Origin: Methylobacterium organophilum
GTDB taxonomy: Bacteria > Pseudomonadota > Alphaproteobacteria > Rhizobiales > Beijerinckiaceae
Length of the DNA stretch: 64,000 nt
Assembly: GCF_022179465.1 (NCBI RefSeq)
Contig: NZ_BPQV01000012.1
Coordinates: 62,001 to 126,000 of the forward strand
Reading direction: 5' to 3'
Part shown: one piece after another, positions 1 to 64,000 of the stretch
Position numbering within the stretch: the first letter of the stretch is position 1
Layout: every line of letters begins with the position of its first letter
Made by a program: the position numbers and the translations under genes
Notes under the pieces: model-generated
What the model was told of the DNA's origin: nothing
What the model saw: the letters and a program-made list of their open reading frames with translations, nothing else
Database searches by the model: none

Positions 1-7
1 AAGCGCC

Positions 8-2446
8 GTGCCGAAGGCCGCCCCCTCCCCCGAGCTCGTGGTGGCCTTGCGCGAGGACATCCGCGCCAAGCTGATCTACGCCCTCGGCAAGAGCGTCGAG
101 GCCGCCCGCGAGCGCGACTGGTTCGCCGCCACGGCGCTGGCCCTGCGCGACCGGATCGTGGATGCCGCCCGCGGCGGCACCGGCGCCCAGGTTCCGGAGA
201 AGCGGGTCTATTACCTCTCCCTCGAATTCCTCATCGGCCGCCTGCTCTCCGACGCCCTGAACAATCTCGGTCTGGTCGAGGCCACCCGCGCCGCCCTGCG
301 CGACCTCGGCGTTGATCTCGGCGAGGTCGAGGAGGCGGAGCCGGACGCCGCGCTCGGCAATGGGGGCCTCGGGCGGCTCGCTGCCTGCTTCATGGAGAGC
401 ATGGCGAGCCTCTCGATCCCGGCCATGGGCTACGGCATCCGCTACGATCACGGCATCTTCCGGCAGTCGCTGGAAGACGGCTGGCAGCGCGAGGCGCCGG
501 AGACCTGGCTCGCCGAGGGCAATCCCTGGGAATTCGCCCGTCCCGAGGCGACCTACACGATCGGCTTCGGCGGCCACGTCACCATGTCGGCCCATGGCGA
601 GCACCATATCCGGCGCCACTGGCACCCGGCCGAGACCGTGAACGCGGTCGCCTACGACCTGCCCGTGGTCGGCTGGCGGGGCCGCCACGTGAACACCCTG
701 CGCCTGTGGAAGGCGGAATCCGACGCCCCCGTCGAGCTCGCCCGCTTCAATGCCGGTGACCATATCGGCGCCGTGGCCGGCCGCGCCCGGGCGGAGGCGA
801 TCTCCCGCGTGCTCTATCCGAGCGATTCCTCGGCCGAGGGCCAGGAGCTGCGCCTGCGCCAGGAATACTTCTTCACCTCGGCCTCGCTGCAGGACCTGCT
901 GCGCCGGCACGTCGCAGAGCGCGGGTCGCTCCGCTCCCTGCCGGACCATGCCGCGATCCAGCTCAACGACACCCATCCCGCCATCGCGGTGCCCGAGCTG
1001 ATGCGGCTCCTGATGGAGGAGCACGACTTCTCCTGGGAGGATGCCTGGCACATCACCACGAGCACCCTGAACTACACCAACCACACCCTGCTGCCCGAGG
1101 CGCTGGAGACCTGGCCCGTCGAGCTGATGGAGCGGCTGCTGCCGCGCCACATGCAGATCATCTACCTGATCAACTGGATCCACCTCGAGGAGCAGGCCAA
1201 GCTCGGCCGCAACGAGGCGGAGCATGTCGCCGCGGTCTCTCTGATCGACGAGTCCCACGGCCGCCGGGTGCGCATGGGACCCCTGGCCTTCCACGGCTCG
1301 CACCGGGTCAACGGCGTCTCGGCGCTGCACAGCGCGCTCCTGAAGACGACGGTGTTCAAGGACCTGCATGCGCTCGATCCGGAGCGCATCGTCAACAAGA
1401 CCAACGGCATCACCTTCCGCCGTTGGCTGCACAACGCCAATCCGGAGCTGACGGCGCTCGCCGTCGAGACGGTGGGCGAGCGCGTGCTCGACGATCCGTC
1501 CGCCCTGCGGGGGCTGGAGGCGGTGGCCGAGGATCCCGAGTTCCGCACGCGCTACGCGGCCATGCGCAAGGCCCGCAAGAAGGAGCTCGCCCGCGTCATC
1601 GCCGAGCGCACGGGCATCGCGGTCGATCCGGCCGCCCTGTTCGACGTGCAGATCAAGCGCATCCACGAATACAAGCGCCAGCTCCTGAACATCATCGAGA
1701 CGGTGGCGCTCTACCAGGCGATCAAGATGGCGCCGCTGAAGGACTGGACCCCGCGGGTCAAGATCTTCGCCGGCAAGGCCGCGCCGAGCTACGTCCAGGC
1801 CAAGCTGATCATCAAGCTCGCGAGCGACGTGGCCAAGGTCGTCAACGACGATCCGGACGTGGCCGGCCGGCTCAAGGTGGTGTTCCTGCCCAATTACTCG
1901 GTGAGCCTGGCGGAGAAGATCATCCCGGCGGCGGACCTGTCCGAGCAGATCTCGACGGCCGGCATGGAGGCCTCCGGCACCGGTAACATGAAGCTCGCCC
2001 TCAACGGCGCGCTCACCGTGGGCACGCTCGACGGCGCCAATATCGAGATCAAGGACCATGTCGGGGCGGAGAACATCTTCATCTTCGGCCTCGACGCGGC
2101 CGGCGTGCAGGCCCGCGCGGCCGAGCCGGGCTACATGACCCGGGCGATCGAGGGCTCCCCCCGCCTCGCCGCGGCGCTGGCGGCGATCGAATCGGGCCTG
2201 TTCTCCCCCGACGATCCGGGGCGCTTCCGGCCCCTCACCGACGAGCTGCGCCACCGCGACCACTACCTGACCACGGTCGATTTCGATGATTACTGGCGGG
2301 TGCAGCGGGAGATCGACGCCGCCTGGAAGCGCCCGGCCGCCTGGTGGCGCTCGGCCATCCTCAACACCGCCCGGATGGCCTGGTTCTCCTCCGACCGCTC
2401 CATGCGCGAATATGCCGAGGAGATCTGGAACGTGAAGGTCGGCTGA
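8..2446 (+). CDS. glgP: glycogen/maltodextrin phosphorylase
   Basis: Phosphorolyses alpha-1,4-glucan from the non-reducing end to glucose-1-phosphate, in cytosolic glycogen breakdown. The 812-residue product has the full family length of roughly 800-830. Visible landmarks are NGGLGRLAACF near residue 117, which belongs to the glucan/phosphate site region, and EASGTGNMKLALNGA with Lys662, the lysine that forms the Schiff base with pyridoxal phosphate. The start used is a GTG seven bases into the window. The frame stays open to the window edge, so a start slightly upstream cannot be excluded. It converges on the peroxiredoxin gene and a strong hairpin separates the two. No other glg gene is in the window, so its operon partners, if any, lie to the left. 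Confidence 0.95.
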   Translation: MPKAAPSPELVVALREDIRAKLIYALGKSVEAARERDWFAATALALRDRIVDAARGGTGAQVPEKRVYYLSLEFLIGRLLSDALNNLGLVEATRAALRDLGVDLGEVEEAEPDAALGNGGLGRLAACFMESMASLSIPAMGYGIRYDHGIFRQSLEDGWQREAPETWLAEGNPWEFARPEATYTIGFGGHVTMSAHGEHHIRRHWHPAETVNAVAYDLPVVGWRGRHVNTLRLWKAESDAPVELARFNAGDHIGAVAGRARAEAISRVLYPSDSSAEGQELRLRQEYFFTSASLQDLLRRHVAERGSLRSLPDHAAIQLNDTHPAIAVPELMRLLMEEHDFSWEDAWHITTSTLNYTNHTLLPEALETWPVELMERLLPRHMQIIYLINWIHLEEQAKLGRNEAEHVAAVSLIDESHGRRVRMGPLAFHGSHRVNGVSALHSALLKTTVFKDLHALDPERIVNKTNGITFRRWLHNANPELTALAVETVGERVLDDPSALRGLEAVAEDPEFRTRYAAMRKARKKELARVIAERTGIAVDPAALFDVQIKRIHEYKRQLLNIIETVALYQAIKMAPLKDWTPRVKIFAGKAAPSYVQAKLIIKLASDVAKVVNDDPDVAGRLKVVFLPNYSVSLAEKIIPAADLSEQISTAGMEASGTGNMKLALNGALTVGTLDGANIEIKDHVGAENIFIFGLDAAGVQARAAEPGYMTRAIEGSPRLAAALAAIESGLFSPDDPGRFRPLTDELRHRDHYLTTVDFDDYWRVQREIDAAWKRPAAWWRSAILNTARMAWFSSDRSMREYAEEIWNVKVG

Positions 2447-2529
2447 CGGGACGACCGGGATCGGGGGGCGACGGTCCGTTCCGCCGCCCTCCCCTAAGGC
2501 GAAGGCGTGCGGTCCCCGCGCAGAACGAA

Positions 2530-2554
2530 AAAGGCCGGCGTTGCGCCGGCCTTT
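2530..2554. terminator. hairpin terminator between glgP and peroxiredoxin
   Basis: Perfect 11-bp inverted repeat (AAAGGCCGGCG / CGCCGGCCTTT) with a 3-base TTG loop, flanked by A-rich sequence on one side and T-rich on the other. It sits between convergent genes and can serve both strands. Confidence 0.85.
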
Positions 2555-2580
2555 CCCGTTTCAAACTCCGTGAGCGGCGC

Positions 2581-3063
2581 TCACAGCACCCGCAGCATCG
2601 CCTCGGCGCCGGAGGCCTCGGCCTTGGAGGGGGTGTCCTCGATGTTGAGGATGCGCACCACGCCGTCCTCGACGAGCATGGCGTAGCGCTGCGAACGCAC
2701 GCCGAGGCCGAAGCCCGTGCCGTCCATCTCCAGGCCGATCGCCTTCACGAACTCGCCGTTGCCGTCGGCCAGGAACTCGATGCCGTCGGCCCCGCTCTGC
2801 TGCTGCCAGGCATTGAGCACGAAGATGTCGTTCACGGCGGTCACCGCGATCGCGTCGATGCCGCGGGCTAGGATCTCGTCGCGCTTGGCGACGAAGCCCG
2901 GCAGGTGGTTGCGGTGGCAGGCCGGGGTGAAGGCGCCGGGCACGCCGACGAGCACCACGCGGCGGCCCTTGAAGATGTCGTCCGTGGTCTTGGCCTGCGG
3001 GCCTTCGGGGCCGGTGACGCGGAAGGTCGCCTGCGGCAGGTGATCGCCAACCTGGATCGTCAT
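2581..3063 (-). CDS. peroxiredoxin, Prx5/redoxin family
   Basis: Thiol peroxidase that reduces hydrogen peroxide and organic hydroperoxides, using glutaredoxin or thioredoxin. The 160-residue protein is typical of the Prx5 (type II) group. The peroxidatic cysteine is Cys49 in PGAFTPACHRNHLPGF, with Pro42 and Thr46 of the PxxxTxxC motif. No second conserved cysteine stands out, which suggests a 1-Cys or glutaredoxin-dependent mechanism. The ATG start is supported by a GGGAGGAG ribosome binding site 5-8 bases upstream. It is transcribed divergently from yqgE across 181 bases that must hold both promoters. Function is secure; the preferred reductant is not visible from sequence. Confidence 0.95.
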   Translation of the reverse strand: MTIQVGDHLPQATFRVTGPEGPQAKTTDDIFKGRRVVLVGVPGAFTPACHRNHLPGFVAKRDEILARGIDAIAVTAVNDIFVLNAWQQQSGADGIEFLADGNGEFVKAIGLEMDGTGFGLGVRSQRYAMLVEDGVVRILNIEDTPSKAEASGAEAMLRVL

Positions 3064-3244
3064 GGAACTTCTCCTCCCTCGGGCCGTGCGAAAGCGGCAG
3101 TCCGGGTTCCGCGCCGGTCTAGCTGTGCCTCCCGCGCCTGTCGAGGTCGGGGCCTGCTTCGGCTGGGGGCCGGATCGGTGCCTTTGCGCGTGAAAGCGGC
3201 CATCCGCTTCTGGACAACCTCCGCGCCTGGATTAGCATGATGGC

Positions 3245-3847
3245 ATGCAGGCGGGTCTTCTCACCGAACCGGGTTACCTCGACGGCCAGTTCCTGGTGGC
3301 GATGCCGGGGATGGGCGACGAGCGCTTCGCGCGCACGGTGATCTATCTCTGCGCGCATTCCGCCGACGGGGCGATGGGCATCATCGTCAACAAGCCGGTG
3401 GCGGATCTGAGCATGCCCGATCTGCTGATCCAGCTCGACATCGCCCCCGAGACCGACGCCATCCGCCTGCGCGAACAGGTCGGCCACATGCCGGTGCTGA
3501 TGGGCGGCCCGGTCGACGCCAAGCGCGGCTTCGTGCTGCACAGCGCCGACTTCCACATCGAGCAATCGACCCTCGTGATCGACGACGGCATCTGCCTGAC
3601 CGCGACCGTCGAGATCCTGCGGGCCATCGCCGGGGGCGACGGGCCGGCCAGCGCCGTGCTGGCCCTGGGCTATGCCGGCTGGCAGGCGGGGCAGCTGGAG
3701 CGGGAGATCATGGCCAATGGCTGGCTCAACTGCCCGGCCGATGCGGACCTGATCTTCAACGCCCGGCTCGAGGCCCGCTACGACGAGGCCCTGCGCCGCA
3801 TCGGCATCGACCCCGTGATGCTCTCGGCCGAGGCGGGCCGCGCCTGA
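3245..3847 (+). CDS. yqgE: YqgE/AlgH family protein (UPF0301)
   Basis: Conserved bacterial protein of about 190-200 residues with no established biochemical activity; the AlgH name comes from an old link to alginate regulation in Pseudomonas. The family signature is visible: the N-terminal segment [27 protein letters not shown], here cited only by its key parts, then MGIIVNKP and later [12 protein letters not shown]. The protein is full length at 200 residues and lacks a signal peptide or membrane segment. It stands alone, divergent from the peroxiredoxin and convergent with a long exported-protein gene. Confidence 0.9.
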
Positions 3848-3874
3848 GGGGGCGCCGCGCGCGGTGCGGACGTC

Positions 3875-4930
3875 CTACTGGTCGGCGAAGGCGGGCGCCC
3901 CGGCATCCTGGGCATCCGGGTTCAGGCCGTCCACCGCCGGCTTGCGGCGGGGACGCGGCGTCGCGCTCGCCGTCGGGGTCGCGGTGTTGGCGCCGAGCCG
4001 CACCGCCAGCGCCAGGGCGCGGGCCTCCGTGAAGCGCAGGTGGCAGAAGCCGTGCGCGCCCTCGCGGGCATAGGTGCGGCAGACCTCCTCGCGGTCGGAG
4101 GAGAAGGCGGCCTGCTCCTGCACCACCGGCCGCAGGTCCGGGCCGCGCAGGCGCTGGCTCATGACCTTGTAATTGTCGCGCACCGCCTTGTCGGCGACGC
4201 CGCGGGCCGTGTCGAATTCCTGCGCCCGCGGCATCAGGGTCGCGGCGCCCGGCCCCCACAGGCCCTTGGGCGTCACCGCGCAATCGGCGGCGGTGAAGGT
4301 GCAGAGATTGCCCGCCGTCGGCGTGACGAGCACGCCGCCTTCCAGCACGTCGAGGCGCAGGGGGCATTCCGGCGCGGCGAGCTCGTAGCGGGCCACGCCC
4401 TCCGGCTTGCCGGCGGTGGCCAGGGCGAGGGGCTTGCCGCCGTTGAGCTTCACGCTGCAGCTCTCGGTCGGCTGCGAGACCTTGGTGCCGGCGAGCGTGA
4501 CGAGGGCGGCGACCCCGGCGCCGGCGCGGTCGAGCTTCAGGGAGCCGGCGAGCCCGTTCTCCAGCAGCTCCTGGCCGAACACGTTGTCCTCGGACGGCGC
4601 CTTCAGCACCACGGGCTGCCGGGGCGGCGCGGGGGTGGCCGGCCGCGCCTCGCCCTGCGGGGCGTCGCCGGGCGGGAGCGGTTCGCCCGGAAGCGGCGCG
4701 GGGGGCGCGGGCGGCGGCACGTTCTGGCGCGGCACCGGGGGCCTGGCCGCCCGGCCGATCCCGAACAGCTCCTCGAAGAAGTTCTGCGCGGCGGCCGGCC
4801 CGGCGGGCAGCAGGAGCGCCGGCAGCAGCAGAAGGGCGCGGGCGAAGGCATGGGCCCGAAGCGTGCTTCCCGCATCTCGGAAAGAGCCGGGGCGGACGGC
4901 GCTCGGCCGGGGCGGGTTCGGCGACGGCAT
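3875..4930 (-). CDS. exported proline-rich protein with cysteine-containing C-terminal domain, function unknown
   Basis: 351 residues. Residues about 24-49 form a signal peptide (an arginine-containing start, a leucine-rich core LLLLPALLLP, then AGPAAAQ). Residues about 60-105 are a Pro/Ala-rich linker. The remainder looks globular, with cysteines near residues 158 and 189 and a Cys pair in EEVCRTYAREGAHGFCHLRF. That last stretch resembles the cysteine-spaced helical segment of LprI-type lysozyme-inhibitor domains, but the match is weak and from memory. A short disordered Thr/Pro/Arg-rich tail follows. It is probably periplasmic. It is the only gene between yqgE and dnaK and reads away from dnaK. 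I do not recognise a specific function. Confidence 0.75.
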   Translation of the reverse strand: MPSPNPPRPSAVRPGSFRDAGSTLRAHAFARALLLLPALLLPAGPAAAQNFFEELFGIGRAARPPVPRQNVPPPAPPAPLPGEPLPPGDAPQGEARPATPAPPRQPVVLKAPSEDNVFGQELLENGLAGSLKLDRAGAGVAALVTLAGTKVSQPTESCSVKLNGGKPLALATAGKPEGVARYELAAPECPLRLDVLEGGVLVTPTAGNLCTFTAADCAVTPKGLWGPGAATLMPRAQEFDTARGVADKAVRDNYKVMSQRLRGPDLRPVVQEQAAFSSDREEVCRTYAREGAHGFCHLRFTEARALALAVRLGANTATPTASATPRPRRKPAVDGLNPDAQDAGAPAFADQ

Positions 4931-5123
4931 CAGGACGGCGGCACCTTGGCGGAAGAGCCTTCGGGGACGGGATCAGCAGGATCTAGCATGCCACCCGTGG
5001 CAGGGACGTGGCAGAGGCGCAACATTTCCCGGGCAGGGCCCGCGGAAGCGCCTCCGCATCCGTGGGAAAACCGCAAGCCCAGGGAACGGGATAGGTTGAC
5101 CGCCCGGATGCGCGGCCGTTCGC

Positions 5124-5152
5124 CTTGCGGGTCTGCGGTGACCTTCTTATAT
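5124..5152 (+). promoter_or_regulatory. RpoH (sigma-32) promoter of dnaK
   Basis: CTTG at 5124-5127 and CTTATAT at 5146-5152, separated by 18 bases. This matches the alphaproteobacterial RpoH consensus (CTTG, 17-18 bases, CYTATNT). It predicts transcription starting near 5160 and a leader of about 160 bases before dnaK. Confidence 0.8.
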
Positions 5153-5320
5153 GCGCGAAGGCACGGGATGAAGACCTGGGGCGGGCCGTTCCGGCCCCGG
5201 CTCCAAGCCCGACCCGTTCCCGCAATTTTTCTGATTGCACCGCCAGTAAAGCCTAGCCATGGGCCGAGCTGCTTCGGGGCTCGGCGGTCTGCTTGAACAG
5301 AACAACAGAGGGATCCCACC

Positions 5321-7243
<1,923 letters not shown>

Positions 7244-7260
7244 TCCGTCGCGCGGAAGCC

Positions 7261-7287
7261 TCGGGGACCGGAAAATCCGGTCCCCGA
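7261..7287 (+). terminator. strong hairpin after dnaK
   Basis: Perfect inverted repeat TCGGGGACCGG / CCGGTCCCCGA with a 5-base AAAAT loop, 17 bases after the dnaK stop. There is no long T run afterwards, so it may be a weak terminator, a 3'-end stabiliser or an attenuator between dnaK and dnaJ. Confidence 0.65.
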
Positions 7288-7321
7288 TCGCTTTCGCGCA
7301 ATCGGAATCGCGTAACGACCC

Positions 7322-7350
7322 TTGATCCCCGGGGCTGCCTCGGGGATCAA
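7322..7350. repeat. palindrome in dnaK-dnaJ spacer
   Basis: Inverted repeat TTGATCCCCG / CGGGGATCAA with a 9-base centre. It is the second hairpin between dnaK and dnaJ. Its form resembles the short dispersed palindromes common between genes of Hyphomicrobiales, but only one copy is evident here. Confidence 0.5.
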
Positions 7351-7475
7351 GCATGACAGATCTCAGGAGGGCGCCCACGAGCGGGGCCGCCGTCCTGACG
7401 GGAACGATGCTCGATCCGCATCCCGTGCACGGCCGGCGGCTCGCCCACCCGTGCCGGAATGCCCAGAGGCCGTGA

Positions 7476-8618
7476 ATGTCGAAGCGGGACTATTACGAGA
7501 TCCTGGGCGTCGCCAAGACGGCGTCGGAAAGCGAACTGAAGGTCGCCTTCCGCAAGCTCGCCATGCTCCACCACCCGGACCGCAATCCTGGCGACAAGGA
7601 AGCCGAGATCAAGTTCAAGGAGATCAACGAGGCCTATCAGTGCCTCTCCGACGGCGAGAAGCGGGCGGCCTATGACCGCTTCGGCCACGCCGCCTTCAGC
7701 CAGGGCGGGGGCGGCCCCGGATTCGGCAACGAGTTCGGCGACTTCATGTCGGACATTTTCGAGAACTTCTTCGGCGACGGTCGCGGCGGCGGGGCGCGGG
7801 GCCGCGGCGGCGCGCCGGGCCGGGAGCGCGGGGCGGACCTGCGCTACAATCTCGAGATCAGCCTGGAGGAAGCCTTCACCGGCAAGACCGAGACGATCCG
7901 CATCCCGACCTCCATCGCCTGCGAGGCCTGCGCCGGCTCCGGCGCCAAGCCCGGCTCGAAGCCGCGCGCCTGCCCCACCTGCGGCGGCTACGGCCGCGTG
8001 CGGGCGGCGCAGGGCTTCTTCGCCATCGAGCGGACCTGCCCGAACTGCCACGGCCGCGGCGAGGTGATCGACGATCCCTGCCCCTCCTGCGCCGGTGCCG
8101 GCCGGGTCGAGCGCGAGCGCACCCTCTCGATCAACGTGCCGGCGGGCGTCGATGACGGCCTGCGCATCCGGCTCGCGGGCGAGGGCGAGAGCGGCCTGCG
8201 CGGCGGCCCGGCGGGCGATCTCTACGTCTTCCTCTCGATCAAGCCGCATCCCTTCTTCCAGCGGGACGGGGCGGACCTGTTCTGCCGCGTGCCGATCTCC
8301 ATGGTGACGGCGGCGCTCTCGGGCGAGATCACCGTGCCGGTGATCGACGGCTCGCAGACGCAGGTGCGCATCCCCGCCGGCACGCAGACGGCCAAGCAGT
8401 TCCGCATCAAGGGCAAGGGCATGCCCGTGCTCCGCTCCCGCGACGTGGGTGACCTCTACATCCAGGTCTCGGTGGAGACGCCGCAGAACCTGACCAAGCG
8501 CCAGCGCGAATTGCTGCAGGAATTCGAGCGGGAGGCCTCGGAGGAGAACCACCCGGAAAGCGCGGGCTTCTTCTCGAAGGTGCGCGACTTCTTCGTCAGC
8601 GGGGCCTCGCGCGCCTGA
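7476..8618 (+). CDS. dnaJ: chaperone protein DnaJ (Hsp40)
   Basis: Co-chaperone that stimulates the DnaK ATPase and delivers substrates. The 380-residue product has every DnaJ module. The J domain is at residues 1-70 with the HPD motif (HHPDRNPGD). A Gly/Phe-rich linker runs from about 75 to 125. A complete zinc domain of four CxxCxGxG-type repeats follows ([32 protein letters not shown]). The C-terminal substrate domains follow. The ATG start at 7476 places the J-domain sequence [11 protein letters not shown] at the very N-terminus, as in the family. It is the second gene of the dnaK heat-shock locus. Nothing essential is missing. Confidence 0.98.
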
Positions 8619-8732
8619 GCGGTGCGGGGATCCGCGGCGCCGCTCGCGCGGTTGTGCTGTCGGCGCAGGCGATCTGCATCGGCCAAGCTTGACTGTTGCA
8701 AGGCTTTCGTCGTCTAGCCTTACCGTTCCACT

Positions 8733-9389
8733 GTGATCCGAGGGTCTTCGGTCTTGCCGCCGTTACGCCGATCCAGCGCCAAAGTCGTCGCCGCCACGCA
8801 AGATCTCCGTGTCCGGCGGGATCCGCTGGAGGATGAGGCCCGCTTCCTGCGCTCCTGGTTCGAGCGCCCGCTCGTCACCGGCGCGGTGACGCCGTCGGGC
8901 CGCATGCTCGCGCGCACCATGGCCTCCTATGTCGATCCGCGGGTGCCCGGTCCGGTGATCGAGCTCGGGCCCGGCACCGGCCCGGTGACGGAGGCGCTGA
9001 TCCGCCGGGGCGTCGAGCCCGAGCGGCTCATCCTCGTCGAGTTCAATCCCGATTTCTGCGAGCTGCTGCGCCGCCGCTTTCCCGGTGTCACGGTGGTGCG
9101 GGGCGACGCCTACCGCATCCGCGATTCCCTCGGCAGCCTGCTCGCCGAGCCCTGCGCGGCGACGATCTCCAGCCTGCCGCTCTTCACCAAGCCCCTGGAG
9201 CAGCGCCTCGACCTGCTCCAGACGGCGCATGATGTGATGCACCCGAACGCGCCCTTCGTGCAGTTCACCTACGCCCTGGCGCCGCCGATCCCGGCCAAAT
9301 GCGAGGCGGGCAGCTACACGGCGAGCCGCTCCAACAAGGTCTGGCTGAATCTGCCCCCGGCCCGGGTCTGGGTTTATCGCCGCCCCTGA
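8733..9389 (+). CDS. SAM-dependent methyltransferase, PmtA-like (phosphatidylethanolamine N-methyltransferase family)
   Basis: Probably methylates phosphatidylethanolamine towards phosphatidylcholine, as PmtA enzymes of Rhodobacter/Agrobacterium type do. The SAM-binding motif is VIELGPGTGPVTEALIRRG near residue 73, followed by an acidic strand-end LILVEFNPDF and the GDA motif. The segment SSLPLFTKP corresponds to the conserved catalytic-side loop of rRNA-dimethylase-like enzymes. The length is 218 residues from a GTG start; the PmtA family is about 200, so an internal start is possible. It is a soluble or peripheral enzyme with no membrane helix. It follows dnaJ by 114 bases but shows no functional link. 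The substrate is inferred from family resemblance. Confidence 0.75.
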   Translation: MIRGSSVLPPLRRSSAKVVAATQDLRVRRDPLEDEARFLRSWFERPLVTGAVTPSGRMLARTMASYVDPRVPGPVIELGPGTGPVTEALIRRGVEPERLILVEFNPDFCELLRRRFPGVTVVRGDAYRIRDSLGSLLAEPCAATISSLPLFTKPLEQRLDLLQTAHDVMHPNAPFVQFTYALAPPIPAKCEAGSYTASRSNKVWLNLPPARVWVYRRP

Positions 9390-9400
9390 CAGGGATCTTC

Positions 9401-9426
9401 TGAACGTCGGTCTCAGTCGACGTTCA
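9401..9426. terminator. inverted repeat after the PmtA-like gene
   Basis: Perfect 9-bp inverted repeat TGAACGTCG / CGACGTTCA with an 8-base loop, 12 bases after the stop codon. It could terminate transcription or act as an operator for the next gene. No T run follows. Confidence 0.45.
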
Positions 9427-9494
9427 TCCGGCGCGACCTACCTTCGGACATCTTCTGGTTGTCCCAGAGATCGATGAAAGGGAGGTCACTTACG

Positions 9495-9800
9495 ATGACG
9501 ACCAAGCCGATCACGCTGTGGCGCGGTGCTGTCCTTGCGGCGGCGATCGCGACGGGCGGGCTCTTCGCGGCCCCCGCCATGGCCGCGCCCCTCGCCCCCG
9601 CCCCGGCCGGGGCGATCGCCGAGAATCCGGGCGTCTCGACCGTCCAGTACGGCTGGCACCGCCACCATCATCACCATCATCACGGCTGGGGCCATCACCG
9701 CCGCCATTGGGGCCACCACCACGGCTGGGGCCACCGCCATTGGGGCCATCGCCACCACCATCACCATGGCTGGGGCCACCACCGCCGCCACTGGTACTGA
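9495..9800 (+). CDS. small secreted histidine-rich protein
   Basis: 101 residues. The ATG at 9495 is chosen because GGGAGG lies about 10 bases upstream. A signal peptide covers residues 1-32 (basic start, hydrophobic AVLAAAIATGGLFAA, cleavage after AMA). The mature half is almost entirely His, Gly, Trp and Arg in short repeats such as GWGHHRRHWGHH and GHRHWGHRHHHHH. This composition suggests binding of nickel, zinc or copper in the periplasm, but that is inference. The repeats are also present at DNA level, so the gene may have grown by internal duplication. A convincing terminator follows, so it is monocistronic. Confidence 0.75.
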   Translation: MTTKPITLWRGAVLAAAIATGGLFAAPAMAAPLAPAPAGAIAENPGVSTVQYGWHRHHHHHHHGWGHHRRHWGHHHGWGHRHWGHRHHHHHGWGHHRRHWY

Positions 9801-9820
9801 GGCGGACTCATTCCGCCGGA

Positions 9821-9848
9821 GCCGTCCCCGCCCAACGGGGGCGGCTTT
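9821..9848 (+). terminator. rho-independent terminator of the His-rich gene
   Basis: GCCGTCCCCG paired with CGGGGGCGGC around a short CCCAA loop, with one G-T/mismatch position, followed directly by TTTT. It lies 21 bases after the stop codon. Confidence 0.8.
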
Positions 9849-9942
9849 TCGCGTCCGGGCGTCGCCTGTTTTTGACAGGGGGCGCCGACGCGTCTACGGG
9901 CGGCACCCGATCCGGGCCGGTTTGGCCCCGCGGAGCCGTTCC

Positions 9943-10392
9943 ATGACCCTCGACACCGAGGTCGCCTCCCTCAGACAGGTGCCGCTCTTCCGCGAGGTCG
10001 AGCCCGCCCGCCTCAAACTCCTCGCCTTCACGAGCGAGCGCGTGCATTTCGAGGCGGCCCAGCCGGTCTTCGCACAGGGCGACGCCTCGGATTGCGCCTA
10101 TGTCATCCTGGAGGGCTCGGCCTCGGTCTCGATCGACGGGCCGCAGGGGCCCGTGCGCCTCGCCCTGCTCTCGGCCAATGCCCTGGTCGGCGAGATGGGC
10201 ATCCTGGCCGAGCAGCCGCGCTCGGCGGGGGTGACGGCGGAGGAGCCGATGACGGCGCTGCGCATCGACCGGGCGGTCTTCCTGGAGCTGCTCGCGCAAT
10301 TCCCGCAGATCGCCATCGCCGTGATGCGCGACCTCGCCCAGCGCCTCGAGCACACCAATCGCCAGCTCGCGCGCCTGAGCCCGCGGGACTGA
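9943..10392 (+). CDS. stand-alone cyclic nucleotide-binding domain protein
   Basis: 149 residues that consist of a single cNMP-binding beta-barrel: VPLFREVEPARLKLLAF at the start, then FAQGDASDCAYVILEGSASV, and the phosphate-binding cassette region LVGEMGILAEQPRSAGVTAEEP with conserved Gly-Glu and Arg-Ser. There is no DNA-binding HTH after the domain, unlike Crp/Fnr proteins, and no kinase or channel module. It may bind cAMP or c-di-GMP and act through a partner protein. The ATG at 9943 is used because the domain begins there; the frame is open further upstream through the previous terminator, which cannot be coding. The partner is unknown. Confidence 0.8.
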   Translation: MTLDTEVASLRQVPLFREVEPARLKLLAFTSERVHFEAAQPVFAQGDASDCAYVILEGSASVSIDGPQGPVRLALLSANALVGEMGILAEQPRSAGVTAEEPMTALRIDRAVFLELLAQFPQIAIAVMRDLAQRLEHTNRQLARLSPRD

Positions 10393-10405
10393 CCCGCCGA
10401 CGCGC

Positions 10406-10672
10406 TCAGCGGTATTTCCAGCCCCACGGCCCGTAGATCGGGTAGCCCCGGCGATAGGCCTCGTACTCCGCGCCCGGATCGTGGCGGCGATAGCCGTTGC
10501 GATAGGCGTAGGGGCTCGGCTCGATATAGCTCGGGTTCTGCAGTTCCTGGCGCAGGGCGCCGTCGCCCTCCCCCGAGCTGCCGCCGGCGCTGCCGAAGGC
10601 CAGGGCCGCGCCCGTGCCGGCCAGGGTGAGGAGCGCGGCGCCGGTCGCCGCGCTCAGGATCGTCCGTCCCAT
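10406..10672 (-). CDS. small exported Tyr/Arg-rich protein, function unknown
   Basis: 88 residues. The N-terminal 26 residues are a signal peptide (MGRTILSAATGAALLTLAGT then GAALA). The mature part is short and rich in Gly, Tyr, Arg and Pro (YAYRNGYRRHDPGAEYEAYRRGY) and ends in GPWGWKYR. No cysteine or enzymatic motif is present. The ATG has a GGAGAG ribosome binding site close upstream. It converges with the cNMP-binding protein gene, with 13 bases between stops. Similar small YxxY/RRGY-rich exported proteins are common in Methylobacterium but uncharacterised. Confidence 0.65.
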   Translation of the reverse strand: MGRTILSAATGAALLTLAGTGAALAFGSAGGSSGEGDGALRQELQNPSYIEPSPYAYRNGYRRHDPGAEYEAYRRGYPIYGPWGWKYR

Positions 10673-10740
10673 GGAAAGCTCTCCGACAGTCTTGCCCCGA
10701 CAACACGGACGCCGCGCGCCCGGTTGCAGCGGCCGGGCGC

Positions 10741-11184
10741 TCACGCCGTCGGATAGGTGATGAACTCCATCAGCGAGCCGTCCGGATCGCGGAAATAGAC
10801 GCTGATCCCCTTTCCCGCGGCGCCGTTGCGCTCCACCGGCCCGAGCTCCACCGGGACGCCGTGGCGGGCGAGATGGTCCATGGCCTCCTCCACGGTGCCC
10901 GACCAGCGGAAGCAGAGGTCGCTGCCCCCCGGCGCGACGGGTTTCGCCGCCAGGGGATCCCCGATCTGGCCCGGCCCGTGGACGTTGAGCTGCACGCCGC
11001 CGAAGCGGAACACCACGCCCTTCCGGAACGGGATCACCTCGGCGCCCATGACGTCGCGGTAGAAGGCGGTCGCGCGCGCCCAGTCGGAGACGTGGATCAC
11101 GCAATGGTCGAGATGGATCGCCGGGCTGAGGTGGAGCGTCTCGGCGCCGCCCGCATCCTCCGGCAGGGTTTCGGTCTCCGGCAT
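10741..11184 (-). CDS. VOC-family (glyoxalase/bleomycin resistance-like) protein
   Basis: 147 residues from the ATG at 11184. A single VOC module: LDHCVIHVSDWARATAFYRDVMGAEV opens the first beta-alpha-beta unit and YFRDPDGSLMEFITYP closes the second. The candidate metal ligands are the His in the first strand (DHCVIHV) and the Glu in LMEF. The substrate is not predictable; family members include glyoxalases, dioxygenases and antibiotic-binding proteins. The frame is open upstream to a GTG at 11301, but the extra 39 residues are Pro/Arg-rich and do not belong to the fold. It is divergent from the L,D-transpeptidase gene. Confidence 0.85.
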   Translation of the reverse strand: MPETETLPEDAGGAETLHLSPAIHLDHCVIHVSDWARATAFYRDVMGAEVIPFRKGVVFRFGGVQLNVHGPGQIGDPLAAKPVAPGGSDLCFRWSGTVEEAMDHLARHGVPVELGPVERNGAAGKGISVYFRDPDGSLMEFITYPTA

Positions 11185-11374
11185 CGCGCTTCGGCAAGGC
11201 TCCCTGCGGGGTTGGGCCGGTGTGGCCTGCCCGAGATAGGTCGCCGCGCCCGGGCGGCGAGGCGGCGCTTCCTCGGCCGTTGCGTCCTGGAGGACACACA
11301 ACCGGGCGTCGCCCGAGGCTACTCAGGGGCGGCGCCGGTCTCCGAATCGGCGCGTGCCACTCGCGGAGAACCGC

Positions 11375-12016
11375 ATGCTCGCCCGCCGGACCCTTCTCGT
11401 TCTCGCTGCCCTGGCACCGCTCGCGGCCTGCCAGTCGCGCGGGCCCGTGAACGTCGCCGCGGATGACGAGGCCGCCTGGTATGTCGGCAGCATGCCCGAC
11501 AAGCCCTACGACGTGCCCCTCGTCGACACGTCGCGCCTCGACCCGAAATACCGCCGCCAGGTCGTGCGCTACACGGGGCCGGAGAAGCCCGGCACCATCG
11601 TGGTCGACATCGATGCCCGCCAGCTCGCCCTGGTGCAGGAGGACGGCACGGCGGTGCAGTACGGCGTCGGCGTGGGCAAGCTCGGCTTCTCCTGGAAGGG
11701 CGAGGCCCGGGTCGGCCGCAAGGGCGTCTGGCCCGACTGGCACCCGACCACCACCATGGTTTCCCTGAACCCGGGCATCGACCGCGCCCGCAAGGGCGGC
11801 ATCGACAACCCCCTCGGCGCCCGCGCGCTCTACCTCTACCAGGGCAACCGGGACATCCTGTTCCGCATCCACGGCACCAACGAGCCCTGGAGCATCGGCG
11901 AGCAGATGTCCTCGGGCTGCGTGCGCATGCTCAACGAGGACATCGTCGACCTCTACGAGCGCGTCCCCGTGGGCACCCGCGTGTTGATCAAGCGCAACGG
12001 CAAGTACCGGGCCTGA
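11375..12016 (+). CDS. L,D-transpeptidase (YkuD domain) lipoprotein-like
   Basis: Cross-links peptidoglycan 3-3 or attaches proteins to it in the periplasm. The 213-residue product starts with a hydrophobic signal ending LAPLAAC followed by QSR, a lipobox-like site that predicts a lipid-modified cysteine. The YkuD catalytic motif is intact: HGTNEPWSIGEQMSSGCVRMLNEDI, cited for its His, Ser-Gly-Cys and Arg; the nucleophile is that Cys. Immediately before the domain is TIVVDIDARQLALV, the usual first strand. The ATG at 11375 is preferred because GGAGAA lies 5 bases upstream; an in-frame GTG at 11354 would add seven residues. It ends 63 bases from convergent pyrG. Confidence 0.92.
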   Translation: MLARRTLLVLAALAPLAACQSRGPVNVAADDEAAWYVGSMPDKPYDVPLVDTSRLDPKYRRQVVRYTGPEKPGTIVVDIDARQLALVQEDGTAVQYGVGVGKLGFSWKGEARVGRKGVWPDWHPTTTMVSLNPGIDRARKGGIDNPLGARALYLYQGNRDILFRIHGTNEPWSIGEQMSSGCVRMLNEDIVDLYERVPVGTRVLIKRNGKYRA

Positions 12017-12079
12017 GACCTCCGGCGCGGTCGGAGGCCCGGCCGGCCCGGGATCCCGCGCGTCGGGGCGTGATCCCCC

Positions 12080-13903
<1,824 letters not shown>

Positions 13904-14344
13904 TCAGCGCGACTGCGGCGCGTCGGGCACGGCCGGGGTCGCCGGGGCCGGCGCGCTCTGCGGCGGGGCTGCGGGCGCCTGCGGGGCCGGGCTCGCCGGG
14001 GCGCCCTCGCCGCCGCCCTGCTTGCGCAGGGTGTCGAGGAGCGAATTGGCGTCTTGGGGCTGCTGCGGGGCGGGCTGCGTCGTGCCGGCGCCGTCGAGGA
14101 TCGAGCGCGGCTGGCCGCTGCGATGGGCCAGGATCGCCAGCGTGATGCTGGTGGCGAAGAACAGGGCGGCGAGGATGGCCGTGGCGCGGGTGAGCGCGTT
14201 GGCCTGGCCGCGGCCGGTCATGAAGCCCGAGACGCCGCCACCGCCACCGCCGAGGCCGAGGCCGCCCTCGGAGCGCTGAAGCAGCACGACGGCGATCAGC
14301 GCCAGCACGATGATCAGGTGGACGACGATCAGGACGGTCTGCAT
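13904..14344 (-). CDS. secG: preprotein translocase subunit SecG
   Basis: Small membrane subunit of the SecYEG channel. The 146-residue protein has two transmembrane helices: QTVLIVVHLIIVLALIAVVLLQ at the N-terminus and a second around AILAALFFATSITLAILA. Between them is the typical Gly-rich loop (SEGGLGLGGGGGG). The remaining 70 residues are a Pro/Ala/Gln-rich cytoplasmic or periplasmic tail, usual in alphaproteobacterial SecG and absent from E. coli SecG. The ATG at 14344 is chosen because the first helix begins there; an upstream in-frame ATG would add a charged segment foreign to the family. Confidence 0.92.
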   Translation of the reverse strand: MQTVLIVVHLIIVLALIAVVLLQRSEGGLGLGGGGGGVSGFMTGRGQANALTRATAILAALFFATSITLAILAHRSGQPRSILDGAGTTQPAPQQPQDANSLLDTLRKQGGGEGAPASPAPQAPAAPPQSAPAPATPAVPDAPQSR

Positions 14345-14545
14345 CGGTGATCCGGGCGGCCGCTCCGCGGGGGCGCGGCCTTGGCCTTCGAGAAACGCGT
14401 GAGGCGGCAGATGCTCGCGAACATCCACCGCACGATGGGCGGGCTCCTACAGCAAATGGGGGCCTACGCCAACCGGCGCCAGTGCGCGGCCGGCGCGCGC
14501 GCCGCGCCGCCGGTTCCCGGGGCCTGCCGATCGCGGGTCCCGTCC

Positions 14546-14612
14546 CGGGCACGCAGCCGTGATCGCGTCTCGTGCCTGCGTGCCGGGCACGCAACGCCGC
14601 CTCGCGGCGTTG
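14546..14612 (+). promoter_or_regulatory. structured leader upstream of the RMF-like gene
   Basis: Two nested-scale inverted repeats lie just before the ribosome binding site: GGCACGCAG (14548-14556) with CTGCGTGCC (14576-14584), and CAACGCCGC (14592-14600) with GCGGCGTTG (14604-14612) around a 3-base loop. They could fold in the 5' leader and control translation. This is inference from sequence alone. Confidence 0.4.
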
Positions 14613-14643
14613 GTTCGGCGCGGGGCAACCGGAGGCAACGCCC

Positions 14644-14841
14644 ATGAGTGCCGTGATCTCACAGGAAAAGTTCGAGGAGGGCCGCGCCGCCAAGGCGGCG
14701 GGCCTGACCTATCAGGACGACCCCTACCGCGCCGGGTCGCAGGACAGCGCGGACTGGCTGGCCGGCTTCACCGCCGACGAGCCCGAACCCAGCGCCCTCG
14801 GCCCCGGCACGAACGGCGCGGGCTTCACCGCCGTGGTCTGA
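14644..14841 (+). CDS. ribosome modulation factor-like small protein
   Basis: 65 residues. An excellent GGAGG ribosome binding site sits 8 bases before the ATG. The central segment EGRAAKAAGLTYQDDPYRAGSQDSADWLAGF follows the RMF pattern (basic G-x-x-A-x-x-x-G, then a Pro-Tyr turn, then W-L-x-G); only the pattern, not identity, is claimed. RMF dimerises ribosomes in stationary phase. The tail after residue 48 is acidic then Gly-rich. It is a single gene between secG and tpiA, divergent from secG, and has a structured leader. It could also be a member of the related CrpP-type family. Confidence 0.65.
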   Translation: MSAVISQEKFEEGRAAKAAGLTYQDDPYRAGSQDSADWLAGFTADEPEPSALGPGTNGAGFTAVV

Positions 14842-15064
14842 TTCTTTCGCGAGGCCCGGCGCGGCGTCGGGACGATCGTTGCGGTTCGAGTCGGGCTCTC
14901 CTCGCCTCGGGGCGAGGGGGCCGCGGGTCGCGCGGTGGCGGGGGCGGCACGGCACTTGGGTCGGGGATCCCGGCGCCGCCCCTTCCGTCCGCTTCGCGGG
15001 CCCCCTCCCCCGGTGGGGAGGAAAGGCGGCGAACGACCCGCTCCGCCTCGGAAACCCTCAGCCC

Positions 15065-15826
15065 TCACGCGTAGGCGTTGCAGATCCCCAGGAAATCCTC
15101 GGCGACGAGGCTCGCGCCGCCCACCAGGGCGCCGTCGACATTGGCCACCGCCATCAGCTCGCGGGCGTTGGAGGGCTTCACCGAGCCGCCGTAGAGGATG
15201 CGCATCTTGTGCGCCTCGGCTCCCACCATCTTGTCGAGCATCTCACGCAACGAGGCGTGGACCTCGGCGATCTCGCTCGGGGTCGGGGTGCGGCCGGAGC
15301 CGATCGCCCAGACCGGCTCGTAGGCGATCACCGTATCCGCGGCGGTGGCGCCCTTCGGGATGCCGATGGCGAGCTGTGCCCGCACGATGTCGAGCGCCCG
15401 GCCCTGCTGGCGCTCCTCCATGGTCTCGCCGACGCAGATGATGCCGCACAGGCCGGCCCGGCGGGCGGCGAGCGCCTTGGCATGCACGCCGTCATCGGTC
15501 TCGTAATGATAGGCGCGCCGCTCGGAATGGCCGACGATGACGTAGCGCGCCCCAAGATCGGCCAGCATCTCCGCCGAGATCGAGCCGGTGAAGGCGCCGC
15601 TCGGCTTGGCATGCAGGTTCTGGCCGCCGATGGCGATGGGCGAGCCGTAGGCGGCGGCGACGCAGGAGGCGATCAGGGTCGAGGGCGGGCAGATCAGCAC
15701 GTCGATCCGGTCGAGCAGCGCCGGGGACAGGCCCGCGCGCAGGGCTTCCACCGTCGCGACCGAGGAACGCAGGCCGTTCATCTTCCAGTTGCCGGCTACC
15801 AGCGGACGCCGTCCCTCGCTCGCCAT
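15065..15826 (-). CDS. tpiA: triosephosphate isomerase
   Basis: Interconverts dihydroxyacetone phosphate and glyceraldehyde-3-phosphate in glycolysis/gluconeogenesis. The 253-residue protein has the full catalytic set: Asn13 and Lys15 in AGNWKMNG, His100 in IVGHSERR, and Glu170 in [11 protein letters not shown], followed by the phosphate-gripping loop. The ATG at 15826 is used because the beta-barrel begins within ten residues; GGGAG lies a little upstream. The open frame continues to 16039 but those codons overlap the divergent PpiD-type gene region and are not family sequence. It is divergent from that gene. Confidence 0.98.
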
Positions 15827-16080
15827 CGTGTTTCCGTCTCCCGGACCTGCTGTTTTTGCCCGGCCGAGGTAACAGAGCGAGCTTGGGCGCGCAAACGCCC
15901 CCCTGGCCGGAGGGCCAGCCCGTGCAGACACTTGGGCCCTAATCGTCAGTCGCCGGGGCGGAGCGGGGCGGCAGGCTTTCCGCGGCAGGCCGGATGGTCT
16001 ATCGCGGGTCGCAAAAGACGACGCCCTCGGCGCGCCCATGGTGCGCGGGGGCTCGCAAGAGGCAACGAACCGGGCCCCCG

Positions 16081-17988
16081 ATGCTCCAATCCATGCGCAC
16101 CGCCAGCCAGCACTGGCTCGGCAAGATCGTGCTCACCGTGATCTTCACGTTCCTCATCGCGGGCGTGGCGATCTTCGGCGTGGAGGAGTTCTTCCGCGGC
16201 GGCTCCAGCACGGCGGTGGCCACCGTCGGCAAGACGCCGATCTCGGCCGAGGCCGTGCGCACCGCCTATCAGCAGCAGGTCAACCGCTACCAGCAGCAGC
16301 TCAAGCGCGCGCTGACCCCCGACCAGGCCCGGGCGCTCGGCATCGAGCGGCAGGTGCTCACCCAGCTCATCACGGAGGCCGCCCTCGACCAGAAGACCTC
16401 CGATCTCGGCCTTGCCGTGTCGGATGCGGCGGTGCTGCGGGCGATCAAGGAGGAGCAGGCCTTCAAGGGCGCCAACGGCGAGTTCGACGCCCTGACCTTC
16501 TACCAGGCGCTGCAGCGGGCCGGCATCAACGAGGCGATGTTCGTGCGCGAGCAGCGCGCGGTCGGCGCCCGCCTCCAGCTCGCCGACGCGGTGGTGGCGG
16601 AGATGCCCGTGCCCCAGGCCCTGCGCGAGGCGGTGCACCGCTACGCGACCGAGCGCCGCGCCGCCGCCGTGCTGGTGCTGCCGCCCTCCGCCGCCGGCGA
16701 GATCCCCGCCCCCTCCGAGGACGAGGTCAAGAGCTACTACGAGGGCGCCAAGGCCGATTACCGCGCCCCCGAGACCCGGGCGCTGACCCTGCTCGTGCTC
16801 GATCCCGATGCCCTGGCCAAGACCAAGGCGGAGGCGATTACCGACGAGGAGCTGCGCAAGGCCTACGACGCGAACCGCACCCGCTACGGCAGCCCGGAGC
16901 GCCGCACGATCCAGCAGATCACCTTCCCGGACGAGGCCGCCGCCCAGGAGGCGCGGCGCAAGATCGAGAGCGGCGAGCAGCCCTTCGAGGCGGTGGCCGG
17001 CGCCCGCGGCATCGACCCGAAGGAGCTGACGCTCGGCACCATGACCAAGGCCGAGCTGTTCGACCCGGCCGTCGCCGAGGCCGCCTTCGCGCTGCCGGAG
17101 AACGCGGTGAGCCAGCCGGTGAAGGGCCGCTTCGGCACCGTGCTGCTGCGCGTCACCGCGATCCAGCCCGAGACGGTGAAGCCCTTCGAGGAGACGAAGG
17201 ACGAGATCCGCAAGACCCTCGCCCTGCAGCGCGCCCGCGACAGCGTCGAGACCGTGCACGACGCGATCGAGGATGCCCGGGCCGGCGCCAAGTCGCTCGC
17301 CGACATCGCCAAGGAGCAGACCCTCCCCCTCGTCGAGATCCCCGCGGTCGACGCCACGGGCAAGGATCCGTCCGGCAAGGCGGTCGAGGGCATCCCGGAC
17401 AGGGACACCACCCTGCAGGCGGCCTTCCGCTCCGAGATGGGCAGCGACAGCGAGGCCCTGCGCACCAAGAACGGCGGCTACGTCTGGTACGACGTCGCCA
17501 AGATCGAGCCAGCCCACGACAAGCCCCTCGACGCGGTGCGCGACGAGGTGGTCGCGGCCTGGAAGGCGGCGGAGGTGACCAAGCGCCTCGCGGCCAAGGG
17601 CCGGGAGCTGACCGAGCGGCTCGACAAGGGCGAGACCATCGAGGCCGTGGCCGAGGGCACCGGCGCGCAGCCCAAGACCGTCTCCGACCTCGCCCGCAAC
17701 CAGCCGCGGGACGAGCTCGGCAACGACGTGATCGAGCGCATCTTCGCCACCCCCGTGGGCAAGGCCGCCTCCGCCCCCTCCGGCGACAACCGCGCCGTGT
17801 TCAAGGTGAGCGCGGCGACGGTGCCGGCCTTCACGGCGGGCTCGCCCTCCGACGGGCAGGTCACCAAGAACTTCCGCACCGCCCTGCAGGACGACGTGCT
17901 CAACGAGTACATCGCCGCCGTTCAGAAGAGCGCCGGCGTCAACGTGAACCAGACCGCCCTGCGCCGCGCGCTCGGCGGCGAATACTGA
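16081..17988 (+). CDS. PpiD-type peptidylprolyl isomerase/periplasmic chaperone (SurA N-terminal domain)
   Basis: Membrane-anchored periplasmic folding factor. The 635-residue product has one N-terminal transmembrane anchor ([19 protein letters not shown]), then a SurA/PpiD-type N-terminal chaperone domain with the pattern [19 protein letters not shown] and many helices. A parvulin-like module spans about residues 230-370 ([10 protein letters not shown] through [11 protein letters not shown]). The parvulin motif is partial, so isomerase activity may be weak, as in E. coli PpiD. The ATG at 16081 is chosen; a second at 16093 is close to the anchor. Only 10 bases separate it from trpE, so the two are likely co-transcribed, an arrangement seen in related alphaproteobacteria. 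Confidence 0.9.
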
Positions 17989-17998
17989 CCCGGGACCG

Positions 17999-19519
17999 AT
18001 GCGCGAGCCGGATTTCGACGCCTTCGCCGGCGCCTACGCGGATGGCCGGGCGAGCCTCCTCAGCCTCACCCTGGTCGCGGACCTGGAGACGCCGGTCGCC
18101 GCCTTCCTCAAGCTGAAGGCGGGCCATGCCGGGCCGGCCTTCCTGCTCGAATCCGTCGAGGGCGGGGCCGTGCGCGGCCGCTACTCGATGATCGGCCTCG
18201 ATCCCGACCTCGTCTGGCGCTGTCGGGACGGCCAGCCGGAGATCGCCCGCGATCCCGGCCTGTCCGATTTCGTGCCCGACGCGCGGGCGCCGCTCGAGTC
18301 CCTGCGGGCGCTGATCGCCGAGAGCGCGGTCGGCGCGGAGGGGGCCGCCGCCGACCTGCCGCCCATGGCCGCGGGCCTGTTCGGTTATCTCGGCTACGAC
18401 ATGGTCCGGGCCATGGAGCGCCTGGGGGCGCCGAACCCGGATCCCCTCGGCGTGCCGGACGCGATCCTGGTGCGTCCTCGGGTGATGGTGGTGTTCGACG
18501 CGGTGGCGGATGTGCTCACCGTGGTCACGCCGGTCCGCCCGATGGAGGGCGTCTCCGCCAGAGCCGCCTACGAGGCGGCTTCGGAGCGCCTGGAGAAAGC
18601 CTCCGAGGCGCTGGAGGGGCCGTTGCCCATCGAGGCGCGGATCGAGGCCAGCGGCCTGACCATGCCGGCGCCGGTCTCGAACACCGATCCGGCCGCCTTC
18701 CTCGACATGGTCGCGCGGGCAAAAGAGTATATCGTCGCGGGGGATATCTTCCAGGTCGTGCTGTCCCAGCGCTTCGAGGCGCCCTTCCCGCTGCCCGCCC
18801 TCGCGCTCTACCGCTCCCTCCGGCGGACCAATCCGGCCCCCTTCCTCTGCTACCTCGACTTCGAAGCCTTCCAGCTCGTCTGCTCCTCCCCCGAAATCCT
18901 CGTCCGCGTCCGCGACGGCAAGGTCACGATCCGTCCGATCGCCGGGACGCGCCGCCGCGGCGCCACGCCGGCCGAGGACCGGGCGCTGGCCGACGAGCTG
19001 CTCGCCGATCCGAAGGAGCGCTCCGAGCACCTGATGCTGCTCGATCTCGGCCGCAACGATGTCGGCCGCGTCTCGCGGATCGGCAGCGTGCGCGTCACGG
19101 ATTCCTTCTTCCTCGAATACTATTCCCAGGTCATGCACATCGTCTCGAACGTCGAGGGCGATCTGGATCCGGCCCAGGACAACCTTTCGGCGCTTGCCGC
19201 CGGCTTTCCCGCAGGCACCGTCTCCGGCGCGCCGAAGGTGCGGGCCATGGAGATCATCGACGAGCTGGAGCGCGAGAAGCGCGGCCCCTATGGCGGCTGC
19301 ATCGGCTATTTCGGCGCCCGGGGTGAGATGGACACCTGCATCGTGCTGCGCACGGCCCTGGTGAAGGATGGCCGCATGCATGTGCAGGCGGGTGCCGGCA
19401 TCGTCTACGATTCCGATCCGCATTCCGAGCAGCAGGAATGCGTGAACAAGGCCAAGGCCCTGTTCCGCGCGGCCGAGGATGCGGTGCAGTTCGCGAGCCG
19501 GGCGAAGCGGGGGCAGTAG
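17999..19519 (+). CDS. trpE: anthranilate synthase component I
   Basis: Makes anthranilate from chorismate with ammonia supplied by TrpG, the first step of tryptophan synthesis. The 506-residue product has the chorismate-utilising core: PIAGTRRRG, the LMLLDLGRNDVGRVS segment, and FPAGTVSGAPKVRAMEII with GGCIGYFG. The N-terminal regulatory part contains LLESVEGG, where the Glu-Ser pair belongs to the tryptophan-feedback site. No glutaminase domain is fused; trpG is at 28.0 kb. Start is the ATG 10 bases after the PpiD-type gene, so no leader-peptide attenuator can precede it directly. Confidence 0.97.
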   Translation: MREPDFDAFAGAYADGRASLLSLTLVADLETPVAAFLKLKAGHAGPAFLLESVEGGAVRGRYSMIGLDPDLVWRCRDGQPEIARDPGLSDFVPDARAPLESLRALIAESAVGAEGAAADLPPMAAGLFGYLGYDMVRAMERLGAPNPDPLGVPDAILVRPRVMVVFDAVADVLTVVTPVRPMEGVSARAAYEAASERLEKASEALEGPLPIEARIEASGLTMPAPVSNTDPAAFLDMVARAKEYIVAGDIFQVVLSQRFEAPFPLPALALYRSLRRTNPAPFLCYLDFEAFQLVCSSPEILVRVRDGKVTIRPIAGTRRRGATPAEDRALADELLADPKERSEHLMLLDLGRNDVGRVSRIGSVRVTDSFFLEYYSQVMHIVSNVEGDLDPAQDNLSALAAGFPAGTVSGAPKVRAMEIIDELEREKRGPYGGCIGYFGARGEMDTCIVLRTALVKDGRMHVQAGAGIVYDSDPHSEQQECVNKAKALFRAAEDAVQFASRAKRGQ

Positions 19520-19577
19520 CGCGCTCCGTCCTCGGCTAGACTGCCTCCCCGGATGGCCACGGCGCGGGGAGGATGCG

Positions 19578-20366
19578 ATGGCGAACCGTGAAGGCAGCTT
19601 CGTCTGGTACGAGCTGATGACCCCCGACCCGAAGGCGGCGGAGGTCTTCTACGGCAAGGTCGCGGGCTGGAGCCTGGTCGATGCCGGCCATCCGGCCATG
19701 CGCTACACCCTCGCCTGCCTCGGCGAGCACCGCCTCGCCGGGATCATGGCGATGCCCGAGGCGATGCAGGCGGAAGGTTGCCGCCCCGGCTGGATCGGCT
19801 ACGTCGCCGTGGCCGATGTCGATGCCAAGGCCGCGGAGGCCGAGCGCCTCGGCGGGCAGGTGGTGCGCGCGCCCGACGACATCCCCGAGATCGGCCGCTT
19901 CGCGGTGATCGCCGATCCGCAGGGCGCCACGCTGGTGCTCTTTCGCGGGAACGGCGCCCCGCCGCCCAGGCCCGTGCCCGGCACGCCGGGCCTGTTCGGC
20001 TGGCACGAGCTCTACGCGACGGATTGGCCGGCGGCCTTCGCCTTCTACGAGGCCCTGTTCGGCTGGACCAAGGGGCAGGCCATCGCGATCGGCCCGATGG
20101 GCATCTACCAGCTCTTCCATGCGCCGGACGCGCCCGCCGAGGGCATGGCCACCGGCGGCATGATGAGCCTGTCGAGCCCGCCCGCGCCGTTCTGGCTCTA
20201 TTACATCGTCGCCGAGGAGATCGAGGCCGCGGCCGGGCGGATCCGCGCGCATGGCGGCGCCATCCTCAACGGCCCGATGGAGGTGCCCGGGGGCATGTGG
20301 ATCGTCCAGGCCGCCGACCCGCAGGGCGCGAACTTCGCCGTGGTCGGGCCGCGGGCCGGCGCCTAG
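19578..20366 (+). CDS. two-domain VOC-family protein
   Basis: 262 residues made of two tandem VOC modules: residues about 1-125 (SFVWYELMTPDPKAAEVFYGKVAGW to DPQGATLVLFRG) and about 135-262 (FGWHELYATDWPAAFAFYEALFGW to ADPQGANFAVVG). Each starts with W-x-E-L and ends with DPQGA, which shows an internal duplication. The layout matches the CFP32/Rv0577-like group of actinobacteria and proteobacteria. No catalytic role is established. The ATG at 19578 has GGGGAGG about 5 bases upstream. It follows trpE by 58 bases but is closed off downstream by a strong terminator. Confidence 0.88.
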   Translation: MANREGSFVWYELMTPDPKAAEVFYGKVAGWSLVDAGHPAMRYTLACLGEHRLAGIMAMPEAMQAEGCRPGWIGYVAVADVDAKAAEAERLGGQVVRAPDDIPEIGRFAVIADPQGATLVLFRGNGAPPPRPVPGTPGLFGWHELYATDWPAAFAFYEALFGWTKGQAIAIGPMGIYQLFHAPDAPAEGMATGGMMSLSSPPAPFWLYYIVAEEIEAAAGRIRAHGGAILNGPMEVPGGMWIVQAADPQGANFAVVGPRAGA

Positions 20367-20374
20367 CGCCGAGG

Positions 20375-20415
20375 CGTCGTCCTGCGCCGCCACCGGCGGC
20401 AGGACGACGTTTTTT
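20375..20415 (+). terminator. rho-independent terminator
   Basis: CGTCGTCCT (20375-20383) pairs exactly with AGGACGACG (20401-20409). An inner GCCGCC/GGCGGC stem with a 2-base bulge sits inside, and a run of six T follows. It ends transcription from the trpE/VOC direction just before the ECF41 promoter. Confidence 0.9.
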
Positions 20416-20424
20416 CTCCGCCCA

Positions 20425-20451
20425 TGTCACATCCGGCCGCTCCCCCTCGTC
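20425..20451 (+). promoter_or_regulatory. ECF41-type promoter
   Basis: TGTCACA at 20425-20431 and CGTC at 20448-20451 with 16 bases between. This equals the promoter reported for ECF41 sigma factors upstream of their partner gene. It predicts transcription starting near 20457 and a leader of about 33 bases, and implies autoregulation of the pair that follows. Confidence 0.8.
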
Positions 20452-20489
20452 TTTCCGGCGGATCCGACAGGACAACCCGGAGAGACACC

Positions 20490-20957
20490 ATGACCACTGC
20501 CCGCATCGCCGACCCGTTCGCCCTCGCCCCCGATCCCCTGAAGGCCATGATGCAAGTGGAGGCCGCCATCCGCGCGGGCGGCCTGGAGACGGCCCTGCTC
20601 GAGCTCGTCAAGCTGCGCGCCTCGCAGATCAACGGCTGTGCCTTCTGCATCGCCATGCACGCCACCGATGCCCGCAAGCACGGCGAGAGCGAGCTCCGCC
20701 TCTATCTCCTCGACGCCTGGCGGGACTCCACGCTCTATTCGGAGCGGGAGCGCGCCGCCCTCGCCTGGACGGAGGCGCTCACGCGTCTCACCGAGACCGG
20801 TGCGCCGGACGCGGATTTCGCCCTGGCGAAGGCCCAGTTCACGGAGGCGGAGCTGGTGCAGCTCACCCTGCAGATCGGGGCGATCAATCTGTGGAACCGG
20901 TTGCAGGTCGGCCTGCGGGCGGAACACGCCCACGACCTCTCGCGCCATGCCGCCTGA
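20490..20957 (+). CDS. carboxymuconolactone decarboxylase/AhpD-like protein (ECF41 partner)
   Basis: 155 residues with the AhpD-fold redox motif NGCAFCIAMHA: Cys50, Cys53 and His57. Such proteins reduce peroxides or other oxidants through the CxxC pair. A Glu upstream (LLELVKLRASQ) fits the AhpD proton relay. The ATG at 20490 is chosen because GGAGAG precedes it; the in-frame ATG at 20424 overlaps the -35 element. The sigma factor gene begins inside its last codons, so the two are coupled. In known ECF41 loci the neighbouring COE gene (carboxymuconolactone decarboxylase, oxidoreductase or epimerase) is the direct target. The physiological substrate is unknown. Confidence 0.92.
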   Translation: MTTARIADPFALAPDPLKAMMQVEAAIRAGGLETALLELVKLRASQINGCAFCIAMHATDARKHGESELRLYLLDAWRDSTLYSERERAALAWTEALTRLTETGAPDADFALAKAQFTEAELVQLTLQIGAINLWNRLQVGLRAEHAHDLSRHAA

Positions 20958-21846
20958 CGCCGGAACGGCGATCTTCGAGGCGGAGCGGCCGCGGCTGATC
21001 CGCCTCGCCTATCGCATGCTCGGCTCCCTCGCCGAGGCCGAGGACGTGGTCCAGAATGCCTGGCTGCGCTGGCGGCAGGCCGACCGCGACGCCGTCGCCG
21101 CGCCCATGGCCTACCTGACGCGCATCGTCACCCGGCTCTGCCTCGACGTGATGAAGTCCGCCCGAGCGCGGCGGGAGACCTATGTCGGCGCCTGGTTGCC
21201 GGAGCCGTTGATCGAGGAGTCGCCCGAGGATCCGGCGGAGGACCTGACCTTGCCCCTGATGCTGGCGCTCGAGCGGCTCTCGCCGCTGGAGCGGGCGGCC
21301 TTCCTGTTGCACGACGTGTTCGGTGTGCCGCTCGCTGAGGTGGCCGTCACCCTGGAGCGCGACGGGGTGGCGGTCCGCCAGCTCGCTGCGCGGGCGCGCA
21401 AGCATGTCCGGGCCGGTCGTCCCCGCTACGCCCTGGCCCCCGAGGAGGGCGAGCGGCTCGCCCGGGCCTTCTTCGCGGCGACGAGCAGCGGCGACGTCGC
21501 GACCCTGCGGGCGATGCTGGCGAAGGACGTCGTCCTGCGCGCGGATGGCGGCGGCAAGGTCCTGGCCTTCCTCAACCCGATCGTGGGGCGCGAGCGCACC
21601 CTCCGGCTCTATGCGGGGCTGCACCGCAAATTGAAGACGCCCGGCCGCTTCCTGCGGCCCGCCCGTATCGACGGATGGCCGGGCTACATCTCGGAGGAGC
21701 GCGACGGCGTGCTCCAGACCACGGCCCTCGTGGTCGAGGACGGCGTGATCCGCCTCGTGCTGATCACCCGCAATCCGGACAAGCTGGGTCACGTGGCCCG
21801 CCTCATCGGCCCGCAGAAGACTGAAAACGGCCTCGTGCTCGGATGA
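20947..21846 (+). CDS. ECF41-family RNA polymerase sigma factor
   Basis: 299 residues. Sigma region 2 is at residues 7-75 (RLIRLAYRMLGSLAEAEDVVQ, WLRW) and region 4 at about 103-155. A SnoaL-like C-terminal extension follows. The three hallmark ECF41 motifs are present: WLPEP at 83-87 in the linker, DGGGK at 200-204, and NPDKL at 276-280. In this family the C-terminal extension replaces an anti-sigma factor and sets activity. The ATG at 20947 overlaps the end of the AhpD-like gene by 11 bases. The matching promoter lies upstream of the pair. Confidence 0.93.
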   Translation: MPPDAGTAIFEAERPRLIRLAYRMLGSLAEAEDVVQNAWLRWRQADRDAVAAPMAYLTRIVTRLCLDVMKSARARRETYVGAWLPEPLIEESPEDPAEDLTLPLMLALERLSPLERAAFLLHDVFGVPLAEVAVTLERDGVAVRQLAARARKHVRAGRPRYALAPEEGERLARAFFAATSSGDVATLRAMLAKDVVLRADGGGKVLAFLNPIVGRERTLRLYAGLHRKLKTPGRFLRPARIDGWPGYISEERDGVLQTTALVVEDGVIRLVLITRNPDKLGHVARLIGPQKTENGLVLG

Positions 21847-21997
21847 CCTCGTGACGCTGACGACGAGAGAAAGCCGGAAAAACCAGAGTGAGCCGCGGGC
21901 CGCCTCGACACGAAACAGGACCAGGCGATCGCCGTTGACGGGCCAGACTTGTTGTGGCTCAAGCCTCTTCCCGTCGCTGCCACGGTTTCGCTGAGGA

Positions 21998-22516
21998 ATG
22001 ATGCAAGACGATACGCTCGCGCGCGCTCTCGCCGATGTCCGGCAGCGCCTGAACGAGTTGCAGAGCGAGTATGACCGCGTCGCGACCGAACTCGGCAAGC
22101 TGCGTCAGGCGGAAAAGTCCCTGGCTGCTCTGGTCGAGGGCGTTGCCGAGGGTGATGTGAGCTTCGCCGGAGGCTTCGACGGCGCGCCCGCGCCCGGCCG
22201 GGCGCCGGCTGCCCGGGCCTCCTCCGGCCGCGGCAGCCGCGGCCCGCGGGCCAATTCCGCGAAGGGCCGCCTCAAGGTCCTGCTCGAGGAGGCCGGCCCG
22301 CAGGGATATTCGCAGGCCGACATCCAGCGGCGGCTTCACGACGTCGCGCCGGCCACGCTCAACACCTATCTCAGCATGATGGTGTCCGGCGGCGAGGCCG
22401 TTCGCAACGGCGACTTCTACACCGCCCGCAAGGGGCCGATCGCCCCCGACGCGCCGGGCGATGAAGAGGAGGAGGCGCCGGATCACGACGCCGCTGACCC
22501 GCAGGACGAGGAATAG
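21998..22516 (+). CDS. conserved hypothetical protein with N-terminal coiled coil and C-terminal winged-helix-like region
   Basis: 172 residues. Residues 1-48 form a heptad-rich coiled coil (LADVRQRLNELQSEYDRVATELGKLRQAEKSL region). A flexible Ala/Gly/Arg/Ser-rich linker follows at about 55-90. Residues about 92-145 (RLKVLLEEAGPQGYSQADIQRRL, then TLNTYLSMMVSGGEAVRNGDFYTA) look like a small winged helix, as in proteins that bind DNA or nucleoid proteins. The tail is strongly acidic. A GAGGA ribosome binding site precedes two adjacent ATG codons; the first is used. It may act as a DNA-binding regulator. It converges with the ABC-F gene. Confidence 0.65.
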   Translation: MMQDDTLARALADVRQRLNELQSEYDRVATELGKLRQAEKSLAALVEGVAEGDVSFAGGFDGAPAPGRAPAARASSGRGSRGPRANSAKGRLKVLLEEAGPQGYSQADIQRRLHDVAPATLNTYLSMMVSGGEAVRNGDFYTARKGPIAPDAPGDEEEEAPDHDAADPQDEE

Positions 22517-22552
22517 GCGCCCTCCGCTTCCGCGCGACGCCGGCCTCGGGCC

Positions 22553-24175
22553 TCAGCTCCTGAGCCCCGGGGCCTCCTGGCCGGTGCGGGCGACGTATTC
22601 GGTGTAGCCGCCGCCATACTGGTGGATGCCGTCGGGCGTCAGCTCCAGCAGGCGGTTCGAGAGCGCGGCCAGGAAGTGCCGGTCGTGGGAGACGAACAGC
22701 ATCGTCCCCTCGAACTGCGCCAGCGCCCCGATCAGCATCTGCTTCGTGACGATGTCGAGGTGGTTGGTCGGCTCGTCGAGCACGAGAAAGTTCGGCGGGT
22801 CGAACAGCATCTTGGCCATCACCAGGCGCGCCTTCTCGCCGCCGGAGAGCACGCGGCAGCGTTTCTCCACGTCGTCGCCGGAGAAGCCGAAGCAGCCGGC
22901 GAGCGCCCGCAGCGAGCCCTGCCCGGCCTGGGGGAAGCTCGATTCCAGGTCCTCGAAGATGGTCAGGTCGCCGTCGAGCAGGTCCATGGCGTGCTGGGCG
23001 AAATAGCCGAGCTTCACGCTGCCCCCGATCGTCACGCTGCCGGTATCGGGTTCGGCCGTGCCGGTGACGAGCTTGAGCAGGGTCGACTTGCCGGCGCCGT
23101 TCACGCCCATCACGCACCAGCGCTCCTTGCGCCGGATCGAGAAATCGAGCCCCTCGTAGATCACGCGGCTGCCGTAGCGTTTGTGCACGCCCTTCAGCAT
23201 GGCGACGTCGTCGCCGGAGCGCGGCGCGGGCTGGAACTCGAAGGCGACCGTCTGCCGGCGGCGGGGCGGCTCGACCCGCTCGATCTTGTCGAGCTTCTTC
23301 ACCCGGCTCTGAACCTGCGCCGCGTGGGAGGCGCGCGCCTTGAAGCGCTCGATGAACTTGATCTCCTTGGCCAGCATCGCCTGCTGGCGCTCGAACTGCG
23401 CCTGCTGCTGCGTGTCCGCGAGCGCCCGCTGCTGCTCGTAGAAGGCGTAGTCGCCCGAATAGGTGGTGAGCTGGCCGCTATCGATCTCGATGATCTTGGT
23501 GACGATGCGGTTCATGAACTCGCGGTCGTGCGAGGTCATCATCAACGCGCCGTCATAGCCCTTGAGGAAGTCTTCCAGCCAGATCAGGCTCTCGAGGTCG
23601 AGATGGTTCGACGGCTCGTCGAGCAGCATCACGTCGGGGCGCATCAGCAGGATGCGGGCGAGCGCCACGCGCATCTTCCAGCCGCCCGAGAGGCGGCCGA
23701 CATCGCCGTCCATCATCTCCTGGGAGAAGCCGAGGCCGGCGAGCACCTCGTAGGCGCGGCCTTCGAGGGCGTAGCCGCCGAGCTCCTCGAAGCGGGCCTG
23801 GACCTCGCCGTAGCGCTCGATCAGCGCCTCCATCTCGTCGGCCCGGTCGGGATCGGCGAGCGCCTGCTCGATCTCCTTGAGCTCGGCCGCGACCACGCTG
23901 ACGGGGCCGGCGCCGTCCATCACCTCCGCGACCACGGAGCGGCCGGACATCTCGCCGACATCCTGGCTGAAATAGCCGATGGTGATGCCGCGATCGCTGG
24001 CGACCTGGCCCTCGTCGGGCTGCTCCTGGCCCGTCATCATCCGGAACAGGGTGGTCTTGCCGGCGCCGTTGGGGCCGACGAGCCCGGCCTTCTCGCCCTT
24101 CTGCAGGGACGCGGTGGCCTCGACGAAGACGAGCTGCCGGCCGTTCTGCTTGCCGATCTTTTCGAGGCGTATCAT
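22553..24175 (-). CDS. ABC-F family ATP-binding protein
   Basis: Cytosolic translation-associated ATPase, not a transporter. The 540-residue protein has two nucleotide-binding domains and no membrane segment. Domain 1 has VGPNGAGKTTLF, LSGGWKMRVALARIL and LLDEPSNHLDLES. Domain 2 has MGVNGAGKSTLLK, LSGGEKARLVMAKML and VLDEPTNHLD. The interdomain linker (about 255-320) is charged and helical, as in EttA/Uup/YbiT-type proteins that enter the ribosomal E site. The length and a C-terminus ending soon after domain 2 fit the YbiT subgroup best. It lies 108 bases after moeA on the same strand. Confidence 0.92.
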   Translation of the reverse strand: MIRLEKIGKQNGRQLVFVEATASLQKGEKAGLVGPNGAGKTTLFRMMTGQEQPDEGQVASDRGITIGYFSQDVGEMSGRSVVAEVMDGAGPVSVVAAELKEIEQALADPDRADEMEALIERYGEVQARFEELGGYALEGRAYEVLAGLGFSQEMMDGDVGRLSGGWKMRVALARILLMRPDVMLLDEPSNHLDLESLIWLEDFLKGYDGALMMTSHDREFMNRIVTKIIEIDSGQLTTYSGDYAFYEQQRALADTQQQAQFERQQAMLAKEIKFIERFKARASHAAQVQSRVKKLDKIERVEPPRRRQTVAFEFQPAPRSGDDVAMLKGVHKRYGSRVIYEGLDFSIRRKERWCVMGVNGAGKSTLLKLVTGTAEPDTGSVTIGGSVKLGYFAQHAMDLLDGDLTIFEDLESSFPQAGQGSLRALAGCFGFSGDDVEKRCRVLSGGEKARLVMAKMLFDPPNFLVLDEPTNHLDIVTKQMLIGALAQFEGTMLFVSHDRHFLAALSNRLLELTPDGIHQYGGGYTEYVARTGQEAPGLRS

Positions 24176-24283
24176 GCGTCCGCATTGTCCCGGGAGGTCT
24201 GGACCGGGGCCTTACGGCATGGGCGGCGCGAGCGGAAGGCGAGCCCGCGCCGGGCTGCCCCTCCCGGGGGAGGACCCGGCCGC

Positions 24284-25510
24284 TCAGAGCAGCCGGCGGT
24301 CGAGGCGGATGATGCGGCAGGGCTCGCCCGTCTGGGCGGCCGGCGCGTGGGGCGGGCGGATCAGCAGGGCCTCGGACTGGCCGAGCACCGCGAGCATGGA
24401 CGAATCCTGCCGGTTCTCCGCCGTGGCCACGGGCAGCCGGTCCGGCGCCGTGTCGAGGCGGGCGCGCAGGTAGTCCTGCCGCTGGTCGTTCGCCGGCATG
24501 TCGCGGCCGAGCAGCGCCGGCTCGGAGCGGTCGGCTCCGGCGCGCGGGTCGCCGAGCAGGGCGCGGATCGCTGGCACCACGAAGAGCAGGCCGCAGACGA
24601 TGGCGGAGACGGGATTGCCGGGCAGGCCGACCACCAGCATGCGGCCGAGGCGGCCATGCATGAGCGGCTTGCCAGGGCGCAGGGCCACTTTCCAGAAGCC
24701 GAGCTCCATCCCCGCCTTGCGCAGGGCCGCCTGGACGAGGTCGTGGTCGCCGACCGAGGCGCCCCCCAGGGTCACCAGCAGGTCGGCCTGCGCCGCGACC
24801 GCCCGGCCGATGGCGCCGTCGAGGGCCTCCATCGAGTCGCCGGCGATGTCGAGGTCGATGATCTCCGCCCCCGCCTCGCGGGCGAGCGCGGCGACCGCGA
24901 GGCTGTTCGAGGCGACGATCTGGTCCCAGCGTGCGGGCTCGCCCGGCCGCACCAGCTCGTCGCCGGTGGCGAGCACCGCGACCCGGGGGCGGCGGCGCAG
25001 GGACAGGGTCGGATGGCCGCCCGCGGCGGCGAGCGCCAGCTTGCGGGCGCTCAGGGCGTCGCCCGCGGTCAGGAGCGTGTCGCCCTCGCGGAAATCGAGG
25101 CCGGCCGGGCGCAGGAAACGGCCCGCCGCCACCGGCTCGTCGGCCACGACATGCTCGCCCGCGGCGGTGGCGTTCTCCTGGATCAGGATCGCGTCCGCGC
25201 CTTCCGGCACCGGCGCGCCGGTGAAGATGCGCACGGCTTCGCCCGGGCCGAGCCTGCCCGCGAAGCCGTGGCCGGCGGCGCTGGTGCCGATCAGCCTCAG
25301 CCGGGCCGGAACCTGCCCCGCATCCGCCGCGCGCACGGCGTAGCCGTCCATGGCGGAGGTGAGGAAGGGCGGCTGCGTGCGGAGCGCCGGGACGTCCGCG
25401 GCCAGCGTGCGGCCGGCGGCGTCCGCGAGCTTCACCGTCTCCGCCTCCACCGGGCCGGGGACGGCGGCGAGGATGCGGGCCAGGGCCTCCGCGACGGGGA
25501 GCAGGCTCAT
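24284..25510 (-). CDS. moeA: molybdopterin molybdotransferase
   Basis: Inserts molybdate into adenylated molybdopterin to make the molybdenum cofactor. The 408-residue length is standard. Visible motifs are SAMDGYAVRAAD near residue 52, the PxGADAILIQEN element, the ATGDELVRPGEP loop, LVTLGGASVGDHD in the MogA-like domain and GLPGNPVSA. The gene is 43 bases after moaC. The block trpC-moaC-moeA is a known alphaproteobacterial arrangement, and its expression with trp genes is probably operonic rather than functional. Confidence 0.95.
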   Translation of the reverse strand: MSLLPVAEALARILAAVPGPVEAETVKLADAAGRTLAADVPALRTQPPFLTSAMDGYAVRAADAGQVPARLRLIGTSAAGHGFAGRLGPGEAVRIFTGAPVPEGADAILIQENATAAGEHVVADEPVAAGRFLRPAGLDFREGDTLLTAGDALSARKLALAAAGGHPTLSLRRRPRVAVLATGDELVRPGEPARWDQIVASNSLAVAALAREAGAEIIDLDIAGDSMEALDGAIGRAVAAQADLLVTLGGASVGDHDLVQAALRKAGMELGFWKVALRPGKPLMHGRLGRMLVVGLPGNPVSAIVCGLLFVVPAIRALLGDPRAGADRSEPALLGRDMPANDQRQDYLRARLDTAPDRLPVATAENRQDSSMLAVLGQSEALLIRPPHAPAAQTGEPCRIIRLDRRLL

Positions 25511-25553
25511 GGATGGGCTCCCGGAGCGGTGCCGGACCGCAGGCGCAGGGGCG

Positions 25554-26038
<485 letters not shown>

Positions 26039-26039
<1 letters not shown>

Positions 26040-26884
26040 CAGCGCGCCTCGTCCCCGAAGAGCAGGGTCCGGGTGGCGGCGGTGACGTTGGCCTGCCGCA
26101 TCAGGCTCTCGCCGACGAGGATGGTGTCGAGCCCGGCCGCGCGCAGGCGCTTGACCTCCGCATGCGAGCCGATGCCGCTCTCGGCCACCGCGATGCGGTC
26201 GGAGGGGATGCCGGGCTTCAGGCGGATCGCGGTCTCGAAGGAGACCTCGAAGGTCTTGAGGTTGCGGTTGTTCACGCCGACGAGCCGGGTCTCGAGGGGA
26301 ATGGCCCGCTCCAGCTCCTCCGCGTCGTGCACCTCGGCCAGCACGTCCATGCCGAGGTCGTGGGCGGTCTCGACCAGGGCCGCGGCCTCGTCGTCGTCGA
26401 GGCAGGCCATGATGACGAGGATGCAGTCGGCGCCCCAGGCCCGGGCCTCGAACACTTGGTAGGGCTCGAACATGAAGTCCTTGCGCAGGACCGGCAGGGC
26501 ACAGGCGGCGCGCGCCGCCATCAGGTATTCCGGCGCCCCCTGGAAGGACGGGGCGTCGGTGAGCACCGAGAGGCAGGTGGCGCCCCCCTTCTCGTAGGCC
26601 CTCGCCAGTGCGGCGGGGTCGAAATCCGCGCGGATCAGCCCCTTGGAGGGCGAGGCCTTCTTCACCTCGGCGATCAGGGCCGGGCGGTCGCCCGCGATGG
26701 TGCGGGCGATGGCATCGGCGAAGCCGCGGGGCGGATCGGCCTCCGCGACCTTCTTCTCGAGCTTGGCCAGCGGCACGCGCAGCTTCGCCTCGGCGATCTC
26801 GCGGCGCTTGTAGGCCTCGATGCGGGCCAGCACGCTCGCCCGCTCCGGGGCCTGGGCGGTCACGTCGGCGACGATATCGTCCAT
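26039..26884 (-). CDS. trpC: indole-3-glycerol phosphate synthase
   Basis: Ring-closes carboxyphenylaminodeoxyribulose phosphate to indole-3-glycerol phosphate. The 281-residue TIM-barrel protein is not fused to TrpF. It shows [14 protein letters not shown] with the catalytic Lys, [34 protein letters not shown] and [10 protein letters not shown]. The ATG at 26884 gives the normal N-terminal extension; the open frame continues upstream into trpD. It starts 10 bases after trpD and its stop overlaps moaC. Confidence 0.97.
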
Positions 26885-26894
26885 GGGATTCCCT

Positions 26895-27920
26895 TCAGGC
26901 GTCCGAGGCGTCGTTGGAGACTTCGACGAGCCGCGCCAGCGTGGCCCGGGCGGCGCCGGAATCGAGGGCGGCTTCCGCCCGCGCCACGCCCTCGGCGAGG
27001 GTGCCGGCGGCGCCCGCCACCACGAGGCCCGCGCCCGCATTGAGAACGGCGATGTCGCGATAGGCGTTGCGCGCGCCTTCCAGCACCTGGCCGAGGGCGG
27101 CGGCGTTGTGCGCGGGATCGCCCCCGCGCAGGTCGTCGAGGGTGGCGAGGCGCAGGCCGACCTCCCGCGGGTCGATGCTGAAGCGGGAGAGGCGCCCGTC
27201 CTCCAGGGCGACCACGGCGGTGGGGCCGGTGGTGGTGATCTCGTCGAGCCCGTCCGAGCCGTGCACGGTCCAGACCCGCCGGCTGCCGAGCTCGGACAGG
27301 ACCTGCGTCAGCGGCTCGGCCCAGGCGGCCAGCGACACGCCGAAGACCTGCGCCCGCACGCCGGCCGGGTTCGAGAGCGGGCCCAGCATGTTGAAGATCG
27401 TGCGGAAGGGCAGTTCCAGCCGCACCGGCTGGACATGGCGCATGGCGCCGTGATGCGTCTGCGCGAACATGAAGCACAGGCCCGCCTGGGCGAGGCAGCG
27501 CGCGAGCGCCGGCGGCGGCAGGCCGATCTTCACGCCCAGGGCGGCGAGCACGTCCGCCGCGCCGGAGCGGGAGGTGGCGGCGCGGTTGCCGTGCTTGGCC
27601 ACCGGCACGCCGCAGGCAGCGGTGACGATCGCGGCGAGCGTCGAGACGTTGTAGCTGCCCGAATGGTCCCCGCCGGTGCCGACGATGTCGATGGCCTCCT
27701 CCGGCGCCGCGACCGGCAGCATCCGCGCCCGCATGGCCGAGACCGCGCCGACGATCTCCTCCACGCCCTCGCCGCGCACCTTCAAGGCCGTGAGGAAGGC
27801 GCCGGCCTGGACCGGGGTGACCTCGCCGGAGAGCAGGTCGTCGAAGGCGGCCCGGGCTTCCGCGCGGCTGAGGGCGGCGCCGGTCGCGACCTTGGCGAGA
27901 TGGGGCTTGAAGGAATCCAT
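26895..27920 (-). CDS. trpD: anthranilate phosphoribosyltransferase
   Basis: Transfers phosphoribosyl from PRPP to anthranilate. The 341-residue product has the PRPP/anthranilate motifs [37 protein letters not shown] and [12 protein letters not shown]. The ATG at 27920 matches the family N-terminus (a short helix followed by [15 protein letters not shown]). It lies 55 bases after trpG; that spacer holds a CCTCCC-GGGAGG-type hairpin that might lower expression of the distal genes. Confidence 0.97.
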
Positions 27921-27975
27921 CGGATCAGGATCAACCGCGTGTTCCCCTCCCGCGGGGGAGGAGACGGAGGCGTCC

Positions 27976-28590
27976 TCAATGCACGCCGGGGGCGCCCTTG
28001 TCACGGGTGGCCCGCCAGGCGGCGGCGATGTCGAGGAAGTTCTTCAGAATCTGGCCGCCGTGGCGCGACAGGATGCTCTCGGGGTGGAACTGGACCCCGT
28101 GCACCGGCAGCGTGGCGTGCTGCAGCCCCATGATCAGCCCGTCGGCTTCCGCGGTGACCTGCAGCACCTCCGGGCAGGTGGCGCGGTCCACCACGAGGGA
28201 ATGGTAGCGCGTCGCCTCGAAGCCGCCGTTGATGCCGCGGAAGATGCCCTTGGCCTCGTGCGCGATCGTCGAGATCTTGCCGTGCATGGGCGCGGGGGCG
28301 CGCACCACGTCGCCGCCGAAGGCCTGGCCGATGGTCTGGAGGCCGAGGCAGACGCCGAAGATCGGGATCTCGGATCCGAGCTCCTTCACCACGTCGAGGC
28401 AGATCCCGGCTTCCGTCGGCGTGCAGGGGCCGGGCGAGAGCACGATGGCGTCCGGCGCCCGCTCCCGGATGCCGTCGATCGTGATCGCGTCGTTGCGCTC
28501 CACCGTGATCGCGCCGGCGAGGGGCCCGATCAGATGGACGAGATTCCAGGTGAAGGAATCGTAGTTGTCGATGACGAGGACGTTGGACAT
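27976..28590 (-). CDS. trpG: anthranilate synthase component II (glutamine amidotransferase)
   Basis: Releases ammonia from glutamine for TrpE; in some bacteria the same subunit serves p-aminobenzoate synthase. The 204-residue class-I amidotransferase begins [16 protein letters not shown], has [13 protein letters not shown], the nucleophile Cys81 in FGVCLGLQ and the His-Pro-Glu triad in VQFHPESIL. It heads the trpG-trpD-trpC-moaC-moeA run. trpE is 8 kb away on the opposite strand, the usual alphaproteobacterial split. Confidence 0.97.
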
Positions 28591-28749
28591 TCGTTCGTTG
28601 CCGCGCGCCGGGCCGCCGGACCCTGCCGTGCTTCCGAGGGGGAGGCGGCGACCGGTCGTGGTGCCGATGGCGTGACGGCGGGGGCGCGGGAAGTCAAGCG
28701 GGCGCCCCGGCGCCCGCCGCCTCCCTGCCGCGTCCTCCGCCCGCTCCGT

Positions 28750-29859
28750 TCAGCCCGCGGCCGTCTCCAGCTCGCGCAGGATGGCGTCGCCCATCTGCCC
28801 GGTGCTCACCGGAGTCGCTCCCTCCCCCGCGATGTCGCGGGTGCGGACGCCCGCGGCCAGGGTGCGGGTGATGGCCCGCTCCACGAGATCGGCGGCCTCG
28901 CCGAGGCCGAAGGAATAGCGCAGGCACATGGCCAGCGAGCCGATCATCGCGATCGGGTTGGCGAAGCCCTTGCCGGCGATGTCCGGGGCGGAGCCGTGCA
29001 CGGGCTCGTAGAGCGCCTTGCGGGTGCCCTTGGCGTCGACCGCGCCCAGGGAGGCGGAGGGCAGCATGCCCAGGGAGCCGGTAAGCATGGCCGCGACGTC
29101 CGAGAGCACGTCGCCGAACAGGTTGTCGGTCACCAGCACGTCGAACTGTTTGGGCCGGCGCACGAGCTGCATGGCGCAGTTGTCGGCGAGCACGTGCTCC
29201 AGCGCGACCTCCGGGTAATGGTCGGCATGGACCTTGGTGACGACCTCCTTCCAGAGGACGCCGGACTTCATCACGTTGTGCTTCTCCGCGGAGGCGACGC
29301 GGCCGGAGCGCTTCTTGGCGAGGTCGAAGGCGACATGCGCGATGCGCTCGATCTCGGCGGTGGTGTAGACCTGGGTGTCGACGGCGCGCTTCGAGCCGTC
29401 CGGCAGCGTGGTGATCTCCTTCGGCTCGCCGAAATAGACGCCGCCGGTGAGCTCGCGCACGATCATGATGTCGAGGCCCTCGACGAGGTCGCGCTTGAGC
29501 GCGGAGGCCTCGGCCAGCGCCGGGTAGCAGATCGCCGGGCGGAGATTGGCGAACAGGCCGAGATCCTTGCGCAGGCGCAGCAGGCCCGCCTCCGGGCGGA
29601 TGTCGTAGGCGACGCCGTTCCATTTCGGGCCGCCGACGGCGCCGAGCAGGATCGCGTCGGCCGCATCGGCCTTGGCCAGGGTCGCGTCGGCCAGCGGCTT
29701 GCCGTGCACGTCGATGGCGCTGCCGCCGACGAGGTCGGTCTCGGTCTCGAAGGTGGCGAGCCCGCGCCGGGACAGCCAGCCAAGGACCTTCTCGACCTCG
29801 GCCATCACCTCGGGGCCGATGCCGTCGCCGGGGAGGAGCAGGAGCTTGTAGGTGGTCAT
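28750..29859 (-). CDS. leuB: 3-isopropylmalate dehydrogenase
   Basis: NAD-dependent oxidation and decarboxylation of 3-isopropylmalate in leucine synthesis. The 369-residue length is standard. Motifs seen are [16 protein letters not shown] at the N-terminus, [10 protein letters not shown], the substrate loop [13 protein letters not shown], and the NAD-site segment [20 protein letters not shown], cited for Gly-Ser-Ala-Pro-Asp. It reads towards trpG across a 159-base spacer. Upstream of its start the GC-rich core ends and the accessory island begins. Confidence 0.97.
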
Positions 29860-30027
29860 GGCGGCGTTCCGGCCCTGGGCGGCGTGTCGGGCGCCGGGGC
29901 CGCCGGGCGGCGCCCTGGATGGCGCGTCCCTCGGGATGTCACGCCTGACGGTTGCGATGCGAGGGGCGGGTGGCGATACCGCCGGGTCGGGGAGAGTTCA
30001 AGCGGGGTGGCGGGTCGGAGGCCGTCC
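29860..30027. other. leuB upstream region and edge of the accessory island
   Basis: GC-rich spacer that should carry the leuB promoter. A near-palindrome TTACCC-AAT-GGGGTAA lies at about 30049-30063, at the border with AT-rich DNA. I see no gene. Confidence 0.5.
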
Positions 30028-30282
30028 TCAAAGGGGAGCGGCCTGCTTACCCAATGGGGTAACAGCGCGCTTCCCGCGAGATTTTCCGGTAGCGGGTCGG
30101 TTTGAATTTCTTTTCCGCCGTCGACGCTTTCGAGAGGTCATCTCTGCCAGTCGCCGTTCGGTTTCATCCCCACTCGGGCGCGACGCATACTCACAAAACG
30201 CGTGGACCGCACCGTGGCAGTCGCGGCAAATCACAACGAGGGCGCTTCGATCCTCGCCCCGGAGTGCCCGAGGTCGATAGTC
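30028..30282 (-). pseudogene. HNH-like endonuclease C-terminal remnant
   Basis: An open frame without a convincing start encodes SALVVICRDCHGAVHAFCEYA and then a very basic tail (SRKRRRRKRNSN). The C-x-x-C-H and xVH spacing resembles the second half of HNH nucleases, but the first half with the other cysteines and the catalytic His is absent: a stop codon lies just upstream at about 30285. It is read as a truncated gene. It could also be a chance frame. Confidence 0.35.
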
Positions 30283-30451
30283 TCAGTGATAAACTTTCCG
30301 AGTATGCTTGCAGCAGTATATGCATTTGTAATTCGCTGCGACGATAGCTTCGATTCTAATATTTATTCACATGCCAGATATAAGATGAGCATTTTAGAAT
30401 GAAAGTGCGCTGCGATCTGTGCTAGATAAGTGTCTTTATTAAAATTCTGTT
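30283..30451. other. AT-rich non-coding stretch
   Basis: Markedly AT-rich sequence between the HNH-like remnant and the next fragment. No supported gene, repeat or RNA is visible. Confidence 0.5.
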
Positions 30452-30576
30452 TCAATCGCCAAGCAGTCTCGGCCACTCCTTCGCGGAGGACATCACGAAG
30501 ATCGGTGTATTTTTAAGATGCGGGTCAAAGTATTCAGCAGAAAGTTGAGAACCTGGACCAATCGGCGGTAGGGCTG
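30452..30576 (-). pseudogene. possible C-terminal fragment of a gene cut by the IS1-type element
   Basis: The last 38 or so codons of this frame (PPIGPGSQLSAEYFDP, then NTPIFVMSSAKEWPRLLGD and a stop) read like real protein and end exactly where the transposase remnant begins. No N-terminal part is found on the other side of the element. I do not recognise the protein. Confidence 0.25.
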
Positions 30577-31443
30577 TCACTGATGTGCTTCCGATGTGGT
30601 CCGCGCTTCGTGGGTTGCATGTCGGCATGCTTCCACCAAAGCCACAATATCTGCAATCTCCCATAGCCGATCTGTCACGCCGGCTGTCATTGCGGGCGTG
30701 ACCCACAGCTTCCCGTGCAATCGGATAAATTTATGATACATGAAGTGCAGTGCCACCGCGTAGGCGTGGTTCTCGACCTTCTTAGAAAACGTGTTCGTGA
30801 GCCGTGTGAACCGGCGCATGTGAATCCGCATCGTGAGGTTCTGGCGCTCGAAGTAGGACGTGGAGACATGCGCGTCGTCAGGTTTGCCCTCGATCTGCTG
30901 TGCTTGTGCGCCCCGGTGCGCATGGGCAGGCTGTAGCGGCTCTTGGCGGCCTCGGGAGCCGTGCCGTACATTTCTGTAGGATGGCGTATTCCATGTCCGC
31001 GCCGAACGCGCCTTCGACGGCTTCAAGGTATGGCTTGTGCCTGTCCGAAGTGAGCTGCACTTGGCCGTTCAGCCACGTCGAGCATGAAGGCGTTGGTGTA
31101 CTCTGCGTCCCACTCGCCTACGAGGTAGGCCAGTATGAGCTTGGTGTCGGTGTCAATCGCGGTCCAGATCCCCACGCCGCCCGCGCAGTCTAGCGCGGCC
31201 TTGGCAGTGGCGACGTTCTTATGCTTGCAGTGTGTGAAGGACCAGATCTCATTCACCTGCACGCGCTTGGCCTCGACGCCGCGAACATGGCGATCGTGGT
31301 AGTCGGCGCACGCCCGGCCAGCGTCCGCGAGCAACTTGGCAATGGTGTTTTTGCTGGCCCCTTTAGATGTACCACACCGCGGATTGAACTACTCTCGCAC
31401 AGCAGGTGAAGGATGTGAGCGCGGTTAGCCTCGGAGAGGCTTA
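30577..31443 (-). pseudogene. IS1-family transposase, multiply frameshifted
   Basis: Decayed transposase. Read on the minus strand the pieces are, in order: NRAHILHLLCESSSIRG (HTH region, about 31443-31357); ASKNTIAKLLADAG and VNEIWSFTHCKHKNVATAKAA with the first catalytic Asp replaced by Asn (31352-31090); VQLTSDRHKPYLEAVEGAFG (to about 30975); MYGTAPEAAKSRYS (to about 30900); and STSYFERQNLTMRIHMRRFTRLTN through VTPAMTAGVTDRLW (to 30577). Each join needs a change of reading frame, so at least four indels have occurred. It cannot be active. Terminal inverted repeats were not identified with confidence. It marks a past insertion at the edge of the AT-rich island. Confidence 0.85.
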
Positions 31444-31479
31444 ATGATCATCCGAAGATATGAACCTTTTGCTTGTCAG

Positions 31480-31671
31480 TCAAGCATGATGGTTTTGTTT
31501 CAATCGCGTTTTCTCTCGATCTTCCCGAAGACTTGCTATGATGCGGTGAGCAGCAGCTTCGCCTTCTTCTTCAGGAGAACCAAGCTCAGGCTCTGCGCGC
31601 AGATGATCCAAGGTATCTTTGCGCCTCAACGCCTGGACATCCATCAGATATTCATTTTTGTCTTGTTTCAT
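31480..31671 (-). CDS. small charged protein overlapping the Ntn-hydrolase gene
   Basis: 63 residues, rich in Glu, Arg and Lys, with no signal, membrane segment or cysteine: MKQDKNEYLMDVQALRR and IIASLREDREKTRL are its recognisable parts. It is predicted to be mostly helical. A strong GAGGAG ribosome binding site lies about 8 bases before the ATG at 31671. The gene starts 20 bases inside the end of the proteasome-like gene, so the two are translated as a pair. It may be a regulator, substrate or assembly partner of that hydrolase; this is inference. I do not recognise a family. Confidence 0.55.
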   Translation of the reverse strand: MKQDKNEYLMDVQALRRKDTLDHLRAEPELGSPEEEGEAAAHRIIASLREDREKTRLKQNHHA

Positions 31672-32929
31672 CGCGCCTCTCCTCAAACTGCAGCTGCTTG
31701 CGTCGAGCGAAGTCGCCGTTCAAAATCGGATCAAAATAGTGCTTTCGCTTCATCCATACAAGTCCATCGCCTTTGGAAATCACAGCTACGTCTGTGGGGC
31801 CGCCAACAGACTCAAGCGGAGAGTCAACGCGACGACGAAGGGACGTGATCTCAACCAGCGCCTCGGCCATCGCTGCCATTTCTTCTTTTGGTAGAGTGGC
31901 AATAACCCGCATTATTGGCTGCACCAACCCTTTATCTCTGTAATCTAAAAATTCTTTACCTAGTTTGCTAATAGTTTTATCATTTTCTCTCTTTTGTAGT
32001 GCGCTTTCGACCTTTTTTTCGTCTTCATCTTGAACATACGCTTTCACAAGACTATCGGACTTTTCGTCCAGAAGTATCTTGAGTGATTTTCTTATATAGT
32101 CGAGGTGCTGTCGCGCTATGCCCTCCAAAAACAAAATTGCTATGTCGCCTTGTCCGAATGGCGTAATGATCGAATTGCTAGTCCCGGCCTTATTGAGATC
32201 GGCGTTCTTTTCCTCGATGGACCAATAACGTAGTATGTCTTTATGTTTTCCATCGATTATATATGCAATTTGGCAAGGAAATATTTGGTTTTTTCCAAAT
32301 CCCGCCACTACCAGTCCCGTCTCATATGTAGAGGACGAGGCTCTGCCAAAACAATTATGGCACAACTTCATTAATTCATTATGAATTTTTTTCGTGATAT
32401 GCGTTTTGAATACATCTTTCTCTAGCTCAAATATCGTGTCGCCATACTTATCCGTAAAATCTTTGAGATTTATTTGCAGATCAATGGGGGCTTGACGATC
32501 TGCGACAGCTTGTTCCGCTGAGATTTGCTTTGCAATTTTCTGCTTGAATTCAGCTGCGGTAGCACACTCGCCAATTCTCTTCTTCATTCGTTCAAATATC
32601 TTTATGAATAAAAGTAAAATACTTGCTCGCTCCTCAGATTCCTGTGTAATCTCAAGAGATTTCAAATATTGCACAAGGTCGTTGGCGCATTCCTCAACCG
32701 TATCATATCTTTTGCTTCCAATGTTTGCTCGAAACGTCTTGATAACAATTTCCCATGGAACGCCGGCAAAGTCTCCGGCTCCATAGGCCATGATTGCAAT
32801 ATCGTTGAACGGCGAAAGAGAAAATAATTTATTCGCTGTTTTCCAAACACGTTGCCGTCCTATTGTGACAGCGCTGTCGGCAGCAAGAGCAACACCGTTG
32901 CGATTAATTATCGTTATCTCTGCTGTCAT
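31652..32929 (-). CDS. proteasome-like Ntn-hydrolase, free-standing
   Basis: 425 residues. If the initiator Met is removed, Thr becomes residue 1, and Asp17 (GVALAADSAV) and Lys33 (TANKLFSLS) fall at exactly the numbers of the proteasome/HslV catalytic Thr1-Asp17-Lys33 set. Further fold matches are IAIMAYGAGDFAG after Lys33, GLVVAGFGKNQIFPCQIAYIIDG and SIITPFGQGDIAILFLEGI. Between about residues 65 and 200 there is a long helical insertion not found in HslV (about 175 residues) or proteasome beta subunits (about 220), and a helical C-terminal extension. It is neither HslV nor Anbu. It probably cleaves a peptide or amide bond in the cytosol. The ATG at 32929 is preferred to the upstream in-frame codons because it exposes Thr1. 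The gene is AT-rich unlike the core, and overlaps a small partner gene. Confidence 0.75.
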   Translation of the reverse strand: MTAEITIINRNGVALAADSAVTIGRQRVWKTANKLFSLSPFNDIAIMAYGAGDFAGVPWEIVIKTFRANIGSKRYDTVEECANDLVQYLKSLEITQESEERASILLLFIKIFERMKKRIGECATAAEFKQKIAKQISAEQAVADRQAPIDLQINLKDFTDKYGDTIFELEKDVFKTHITKKIHNELMKLCHNCFGRASSSTYETGLVVAGFGKNQIFPCQIAYIIDGKHKDILRYWSIEEKNADLNKAGTSNSIITPFGQGDIAILFLEGIARQHLDYIRKSLKILLDEKSDSLVKAYVQDEDEKKVESALQKRENDKTISKLGKEFLDYRDKGLVQPIMRVIATLPKEEMAAMAEALVEITSLRRRVDSPLESVGGPTDVAVISKGDGLVWMKRKHYFDPILNGDFARRKQLQFEERRDETRQK

Positions 32930-32936
32930 CGCGTGA

Positions 32937-33167
32937 CCACCGTTTTGCGGCGGCAGCGGGGGCAATCGCGGAACGCTACTCAGCCGACAGCTTGTCGGCC
33001 CGCGCCCGCCCTCCCTTCAAGCCGCCTCTTCGTGCAAATTCCCTTGCGGGCGAGCTTGTCCGATCAAGCTTAGGTTGTCTATCGGGATCAGTTACACCAG
33101 TTGCCGCATCCACGATGAACTTGGCGAGCTGATTGGGACCGCGGGGGCGCTTGAGAGTGCGGGTCAC
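32937..33167 (-). pseudogene. small conserved KGG-type protein broken by an amber codon
   Basis: Starts at a GTG that overlaps the zinc-ribbon stop (GTGA). It encodes RTLKRPRGPNQLAKFIVDAATG and GGLKGGRARADKLSAE, then TAG at 32976-32978, then continues in frame as RSAIAPAAAAKRW to about 32937. Relatives common in rhizobia and methylobacteria have a full-length C-terminus of form LSxEQRxxIAxxAAxxRW, so a CAG to TAG change explains the stop. The product would lose its basic tail. Function of the family is unknown; the KGG/Lys-Arg style suggests nucleic-acid contact. Confidence 0.65.
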
Positions 33168-33358
33168 GTCGAAGCCTCGTCCGTCGTCTCGACAAGCCGA
33201 AGGCCGATGTACTGCCGCCATTTCGTAAGATTGGTGCGGCAGACCCGACAGCGAGCGTCTTCGCGAGTCTCGATCATCCCCTCCGCAAAAGCTTCGTGAA
33301 TTGCACCGCAGTGCGTACAGGTGATGCGGTCGCCCGGCTTGAGATCGTGTTCAGTCAT
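33164..33358 (-). CDS. small zinc-ribbon protein
   Basis: 64 residues with two CxxC knuckles: Cys14/Cys17 (ITCTHCGAIH) and Cys37/Cys40 (ARCRVCRTNL), the spacing of a four-cysteine zinc ribbon. There is no signal or membrane segment. It is the first gene of the minus-strand array zinc ribbon, KGG-type gene, Ntn-hydrolase, small charged protein, and overlaps the second by four bases. It may bind nucleic acid or protein. It is moderately GC-rich and could be older than the AT-rich part of the island. Confidence 0.65.
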   Translation of the reverse strand: MTEHDLKPGDRITCTHCGAIHEAFAEGMIETREDARCRVCRTNLTKWRQYIGLRLVETTDEAST

Positions 33359-33645
33359 CCTTTTACCATGCCACGTGCACCCGCCGGGACCAAGGGCGGG
33401 TCAAGCGGATGGAATTTCAAACTGACCCACTACCGATCTTTCGTCTCCCCGCGGTGCAGGAGCGTGGCGAGCGCCGGCTTGGAGCGGTTCTCCGATCGCC
33501 CATCGTCCCGCGCGATCCGGCCTGTCGGGCGTTCTTCGATGTCCCGCGCCGATCCCGTCGCGAGTTTTCGCTTGCGATCTGCGCCACAGCCGATCAGCTA
33601 TCGGTTCTCGTGGCCGACCGGGCCCGCGCGGGCAGGATCCTTCCG

Positions 33646-34383
33646 ATGCAGACGACAGGCGAGCCGCCCGGTGCCGGGCATGTCTGCACGCATCACCGCT
33701 CGGAGGCGAGCTGTGCCGAGTGTCAGGTCCGCCTGGTGAGCGTCTGCGCCGCCCTCACCGGCGAGGAGCTCGGCCTGCTGGAAGCGCTGAGCCAGCAGAT
33801 CCACCTCGATCCGCGGCACGCGCTGTTCCGCCAGGGCGACGACGCGAACGCGGTCTACAACGTGACCGAGGGCATGCTGCGCCTGTCGCGGCTGCTGCCG
33901 GACGGGCGACGGCACGTCATGGGCTTCGCGATGGTCGGAGACTTTCTCGGCCTCGCCCTCCCCGCGCGCTTCACCGTCACCGCGGAAGCCCTCGGCCCGG
34001 TGCGCCTCTGCCGGTTCGAGAAGCGCGCCTTCGCGGCCCTGGTCGCGGACAAGCCGCATCTGCTGCAGCGCCTGCACGAGCGGGCGGGCTACGAACTCAC
34101 CCTCGCGCAGGATCACATGATGCTGCTCGGCCGCCGCACCGCCGAGGAGAAGGTGGCGAGCTTCCTTCTGAGCCTGCGCGAGCGCTACGGCCGTATCGGC
34201 CAGACATCCGTGACCCTGGAACTGCCGATGGGGCGCCAGGACATCGCCGACCATCTGGGCCTCACCATCGAAACGGTCAGCCGCATGCTGACCCGCCTCG
34301 ACCGGGAGAAGGCGATCCTCATCGTGCCCGGCGGCGTGCGCCTGCTCGACGGCGGCCGGCTGGAAAGCCTCGCCGCCGCCTGA
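33646..34383 (+). CDS. fnrN: FnrN-type oxygen-sensing Crp/Fnr regulator
   Basis: 245 residues. The N-terminus carries Cys14, Cys23, Cys26 and Cys34 (CAECQVRLVSVC gives CxxC then seven residues then C), and Cys122 lies in VRLCRFEKRAF, the position of the fourth iron-sulfur ligand of E. coli FNR. This supports a [4Fe-4S] oxygen sensor. The cNMP-like barrel covers 40-140, and the HTH near 195-220 (MGRQDIADHLGLTIETVSRML) holds the E-x-x-S-R recognition pattern that reads TTGAT-N4-ATCAA. The ATG at 33646 is used because the sensor cysteines start just after it. FNR-type boxes precede usp, hemN and the cyd genes next door. Confidence 0.88.
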   Translation: MQTTGEPPGAGHVCTHHRSEASCAECQVRLVSVCAALTGEELGLLEALSQQIHLDPRHALFRQGDDANAVYNVTEGMLRLSRLLPDGRRHVMGFAMVGDFLGLALPARFTVTAEALGPVRLCRFEKRAFAALVADKPHLLQRLHERAGYELTLAQDHMMLLGRRTAEEKVASFLLSLRERYGRIGQTSVTLELPMGRQDIADHLGLTIETVSRMLTRLDREKAILIVPGGVRLLDGGRLESLAAA

Positions 34384-34411
34384 CGCCCCCGTGCCGAGGG
34401 GGCCGCCCCCC

Positions 34412-35224
34412 TCAGTGGCACATCAGGCAGGGGATCGGGCTGCGCTGGAGGATGTCGCGGGTGACGCCCCCGAACAGCCATTCGCGCAGGCGCGCATGGC
34501 CGTAGGCGCCCATCACGATGAGGTCGGCGTCCTGCTTCTGGGCGAAGCGCAGCAATTCGTCGCCGTCGCTCACGATCGTGCGCAGGAGATGGGTCGTGAC
34601 GGGCGCGCCGTGCCGGGCGAGATGGGCGGCCACGTCCTCCGCGCCCTCGTAGCGGGCGCCCTCGCCCGTGCTGGCGACGAAGACCTGATCCGCCTCGCGG
34701 ATGAAGGGCAGCGCCGCGGAGACGGCCCGGCGCGCCTCGAGGCCGTCCTTCCAGGCCACGACGATGCGCGCGCCCCTGAGATGCTCGATGCAGGGCGGCA
34801 CCACCAGCACCGGGCGGCCGGCCTCCATCAGGATCGGGCCGGGGGGCACCCCGAGCGCGCCGGGCGGTTCGTCCATGGGCCCCCGGCGGCCCACCACGAC
34901 GAGGTCGGCCGCCCGCGCCTGCTCGACGAGATGCGTGATCGGCCCCGCGAAGGCCGGCCGCCAGTCGGTCCGGGTCCCCTCCTCGACGCAGCGGGCGAAC
35001 AGGGCCTGGGCCTGTTCCAGCACCGCCCGCACCTCGTCCTCGTTCTCGCGCTCCTGCCGTTCCGCGTCCTGGACGTCCCGCACCAGGGTCGGGGCCGGCA
35101 CCTTCTCGGCGGCGGCGCCGGTCAGCGTCGCCGCGAAGCGCCGCGCGAGCCCCGCGGCGAGCCGGATCCGGTCGGCCGTCGCCCCGTCGAGATCGACCGA
35201 GACCAGGATGTTGGCGTAGCTCAT
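34412..35224 (-). CDS. universal stress protein, tandem UspA domains
   Basis: 270 residues with two UspA modules. The first (residues about 1-145) starts YANILVSVDLD but its nucleotide loop VVGRRGPMDEPPG is degenerate. The second ends with a good ATP-binding pattern, GAYGHARLREWLFGGVTRDIL (G-x2-G-x9-G). Such two-domain Usp proteins are part of FNR/FixK regulons in many alphaproteobacteria and support survival at low oxygen. An FNR-type box is centred 73 bases upstream of the ATG. It converges with fnrN. Confidence 0.92.
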   Translation of the reverse strand: MSYANILVSVDLDGATADRIRLAAGLARRFAATLTGAAAEKVPAPTLVRDVQDAERQERENEDEVRAVLEQAQALFARCVEEGTRTDWRPAFAGPITHLVEQARAADLVVVGRRGPMDEPPGALGVPPGPILMEAGRPVLVVPPCIEHLRGARIVVAWKDGLEARRAVSAALPFIREADQVFVASTGEGARYEGAEDVAAHLARHGAPVTTHLLRTIVSDGDELLRFAQKQDADLIVMGAYGHARLREWLFGGVTRDILQRSPIPCLMCH

Positions 35225-35290
35225 GATTGCCTCCCGCAGCCGTGCCTGTCGAACGATGCGGCATCCTCGCCGCCGCGGGGTGCGGGTACC

Positions 35291-35304
35291 TTGATCCAGC
35301 GCAA
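35291..35304 (-). promoter_or_regulatory. FNR/FixK-type box upstream of usp
   Basis: TTGATCCAGCGCAA on the plus strand: one perfect half-site (TTGAT/ATCAA) and one imperfect (CGCAA). The centre at 35297.5 would place a class-II start near 35256, about 32 bases before the usp ATG. Confidence 0.6.
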
Positions 35305-35323
35305 GGATCGTGACGGTCCGCCG

Positions 35324-36670
35324 TCAGAGGGCGGGCGCATGCGTCGCGGGGGCCCGGGCGAGGCGCGCGTCGAACACGGCGGCGACGACCCGCACCAGGG
35401 GGCGCCCCGCCTCCGTCACGGCGATCCGCTTTCGGTCGCGGTGCGCCAGCCCGTCGCCGCAGAGGGCGTCGAGCCGGGCGAGCTCCGTTGCGAACAGGTC
35501 GGTGGCGACGCCATGCTCCGCGCAGACAGCGTCGAGATCGACCGCGAAATCGCACATCAGCCGCTCGATCACGGCGCGGCGCAGGCGGTCCTCCGCGGTG
35601 AGGGCGAGGCCGCGCACGGTCGGCACCCGTCCGGCCTCGATCAGGCGGGCATAGGCCGGCACCGTGGCGGCGTTCTGCGCGTAGCCCTGCGGCAGGGCCG
35701 AGATCGCGGAGGCCCCGAAGCCGAGCAGGGCCGGGGCCGCATCGGTGGTGTAGCCCTGGAAATTGCGCCGGAGCGCGCCGGCCTCCAGCGCCGCCGCGAG
35801 CGGGTCGGCGGCCTTGGCGAAATGGTCGAGCCCGACCCGGACGTAGCCGGCCGCGGACAGGCAGGCCGCGGCGGCCTCGAACTGCGCGAGCCGGGCCGGC
35901 CCGTCCGGCAGGGCCTCGGCCGGCAGCAGGGCCTGATGCCGCTTCATCGCCGGGACATGGGCGTAGCCGAACAGCGAGACCCGGTCGGGATCGAGGGCGA
36001 GCGCCCGGGTCGTGGTCTCGGCCAGGCTCTCCGCGCTCTGGTGGGGCAGGCCGTACATCAGGTCGAGGTTGAGGCGGGCGATGGCCGCCGCCCGCAGGCG
36101 CTCCGCCGCCGCACGCGTCTGCGCGAAGGACTGCTCCCGGCCGATCGCGGCCTGGACCTTCGGATCGAAGCTCTGCACCCCGAGGCTCGCCCGGTTGACG
36201 CCGATCGCCGCGAGCGCGTCCACGTCGCCGGGGCTGCGCGGATCGATCTCCACGGCGATCTCCGCGGCGTCGGCCAGCCTGAAATGGCGGCCGATCGCCC
36301 GCATGACGCGCCGCAGGTCGTCGCCGCTCAGCAGGGTCGGGGTGCCGCCCCCCCAGTGCAGGTGGGTGACCGGGCCGCGCGGCGCGCCCGCCGCCGCGGT
36401 CATCGCGATCTCCCGCACGAGGAGATCGGCATAGGCGGCCACGGGGTCGTAGCGGCGCACCACGGTGGTGTGGCAGCCGCAATAGAGGCACAGCGCCGCG
36501 CAGAAGGGGACGTGAAGGTAGAGGGAGAGGTCCGTCTCCTCCGGCAGCGCGGCGAGCCAGGCGATCCGCGTGGCGCCGTCCACGGCCTCCGTGAAATGCG
36601 GGGCGGTGGGGTAGCTGGTGTAGCGGGGCAGGCGCAGCCCGTCGTAGCGGGCGAGAAGCTCGTCGTTCAT
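35324..36670 (-). CDS. hemN: oxygen-independent coproporphyrinogen III oxidase
   Basis: Radical-SAM enzyme that decarboxylates coproporphyrinogen III in heme synthesis when oxygen is scarce. The 448-residue length is normal. The cluster-binding motif is in YLHVPFCAALCLYCGC: Cys57, Cys61, Cys64, with the additional conserved Cys66 of true HemN. Further landmarks are HWGGGTPTLL, AVEIDPRSPGDVDALA and RASLGVQSFDPKVQ. The Cys66 and full length argue for HemN over the HemW relatives. It lies between usp and cydC; an FNR-type box is just upstream. Supplying heme under low oxygen fits the adjacent cytochrome bd genes. Confidence 0.95.
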   Translation of the reverse strand: MNDELLARYDGLRLPRYTSYPTAPHFTEAVDGATRIAWLAALPEETDLSLYLHVPFCAALCLYCGCHTTVVRRYDPVAAYADLLVREIAMTAAAGAPRGPVTHLHWGGGTPTLLSGDDLRRVMRAIGRHFRLADAAEIAVEIDPRSPGDVDALAAIGVNRASLGVQSFDPKVQAAIGREQSFAQTRAAAERLRAAAIARLNLDLMYGLPHQSAESLAETTTRALALDPDRVSLFGYAHVPAMKRHQALLPAEALPDGPARLAQFEAAAACLSAAGYVRVGLDHFAKAADPLAAALEAGALRRNFQGYTTDAAPALLGFGASAISALPQGYAQNAATVPAYARLIEAGRVPTVRGLALTAEDRLRRAVIERLMCDFAVDLDAVCAEHGVATDLFATELARLDALCGDGLAHRDRKRIAVTEAGRPLVRVVAAVFDARLARAPATHAPAL

Positions 36671-36705
36671 GGGCCGCAGGGTGCGCCCCGCCCCGCGGCG
36701 ACGCC

Positions 36706-36719
36706 TTGATTCAGCGCAA
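36706..36719 (-). promoter_or_regulatory. FNR/FixK-type box upstream of hemN
   Basis: TTGATTCAGCGCAA, with one perfect and one imperfect half-site, nearly the same as the usp box. A class-II promoter centred here would start transcription within a base or two of the hemN ATG, so the mRNA may be leaderless. Confidence 0.6.
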
Positions 36720-36725
36720 GGCCGC

Positions 36726-38318
36726 TCAGGCCCGGAGCCGGTCCATCGGCATCCGGCGGGCCGGGATGGCGAGGTCCGGGCGGTGGCTCGTCAGCACGAC
36801 CACGCGGGTCTGCCATTGCGCCAGCAGGCGGCCGAGGATGCGCACGGCCTGATCCGCGCCGAGATGCTCGGCCGGCTCGTCGAGGAGGATCACCGGGGCG
36901 GGGCTCAGGGCGGCGCGGGCCAGGGCGAGGCGTTGCGCCTCCCCGAGCGACAGGACGCCCTCCGTGATCCAGGCCTCGAGGCCGCCGGCGGCGCGGATGC
37001 GGTCGTCGAGCTCGACCCGCGCCAGCGCGGCCCAGATCTCCCGGTCGGAGGCGCCGGGGGCGAACAGGTTCTCGCGCACGGTGTCGGCGAGGATGGCGGC
37101 GTCGTGCAGGCCGAGATGGGTGCAGGCCTGCCGCTCCGCCGCCGGGACGCCGAGGCCGTCGAGGCGGATCACCTCGCCGGGCCGGTCCTCGCCCCAGCCC
37201 GCGAGGGTCTTGAGCAGGGAGGTCTTGCCGCAGCCGCTGGCGCCGACCAGCATCAGGGGCGTGCCCGGCGTCACGACGAGATCCGGCAGGGCGCCGAGAT
37301 CGCGCCCGTCCGGGGCCCGCAGCCGCAGGTTCTGCAGGGCGAGGGGCCCCGCGGCACGCAGGCTGCGCGCCTCCGGGTCAGCCTCCTCCCCGCCCCCCGC
37401 CGCGGCGGCGAGGTTGTCGCGGGCGAGCCGGGCCCGGGTCGCGCCGAGGAGCGCGCGGGCGAGGCCCAGCATCGGCTCGGCCAGAGCGATCCAGGCGAAG
37501 GCCAGGAAGGCGGCGGGCAGGAGCGCCGTGCCCCGCGCCCCCGCGCTCCAGGCCGAAAGGAGCACCGCGAGGGCGGCCAGGGGGCCGGCCAGCGCCGGCA
37601 GGGCTTCGAGCCCGGCCAGGGCCCGCCGCCCGGCGGCGGCCGCCTGCTCCGCCTCCCGCAGTGAGTCGAGGGCGGCCCGCAGCGCCGGGCGGCGCCGGCC
37701 CTCCGCCGCCAGGGGGACGAGGCCGGCGAGCGCAGCCCCGAGCTCCGCCGCCCCGGCGCGGCGCAGGGCCCGCATCCGCGTCTCGGTGGCGGCGAGGCGC
37801 GCCGCCACGCGCCGGGCGAGCGGCACGGAGGCGAGCGCCAGGGCGGCGAGGGCGGGCAGCGCGAGGGGCGTGAGGAATGCGGTCAGGGCCAGCAGGGCGA
37901 GCAGCGCCGCGCCGGCCGTCGCCAGCGGGAAGTTCGCGCGCAGCCGGGCGTAGTCCACATCCGCGACGTCGTCGATGTAGTCGGCCAGCCGCTCCGGGCG
38001 GCCGAGCTGCCAGCCGGCGCCCCGGCTCTCCGGCGCCCGCGCGAGGGCGGCGAACAGGCCGGCCCGCCGGCGAACCTGATCGGCCAGGGCGGCGCGGTGG
38101 CCGGCCATGCGCTCGCCGTAGCGCGCGCCCGTGCGCAGCAGCGCGAAGAGCCGCACCAGGGCGGCCGGGTGATGGAAGTTGAACGCGAGTGCCGCCGGCC
38201 CGGCTCCGGCGAGGGCCACACCCGCGAGGAAGCTCACGGCGGTGCCGGCGAGGAGCAGGTTCGCCGCGAGCGCCAGGGCGGCGAGGAGGAAGGCGAGGCG
38301 CCACGCTCTGTTGCCCAT
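36726..38318 (-). CDS. cydC: thiol reductant ABC exporter subunit CydC
   Basis: With CydD exports glutathione/cysteine to the periplasm, needed to assemble cytochrome bd. 530 residues from the ATG at 38318, which has a GGGCGAGGGG purine stretch before it; ATGs at 38381/38384, overlapping the cydD stop, would add about 21 residues read from a hairpin-like Gly/Pro-rich stretch. Six membrane helices are followed by an ATPase with VGASGCGKTSLLKT, LSLGEAQRLALARA and VILLDEPAEHLG. The signature motif is LSLGE rather than LSGGQ, a usual CydC variation. It ends 56 bases before hemN. Confidence 0.9.
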   Translation of the reverse strand: MGNRAWRLAFLLAALALAANLLLAGTAVSFLAGVALAGAGPAALAFNFHHPAALVRLFALLRTGARYGERMAGHRAALADQVRRRAGLFAALARAPESRGAGWQLGRPERLADYIDDVADVDYARLRANFPLATAGAALLALLALTAFLTPLALPALAALALASVPLARRVAARLAATETRMRALRRAGAAELGAALAGLVPLAAEGRRRPALRAALDSLREAEQAAAAGRRALAGLEALPALAGPLAALAVLLSAWSAGARGTALLPAAFLAFAWIALAEPMLGLARALLGATRARLARDNLAAAAGGGEEADPEARSLRAAGPLALQNLRLRAPDGRDLGALPDLVVTPGTPLMLVGASGCGKTSLLKTLAGWGEDRPGEVIRLDGLGVPAAERQACTHLGLHDAAILADTVRENLFAPGASDREIWAALARVELDDRIRAAGGLEAWITEGVLSLGEAQRLALARAALSPAPVILLDEPAEHLGADQAVRILGRLLAQWQTRVVVLTSHRPDLAIPARRMPMDRLRA

Positions 38319-38380
38319 CCCCTCGCCCTTTCCCCCGCCGCGCGGAAGCGGGAGGGCTAGGCCGATCGATCGCGCGCGCA

Positions 38381-40027
38381 TCATGCGGCCTGCCTTTCGG
38401 AGGGGGGAAGCCCGAGGGCGATGTGCCGGTCGGCGAGGGCCACCAGCGCCGGATCGTGCGTCGCCACGAGGATCAGCCGGCGGCGGGCCGCCACCTGCAG
38501 GGTGCCGCACACCCAGGCGGCGTTGACGGGATCGAGCTTCGCCGTCGGCTCGTCGCAGAAGCCGATGCCCGGCCGCACGAGCAGCCGCGCCAGGGCGATC
38601 CGCACGCGCTGGCCGCCGGACAGGTTCTCGGCCCCGGCCCGCACGGGCGCCTCGAGGCCGCCGGGCCAGTGCGGATCGTCCAGCAGGCCGAGGAGCGCGG
38701 CGGCCTGCTGGACCCTCTCGGGCGTCGCGCCGTCCGTGCCCTCCGTGATCGCCCGGCCCAGGGTGCCGGCGGGGATGGGCGCGTCGAGGGAGACCCAGCT
38801 GCGCCCGGCCTCGTCCGGCAGCCGCACGCCGCCCGCCAGCGGCGCCTCGACCCCGGCGAGCACCCGCAGCAGGGTCGACTTGCCGATGCCGCTCGGCCCG
38901 GTGATGGCGACGAGCCCGGTCTCCGGCAGGTCGAAATCGGGGATGGCGCCGACATGGGGCAGGACGAGGCCGCGGGCGCCGGGCTGCGCCGGGATGGCCC
39001 GCGCGGGGACGGCCTTCGCCCCCGTCCCGCCCGAAAACGCCCAGGCGAGCGCGACCGCCGCCGCCTCTCCCTCCGCCTTGGCGTGGTAGAGCTCGGCGTA
39101 GCGGCGGAACGGCGCGAAATAGTCCGGGGCGAGCAGCAGGATCAGCAGGCTCTGCCAGAGCGCGAGCTGCGCGAAGCCCGGCAGCGCGACGAGGCCGAGA
39201 TGGCCGAGCCCGAGGAACACCGCCAGGATCGCGATGGCGAGGGAGGAGAAGAAGTCGAGCACCCCCGCATTGAGGAAGGCGACCGACAGCACGCCCATGG
39301 TGCCCTCGGCATAGGCCGCGAGCCGGCGGTCGAGCTTCTCGCGCTCCCGGGCGAGCCCGTGCCCGGCGAGGATGGTCGGCAGCGTCCGCACCCGGTCCGC
39401 GAACTGGGTGGCGAGGCACCCGAGCGCCGCCTCCTGCGCGGCGGCCCGGTCGCGGATCAGGCCGCCGACCAGGGCGAAGAACAGGATCATCGCCGGGGTG
39501 GCGAGCAGCAGGGCGAGCGCCGCCTGCCAGGAGACCAGGGCGACCGCGCCGGCGGTCAGGAACGGCCCGAGCGCCATCATCCGCCGCGCCGCGGCATGGC
39601 CGACGACGAGCCGGGCGAGCGCCCCCGGATGGCGCTGCAGCCCGCAGATCACCGCCCCCTGCGGCAACTCGGCGGCGGCGCGGGCCGGCATGGCGGCGAG
39701 CCGCGCCTCGGCCGCCTCCAGCAGGTCTGTCGCCACCTTCGCCTCCAGGGCGGCGCTCCGCGTCTCGACCAGGCCGCCGAGCCCGGCGACGGCCAGCGCC
39801 GAGGCCGCGGCGAGGCCGAGGGCCAGGGGATCGAGGCGGCCCTCCTCGATGAGCGGGCCCGCCAGCTGGGCGAGCGCCACGGCGCCGGCGAGGCCCGCCG
39901 CGTGGCGCAGCACCTGGAGCGCGAGGAGGGGCCGCAGGCCGGGCCCGGCCGCGCCGCGGGCGACGGCCAGGGCTTCCGGCGCGGGGGCGGACTTGGCGGA
40001 GCCGGGCTTCGTTCTGCGGCGGATCAT
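38381..40027 (-). CDS. cydD: thiol reductant ABC exporter subunit CydD
   Basis: Partner of CydC. 548 residues with an N-terminal six-helix membrane domain and an ATPase domain from about 370: ITGPSGIGKSTLLRV, LSGGQRVRIALARLL and IGFCDEPTAKLD. The ATG at 40027 is used; the open frame runs further upstream across the FNR box and cannot be coding there. It is followed directly by cydC and is divergent from cydA with 199 bases between. Transcription is probably induced under low oxygen through the box at 40061. Confidence 0.92.
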   Translation of the reverse strand: MIRRRTKPGSAKSAPAPEALAVARGAAGPGLRPLLALQVLRHAAGLAGAVALAQLAGPLIEEGRLDPLALGLAAASALAVAGLGGLVETRSAALEAKVATDLLEAAEARLAAMPARAAAELPQGAVICGLQRHPGALARLVVGHAAARRMMALGPFLTAGAVALVSWQAALALLLATPAMILFFALVGGLIRDRAAAQEAALGCLATQFADRVRTLPTILAGHGLAREREKLDRRLAAYAEGTMGVLSVAFLNAGVLDFFSSLAIAILAVFLGLGHLGLVALPGFAQLALWQSLLILLLAPDYFAPFRRYAELYHAKAEGEAAAVALAWAFSGGTGAKAVPARAIPAQPGARGLVLPHVGAIPDFDLPETGLVAITGPSGIGKSTLLRVLAGVEAPLAGGVRLPDEAGRSWVSLDAPIPAGTLGRAITEGTDGATPERVQQAAALLGLLDDPHWPGGLEAPVRAGAENLSGGQRVRIALARLLVRPGIGFCDEPTAKLDPVNAAWVCGTLQVAARRRLILVATHDPALVALADRHIALGLPPSERQAA

Positions 40028-40060
40028 GCCCCTTTGTGCGGGTGCGGGGCCGGACGAGCC

Positions 40061-40074
40061 TTGATTTGCGTCAA
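40061..40074. promoter_or_regulatory. perfect FNR/FixK box between cydD and cydA
   Basis: TTGATTTGCGTCAA matches TTGAT-N4-RTCAA fully. It is centred 41 bases from the cydD ATG on one side and 159 bases from the cydA ATG on the other, so a single site could serve both directions. Confidence 0.75.
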
Positions 40075-40226
40075 GGCCCCCCGGGGCCGGCGGGACGAAA
40101 CACGAGCCGGGACGAGAGCGTCGTACCCGGCCTGCCCGGCCGGGGGCGCCTCTCAGCCTTTGCTTTGACGCGCTCTCTCGCCGGACCGGCAGCCGCCGTG
40201 GTGCGGAGCGCTCCAGGAGGCCCTCG

Positions 40227-41828
40227 ATGACTGACCCGCTGCTCGTCGATCTGTCGCGCCTGCAATTCGCGCTGACGGCGATGTACCACTTCCTGTTCGT
40301 GCCCCTGACATTGGGGCTCTCGATCCTCGTCGCCATGATGGAGACCGTCTACGTCATGACGCGCCGCAAGGTCTGGCGCGACATGACGAAGTTCTGGGGT
40401 CTCCTGTTCGGGATCAACTTCGCGCTGGGCGTCGCCACCGGCCTGACGATGGAATTCCAGTTCGGCATGAACTGGGCCTACTACTCCCACTACGTCGGCG
40501 ACGTGTTCGGGGCCCCGCTCGCCATCGAGGGCCTGATGGCCTTCTTCCTGGAGGCGACCTTCGTCGGGCTGTTCTTCTTCGGCTGGGACAGGCTGAAGCC
40601 GCTCGCCCACTGCGTCGTCACCTGGCTGATGGCGCTGGGCACCAACTTCTCCGCGCTCTGGATCCTGATCGCCAATGGCTGGATGCAGAACCCGGTGGGC
40701 GCCGTCTTCAACCCCGACACGATGCGCATGGAGGTGACGGATTTCGCCGCGGTGATCTTCAATCCCGTCGCCCAGGCGAAGTTCGTCCACACGGTCTCGG
40801 CCGGCTATGTCTGCGGCGCCGTCTTCGTGCTCGGCGTCTCGGCCTTCTACATCCTGCGCCGGCGGCACCTGGAACTGGCCAAGCGCTCCTTCGCCATCGC
40901 GGCGGCCTTCGGCCTCGCCTCGGCGCTCAGCGTCGTCGTGCTCGGCGACGAGAGCGGCTACGCCGTCACCGACCACCAGAAGATGAAGCTCGCCGCCATG
41001 GAGGCGATGTGGCACACCGAGGAGGCCCCCGCCGCCTTCACGGCGTTCGGCATCCCCGACCTCGAGACCCGCACCACCCGCCACGCCCTCCACATCCCGT
41101 GGGCGATGGGGCTCATCGGCACGCGCTCCTTCGACAAGGAGATCCCCGGCATCACGGAGCTGGTCGCCCACGCCAAGGCGCGCATCCGCAACGGGCTGGT
41201 GGCCTACGCGGCGCTGGAGCGGATCAAGGCGAACCGCAAGGACGAGGAGGCCCGCGCCACCTTCGCCCGGACGCAGGCCGATCTCGGCTACGCGCAGCTC
41301 CTGAAGCCGATCGTCGGCGACCCGCTCATGGCGAGCGATGCGGAGATCGACCGGGCGGCCTGGTCGACGGTGCCGCACGTGCCCTCGATCTTCTTCACCT
41401 TCCGGGCGATGGTGGCCTGCGGCTTCCTGCTGATCGCCCTGTTCGGCGCCGCGCTCTGGTACACGGCGCGGGAGGTCGAGGCGCCCCGCTGGCTGTTCCG
41501 GGCCGCGCTGCTGGCCCTGCCGCTCCCCTGGATCGCCATCGAGTTCGGCTGGTTCGTCGCCGAATTCGGCCGCCAGCCCTGGATCATCGAGGGCGTGCTG
41601 CCGACGGCCCTCGCCACCTCCGAACTCGGCGTGACCTCCCTGCTCCTCACCCTCGCCGGCTTCACCCTCGTCTACGGCGTGCTGGCGGTGATCGAGGTGC
41701 AGCTGATGCTGCGGGCCATCGCCAAGGGGCCCGTCACCCTCGTCGAGGATCCGGCCGCCCTCGTCCCCGGCCTCGGCACCGACCAGGGCGCCGGCCACGG
41801 CGGCCCACGCCTCGTCCCGGCCGCGTGA
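40227..41828 (+). CDS. cydA: cytochrome bd quinol oxidase subunit I
   Basis: Heme-binding subunit of the high-affinity terminal oxidase in the cytoplasmic membrane. 533 residues. The N-terminus LQFALTAMYHFLFVPLTLGLS contains His21, a heme b595/d ligand. The segment GTRSFDKEIPGITEL to RIRNG is part of the quinol loop; the additional stretch up to STVPHVPSIFF shows this is the long-loop (E. coli-like) form rather than the short CIO form. FGRQPW near residue 452 is the family signature. An AGGAGG ribosome binding site lies 7 bases before the ATG. Confidence 0.97.
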   Translation: MTDPLLVDLSRLQFALTAMYHFLFVPLTLGLSILVAMMETVYVMTRRKVWRDMTKFWGLLFGINFALGVATGLTMEFQFGMNWAYYSHYVGDVFGAPLAIEGLMAFFLEATFVGLFFFGWDRLKPLAHCVVTWLMALGTNFSALWILIANGWMQNPVGAVFNPDTMRMEVTDFAAVIFNPVAQAKFVHTVSAGYVCGAVFVLGVSAFYILRRRHLELAKRSFAIAAAFGLASALSVVVLGDESGYAVTDHQKMKLAAMEAMWHTEEAPAAFTAFGIPDLETRTTRHALHIPWAMGLIGTRSFDKEIPGITELVAHAKARIRNGLVAYAALERIKANRKDEEARATFARTQADLGYAQLLKPIVGDPLMASDAEIDRAAWSTVPHVPSIFFTFRAMVACGFLLIALFGAALWYTAREVEAPRWLFRAALLALPLPWIAIEFGWFVAEFGRQPWIIEGVLPTALATSELGVTSLLLTLAGFTLVYGVLAVIEVQLMLRAIAKGPVTLVEDPAALVPGLGTDQGAGHGGPRLVPAA

Positions 41829-41898
41829 ACGCCTCCGCCACCCCCTCCGTCCGGCGGCCCCGCTCGCTGAGGGCCGCCGCAGCCAAGGATCTCCCTCG

Positions 41899-43053
41899 AT
41901 GCTCACCTTGCTTTCGGATTACGAGACGCTCCGCCTGATCTGGTGGGTGCTCCTCGGCGTGCTGCTGATCGGCTTCGCGCTCACGGACGGCTTCGATCTC
42001 GGCGTCGGTGCCCTCCTGCCCTTCGTCGCCCGCACCGATGTCGAGCGGCGGATCGCGATCAACACGATCGCGGCGACCTGGGAAGGCAACCAGGTCTGGC
42101 TGGTGCTGGGCGGCGGCGCGATCTTCGCCGCCTGGCCGGCGCTCTACGCCCTCAGCTTCTCCGGCTTCTACCTCGCCATGTTCCTGGTTCTGTTCGCCCT
42201 GATCCTGCGGCCGGTGGCGTTCAAGTACCGCTCCAAGCGCGAGGGGGCGGCCTGGCGGGCGCGCTGGGACGCGGCGCTCTTCGTCGGCGGTGCCGTGCCG
42301 AGCCTGATCTTCGGCGTCGCGGTCGGCAACGTCCTCCAGGGCGTGCCCTTCCACTTCACGGGGGATCTGCGCCCGATCTACGAGGGCACGCTGTTCGGCC
42401 TCCTCAATCCGCTCGCCCTGTTCTGCGGCCTCGTCTCGGTGGCGATGCTCGTCATGCACGGTGCCGCCTGGCTCGCCGTCAAGGCGGAAGGCCCCGTCGC
42501 CGCGCGCGCCAACGCCATCGGCGCCAAGAGCGCGCTCGCCACCGCGGGCCTGTTCGCCCTGGGGGGCATCCTGGTCGCGGCGGGCGCCTTCGGCGGCTAT
42601 CAGGTCGTGAGCCCGCTCGCCGGGGACGGCCCCTCGAACCCGCTGGCCAAGGAGGTGGTCGCCGCCTCCGGCGCCTGGCTCGCGAATTTCCGGGCCCGCC
42701 CGGCGCTGCTCCTGGTGCCGCTCCTCGGCATCGCCGGGCCGCTGCTCGCCGCCGCGGGCTTCCGGGCCCGCCGGGAAGGCGCGACGCTGCTCGCCTCGAG
42801 CCTCGGCCTCGCCGGCATCATCGCGACGGTGGGCCTGTCGATGTTCCCGATCATCCTGCCCTCGAGCACGCATCCGGGCCACGCGCTCACCGTGTTCGAC
42901 GCCTCCTCCAGCCGGGCCACCCTGCGCAACATGCTGGTGGCGACGGTGATCTTCCTGCCGCTGGTGCTGGCCTACACCGCCTGGGTCTACCGGGTGCTGC
43001 GGGGCCGCATCACCGCCCAGGACGTCACCGCCCCCGGCTCCCCCGCCTATTGA
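41899..43053 (+). CDS. cydB: cytochrome bd quinol oxidase subunit II
   Basis: Membrane partner of CydA, 384 residues with eight predicted helices. The opening WWVLLGVLLIGFALTDGFDLGVGALLPF is typical, as is NTIAATWEGNQVWLVLGGGAIFAAWP and the late MFPIILPSS; only short parts are cited. It follows cydA by 70 bases and precedes cydX by 59. Nothing is missing. Confidence 0.97.
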   Translation: MLTLLSDYETLRLIWWVLLGVLLIGFALTDGFDLGVGALLPFVARTDVERRIAINTIAATWEGNQVWLVLGGGAIFAAWPALYALSFSGFYLAMFLVLFALILRPVAFKYRSKREGAAWRARWDAALFVGGAVPSLIFGVAVGNVLQGVPFHFTGDLRPIYEGTLFGLLNPLALFCGLVSVAMLVMHGAAWLAVKAEGPVAARANAIGAKSALATAGLFALGGILVAAGAFGGYQVVSPLAGDGPSNPLAKEVVAASGAWLANFRARPALLLVPLLGIAGPLLAAAGFRARREGATLLASSLGLAGIIATVGLSMFPIILPSSTHPGHALTVFDASSSRATLRNMLVATVIFLPLVLAYTAWVYRVLRGRITAQDVTAPGSPAY

Positions 43054-43112
43054 GGCCTTCCCGGAGCCCCGCCCGACGGGGCTCCCTCCCCCCAAGCTTT
43101 GAGGAGATGACG

Positions 43113-43244
43113 ATGTGGTACTTCGCTTGGGTCCTCGGCCTCGGCCTCGCCGCCGCCGTGGGCGTGCTCAACGCCCTCTGGTACGAGCTGCGCTGCGTGC
43201 GCGAGACGCCGCCGGAGATCGCGCCGCCGCTGCCCACGCCCTGA
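43113..43244 (+). CDS. cydX: cytochrome bd accessory subunit CydX
   Basis: 43 residues: a single transmembrane helix beginning MWYFAWVLGLGLAAAVGVLNALWYE, cited as the CydX/CbdX signature MWYFAW-x-LG, then a short Pro-rich tail. It stabilises the CydAB heme site. The ATG at 43113 is chosen because GAGGAG lies 4-6 bases before it; the in-frame ATG at 43107 would leave no spacing. It ends 4 bases from the convergent GGDEF-EAL gene. Confidence 0.92.
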   Translation: MWYFAWVLGLGLAAAVGVLNALWYELRCVRETPPEIAPPLPTP

Positions 43245-43248
43245 CGCG

Positions 43249-45249
43249 TCACTGGCACGAGGCGCGGGAGGTCCGCGGGCTGCCCGCGCTCAGATAGGCG
43301 AGGATCTCGCCCGCGGGCGCCGGGCGGACGAGGTGATAGCCCTGCATGAACAGGCAGCCGAGGGCCTGGAGCGTGACCAGGTCGTCGGCGGTCTCGACCC
43401 CCTCGGCGACCACCTCCAGCCCGAGGGCCCGGCCGAGGCCCAGCACCGCCTGGACGAGCCCCCGCTTGTCCTCGTCGGTCGACAGGCCGGTCACGAGGCT
43501 CCGGTCGATCTTGAGCCGGTTCGCGCGCAGCTGGCGCAGGGAGGCGAGCGAGGAATAGCCGATCCCGAAATCGTCGAGCGCCACCTTGATGCCGGCCCGG
43601 GACAGGGCGAGCGGCTTGTCGTGGACGGCCTCGATGTCGAGGGCGGTCTCCTCGGTGATCTCGATCTCCAGCCTATCCGCCGGCAGCTGGAGGATGCGAA
43701 GCCGCTCCAGGACGATCTCGTCGACGGCCACCTGCGCCATCTCCCGCGGCGAGACGTTCAGGGCGACGGAGAGCCGTTCCAGGCCCTGGGCCCGCAGCGT
43801 GGCCAGCATGCGGCAGACCGCCTCCAGGATGAAGCGGAGCAGGGATTCGGTCAGGCCGGCCATCGCCGCGGTCGCGACCAGTTCGTTCGGCGGGATCCAG
43901 CCATGGCTGGGGTGGCGCCAGCGCACCAGCGCCTCCAGGCTCGTCACCACCCGGCCGCCCTGGCCGAGGATCGGCTGGAACCAGACCTCGATGTCGCCCT
44001 CGGCCAGGGCGTGGGAGAGGTCGCGCTCGCAGTCGCGCCGGATCTCGAGGCGCGTGCTCAGCCCCTCGTCGAACAGGCGGACATGGTTGCGGCCGGCATG
44101 CTTGGCCGCGTAGAGCGCCTCGTCGGCGCAGCTCAGCAGATGCGTCAGGCTCTCCTGCGCCGGGGCGTCGCAGATGCCCACGCACATGCCGAGCCGGCCC
44201 GCGTCGAAGCCCTCGAAGGGGTGGGCGATGGTCCCGATCAGGCGCGCCGCCAGCGCCTCCGGCGCCTCCGGCACAGGAGCGCGGTCGAACACGACGGCGA
44301 ATTCGTCGCCCCCCAGGCGGGCCAGGTGGCAGGCCGGCGGCAGGCTCGCCCCCAGGCGCCGCGCCACCTCGACGAGGACGCGGTCCCCCGTCGTGTGGCC
44401 GTAGACGTCGTTGACCGACTTGAAGCCGTCGAGGTCGAGCAGCATCAGGCAGAGCTTGGCGCGCGCGGCGAGCAACTCCTCGGCCTTCTGGGTGAGGCCG
44501 GCCCGGTTGAGCAGGCCGGTCAGGGCGTCGTGCGTGGCCCGGCCGCGCATCTCCTCGGCGAGGGCGCTCGCCTTGGTATGGGCCGCCGCATGGGCGTCCG
44601 CCAGCGTGGTCGCCTCGTTCTTGAGGCGGCTCGTCTCGCGAAATCCCTGCTCGGTCGCGAGGGTGCTGCGGATCAGGGCGACGAGGTAGAGGAGGACCGT
44701 CGCGGCCAAGCAGTCCCGGTCGAAGCCGCCGGCATAGAACAGGCAGGCCGCCACGGAGAGGAGCGGCGGCGTGATGAAGCTGATCGGGATCCGGGCATAG
44801 GCGATGCCGTGGGTCACGGCGCCCGCGGTGATGCCGCACACCACGGTGAGGTAGAACAGCGTCTGGGCGGAGGTATAGGCTTCGCACAGGACCGGCACGC
44901 AGGCCCAGACCAGCCCGGAGGCGAGCGCCGCGAGGCAGGCGAGCCGCAGATGCCGGTCGATGGCCTGGGCGGCTTCGTCCGCCTGCTCCGCCGGGGTCTC
45001 CGGGGTGAGGCCCAGGCCGGGATTCGGGGCGCGGCAGAGCCCGATCCGGACGAGATTGACCAGGGTGGAGGCCCCGAACCAGAGGCCCCCCGCCAGGCCA
45101 TGGCTGGCATGCAGCGCCACCAGGGCGCCCGTCAGTCCGAGCAGCATGTTGACCGGGATCGCATGCTGCACGCTCATGCGCACGGCTTCGAGCTGGTCGC
45201 GCCGGATCAGCCTTTCGAGCTGTGGCCCGACGCTTCGGATAAGGCGCAT
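43249..45249 (-). CDS. membrane-bound GGDEF-EAL cyclic-di-GMP protein
   Basis: Makes and/or breaks c-di-GMP. 666 residues. Residues 1-205 contain several hydrophobic helices (for example VNMLLGLTGALVALHA and TLFYLTVVCGITAGAV) and form a membrane sensor. The GGDEF domain has an intact LGGDEF at 313-317. The EAL domain has EALVRW at 439-444, NVSP, DDFGIGYSSL and VVAEGVET, so its metal and catalytic residues appear present. Both activities are therefore possible. It converges with cydX and reads from a 465-base spacer. The input signal is unknown. Confidence 0.93.
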   Translation of the reverse strand: MRLIRSVGPQLERLIRRDQLEAVRMSVQHAIPVNMLLGLTGALVALHASHGLAGGLWFGASTLVNLVRIGLCRAPNPGLGLTPETPAEQADEAAQAIDRHLRLACLAALASGLVWACVPVLCEAYTSAQTLFYLTVVCGITAGAVTHGIAYARIPISFITPPLLSVAACLFYAGGFDRDCLAATVLLYLVALIRSTLATEQGFRETSRLKNEATTLADAHAAAHTKASALAEEMRGRATHDALTGLLNRAGLTQKAEELLAARAKLCLMLLDLDGFKSVNDVYGHTTGDRVLVEVARRLGASLPPACHLARLGGDEFAVVFDRAPVPEAPEALAARLIGTIAHPFEGFDAGRLGMCVGICDAPAQESLTHLLSCADEALYAAKHAGRNHVRLFDEGLSTRLEIRRDCERDLSHALAEGDIEVWFQPILGQGGRVVTSLEALVRWRHPSHGWIPPNELVATAAMAGLTESLLRFILEAVCRMLATLRAQGLERLSVALNVSPREMAQVAVDEIVLERLRILQLPADRLEIEITEETALDIEAVHDKPLALSRAGIKVALDDFGIGYSSLASLRQLRANRLKIDRSLVTGLSTDEDKRGLVQAVLGLGRALGLEVVAEGVETADDLVTLQALGCLFMQGYHLVRPAPAGEILAYLSAGSPRTSRASCQ

Positions 45250-45714
45250 GGCGAACGAGCCTGGATAGTCGGCCTCGGATATGAGGCGCTCCCGTCCTAT
45301 CCGAGAAGCCCCTACGAAGTGTTGAAGTGACGTGCCGGCTCATGACCTAGAGCTGCTACGATCAGCGATGGTTGATCGCATCGCACAGCACGCTTCGATC
45401 GGAATGTATCAAAACCCGACAGGAATGATAGCAGGTCACGCCGTATTCAAAGAAGCTCCTCATAATGCCGTGATCGAGACGATGAGGCATGACCTTCGGA
45501 ATGCTCGGGGCTGCCCCTGAAGGCCGGGGCGCTGCTTTTCTTCGTCTCTCGGATGGAATCGTTCTACGATTGCTCAATCACCTGCGCCTCGATGCAAAGC
45601 CCTCCCGGCTGGAGGCCCGGGCCGGGCGTTTCGCGGCGTGGCGCGGTGACCTTCCCCCGGCTCGCAGGTTTCCCGGGCATCGAGCCGCGCGGCGCGGCCG
45701 AGCAGGAGACCGCG
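45250..45714. other. 465-base divergent spacer
   Basis: Less GC-rich than its neighbours. It separates the divergent GGDEF-EAL and SDR genes and so must hold both promoters. Open frames of 60-odd codons exist but lack ribosome binding sites and recognisable sequence. I see no RNA gene or repeat. Confidence 0.5.
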
Positions 45715-46572
45715 ATGCGGGACGATCCGAAGCCGCCCTTCCGCGAGCAGCAGCAGCCCATGCCGGGCTCCACCGCGGCCATGCAGCCGAGACCGGACCA
45801 CGGGGAGGAGAGCTATCGCGGCTCCGGCCGGCTCGCGGGCAAGGCGGCGGTCATCACCGGCGGCGACAGCGGCATCGGGCGGGCGGTCGCCATCGCCTTC
45901 GCCCGGGAGGGCGCCGACGTGCTGATTTCCTATCTCGACGAGCACGGGGACGCCCAGGACACCGCCGACTGGGTCGAGAAGGCCGGGCGCAAGGCCGTGC
46001 TGGCACCGGGCGACCTCAAGGATCCCAAGCATTGCCGCGCCGTCGTCACCCAGGCGGTCGAGGCGTTCGGGCGCCTCGACATCCTCGTCAACAACGCGGC
46101 CCATCAGGCGACCTTCGCCGGCCCGGAGGAGATCAGCGACGAGGAGTGGGAGGTCACCTTCGCGACCAACATCCACGCGATGTTCTACCTGACGAAAGCG
46201 GCGCTCCTGCATCTGCGGGCGGGGAGCGCGATCATCAACACCACCTCGATCAACGCCGATCAGCCGAGCCCGCAGCTCCTGGCCTACGCGACCACGAAGG
46301 GGGCGATCCACACCTACACCGCCGGGCTCGCCCAGATCCTGGCGGACAAGGGCATCCGCGTGAACGCCGTCGCGCCGGGGCCGATCTGGACGCCGCTGAT
46401 CCCCGCGACCATGCCCCCGGAGAAGGTGAAGAGCTTCGGCGGCAACACGCCGATGGGGCGGCCCGGCCAGCCGCGGGAACTCGCCCCGGTCTATGTCATG
46501 CTCGCCTCCGACGAGGCGAGCTACGTCACCGGCGCCACCGTTCCGGTCACGGGCGGCCGGCCGTTCCTGTGA
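45715..46572 (+). CDS. short-chain dehydrogenase/reductase (YghA/YhdF-type)
   Basis: NAD(P)-dependent oxidoreductase of 285 residues. The first 40 residues are a Pro/Gln-rich extension (PPFREQQQPMPG) typical of the general-stress SDR subgroup of E. coli YghA and B. subtilis YhdF. The Rossmann motif is VITGGDSGIGRAVAIAFA; NNAAHQ and the catalytic Ser-Tyr-x3-Lys (TTSINADQPSPQLLAYATTK) follow, and PGPIWTPLIP comes after. The ATG at 45715 has AGCAGGAGA 5 bases upstream. Its substrate is unknown; members are often induced by osmotic or general stress. Confidence 0.92.
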   Translation: MRDDPKPPFREQQQPMPGSTAAMQPRPDHGEESYRGSGRLAGKAAVITGGDSGIGRAVAIAFAREGADVLISYLDEHGDAQDTADWVEKAGRKAVLAPGDLKDPKHCRAVVTQAVEAFGRLDILVNNAAHQATFAGPEEISDEEWEVTFATNIHAMFYLTKAALLHLRAGSAIINTTSINADQPSPQLLAYATTKGAIHTYTAGLAQILADKGIRVNAVAPGPIWTPLIPATMPPEKVKSFGGNTPMGRPGQPRELAPVYVMLASDEASYVTGATVPVTGGRPFL

Positions 46573-46594
46573 GCGGGCACCGGCGGGCTCTCCC

Positions 46595-47317
46595 TCAGGG
46601 GGTGAGCCGCCCGATGCGGCTCGTCAGGGGGATCTGGATCAGGCAGCTCAGGCCGGTCTCCTCCCATTCGAGCTGGGCACGCGCCTGCAGGGCATAGGCC
46701 AGCGTCTGCTTCAGGACCTCCGTGCCGAAGCCGTGATGGCACGGCCGCGGCAGGCCGCCCGGCCCCCGCTCCCGCCATTGGATCGCGAGCGTGGGCACGC
46801 CCTGCCCGTCGGGGGGCGAGACGGACCAGGTCACCCGCGCCTCGCCTTCGGGCGATCCCAAGGCGCCGTGCTCGACGGCATTCGCCGCCAGTTCGTGGAT
46901 CGCGAGCGCCAGAAGCTCCGCAGATTTCGGCTGGAGCAGGATACGCGGCCCCGAGAGATGCAGCCGCTCGCCCTCGCGCACCAGATGCACGAGCAGCTCG
47001 TCGGCGATCAGGCTGTGGAGGTCGTGCTGGTCGCTGCCGGCATTGGAGGCCAGCTGATGGACGCGGGCCACGGCATCGACCCGGCCGATGAGATGCGTCG
47101 CGAAGTCGTCCGCTGAGCGGCTCGTGACGAGGGAGTGCCGGATGATGGCGCGGATCACCGCCAGCGTGTTGCGGAACGCCCGTTCCGACTCGGCGACCGA
47201 CACCGCCTCCCCCTCCGAGGCGGCGAGATCCGCCTCCACCGCGGCGAGCCGGCCGCGCAGCGTTGCGTTCTCCGCCTCAAGCTCGACCAAGCGCGAGCGC
47301 TGGAACCGCTCTGTCAT
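46595..47317 (-). CDS. HWE/HisKA2-type sensor kinase with altered H-box
   Basis: 240 residues: a coiled coil (about 10-45), a dimerisation region and an ATPase domain. The H-box reads SERAFRNTLAVIRAI where active HWE kinases have LNHRV-[KR]-NTLAV; the phospho-acceptor His is Arg46 here. The ATP domain looks intact: AIHELAANAVEHGALGS (N-box), WRERGP (the W-x-E of the family) and HGFGTEVL (G-box). It may bind ATP without autophosphorylation, or use a different residue such as His61. It lies 28 bases after the Crp-family gene on the same strand and near a divergent response regulator. Confidence 0.85.
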   Translation of the reverse strand: MTERFQRSRLVELEAENATLRGRLAAVEADLAASEGEAVSVAESERAFRNTLAVIRAIIRHSLVTSRSADDFATHLIGRVDAVARVHQLASNAGSDQHDLHSLIADELLVHLVREGERLHLSGPRILLQPKSAELLALAIHELAANAVEHGALGSPEGEARVTWSVSPPDGQGVPTLAIQWRERGPGGLPRPCHHGFGTEVLKQTLAYALQARAQLEWEETGLSCLIQIPLTSRIGRLTP

Positions 47318-47345
47318 GCCGCCACGCCCTCGCCGCTGCCGAAGC

Positions 47346-48095
47346 TCAATTCGCGCGCATCAACACGTTCGAGTCCAGTTGCACGCTTTCGCGACCCTGG
47401 TGAAGGTAGGAAGGATCGAAGATGGCCAGCCTTTTCAAGGCTGTGAAATCGTGAATGGTCAATTGCCGGCCCCGGAGGGTGACAAGCCCGGAATCGCGCA
47501 TGTCCCGCAAGGTCCGGTTGACGTGGACATTCGTGATGCCGAGCATCTCCGCGATGTCCTGCTGCGTCAGCGGCAGCTCGTATCCGGCTTCCGTCCCGAG
47601 CCCGACCGCTTGCAGGCGCAGGGACAGCTCGCAGAAGAAATGCGCCAGCCGCTCCGCTGCCGAGCGCTGGCCGAGGCTGACGATGCCTTCCCGGTGGATC
47701 GCGCTGGTGACGAGGCTGTCCCACCACAGGGCCGCCTGGAGCCGTGGGCTCCGCGTGATCGTGTCGATCGCTTCCTCGGACAGGCGCACGATGGAGATCG
47801 GGGTGATCGTCGCCAGCGAATGGTCCATCGAGCGCATCACGAAGATGTGCGGGTCGCAGAGGTCGCCCGGCACGAACAGGGAGATGATCTGCCGTCGCCC
47901 ATCCGCGAACTGCTTGTAGCGGCAGGCCCAGCCGGCCAGGACGAGGTTGACGCAACGGGGCTCGTCGCCCTGCTGGACGATGTCGGTGCGGGCCTCCACG
48001 CGCCGGACATGGCGGCAGAGAACCTCGATGAGGTAACGTTCCTCATCGTTCAGCGCGCAGAAATTCTCCAGCTTGCGGATAAAAGGATTGGTCAC
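47346..48095 (-). CDS. Crp/Fnr-family transcriptional regulator
   Basis: 249 residues: cNMP-like sensor barrel (residues about 15-125, with LVLAGWACRYKQFADGRRQIISLFVPGDLCD) and a C-terminal winged helix (LTQQDIAEMLGITNVHVNRTLRDMRDSGLV). The N-terminus lacks the FNR cysteine cluster, and the HTH recognition helix has V-H-V-N-R-T, so it does not read the FNR site. Such proteins in Methylobacterium often sit beside HWE kinases. It is probably co-transcribed with the sensor gene downstream. Confidence 0.92.
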   Translation of the reverse strand: MTNPFIRKLENFCALNDEERYLIEVLCRHVRRVEARTDIVQQGDEPRCVNLVLAGWACRYKQFADGRRQIISLFVPGDLCDPHIFVMRSMDHSLATITPISIVRLSEEAIDTITRSPRLQAALWWDSLVTSAIHREGIVSLGQRSAAERLAHFFCELSLRLQAVGLGTEAGYELPLTQQDIAEMLGITNVHVNRTLRDMRDSGLVTLRGRQLTIHDFTALKRLAIFDPSYLHQGRESVQLDSNVLMRAN

Positions 48096-48199
48096 GGCGC
48101 CTCTCCGACCACGTTCGGCACCCTAACCCAAGGTAAAATTCGCGAACTTACCCATGTTGTTGTTCGCCCTGTCTACGCTCATCAATCTGCTTTCAGGCG

Positions 48200-48589
48200 A
48201 TGCCCCTTGATCATGGAACATCATCGGCGATGCTTGAGGTCCGGAAACCGCACCGCGTACTCGTTGCGGAAGACGAATATTTCATCGCCCGGGATCTCGT
48301 CCGCGCCCTCAGGGCCCTGGCGATCGATGTGGTCGGACCGGTGGCCGAGGTCCCCGAGGCCCTTCTCCTCGCCCGCACCGAAGCCGTCGATGCGGCGATC
48401 CTCGACATCAATCTGCACGGGCAGGAGATCTATCCCGTCGCCGACATTCTGCGCCGTCGCGGCGTGCGCCTCATCTTCGCGACCGGCTACGGCACGGCGG
48501 CGATCCCGCGGGCCTATCGGGGGGTGCCGCGCTGGGAGAAGCCCTTCGATCCGGACCGCCAGGCCAGGATGATCTTCGCCGCCGCCTGA
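48200..48589 (+). CDS. single-domain response regulator
   Basis: 129 residues, a receiver domain with no output. The acidic pair is Glu24-Asp25 (VLVAEDEYFIA), the phospho-acceptor is Asp69 in AAILDINLHG, the Thr/Ser position is in IFATGYG, and the Lys is in WEKPFD. It could receive phosphate from an HWE-type kinase, and the neighbouring altered kinase is one candidate partner. ATG codons at 48200 and 48230 are both possible; neither has a strong ribosome binding site. Confidence 0.88.
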   Translation: MPLDHGTSSAMLEVRKPHRVLVAEDEYFIARDLVRALRALAIDVVGPVAEVPEALLLARTEAVDAAILDINLHGQEIYPVADILRRRGVRLIFATGYGTAAIPRAYRGVPRWEKPFDPDRQARMIFAAA

Positions 48590-48627
48590 GCGGCCCGCGC
48601 CGGCCCGGGCTGCGGCGGCGTCCCCGG

Positions 48628-48719
48628 TCAGCCGGGACGGGACACCACCTTCACGCAACCGTCCTTCTTGGCGCGTGCGGTCTTGTCGAGGTCGGGTCTT
48701 TCTGGACGATCAGGTCCAT
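48628..48719 (-). pseudogene. possible small ORF with one-base deletion
   Basis: From an ATG at 48719 the frame reads MDLIVQKD; adding one base in the CCC run near 48695 gives PDLDKTARAKKDGCVKVVSRPG and a stop at 48628-48630. The restored peptide has the feel of a real short protein. No convincing ribosome binding site is seen. Low confidence. Confidence 0.3.
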
Positions 48720-48820
48720 GTTGACCGGATCGGGCCGCCATCGAGGCCGGGTACCGAGACGATGCCGCAGGGCCGCACCTCGATCGCCCGGTCCCTTCTG
48801 CTCCCGTTGATCGGCTCGTC

Positions 48821-49324
48821 TCAGGCGGCGTGCTGGTTGACCTGCCGTTCGGCCAGCGCGGTGAGCGTCTGGTCGGCGGCCTTCTCCTCGTCGAGGTTCT
48901 GCTGGAGCACGCCCGCGCAATCGTCGCGGCCGAGGCGCCGGGCCCAGGCGATCAGGGTGCCGTAGCGGGTGATCTCGTAATGCTCGACGGCCTGGGCCGA
49001 GGCGACGAGCCCGGCATCAAGGACGTCCTTGTCGGCGATCTCGCCGGCGACCTCGTTGGCCTCCTCGATGATGCCGTTGATGGCCGGGCAGGTCACCGCC
49101 TTCGGCGAATGGCCGTGCATCTGGAAGACCTGCTCCAGGCGCTTGATCTGGTTCTCGGTCTCGGCAAGATGCTTCTTGAAGCCGTTCTTGAGCTCCGGGC
49201 TGGTCGCCTTGTCGATCATCTTCGGCAGAGCCTTGGTGATCTGATTTTCGGCGTAATAGATGTCCTGGAGCGTGTGGACGAAGAGATCGTCCAGCGTCTT
49301 GATGTCCCGCGTGAACAGGCCCAT
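48821..49324 (-). CDS. DUF892 ferritin-like protein (YciE/YciF type)
   Basis: 167 residues, a four-helix bundle of the YciE/YciF group. Visible helices include TLDDLFVHTLQDIYYAENQITKALPKM, HLAETENQIKRLEQVFQ, and AQAVEHYEITRYGTLIAWA; Glu and His in YAEN, ETEN, EHYE are at metal-ligand positions of the diiron site. The family is induced by stress. The ATG at 49324 has a GGAGGAAG ribosome binding site. A GGAAC-N16-GGTT element about 110 bases upstream resembles the EcfG general-stress promoter. Confidence 0.92.
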   Translation of the reverse strand: MGLFTRDIKTLDDLFVHTLQDIYYAENQITKALPKMIDKATSPELKNGFKKHLAETENQIKRLEQVFQMHGHSPKAVTCPAINGIIEEANEVAGEIADKDVLDAGLVASAQAVEHYEITRYGTLIAWARRLGRDDCAGVLQQNLDEEKAADQTLTALAERQVNQHAA

Positions 49325-49435
49325 GGCTTCCTCCTGGATTGGCGCGTGGTCTCCGGTGCCCGGAGGACTTCCCCGGGATCCGAGCGTCCTGCCGCGATGT
49401 CCGGTCGCGTCTCGCCGCCCGGGACACAGCCGGAG

Positions 49436-49460
49436 AACCTCTCCTCTCCGGCCTTGTTCC
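49436..49460 (-). promoter_or_regulatory. possible EcfG (general stress) promoter of the DUF892 gene
   Basis: On the minus strand GGAAC (49460-49456), 16 bases, GGTT (49439-49436). The alphaproteobacterial EcfG consensus is GGAAC-N16/17-CGTT, so one base deviates. The predicted leader is about 105 bases. Confidence 0.4.
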
Positions 49461-49642
49461 CGGCGCGGGCCGCCCCGACGCATCCCTGCAACAGGGAGCG
49501 GGTGGACCGCGCGCCGGGCCTGCGGACGCCCTCCTTCGGCGCGCGGCTTCTGCTAGGGACGGGGCATGACGAGCCTCCATCCGCAGGGCCGCGCTCCGGC
49601 GCCGCGCCGCTTGGTCGCCCTCCGCGGCGCGGGGACGGCGCG

Positions 49643-51172
49643 ATGATCCGCGCGATCCTCTCCGTCGGGGGTTGGACGCTGGTCTCCCGGGTCACGGGCT
49701 TCGCCCGCGACGTGGTGACCGCGGCGGTGATGGGCGCGGGGCCGATCGCCGACGCCTTCGTCGTGGCCTTCCGCCTGCCCAACCATTTCCGGGCGATCTT
49801 CGGCGAGGGCGCCTTCAACACCGCCTTCGTGCCGGCCTATGCCCGGCTCGCCGAGGCGGGCGAGCCCGGGGCGGCGCGGCTCTTCTCCGGCCGCATCCTC
49901 GCGCTGATGCTGATCGTGCAGATCGCCCTGCTGGCGCTGGCCCTGCCGGCCATGCCCTGGGTGGTGCGCGCCCTCGCGCCGGGTTTCTCCGAGGATCCGG
50001 AGCGCTTCGCGCTGGCCGTCGCGCTCACCCGGATCACCTTCCCCTACCTGCTGTTCATGACGCTGGTGACGCTGTTCTCCGGCATCCTGAACGCGCAGCG
50101 GAAATTCGCCGCCGCCGCCGGTGCGCCGGTGCTGCTCAACCTCGCGATGCTGGCCGCCCTCGGCCTCGCCTTCCTGTTCCCGAACGCGGCCTATGCCGCC
50201 GCCTGGGGCGTGTCGGTCTCCGGCGTGCTGCAATTCCTGCTGGTCTGGGGGGCGGCCCGGCGCGGCGGCTTCAGCCCCGGGCTGATCCGGCCGAGCCTGC
50301 GCGATCCCGAGATCCGGCGCTTCTTCAAGGTGCTCGGGCCGGCGGTGATCGGCTCCGCCGGCTTCCAGATCGCCGCCTTCGCCGACACCATCATCGCGAG
50401 CTTCCTGCCCGTGGGCGCGGTCTCGGCGCTCTACTATGCCGACCGGCTCTACCAGCTGCCCTTCGGCGTCATCGCCATCGCCGCGGGCACGGTGCTGCTG
50501 CCGGAGATGAGCCGGCGGATCGCCGCCGGGGACGTGGCCGGCGCCCATGCGGCGCAGAACCGGGCGGCCGGCTTCTCGCTCGCCCTCTCCGCCCCCTTCG
50601 CCGTCGCCTTCCTGACGCTGCCCGGGCTGATCATGGCCGCCCTGTTCCAGCGCGGCGCCTTCACGGCGGAGGATGCTGCGCGAGCGGGCTCCGTGCTCGC
50701 CGCCTACGGCCTCGCCCTGCCCGCGGTGGTGCTGGTGCGCTCGGCGGTGGCGAGCTTCTACGCCCGCCAGGACACGGTGACGCCCCTCGTCGCCTCGCTC
50801 ACCGGCATCGCGGTCAACGTGGCGCTGAAGATCGGGCTCACCGGCCCCTACGGCGTCACCGGCCTCGCCCTGGCCACCGCCATCGGCCAGTGGATCAACC
50901 TCGCGCTGCTCTACCTCCTGGCCCTGCGCCGGGGCTGGACGGCCCCGAGCCGGCCGCTCCTCGTCACCGTCGCCGGGGTGGTCGTGGCCTGCGGGCTGCT
51001 CGCCCTGGTCGCCCTCGCCGGCCAGCCTTTCGCGGAACGGCTGGTGCCGCCCCTGCCGCATGTCCGGGAGATCGCGGTGCTCGGGCTCCTCGGCCTCGCG
51101 GGCGCCCTCGCCTATGCCGGCGCGCTCCTGGCCTGCCTCGCCCTGTTCGGGGTGCGCCTGCGCCGCCGCTAG
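49643..51172 (+). CDS. murJ: lipid II flippase MurJ
   Basis: Moves lipid II across the cytoplasmic membrane for peptidoglycan synthesis. 509 residues and about 14 membrane helices. The MurJ/MviN signatures are SRVTGFARDVVTAAVMGAGPIADAF, PNHFRAIFGEGAFNTAFVP, cited for Arg and Glu, and the later YADRLYQLPFGVIAIAAGTVLLPEMSR. The ATG at 49643 is used since the N-terminal amphipathic helix begins there. The spacer of about 318 bases upstream also carries the promoter of the divergent DUF892 gene. Confidence 0.96.
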   Translation: MIRAILSVGGWTLVSRVTGFARDVVTAAVMGAGPIADAFVVAFRLPNHFRAIFGEGAFNTAFVPAYARLAEAGEPGAARLFSGRILALMLIVQIALLALALPAMPWVVRALAPGFSEDPERFALAVALTRITFPYLLFMTLVTLFSGILNAQRKFAAAAGAPVLLNLAMLAALGLAFLFPNAAYAAAWGVSVSGVLQFLLVWGAARRGGFSPGLIRPSLRDPEIRRFFKVLGPAVIGSAGFQIAAFADTIIASFLPVGAVSALYYADRLYQLPFGVIAIAAGTVLLPEMSRRIAAGDVAGAHAAQNRAAGFSLALSAPFAVAFLTLPGLIMAALFQRGAFTAEDAARAGSVLAAYGLALPAVVLVRSAVASFYARQDTVTPLVASLTGIAVNVALKIGLTGPYGVTGLALATAIGQWINLALLYLLALRRGWTAPSRPLLVTVAGVVVACGLLALVALAGQPFAERLVPPLPHVREIAVLGLLGLAGALAYAGALLACLALFGVRLRRR

Positions 51173-51274
51173 GGCCGCGATCGCCCCCGGCGGCCGCGCG
51201 CGTCGCGGGCGCGTTGGGGGATTGTTAAGCCTGTCGCGTCTTAGCTTCCGCGGATTCATCCGGAGTACGCGATC

Positions 51275-51616
51275 GTGCCTGCCTCCCTCCTCGGCCAAGC
51301 CCGGATCGGGCTCTGCGCGGCGCTTGTCGGCGCCGCCCTCGTCGCCGCCCCGGCCTCCGCCCGCGACGGCCGCAACGGCGCCCTGCTCGGCGGCGCCGCC
51401 GCGGGCGTCGTCGGCGGCCTGGCCCTCGGCGCCATGCTGAACAGCCCGCCGCCGCCCCCGGCGCCCTACCGCCCGCGGCCGGTCTACGTGGAGGAGGAGG
51501 CGCCGCCGGTCTATGTGCGCCCGCGCCCGCCCGGCCCCGTCTGCCACTACGAGCGCCGCAAGGAGTGGTTGAACGACCTGGAATTCACCTATCGCCGCGT
51601 CGAGGTCTGCGAATAG
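51275..51616 (+). CDS. small exported glycine-zipper protein, function unknown
   Basis: 113 residues from a GTG start with GGAG about 10 bases upstream. The signal peptide ends AALVAAPASA before RDGR. A short glycine-zipper (GALLGGAAAGVVGGLALGAML) follows, then a Pro/Tyr/Arg-rich stretch (PPPPPAPYRPRPVYVEEE), and a C-terminal HYERRKEWLNDLEFTYRRVEVCE with two cysteines that may pair. Similar exported proteins occur in many Methylobacterium genomes without a known role. Confidence 0.7.
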   Translation: MPASLLGQARIGLCAALVGAALVAAPASARDGRNGALLGGAAAGVVGGLALGAMLNSPPPPPAPYRPRPVYVEEEAPPVYVRPRPPGPVCHYERRKEWLNDLEFTYRRVEVCE

Positions 51617-51794
51617 GCGCGGGGGGCGCCTCGCGCCGCGGCGGGCCCCTGTCCGCGGCGTGACCGCCGGGCTGCCCATTTTGCAACCGCTGCCTGAAAG
51701 GGGGCGGCGTGGCCGAAAACCTGTGCTCGTTCGGCTCCGGTGGGCGCGCTAGCGTCGGGTGGTCGTCCCGCCCCGCCAGCGTTCCGCGTGCCCG

Positions 51795-52901
51795 ATGCCC
51801 GAGTGCCTCGTCTTCCGTGTGCCGACCCGCCACCCGGCGGATACCGCCGGTCTGCTCGATCTGATCCGCTCCGGCGCCGTCGCCGCGCAGGAGATCGTCG
51901 GCATCTTCGGCAAGACCGAGGGCAATGGCTGCGTCAACGATTTCACCCGGCCACTCGCGGTGATGGCGATCGAGGCGGCGCTGGCCGGCTGCCTGGGCGT
52001 GACGCCGGAGGCGGTCGGCGCCCGCATCGCCCTGGTCATGTCCGGCGGCACGGAGGGTGGCCTCAGCCCGCATCTCCTCGTGGTCGCCCGCCGGGACGGG
52101 CCGCAGGCGGAGGGGTCGGCGCTCGCCGTCGGCACGGCCTTCACGCCGGATTTCGCCCCCGAGGAGATCGGCCGGATGGCGCAGGTCCGCGCCACCGCGG
52201 CGGCGGTGGCCGAGGCCATGGCGGCGGCCGGCATCACCGATCCGGACGACGTGCATTTCGTCCAGGTCAAATGCCCACTCCTCACCAGCGCCCGCATCCA
52301 CGAGGCGGCCGGCCGCGGCCACACGGTGGCGACCCACGACACCTACGCCTCCATGGGCCTGTCGCGGGGCGCCTCGGCCCTGGGCATCGGCCTCGCCCTC
52401 GGCGAGATCCCGGAGGCCGCCCTCGACGATGCGGCGATCGGGCAGCGGCGCGACCTCTGGTCCGGCCGCGCCAGCGCCTCGGCGGGCATCGAGCTGATGC
52501 GCAACGAGGTCATCGTCCTGGGCAACGCCCCCGGCTGGGGCGGCCCCCTGCGCATCGCCCACCGGGTGATGCGGGACGGGATCGACCTGCCCGCGATCCA
52601 GGGGGCGCTGGCCGATCTCGGCTTCGAGGCCGCCGGCCAGCTCTCCCCCGAGGCGGGGGCGCGGGTGCTCGCCCTGCTGGCCAAGGCCGAGCCGAGCCAT
52701 GACGGCCTGATCCGCGGCAGCCGCCACATCATGAACGACGACAGCGACATCAACGCCACCCGGCATGCCCGGGCGCTGGTGGGCGGCGTGGCCGCCGCCG
52801 CCCTCGGGCGGACGGAGCTCTTCGTCTCCGGCGGCGCCGAGCACCAGGGGCCGGATGGCGGCGGCCCGGTCGCGATCATCGCCCGGGTGGCGGCGGCCTG
52901 A
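51795..52901 (+). CDS. ring-opening amidohydrolase (cyanuric acid amidohydrolase/barbiturase family)
   Basis: Hydrolyses a cyclic amide such as cyanuric acid or barbiturate. 368 residues organised in three similar units, each ending in a Ser with a Lys elsewhere: KTEGNGCVNDFTR and VMSGGTEGGLSPH in unit 1, FVQVKCPLLTSARI and GLSRGASALGIGLALGE in unit 2, GSRHIMNDDSDINATRHARA and VSGGAEHQGPDGGGPVAIIAR in unit 3. The Ser-Gly-Gly and PDGGGP patterns are those of AtzD/TrzD-type enzymes. The ATG at 51795 is used. The exact substrate cannot be told from sequence. It leads an ABC importer operon. Confidence 0.88.
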   Translation: MPECLVFRVPTRHPADTAGLLDLIRSGAVAAQEIVGIFGKTEGNGCVNDFTRPLAVMAIEAALAGCLGVTPEAVGARIALVMSGGTEGGLSPHLLVVARRDGPQAEGSALAVGTAFTPDFAPEEIGRMAQVRATAAAVAEAMAAAGITDPDDVHFVQVKCPLLTSARIHEAAGRGHTVATHDTYASMGLSRGASALGIGLALGEIPEAALDDAAIGQRRDLWSGRASASAGIELMRNEVIVLGNAPGWGGPLRIAHRVMRDGIDLPAIQGALADLGFEAAGQLSPEAGARVLALLAKAEPSHDGLIRGSRHIMNDDSDINATRHARALVGGVAAAALGRTELFVSGGAEHQGPDGGGPVAIIARVAAA

Positions 52902-52993
52902 AGGGCCATTCCCCGACGATGCGTCGACCGAGGCAGGGCGTCTGGCCCACCTCTTGCGGCAGCCGTTGCGGGCATGCCGGCCGGGAGACACGC

Positions 52994-53989
52994 ATGGATG
53001 TCGAGCTGATCCGACTGACCAAGCGCTATGGCGGCCAGGTCGCCGTCGACGGGATCGACCTGAAGATCCCCTCCGGCGCCTATTGCTGCCTGCTCGGCCC
53101 CTCCGGCTGCGGCAAGACCACGACCCTGCGCATGATCGGCGGCCACGAGGCCGCGACGAGCGGCGACGTGGTGATCGGCCCGCACGCGGTCGGCGATGCG
53201 CCGCCCGCCGAGCGCGGCACCGCGATGATGTTCCAGAGCTACGCCCTGTTCCCGCACCTCACCTGCCGGGACAACGTCGCCTTCTCCTTGCGCATGCGCG
53301 GCGTTTCGAAGGCCGCCCGGCACGCGAAGGCCGCCGCCATGCTCGACCTCGTGCAGATGGCCCATCTCGCCGACCGCCTGCCCGCGCAGCTCTCCGGCGG
53401 CCAGCGCCAGCGCGTCGCCCTGGCCCGCGCCCTGGTCAGCGACCCGAAGGTGCTGCTCCTCGACGAGCCGCTCTCGGCCCTCGATCCCTTCCTGCGGGTG
53501 CGGATGCGGGTCGAGCTGAAGCGGATCCAGGCCGAGCTCGGCCTCACCTTCATCCACGTCACCCACAGCCAGGAGGAGGCCATGGCGCTGTCCGACCTCG
53601 TGGTGGTGATGAATGCCGGCCGCATCGAGCAGGCGGCGGACCCGCGCACGGTGTTCGAGCGGCCGGCGACCGCCTTCGTGGCCCGCTTCATCGGCGGCCA
53701 CAACGTGATCGCCCTGCCCGAGGGGCCGGTGGCGGTCCGCTCGGACCGGATGCGCCTCGGCCCCGCGGCCGGCCCCGCCGGCCGCCCGGCCCGGGTCGTC
53801 GCCGTCGAGTACCAGGGCGCGAGCGTCCATGTCGGCCTCGAAGCCGAGGGGCTCGGCGCCGCCTCCGAGACGGGATCCGCCCTGACCGCCGTGCTGAGCG
53901 ACGGCGATTTCGCCGCGCATCCCCTGAGCCTCGGCGACGTCGTCGCCGTCGGCTGGGACGCGCAAGCGGCCCACCGCCTCAACGCCTGA
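52994..53989 (+). CDS. ABC importer ATPase, PotA-like
   Basis: 331 residues. Energises uptake with the two permeases that follow. Motifs: Walker A GPSGCGKTTTL, Q-loop MMFQSYALFPH, signature LSGGQRQRVALARAL, Walker B LLLDEPLSALDP and switch HVTHSQEEAM. A C-terminal TOBE-like domain runs from about 245. The ATG has GGGAGA upstream. It follows the amidohydrolase by 92 bases and precedes the binding protein by 30. The family takes up polyamines, but also other small organic solutes. Confidence 0.93.
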   Translation: MDVELIRLTKRYGGQVAVDGIDLKIPSGAYCCLLGPSGCGKTTTLRMIGGHEAATSGDVVIGPHAVGDAPPAERGTAMMFQSYALFPHLTCRDNVAFSLRMRGVSKAARHAKAAAMLDLVQMAHLADRLPAQLSGGQRQRVALARALVSDPKVLLLDEPLSALDPFLRVRMRVELKRIQAELGLTFIHVTHSQEEAMALSDLVVVMNAGRIEQAADPRTVFERPATAFVARFIGGHNVIALPEGPVAVRSDRMRLGPAAGPAGRPARVVAVEYQGASVHVGLEAEGLGAASETGSALTAVLSDGDFAAHPLSLGDVVAVGWDAQAAHRLNA

Positions 53990-54019
53990 CCATCCCTCAC
54001 CCAGAAAGGGACAGACATC

Positions 54020-55294
54020 GTGACGCGAGACTTCAAGCCGACCCGCCGGGGACTCCTGCAGGGCGCCGGTGCCGCCGGCCTCGCCCTGGGCGCCGGGCCG
54101 ATCACCGGCTTTCCGGCGGTCATCGCCTCCGAGCCGGTGACCCTGCGCTATCTCGGCACCGCCGTGAACCAGTCCGCCGATATCGCCCGCAAGGTGAAGG
54201 AGGATCTCGGGATCACGCTGGAATACATCCCCGTCGTCACCGACGAGGTGACCAAGCGGGCCGTGACCCAGCCGAACTCGTTCGACATCCTCGACACCGA
54301 GTTCTTCAGCCTGAAGAAGATCATTCCCTCGGGCAACATCGTCGGCATGGATGCCCGGCGCATCAAGAACGCCGACAAGATCACCTCCGTCTTCACCAAG
54401 GGCGAGATCGAGGGCCGGAAGATCGGCGAGCAGGGCACCGCGCCCAAGAAGGTGTTCTATCTCGAGGGGCAGACGGCCAAGACCTTCGCCGGCGCGCCCA
54501 CGGAATGGATCACGCTGATCCCGGTCACCTACAACGCCGACACCCTCGGCATCCGCCCGGACCTGATCAAGCGGCCGATCGAGAGCTGGAAGGAGCTGTT
54601 CAACCCGGAATTCAAGGGCAAGGCCTCGATCCTGAACATCCCCTCCATCGGCATCATGGACGCCGCCATGGCGATCGAGGCGGCGGGCGAATACACCTAT
54701 CCCGACAAGGGCAACATGACGAAGGCCGAGATCGACCGCACCATCAAGGTGCTGATCGAGGCCAAGCGCGCCGGCCAGTTCCGCGCCTTCTGGCAGGACT
54801 TCAACGAATCCGTGAACCTGATGGCCTCGGGCGAGACCGTCATCCAGTCGATGTGGTCGCCCGCCGTCACCAAGGTGCGCAGCCAGGGCGTGCCCTGCAT
54901 CTACCAGCCGATGAAGGAGGGCTACCGCGCCTGGGCGACGGGCTTCGGCCTGCCCAAGACCCTGACCGGCCGGAAGCTCGATGCCGCCTACGACTTCGTG
55001 AACTGGTTCCTGTCCGGCTGGGCCGGGGCCCATCTCAACCGCCAGGGCTACTATTCCGCCGTGCTGGACACGGCCAAGACCCAGATGGAGCCCTACGAAT
55101 GGGCCTACTGGATGGAGGGCAAGCCCGCCGAGAAGGACATCAAGGGGCCGGACGGCTCCGTCCTCGAGAAGGCGGGCGCGGTGCGCGACGGCGGCTCCTT
55201 CGAGCAGCGCATGGGCGCGGTCGCCTGCTGGAACGCGGTGATGGACGAGAACACCTACATGGTCCGCAAGTGGAACGAGTTCATCGCGGCGTGA
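54020..55294 (+). CDS. ABC substrate-binding protein, Tat-exported, spermidine/putrescine-type
   Basis: Periplasmic solute receptor of 424 residues. The N-terminus has a twin-arginine signal (TRRGLLQGAGAAGLALG) instead of a Sec signal. The rest matches the PotD/AfuA-like fold: TLRYLGTAVNQ, ITLIPVTYNADTLGIRP and MWSPAV near the ligand cleft. It starts at a GTG 30 bases after the ATPase, and its stop overlaps the next gene by four bases (GTGA). A polyamine site cannot be confirmed; the substrate may be the ring compound of the neighbouring hydrolase or its product. Confidence 0.9.
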   Translation: MTRDFKPTRRGLLQGAGAAGLALGAGPITGFPAVIASEPVTLRYLGTAVNQSADIARKVKEDLGITLEYIPVVTDEVTKRAVTQPNSFDILDTEFFSLKKIIPSGNIVGMDARRIKNADKITSVFTKGEIEGRKIGEQGTAPKKVFYLEGQTAKTFAGAPTEWITLIPVTYNADTLGIRPDLIKRPIESWKELFNPEFKGKASILNIPSIGIMDAAMAIEAAGEYTYPDKGNMTKAEIDRTIKVLIEAKRAGQFRAFWQDFNESVNLMASGETVIQSMWSPAVTKVRSQGVPCIYQPMKEGYRAWATGFGLPKTLTGRKLDAAYDFVNWFLSGWAGAHLNRQGYYSAVLDTAKTQMEPYEWAYWMEGKPAEKDIKGPDGSVLEKAGAVRDGGSFEQRMGAVACWNAVMDENTYMVRKWNEFIAA

Positions 55295-56244
55295 GCGGGG
55301 CCGAGGCCATCTCCGCGCCGGCGCTGCCCGTTCCGGCGGCGGCCGAACCCGCCACCTCCGCCCGGCCGACCAGGGCCGGGCGGGGGCGTCGGCTCGCCGC
55401 GCTCCAGGCGTCGCCCCTCGCCCTCGTGCTCCTGGCCTTCCTGGCCGTGCCCCTGCTGCTGATCCTGATGGTCAGCTTCTGGGAGTACAACGAATACGAG
55501 ATCATCCCGGCCTTCACCCTGCAGAACTACGCGGACCTGTTCGAGGGCTGCCTCTCGGCCGATCTCTGCACCACGGTGCGGACCTATCTCTCGACCCTGA
55601 AGTTCTGCGCCCTGACCCTGGCCTTCACGCTGCTGATCGGCTTCACCGTCGCGTATTTCCTGGCCTTCCACGTGCGCTCGCGGGCGGTGCAGACGGCCCT
55701 GTTCCTCCTCTGCACGATCCCGTTCTGGACCTCCAACGTGATCCGGATGATCTCCTGGATCCCGCTGCTCGGCCGCAACGGGCTCGTCAACGAGACCCTG
55801 GGCGCCCTGGGGCTGATCGGAGCGCCGATCGAGGGGCTGCTCTATTCCGACTTCTCCGTCGTGCTCGCCTTCGTGCACCTCTACACGGTGTTCATGGTCG
55901 TGCCGATCTTCAACAGCATGGCCCGCATCGACCGCTCGCTGATCGAGGCCGCCCACGATGCCGGCGCCTCGGGCTGGCAGATCCTGCGGCACGTGGTGAT
56001 CCCCCTCGCCAAGCCGGGCATCGCCATCGGGGTCATCTTCGTGCTGACCCTGGTGATGGGCGATTTCGTCACCGTCGGCGTCATGGGCGGCCAGCAGATC
56101 GCCTCCGTCGGCAAGGTCATCCAGGTGCAGATGTCCTACCTGCAATTCCCGGCGGCCGCGGCGAACGCGATCGTGCTGCTGGCGGCGGTGATGCTGATGA
56201 TCTTCGGCCTGACCCGGATGATCGACCTGCGGCGCGAATTGTGA
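55291..56244 (+). CDS. ABC permease, PotB-like
   Basis: 317 residues from a GTG that overlaps the binding-protein stop. After a Pro/Ala-rich cytoplasmic start there are six helices, beginning LALVLLAFLAVPLLLILMVSF. The EAA loop is AAHDAGASGWQILRHVVIPLAKPGI, the contact site for the ATPase. Full length for the family. Confidence 0.92.
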   Translation: MSGAEAISAPALPVPAAAEPATSARPTRAGRGRRLAALQASPLALVLLAFLAVPLLLILMVSFWEYNEYEIIPAFTLQNYADLFEGCLSADLCTTVRTYLSTLKFCALTLAFTLLIGFTVAYFLAFHVRSRAVQTALFLLCTIPFWTSNVIRMISWIPLLGRNGLVNETLGALGLIGAPIEGLLYSDFSVVLAFVHLYTVFMVVPIFNSMARIDRSLIEAAHDAGASGWQILRHVVIPLAKPGIAIGVIFVLTLVMGDFVTVGVMGGQQIASVGKVIQVQMSYLQFPAAAANAIVLLAAVMLMIFGLTRMIDLRREL

Positions 56245-56254
56245 GGGCCCTGCC

Positions 56255-57133
56255 GTGAGCGACCGTCCCCGGCCCTGGAGCTTCTACCTGCTCGCCGCCT
56301 TCTTCGCGCTGTTCGTGCTGTTCCTCTACGGGCCGACCCTGGCGATCCTGGTGCTGAGCTTCCAGGGGCCGCAGGGGGGCCTGACCTTCCCGATGAACGG
56401 CGTCTCGACCCACTGGTTCGCCCGCCTCTGGGCGGGCGGGGGCGTGGTCGACATCTGGGCGGCCTTCGGGCGCTCCCTGCGCCTCGGGCTTGCGGTGATG
56501 CTGCTCACCGTGGTGATCGCCTTCTTCGCCGGGCTCGCCTTCCGCAAGGGCTTTGCCGGGGCGCGGGGGCTGTTCGTGCTGGCCATCGCCAGCCTGATCG
56601 TGCCCTCGATCGTGATCTCCCTCGGGATCGGGCTGGAATTCCGCCTGATCGACGACGGCCTCAAGGTGCTGGCGGCCGCCACCGGCTGGGGCTTCCTGCA
56701 GGATCACGGCACCCTGATGGGCCTGTGGACCTCCGCCCTGGGGGCACATCTGACCTGGACGCTGCCCTTCGGGCTGCTCATCATGTTCGCGGTCTTCAAC
56801 CGGTTCGATCCGGCCTACGAGGAGGCCGCCCGCGATCTCGGCGCCAGCGGCGCCCAGACCCTGCGCCACGTCGTCGTGCCGATCCTGGCGCCCTCCCTGG
56901 TCGGCGTCGCCCTGTTCGGCTTCACCCTGTCCTTCGACGAGCTCGCCCGCACCAGCCAGGCGGTCGGGAGCCGCAACACCCTGCCGCTCGAATTGCAGGG
57001 GCTCACCACCACCGTGACCACGCCGGAGATCTACGCGCTCGGCACCCTGACGACGGCGGTCTCGGCGAGCGTGATCCTGCTCGCTTTGCTGGCCGTTCTC
57101 CTCGTCCGCCGCCGCCGCGCCTCGGAGGCGTGA
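56255..57133 (+). CDS. ABC permease, PotC-like
   Basis: 292 residues from a GTG 10 bases after the previous gene. Six helices, starting FYLLAAFFALFVLFLYGPTLAILVLSF; the EAA loop reads EEAARDLGASGAQTLRHVVVPILAPSL. It completes a four-gene importer with the amidohydrolase as fifth member. It converges with the DUF2252 gene. Confidence 0.92.
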   Translation: MSDRPRPWSFYLLAAFFALFVLFLYGPTLAILVLSFQGPQGGLTFPMNGVSTHWFARLWAGGGVVDIWAAFGRSLRLGLAVMLLTVVIAFFAGLAFRKGFAGARGLFVLAIASLIVPSIVISLGIGLEFRLIDDGLKVLAAATGWGFLQDHGTLMGLWTSALGAHLTWTLPFGLLIMFAVFNRFDPAYEEAARDLGASGAQTLRHVVVPILAPSLVGVALFGFTLSFDELARTSQAVGSRNTLPLELQGLTTTVTTPEIYALGTLTTAVSASVILLALLAVLLVRRRRASEA

Positions 57134-57178
57134 GGGCGCGGCTTCGGGGCGCCCCGGCGCCGCCCGGCCCTCAACCCC

Positions 57179-58474
57179 CTATGCCGCCTGGATCTCCGCG
57201 AAGCGCCGGCAATGGTCGAGGTACCCCACCTCATGCCGCCCCGCCAACTCAACCACGCTCGACCAAAGCCAAGAGGGCGCGTCCGCACCGGATCGACTTT
57301 CGGAGACCGTTCGGCGCCAATCGCGTCGGGTTGCATCCTCCATCTGACGTCCATGCGCCTTGCCCACCACGAAGGCGAGGTAATGTGCCGCTCGGATCGC
57401 CTCTGCGCGGCTGAACTGCTCGACGTCGAGCTTGAGATCTTGCGGAAAGAGTTCACGCATGACCACCGGCTTGCCGAGCACATGAGTGGCCAACATGCGC
57501 TCGCCGAGATTCGGCGAGAGCGCTCTCGCCCCGTTTACCACGCGCTCGGCTTGATCCTTCGGCATCTGCGCGCCTGGGGCAGCAGGGGCAGCCGCTTCGA
57601 CCGCCTCCTTTAGGTCGACGAGAGCGAGCCGCCTTTTCTTCTCCGTCCCGCTGATCCGGATGAGGGCGGCGTAACGGAGGAAACCCAGAGAGCTGCATCC
57701 CTTCATCCAGTAGGCGGCATCAATGAGGCTTACCTTTGCCTCTCCGTCCCCGCCGTTCAGTGCAAGTACGAGGCGGCGTACGGCGGACTCCCGAAACAAG
57801 CTCTCGATCGAATCTCGTTCGTCTGGTGAAAGAGCCCAAAATTTTCGGCCGAGAGGGATGTTGAGTTCCACATCCTTCAAGCGTTCGCGGGCGAGCTGCT
57901 TCCAGCGGCGGCCGAGCGCGCGGCGGCGCACCATCTGGACCACATCAGGCTCAGGCGGCGTCTCGTCTTCCGCCGGCCCCGTTAGACCAAGAGCATAGCC
58001 CCGGATCATCTGGTCCAGCATGTGGGCGGTGACGACGCCCGGCAGGTTCGAGCCGCGCGCGGCGCTGGCCAGCGACAATCCGAGTCTGATGAGATCATGA
58101 ACTGGATTACCGATGACCGCTTGATCAAGATCGCGGATCTGGATGTCGACCCGACCATCGGTATCGGCAAGCGGGCCAAGATTACCGAGATGGCAGTCGC
58201 CGCAGATCCAGATCGGCGGTCCCTCAGGTAGGGTGCCCCGGGAGAGGCCGTCGAGCCACTCGTAGAAACGCAGCGTGTTGCCCCGGACATAGGCATGCGC
58301 CGATCGCGCCATCTTGAGTCTGCGCTGGTGCTCCAGCACGGCCGCTCGTTCGTTCGGCTCACACAGGCCGTCGTGACGCATTCCATGACCTTTTACGCGA
58401 CGCTGGTTGTGCCTGCGCAGCGAAGCCGTATCCGTTTTCAGTCGAGTGTGCAGGGCAGTAGGAGCCTCCGACAT
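57179..58474 (-). CDS. DUF2252 family protein (kinase-like fold)
   Basis: 431 residues. The N-terminal part carries SAHAYVRGNTLRFYEWL. The core GDCHLGNLGPLADTDG resembles the Brenner-type catalytic loop of aminoglycoside-phosphotransferase-like kinases, and IQIRDLDQAVIGNPVHDLIRL resembles the metal-binding Asp segment. The C-terminal half contains KDLKEAVE-like and GKPVVMREL segments. Substrate unknown. The gene is less GC-rich than the ABC genes before it and lies beside a tRNA fragment and IS remnants, so it may be acquired. A second ATG at residue 32 is possible. Confidence 0.85.
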   Translation of the reverse strand: MSEAPTALHTRLKTDTASLRRHNQRRVKGHGMRHDGLCEPNERAAVLEHQRRLKMARSAHAYVRGNTLRFYEWLDGLSRGTLPEGPPIWICGDCHLGNLGPLADTDGRVDIQIRDLDQAVIGNPVHDLIRLGLSLASAARGSNLPGVVTAHMLDQMIRGYALGLTGPAEDETPPEPDVVQMVRRRALGRRWKQLARERLKDVELNIPLGRKFWALSPDERDSIESLFRESAVRRLVLALNGGDGEAKVSLIDAAYWMKGCSSLGFLRYAALIRISGTEKKRRLALVDLKEAVEAAAPAAPGAQMPKDQAERVVNGARALSPNLGERMLATHVLGKPVVMRELFPQDLKLDVEQFSRAEAIRAAHYLAFVVGKAHGRQMEDATRRDWRRTVSESRSGADAPSWLWSSVVELAGRHEVGYLDHCRRFAEIQAA

Positions 58475-58581
58475 ATCACGTTCCCGTCAGCCAGAGTGAC
58501 AAGGTCCAGGCAACGACATCGGCTCAGCCCCAGAGGCACCGAACACATTGGTCTTACAATCGATTTCTCTTCAGGAATTTT
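58475..58581. other. spacer between DUF2252 and the tRNA fragment
   Basis: Upstream region of the DUF2252 gene; must hold its promoter. I see no gene or clear promoter motif. Confidence 0.4.
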
Positions 58582-58622
58582 TGGTGAGCGCGCTGGGACT
58601 CGAACCCAGACCTACAGATTAA
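58582..58622 (-). tRNA. 3' fragment of tRNA-Lys (partial, about 41 bases)
   Basis: On the minus strand the sequence runs from the anticodon-loop side (TTAATCTG) through the variable loop, a perfect T arm (CTGGG TTCGAGT CCCAG), acceptor strand CGCGCTC, discriminator A and encoded CCA. The stem and loop fit tRNA-Lys(TTT). The D arm and 5' acceptor half are missing; the bases beyond are AT-rich and unrelated. Non-functional. Such 3' tails are typical attachment-site footprints of integrases. Confidence 0.75.
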
Positions 58623-58779
58623 GTTAATTGCCGATCGGAAAAAGCAATTATAAATCAATGATCTGTGTGTCCAGGGCAGGCATGACGAACGAGCGAAATC
58701 CATATACGAGCGACCTGGGTTTGGACACAGCCTGAGCGCCTCGTAGAGGCCCCTCCCCTATCAGGCCGATCCGGTGGCA
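58623..58779. other. AT-rich segment with no gene
   Basis: Follows the tRNA fragment. No supported gene. The IS5-type remnant begins somewhere in its last part. Confidence 0.4.
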
Positions 58780-59100
58780 TGGGTCGCTCGCGCGGCGTCC
58801 GACATGCTGGGCGGGTTGGGCGCAGGTCAGATCCTGCTGGGTGATCGGGCCTACGACAGCGACGCGTTGCGCGTCCAGATGGCTGAGCAGGGCGCGTAGG
58901 CTAACTTGAGGCCGATGCCCAACCGCAAGCAGGTGCCGGCTTTCAGCCTGTTCCCCTACAAGTACCGCAATCTCGTCGAGCGCTTCTTCAGCAAGATCAA
59001 TCACTTCCGAGCCGTCGCCACGTGCTACGACAAGGATCCCGAGAACTTCCTGGCCAGCGTCAAGCTCGCAGCCGTGCGGGTCTTACTACGAACTTTATGA
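58780..59100 (+). pseudogene. IS5-family transposase, C-terminal remnant
   Basis: In one frame the sequence reads GLGAGQILLGDRAYDSDALR with the catalytic-region DRAYD, then an amber codon where relatives have Trp (QGA-stop-ANLRPMPNRKQVP), then YRNLVERFFSKINHFRAVATCYDK, the YREK-like motif of IS5 elements, and ends FLASVKLAAVRVLL. The N-terminal half is absent. It is inactive. Confidence 0.8.
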
Positions 59101-59417
59101 GTCCCTTACCTATTCCACGACCTATGCAAATTTTCTGGCAGTGCCAGCTTGGTTGTCGAAGTCTCGGGGAGTCAAAATGGCTCACGCCTCTCAAGCAGTT
59201 GGCTATATTAAATCTGTATGTTTTTATATTTTTTGTTTTCTGGAAAATTATTCTGATTATGTTCGGTCATTGTTGAACTTTGAAAAATCGAGATGATTTT
59301 ATCGATATTGGTGGCTTTCGTGACGTTGCACACATCAATTGCGAGCCGAATGATTCAACTATAACGCGTTCGAACTTAAGCCAGAAACTCGAACGCGCCA
59401 TCAGAGGAAGAGGTGTT
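59101..59417. other. AT-rich leader region
   Basis: Spacer before the double-glycine peptide gene. The reading frame of that gene is open back to a TTG at 59280, but no ribosome binding site supports that start. It may hold the promoter. Confidence 0.4.
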
Positions 59418-59663
59418 ATGAATTATTTTTTAAATTCCCCAGAAGCTTTCGAAAATCTAAACGATGCGCAGCTCGATGGTATCGTGGGTGGATGGTCATT
59501 TTTTCCTCGCCCAGATATTCACAGAATTGATTGGAAAGACGGAAAATATGTAACAACTGCCATTCATAAATACAAAGATGGTAAATATGAATTAGATAAA
59601 AGTGCGCTTGAAGAGTTGAGGAAAATCAATGGAGGGATATATACTGGAGCCGTCGGGATATAG
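59418..59663 (+). CDS. putative peptide precursor with double-glycine leader motifs
   Basis: 81 residues. AGAGGAAGAGG precedes the ATG at 59418. Residues 1-25 fit a bacteriocin/RiPP-type leader ending LNDAQLDGIVGG, with the cleavage pair Gly24-Gly25. The following part is WSFFPRPDIHRIDWKDGKY and onward, rich in Lys, Tyr and Asp, with no cysteine. Near the end a second such motif occurs, LEELRKINGG (Gly72-Gly73), leaving IYTGAVGI. The gene is AT-rich unlike the core. No peptidase-transporter or modification enzyme is in the window. Possible roles are a secreted signal or antimicrobial peptide; this is inference. Confidence 0.6.
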   Translation: MNYFLNSPEAFENLNDAQLDGIVGGWSFFPRPDIHRIDWKDGKYVTTAIHKYKDGKYELDKSALEELRKINGGIYTGAVGI

Positions 59664-59710
59664 ATTTTCTACAGAACTATGAGAATAAAAATAAAATATT
59701 TCCTGAGTTT

Positions 59711-59917
59711 GTGACCTCAATCGTGCCTTGGATCGGGCTTAATGGCAGGTTGCTGCATGTACTAGCTGTAGCTTGCCAAATGGCTCGATCCGAAGGGGCT
59801 GCGGTCGATGCCTCGGCTCTCGCCCGATCCGTTATCGCGCGCCTGGAATCCACGACCGTTCAGCACGGGGCTGCCCTGCGCCGCGCCATCCTTGCCGCGC
59901 CGGTGGTCCGTGAGTGA
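59711..59917 (+). CDS. hypothetical small protein
   Basis: 68 residues from a GTG. Contains LLHVLAVACQMARSEGAAVDASALARSVIARLE, cited in part, which is predicted helical. No family recognised. Its last codons overlap the next small frame (GTGAGTGA), which argues weakly for a real pair. Could be the remnant of a phage or plasmid gene. Confidence 0.35.
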   Translation: MTSIVPWIGLNGRLLHVLAVACQMARSEGAAVDASALARSVIARLESTTVQHGAALRRAILAAPVVRE

Positions 59918-60050
59918 CGAACCGCCCGCCCAGCACTTCGAGCGCTACCTGAAGGATGCGGATCGGGCCTGCCGGAGCGCTATCGCAACCTGGGCTGGCC
60001 ACGACCTCAACCCGCACCGTTTCTCTTCCGGGCCGTTCTGCGGACAATGA
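59910..60050 (+). CDS. hypothetical small protein overlapping the previous frame
   Basis: 46 residues from a GTG inside the end of the preceding frame: SDEPPAQHFERYLKDADRACRS and HDLNPHRFSSGPFCGQ are its parts. Higher GC than the AT-rich DNA around it. No family recognised. Low confidence. Confidence 0.35.
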   Translation: MSDEPPAQHFERYLKDADRACRSAIATWAGHDLNPHRFSSGPFCGQ

Positions 60051-60742
60051 AGCTCATCAATGCTCAGTCGGTCGGGCTTTTAAAATTTCTCCGAAGATAT
60101 ATCCAATTTCGATGAGTACTTTTCTCGGCGCCCTGCAGGCCATGCATAATTTTCATTTTGCGAATAATTTATTAGTTTGATTGTCAATTCGTGAATATAA
60201 GTAATTCATATTATATTTCGTCATCTTTGAGAGATTTTGAAGGCAACGCTATCTGCCTTGACTCGATATCTCGCGCAGAAATGCTGGCAGATAAAATTTA
60301 ATCAGTCCACGAATTGCAGGTTGCAATGTCTCGTCGTTTTGCCAATCAGGATGCTCGGCTTGGTCGCGCACGCCATCGGTCGCGTGTTGTGCTAGATCGC
60401 CCGAGGGCGGTCTGCCTTCTGGACGCGCCCGACGATTTACAGCGATCTATCCGGGAGCAGACATTGCAGAGCGGCTGCCTATGCTCAAGGTGCTCACCCG
60501 GGGCGTCGCGCTCGTCATCGGTGGTCAGGAGTACAGGTATCGCCTTCTTAGGGACTTGCCCTCCTCCCTGTTTGACTCCGTCGTCCGGAATATGTGGAGC
60601 TAGTCCGTCGTCTCGCAATCCTTGATCTTGCCGACCAAGGTCAAACTCTTGGGCAATGCCAGCTTTCAGCCGCTGTCGCTCTCGAAGCGTGCTTTATAGA
60701 GTAGCAGCCCGACGGAAGCGAACGCGTATCCATAAGAGTCTG
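60051..60742. other. region with no firmly supported gene
   Basis: AT-rich to about 60330, then mixed. One frame (about 60391-60603, plus strand) encodes IYPGADIAERLPMLKVL and VIGGQEYRYRLLRDLP, which reads like protein but has no start codon or ribosome binding site. It may be a decayed gene. No repeat or RNA is evident. Confidence 0.4.
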
Positions 60743-62131
60743 TCACGATCGCAGTGTGATCAATCGGTCCGCGATCCGCTCGGCCATCTCCGCGTCATGC
60801 GTGACGAAGAGGATGGCGAGACCGTCACGCTCGCTTGCCTCGCGCAGCATCCCCGCAACCTGCATCTGGTTGATGGGATCGAGGCGCGACGTCGCCTCGT
60901 CCGCGAACAGAAAGACGGGATCGAGCAAGAGCACGCGTGCCAGGGCGAACCTCTGTAGTTCACCACCTGAGAGTTCACCGGGGCGCTGCTTTCGAAGACG
61001 AGGCGACAGCTTCAGGCGAGAGAGCAGCGCCTCGACACGCTCCAGGTCCAAGCCATGCCTTCGCGCCAGGTGGTCGAGCGCCCGTCCCATGTTCTGGTGC
61101 GGCACGAAAGCCGCCGGAGGATCCTGGTAGAGCTTCTGGAACCTGTTCGGTGCGGCACCCGGTGCGCGTTGGACCCAGCCGCGATCCGGCCTCTCGGTAC
61201 CGACGAGGATGTTACCGAGCGTGGTCTTGCCGCTGCCGCTCGGGCCGACCACGGCGACGATCTCGCCCGCACGGACTTGGACGCTCAGGTCCATGAACAG
61301 TCGCCGGCGCCCGAACACTTTCGCCAAGCCCGTCCCATTGATCACGACGGAGCCTAGCTGCCGCGGCGCGCAGTGCGGCCAGGTGCTCGGGTCGGCGTCG
61401 ATCAGCGCCCGCGTGTAGGGATGGACGGGCGCATCGAGGACCTCCGCCGTCGGCCCCGCCTCGACCGCATGCCCGTCGAGCATCACGCAGGTCGTGCCGC
61501 CAAGGGCACGGGCCAGCGCGATGTCGTGCGTGATCGTCAGGAGTAAGCGCCCGGCCGCGACCTCGCGCTGCAGCCGCGCGACGACATCGCCACGCAAGAC
61601 GCCGTCGAGGCCCTTACTAGGCTCGTCGGCGAGAAGGATTGGGGCTTCCGCCGCGTGCGCCATGGCGAGTGCGAGGCGCTGGCACATGCCGCCCGACATC
61701 TGGAACGGGTAATGCCCATCCGCCTCGGTGAGGCCGACCTCGTCAAGCCCGGCGGCGGCGTGACGGTCCGCGTCGCGTCGACGGTGCACGTACCGGTGGA
61801 CCTCGGCGAGTTGCCCCTTAGCCCGCATTGTCGGATCGAGGGCGGTCCAGGGCTCTTGGGGGAGGAGACCGATGCGCCGTCCCCATAGGTTCCGTCGCGC
61901 CGCGCCGTCGAGGCGCAGGAGATCCGCGCCATCGAGGAGGATACGGCCGCTCGCGACGAGACCCGGCGGCAAGGTCCCCATGATGGCCTGGGCCACGAGC
62001 GACTTGCCCGAACCGGACTCGCCGAGCAGTGTCAGCGGCTCGCCCCGCCCGACCGCAGCCGAGAAGCCGGAGACCAGAACCCGGCCTTCCGTGCGGATCG
62101 TGAGATCCTCGATGCGTAGGGCTGTCGTCAC
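60743..62131 (-). CDS. peptide/nickel-type ABC importer, fused double ATPase (DppD-DppF type)
   Basis: 462 residues from a GTG that overlaps the permease stop (GTGA). It has two complete ATPase modules in one chain. Module 1: GESGSGKSLVAQ, MSGGMCQRLALAMA and LLADEPSKGLD. Module 2 from about 250: VGPSGSGKTTLGN, LSGGELQRFALARVL and LFADEATSRLD. Such fusions replace separate OppD/OppF-like subunits. Domain 1 ends in the VHPYTRALI motif of oligopeptide ATPases. It is the last gene of the operon. Confidence 0.92.
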   Translation of the reverse strand: MTTALRIEDLTIRTEGRVLVSGFSAAVGRGEPLTLLGESGSGKSLVAQAIMGTLPPGLVASGRILLDGADLLRLDGAARRNLWGRRIGLLPQEPWTALDPTMRAKGQLAEVHRYVHRRRDADRHAAAGLDEVGLTEADGHYPFQMSGGMCQRLALAMAHAAEAPILLADEPSKGLDGVLRGDVVARLQREVAAGRLLLTITHDIALARALGGTTCVMLDGHAVEAGPTAEVLDAPVHPYTRALIDADPSTWPHCAPRQLGSVVINGTGLAKVFGRRRLFMDLSVQVRAGEIVAVVGPSGSGKTTLGNILVGTERPDRGWVQRAPGAAPNRFQKLYQDPPAAFVPHQNMGRALDHLARRHGLDLERVEALLSRLKLSPRLRKQRPGELSGGELQRFALARVLLLDPVFLFADEATSRLDPINQMQVAGMLREASERDGLAILFVTHDAEMAERIADRLITLRS

Positions 62132-62964
62132 CGGACTGTGCCTCCGCGCGCGGTGAGCTGCAGGCCGAGCACCAGCAGGAAGATCAGGATCCCGGGCATC
62201 AGCACTGCCAGCGGCGCCTCGGCGTAGTAAGGCAGGAGCTCGACGATCATGCTGCCGAGCTCGGGCGTCGGCGGCTGCAGGCCGACGCTGATCGCCGACA
62301 GGGTCGAGATCGCCAGGATGGCCGTGCCCATCGCGAAGGAGGCCAGGGTCAGGAGGAGTGGCGTGATCTCCGGCAGCACGTGGTGGCGCAGGATGTAGAA
62401 CGTGCCGAAGCCGAGCAGGCGCGAGGCCTCGATCCGCGGCTCGACGAGCAGACGCGCCGTCGTGGTGCGGGCGACGCGGAAGAACTCGACCCAGAGCGAG
62501 AGCGACAGGCCGAGGTAGAGCGGAAGGAAATGACCCGGCGCGAACGCCAGCAGGAGCAGCACGAGCAGCAGCCCCGGCAGGGCGAGGACAATGTCGGACA
62601 GGGCCACGAGGATCCGTTCCGTCACGCCGCCGTGCCAAGCCGCCAGCACGCCGAGCAGGAGCCCCGGCACCGCGGCGCTCAGCATGGTCAGCAGCGCCAT
62701 GCCGAAGGAGAGCCGGGCCCCGTGGGCGAGCCGCGCCAGCAGGCTGCGCCCGTAATGGTCGGCCCCGAGCAGGAAGTCGCCGCCGATCGGCGCCAGGCTC
62801 GCGGACAGGTCCTGGCGGGCGGGATCGGCGCTGACGAGGACCGGGCCCAGGAGCGCGAAGGCCGCGAGCAGGGTGAGCAGCCCGAGACCGACGCGGCGCG
62901 AGATCGGCCAAGGGTCCGAACGCAGAGGCGCCGTACCGGCGAGGTCCTGCATCTGGATCGTCAT
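62128..62964 (-). CDS. ABC permease, DppC-like
   Basis: 278 residues with about six helices. Has FLLGADHYGRSLLARLAHGARLSFG, the usual DppC early motif, and an EAA-type loop around RIEASRLLGFGTFYILRHHVLPEI. Its ATG overlaps the previous permease by four bases. The transported solute cannot be told from sequence. Confidence 0.92.
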   Translation of the reverse strand: MTIQMQDLAGTAPLRSDPWPISRRVGLGLLTLLAAFALLGPVLVSADPARQDLSASLAPIGGDFLLGADHYGRSLLARLAHGARLSFGMALLTMLSAAVPGLLLGVLAAWHGGVTERILVALSDIVLALPGLLLVLLLLAFAPGHFLPLYLGLSLSLWVEFFRVARTTTARLLVEPRIEASRLLGFGTFYILRHHVLPEITPLLLTLASFAMGTAILAISTLSAISVGLQPPTPELGSMIVELLPYYAEAPLAVLMPGILIFLLVLGLQLTARGGTVR

Positions 62965-63899
62965 CGGGCGGCCCCCAGGCGAGGGTCGAGGAGCCGGCAG
63001 AGCAGGTCGACCCCGAGGTTCAGGAGGACGAACATCAGGCCCATGACGAGGGCGGCGCCCTGGACCATCGGCACGTCACGGGCGATGACTGCGTGCACCA
63101 GTGCGTGGCCGATGCCCGGATAGGCGAACAGCGACTCGACCACGACGACGCCCTCGATGAGGTAGACCGCCTGGAGGCCCAGGTAGGTGACGACCGGTAT
63201 GGCGGCGTTGCGCAACCCGTGCCGAACGAGCACTGCGCGCTCGGGCAGGCCCTTGAGCCGGGCGAAGCGGTAGTAGGTCGTGGCCCCGACCTCCGCGACG
63301 GCGTCGCGTGTCACGCGGCTCGACACGGCAGCGAGTCCTAGCGCCAGGGTCAGGCTGGGCAGCGCCATCTCGCGCCAGGTGCCGTAGCCGGCGGGCGGCA
63401 ACCATTCGAGCCGGATGCTGAAGACCAGCATCAGCATGAGGCCGAGGACGAAGGGGGGCAGCGCCCGCAAAGCCACGGCTCCGATCAGCGCGAGGCGGTC
63501 GAGGCCCGATCCAGCCCGCAGGCCGCTCACGAGGCCGAGCGGCAGGCCGATCAGCAGGGACAGGATGAGGGCGCAGGCGGCGAGCCACAAGCTGGGCCCG
63601 AGCTGGCTCACGAGTTCTTCCGAGACCGACTCACCGCTGACCAAGGAGTTGCCGAGGTGTCCCCGGGCGAGTTCGCCGAACCAGCGCAGCAGCAGTTCCG
63701 GCCAGGGTCGATCGAGGCCAAGTTCCTGCCGGACGGCCTCCGCGGCCTGCCCAGTGAGCGCGTCCGGGCCGTAACGGTCGGCGGCGATGCGGAAGGCCCC
63801 GTCGCCGGGCAGAACCCTGACGAGGGCGAAGCACAAGCCGCCGACGACGAGCGCGACGAGCACGGCCTGGACCAGCCGCCCGAGGAGAAGGCGCGTCAT
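62961..63899 (-). CDS. ABC permease, DppB-like
   Basis: 312 residues with six helices. The first, LVQAVLVALVVGGLCFALVRVLPGD, leads to the long periplasmic loop typical of DppB/OppB, with LGLDRPWPELLLRWFGELARGHLGNSL; the EAA-type loop is ARLKGLPERAVLVRHGLRNAAIPV. The ATG overlaps the stop of the binding-protein gene. Confidence 0.93.
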   Translation of the reverse strand: MTRLLLGRLVQAVLVALVVGGLCFALVRVLPGDGAFRIAADRYGPDALTGQAAEAVRQELGLDRPWPELLLRWFGELARGHLGNSLVSGESVSEELVSQLGPSLWLAACALILSLLIGLPLGLVSGLRAGSGLDRLALIGAVALRALPPFVLGLMLMLVFSIRLEWLPPAGYGTWREMALPSLTLALGLAAVSSRVTRDAVAEVGATTYYRFARLKGLPERAVLVRHGLRNAAIPVVTYLGLQAVYLIEGVVVVESLFAYPGIGHALVHAVIARDVPMVQGAALVMGLMFVLLNLGVDLLCRLLDPRLGAAR

Positions 63900-64000
63900 G
63901 GTGTATTCCAGCGCATCTCGGCGAGCCCGTAGCTCCGTTCCAGGGGATCGGCGCGCACGCCGGCCACGCGCCGGTTGGCGACCACGGCCAACTCGGCCCA
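63896..64000 (-). CDS. ABC substrate-binding protein, 3' end only
   Basis: The last 34 codons of a gene entering from the right edge, ending VAGVRADPLERSYGLAEMRWNTP, a C-terminus of the kind seen in family-5 peptide/nickel-binding proteins. The stop overlaps the permease start (ATGA), so it is the first gene of the importer operon. Identity is inferred from position and this tail. Confidence 0.7.
   Translation of the reverse strand, partial: WAELAVVANRRVAGVRADPLERSYGLAEMRWNTP

Follow-up and report, generated by a model that had tools for sequence, protein, structure and literature searches.

The window analysed here, a stretch of 64,000 nucleotides from a Methylobacterium organophilum contig, contains an AT-rich island, which is a decayed IS1-like transposon carrying the gene of a proteasome-fold enzyme and an overlapping partner gene (Table 1). 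The original prediction had placed this gene pair in an AT-rich island beside a dead transposase. The island was confirmed, with a GC content of 51% inside and 73% in 6 kb of flanks, and it exists because a 3,347-bp element of 51% GC sits in surroundings of 73% GC. The transposase is dead as described, its remnants lying in two frames with a stop, but it does not lie beside the island, since it is part of the same transposon. Its open stretch at 30577-31026 still matched Pfam DDE_Tnp_IS1 with an E-value of 3.1e-5. In the window, the enzyme and partner genes retain open frames; the transposase and the accessory gene are decayed, with open copies elsewhere, and the accessory frame remains recognisable beyond its premature stop. 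Inside the left end lies a 64-aa ORF, and several sister elements have a small ORF at that place as well.

Table 1. Features of the IS1-like element, in positions of the window
Feature	Position	Strand	Basis
Whole cargo-carrying IS1-like transposon, 3,347 bp, GC 51%	30088..33434		Terminal repeats, GC
Left terminal inverted repeat, 19 bp, 5' of cargo genes	33416..33434	-	Exact match to the repeat of L148
64-aa ORF inside left end, weakly zinc-ribbon-like	33164..33358	-	Zn_ribbon_RPAB4, E 6.5e-4, under cut-off
Accessory gene ('KGG-like'), 81-aa ORF, frame stops early	32976..33221	-	Homologues in sister elements
Proteasome-like Ntn-hydrolase, 425 aa, Thr1/Asp17/Lys33	31652..32929	-	ORF translation, homologue conservation, model, fold matches
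Partner gene, 63 aa, charged, probably disordered	31480..31671	-	ATG start; position, size, selection, disorder score
Decayed IS1-like transposase, part with residues 30-186, one internal stop	30900..31361	-	62% identity to L154 transposase (contig 92900-93361); open stretch 31023-31334
Decayed IS1-like transposase, part with residues 180-277, different frame	30625..30918	-	78% identity to L154 transposase (contig 92625-92918); open stretch 30577-31026
Right terminal inverted repeat, 19 bp	30088..30106	+	2 mismatches

The boundaries of the element are given by its terminal repeats, for which the corresponding repeat in the homologous loci L148, L154, L031 and L035 is near GGTAGTGGGTCAGTTTGAA. 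When up to 3 mismatches were allowed, the window contained no matches other than these two repeats, with 0 matches in 100 shuffles; when up to 2 were allowed, the same held for the whole 5.06-Mb genome, where the backwards control gave none. The 8-mers immediately outside them, GAAAGATC and GGAAAATC, agree at 6 of 8 positions, making an imperfect target duplication. The element is flanked by leuB (28750-29859) and an Fnr-like gene (33409-34383). As listed, the latter ORF starts with codons that read across the end of the transposon. A clean unoccupied site for the window's element was not found in relatives, where leuB and the Fnr-like gene lie far apart (for example, 2.73 and 1.51 Mb in the genome G018). 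Because the two genes are separate there, the element sits at a rearranged junction, which also fits the imperfect 8-bp duplication. Elsewhere in the window, a second GC dip (48-60% at 58001-61000, against mostly 65-75% GC) may be another mobile element.

The larger cargo gene encodes the 425-aa protein with the N-terminus MTAEITIINRNGVALAADSAVTIGRQRVWKTANKLF, from which the numbering claimed in the original prediction can be read directly: after removal of the Met, residues 1, 17 and 33 are Thr, Asp and Lys. Homologues were collected from 13 genome loci (two of them partial), 10 plasmids, 13 phage records, 80 of 166 viral contigs and further genomes, and 130 profile-matched ORFs yielded 121 full-length proteins (alignment start at 1 or 2 and end at 395 or later; the duplicate L022 was dropped), from which an 80% identity cut left 80 representatives. 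Residue 1 was set to M in all rows, the actual starts being MT in 93, VT in 14, LT in 11, MS in 2 and IT in 1 of the 121. Among the representatives, Asp17 and Lys33 were invariant (80/80 each) and position 1 was Thr in all but two (78/80), which have Ser, a count restricted to proteins whose alignment begins at position 1 or 2. For the oxyanion residue Gly47 the register is uncertain: among the 80, alignment column 50 is Gly 50 times and Asn 22 times, and column 49 is Tyr 70 times.

Profile matches of the enzyme to the proteasome were under cut-off for both Pfam Proteasome (E 0.11) and the NCBIfam archaeal beta subunit (E 0.092), that to PHROG 1040 on the HslV side was weak (E 0.034), and a phmmer search against PDB sequences gave no significant match (a tropomyosin chain at E 0.26 and the best proteasome chain at E 1). 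Since the Pfam match is sub-threshold, profile searching alone does not prove kinship with the proteasome, and the proof comes from the fold and the family conservation. The AlphaFold2 model (pLDDT 89.6, pTM 0.85) bears out the expected Ntn-hydrolase fold and is of the proteasome beta type, with structural fold matches in which model residue 2 is the first one aligned to chain residue 1. Both refuting outcomes named in the original prediction, an unrelated fold and homologues lacking conserved Thr1, Asp17 and Lys33, are thereby contradicted. It further contains helical insertions at residues 97-194 and about 273-345 and a C-terminal helix at 405-424 (numbering including the Met). What did not hold was the suggestion that the protein is new as a family, because residues 1-410 match PHROG 5990, a family of phage proteins with no assigned function, with an E-value of 2.3e-89. 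The enzyme family is already known, as PHROG 5990 and, from its features and assigned by description, as PMI-4.

Flank clustering identified the window's broken transposase as the remnant of an IS1-like transposase of 291-304 residues, which in L148, L154, L031 and L035 is encoded in an open frame on the same strand directly after the partner gene; an accessory gene of 81-101 residues lies directly before the enzyme gene. The L154 transposase matched DDE_Tnp_IS1 above the gathering score (E 3.6e-8) and the NCBIfam IS1 equivalog with an E-value of 3.9e-17, its 62.9 of 100 bits being below the cut-off. The transposase was found in 23 of 120 relatives' genomes (E 0.001) and, across the class, in 33 of the 385 genomes (E 1e-40 or better). 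We examined 50 transposase loci, six with the enzyme, 14 from relatives and 30 from the class; the inverted repeat was first recognised at four of the enzyme loci, so the 14 and 30 other loci constitute an independent test. The repeat pair was present at 41 of the 50 loci, namely 6/6 enzyme loci, 10/14 loci from relatives and 25/30 from the class, and was not found at L206, L209, L210 and L211 among the 14 or at L246, L249, L254, L267 and L271 among the 30. IS1-type target duplications are 8-9 bp long. Perfect 8-bp duplications flank 33 of the 41 elements with a repeat pair (3 with the enzyme, 9 from relatives and 21 from the class), and two further class elements have duplications agreeing at 7 of 8 positions, compared with 9 matches in 82,000 draws of random 8-mer pairs. 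The elements are 1,859 to 4,631 bp long (median 3,227), and their GC content is below that of the flanks in 40 of 41. The transposase is decayed too in L155, the sixth enzyme element and the one of the six whose enzyme gene is interrupted by an internal stop.

The genes carried between the ends vary from element to element. Cargo of the sister elements was surveyed in 69 proteins, from ORFs that were hand-picked and mostly at least 100 aa long, with counts from the first 25 of 31 families. Pfam matches included HTH_3 (14 proteins), Peptidase_M78 (IrrE-like, 13), HigB-like toxin (3), SocA_Panacea antitoxin (2), nSTAND1 (2), an SDH-type protease (1) and GNAT (1, in L148), while those to P63C, DUF6941, DUF4760, DUF4145 and Bro-N were functionally uninformative. 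Several of the matched families are typical of toxin–antitoxin and defence loci. By analogy, the toxin–antitoxin-like cargo of the sister elements suggests a putative cell-policing or anti-virus role for the enzyme. Peptidase_M78 proteins are anti-repressor proteases in other systems, and their presence in the sister elements would also fit an enzyme that works for the element itself, in its transposition or maintenance, for example as a peptidase turning over a repressor. Such an element-serving role is suggested in outline for Tn3 toxin–antitoxin genes in the available text of one study (PMC7157771). We regard this explanation as unlikely for the enzyme, because phages, satellites and plasmids carry this cassette too, with no IS1-like transposase beside it in the annotated stretches inspected.

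Three other features of the sister elements were recorded. An extra GNAT acetyltransferase gene lies between the transposase and the right repeat of L148 (11690-12229), which points to a second slot for cargo. One cargo protein, 252-312 aa long and with a motif like PAYPAIPLxxAIER recognised by eye, recurs in four IS1-like elements (L247 5652-6449, L255 5101-5925, L261 4941-5876 and L264 5238-5993) and in L254 (4187-4981), where it adjoins the transposase and no repeat pair was found. The accessory gene occurs near the left repeat in many sister elements, whatever their cargo, and its product ends approximately in GGxARAxxLSxExRxEIAxxAAxxRW; two intact relatives had no Pfam or NCBIfam match, and the gene is possibly a regulator or a transposition helper.

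The second cargo gene also agreed with the original prediction of an overlapping gene for 63 residues, as its first 20 nt coincide with the end of the enzyme gene and its ATG is preceded by the purine-rich gaggagagg. Under a strict rule (ATG at -40 to +25 of the enzyme stop, length 40-90 aa), a partner ORF was present at 59 of 74 enzyme loci, which are the representatives with 300 bp downstream, versus 39 of 320 control frames from the same loci; the controls are stop-to-stop frames of at least 200 aa with overlapping shorter ones removed, a few of which may be non-genes. Among the 78 representatives with enough sequence (all but L017 and L034), a small ORF was absent downstream in four (L019, L027, L061 and L117) and three had doubtful ones only (L026, L111 and L115). 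L027, which is the L149 gene, has a small ORF that starts about 60 nt before the stop and thus falls outside the rule. In all 13 partner pairs of 60-97% identity pN was lower than pS (for example, 0.09 versus 0.68 and 0.11 versus 0.67), so the partner ORFs look protein-coding and selected. The pairing of a free-standing enzyme with a small partner extends beyond the window, given a small downstream ORF in most representatives and partner pairs under selection.

The 77 unique partners, with a mean length of 59 aa, have position, size, charge and predicted disorder in common. They fell into 48 BLAST groups, with likeness confined to close relatives, and an alignment of five sequences was poor; treating them as a single sequence family was therefore rejected. 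A FoldIndex-type score was negative for 67 of the 77 partners and for none of the 121 enzymes. When the enzyme and partner of L101 were modelled as one read-through protein, the partner blocks came out with low confidence (pLDDT 26-64) and no confident contact with the enzyme was seen, only 3 of 43 alignment rows containing the partner. A C-terminal helix theme was noticed by eye in many partners. PADLOC matched neither the enzyme nor the partner to any of its families at E-values up to 10. A small disordered protein adjoining a proteasome homologue resembles Pup. Connectase, moreover, is a proteasome fold able to ligate, according to the available text on the proteasome-like families (PMC8665760), and the partner might then be a substrate or tag, and not an inhibitor, with the enzyme ligating or cutting it as in connectase or the Pup–proteasome pair. 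This appears improbable, since the partner terminus is unconserved, none of the 77 unique partners ends in GG, GGE or GGQ, and a long insert between early strands, at the connectase site, is absent from the secondary structure of the enzyme model.

The enzyme is patchily distributed. At an E-value of 0.001 or better, matches were found in 6 of 100 relatives, in 17 of 385 genomes of the class and in 10 of 398 of the phylum, these counts including the own genome and some fragments. Within the genus, 6 of 60 genomes have the enzyme, counting the own one; in the genus relative L028 the enzyme is a short divergent form. A DNA match covering 12-16% of a Providencia query was present in 22 of 5,426 E. 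coli genomes, and the two E. coli loci inspected among these matches encode full-length homologues. Besides other transposons, the enzyme–partner cassette is found again in phage satellites, prophages and plasmids, and also at some chromosomal loci. The streptococcal satellites Javan103 and Javan468 end in this gene pair, with the partner annotated, and the cassette is carried by phages of Providencia, Porphyromonas, Streptococcus azizii and Stenotrophomonas, by two E. coli prophages and by plasmids; the matches in viral contigs are biased towards prophages by the choice of collection. In the satellite Javan421 (L133 11046-12658), the enzyme gene is followed by genes of a HAD hydrolase and a RelBE toxin–antitoxin pair.

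In two Alphaproteobacteria (L160 3082-7349 and L162 7240-11462), queA and tgt flank a distant form of the enzyme, and these copies look resident rather than mobile. Downstream of the enzyme, L160 has a gene for 137 aa and L162 no clear gene; among the distant loci L112-L118, five of seven have a downstream gene for 131-194 aa, often with an aromatic and basic end as judged by eye. The two queA–tgt loci would suit an enzyme that acts alone, as a housekeeping-type protease or a stress hydrolase, and is mobile by chance, with the partner as an assembly factor, as would the statement, in the available text of Fuchs et al. (PMC8665760), that there is no function-suggesting genomic context and no co-occurring AAA+ partner. 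We consider it doubtful, because the patchy presence (17/385 and 10/398) together with the repeated positions as mobile cargo points to a selfish or conditional role.

We also inspected the neighbourhoods of the cassette. It is oriented opposite to both neighbours in the E. coli 120899 prophage and the Stenotrophomonas phage; however, among 64 loci the nearest ORFs of at least 100 aa were both reversed in 11 and both co-directional in 29, and orientation in general does not favour a solitary cassette. In Chryseobacterium (L008 9938-15792) the enzyme gene is near Septu PtuA/PtuB and a Type I restriction subunit. A PADLOC scan of 144 neighbouring ORFs of at least 100 aa at 19 loci (from 237 ORFs at 26 loci) traced known defence genes at one locus, L008, and this 1/19 is not claimed as enrichment. 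Among the neighbours as a whole, single strong matches were to a Type IV restriction enzyme, AbiD, a RecD-like protein and the candidate models PDC-S01 and PDC-S68, and those to mad3, mad8 and AriA resemble generic ATPase matches. At an E-value of 1e-10, PADLOC matched 3 of 10 proteins, and nine other proteins of four loci had no match, save those of L008. Genes of multiubiquitin and ThiF were noticed near three rhizobial plasmid copies (L135 7944-11751, L136 10699-14210 and L019 4733-6799), two from Rhizobium, which are additionally near genes of DUF6527 and a ClpP-type protease, and one from Mesorhizobium. Whether by chance or functional, this ubiquitin-like link was set aside as passing, as the other annotated loci inspected have no such genes.

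Taken together, the transposon cargo may be a Thr1 hydrolase with a partner that acts as a toxin–antitoxin-like or anti-phage module, a reading to which we give a probability of about 0.5. In this model, methionine aminopeptidase would remove the Met and leave Thr1 free from birth, with no need for a propeptide, and Thr1, together with Asp17 and Lys33, would attack a protein amide bond. The disordered, fast-evolving partner, made from the same message, would bind the enzyme and either restrain it or supply its target. The pair would be silent in a healthy cell and be activated once its balance is disturbed, whether by an infecting phage or because the element is lost, with protection or addiction of the carrier element's host as the outcome. 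The defence link raised in the original prediction is plausible, by analogy, given that the cassette is cargo of transposons, satellites, prophages and plasmids and that the sister elements carry toxin–antitoxin cargo; this step from hydrolase to toxin–antitoxin or anti-phage module thus draws mainly on guilt by association. Points against this model are the missing confident contact in the read-through model, the spread of the partners over 48 BLAST groups, the lack of PADLOC matches, the one locus of 19 with traced defence genes, the mixed orientations, the resident-looking queA–tgt copies, the representatives that gave no partner ORF or a doubtful one, and the interrupted or short enzymes of L155 and L028. 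More tentatively, we propose that IS1-like transposons swap toxin–antitoxin or defence cargo between fixed ends and that one such cargo might be an unrecognised two-component system, in which a threonine-type relative of the proteasome would be controlled by a tiny disordered partner, to our knowledge the first proteasome-fold toxin or anti-phage effector. The recurrent partner and the cargo habit offer a handle on the function of one of the larger proteasome-like families. If the enzyme proves toxic or protective, the proteasome fold would join the effectors of phage defence. A very small type of element, with a fixed frame and exchangeable toxin–antitoxin-like genes, would also provide a simple route to further systems between its repeats.

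Among known proteins, the closest by description is PMI-4, a 'Proteasome homolog with Multiple Insertions' and one of 22 proteasome-like families for which the available text reports no context hinting at function (Fuchs, Alva and Lupas 2021, PMC8665760). As far as that text describes it, PMI-4 shares with the window enzyme Thr1, Asp17 and Lys33, the lack of a propeptide, the proteasome beta fold and an occurrence in many phyla and phages. It has insertions after H1/H2 and between H3/H4, to which the enzyme's helices at 97-194 and 273-345 correspond by description only, and assignment to its cluster (representative HDY66466.1) is likewise by description. Unlike the window cassette, PMI-4 is described there with no partner gene, transposon or suggestive context (PMC8665760). 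The same text argues that long insertions may hinder ring stacking in PMI proteins (PMC8665760), and by analogy those of the enzyme may block the self-compartmentalisation that the original prediction had considered. PHROG 5990 matches the enzyme over its full length and is silent on a partner and on transposons. Anbu chains that matched are 233-241 residues long, and the window enzyme, longer by about 190 residues and with two long helical insertions, is thus not an Anbu-type subunit of about 235 residues without long insertions. HslV has the fold family and the catalytic numbering in common with the enzyme, matches it weakly by profile and is about half the length of its 425 aa. As predicted from the outset, neither an HslU-like gene nor an Anbu-type neighbour is present among the ORFs of the element. 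The Pup–proteasome system likewise combines a proteasome-type enzyme with a small protein, though the window-type partners are without the Pup end, and connectase is a proteasome-fold ligase whose characteristic insertion was not seen in the enzyme model.

Among the literature matches listed, in a search whose scope excluded preprints and most of the subscription literature, no paper dealt with the partner gene, a defence role of the family or IS1-like elements with the enzyme as cargo, and none with IS1-like elements carrying interchangeable toxin–antitoxin or protease cargo; a term search of the available text of two satellite papers (Rousset et al. 2022, PMC9122126; PMC13376191) found no mention of the enzyme. 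The window element family has the DDE_Tnp_IS1 transposase, inverted repeats and 8-bp duplications in common with the IS1 family, and differs from it in a single-ORF transposase that falls under the NCBIfam IS1 cut-off. Tn3-family transposons with toxin–antitoxin passengers are known and resemble the window family in this cargo, with a different transposase family and, in the available text, no proteasome-like cargo described (PMC7157771). Insertion sequences that carry passenger genes are known as tIS and, as far as the available text describes them, have extra genes between the element ends just as the window family does (PMC7986276).
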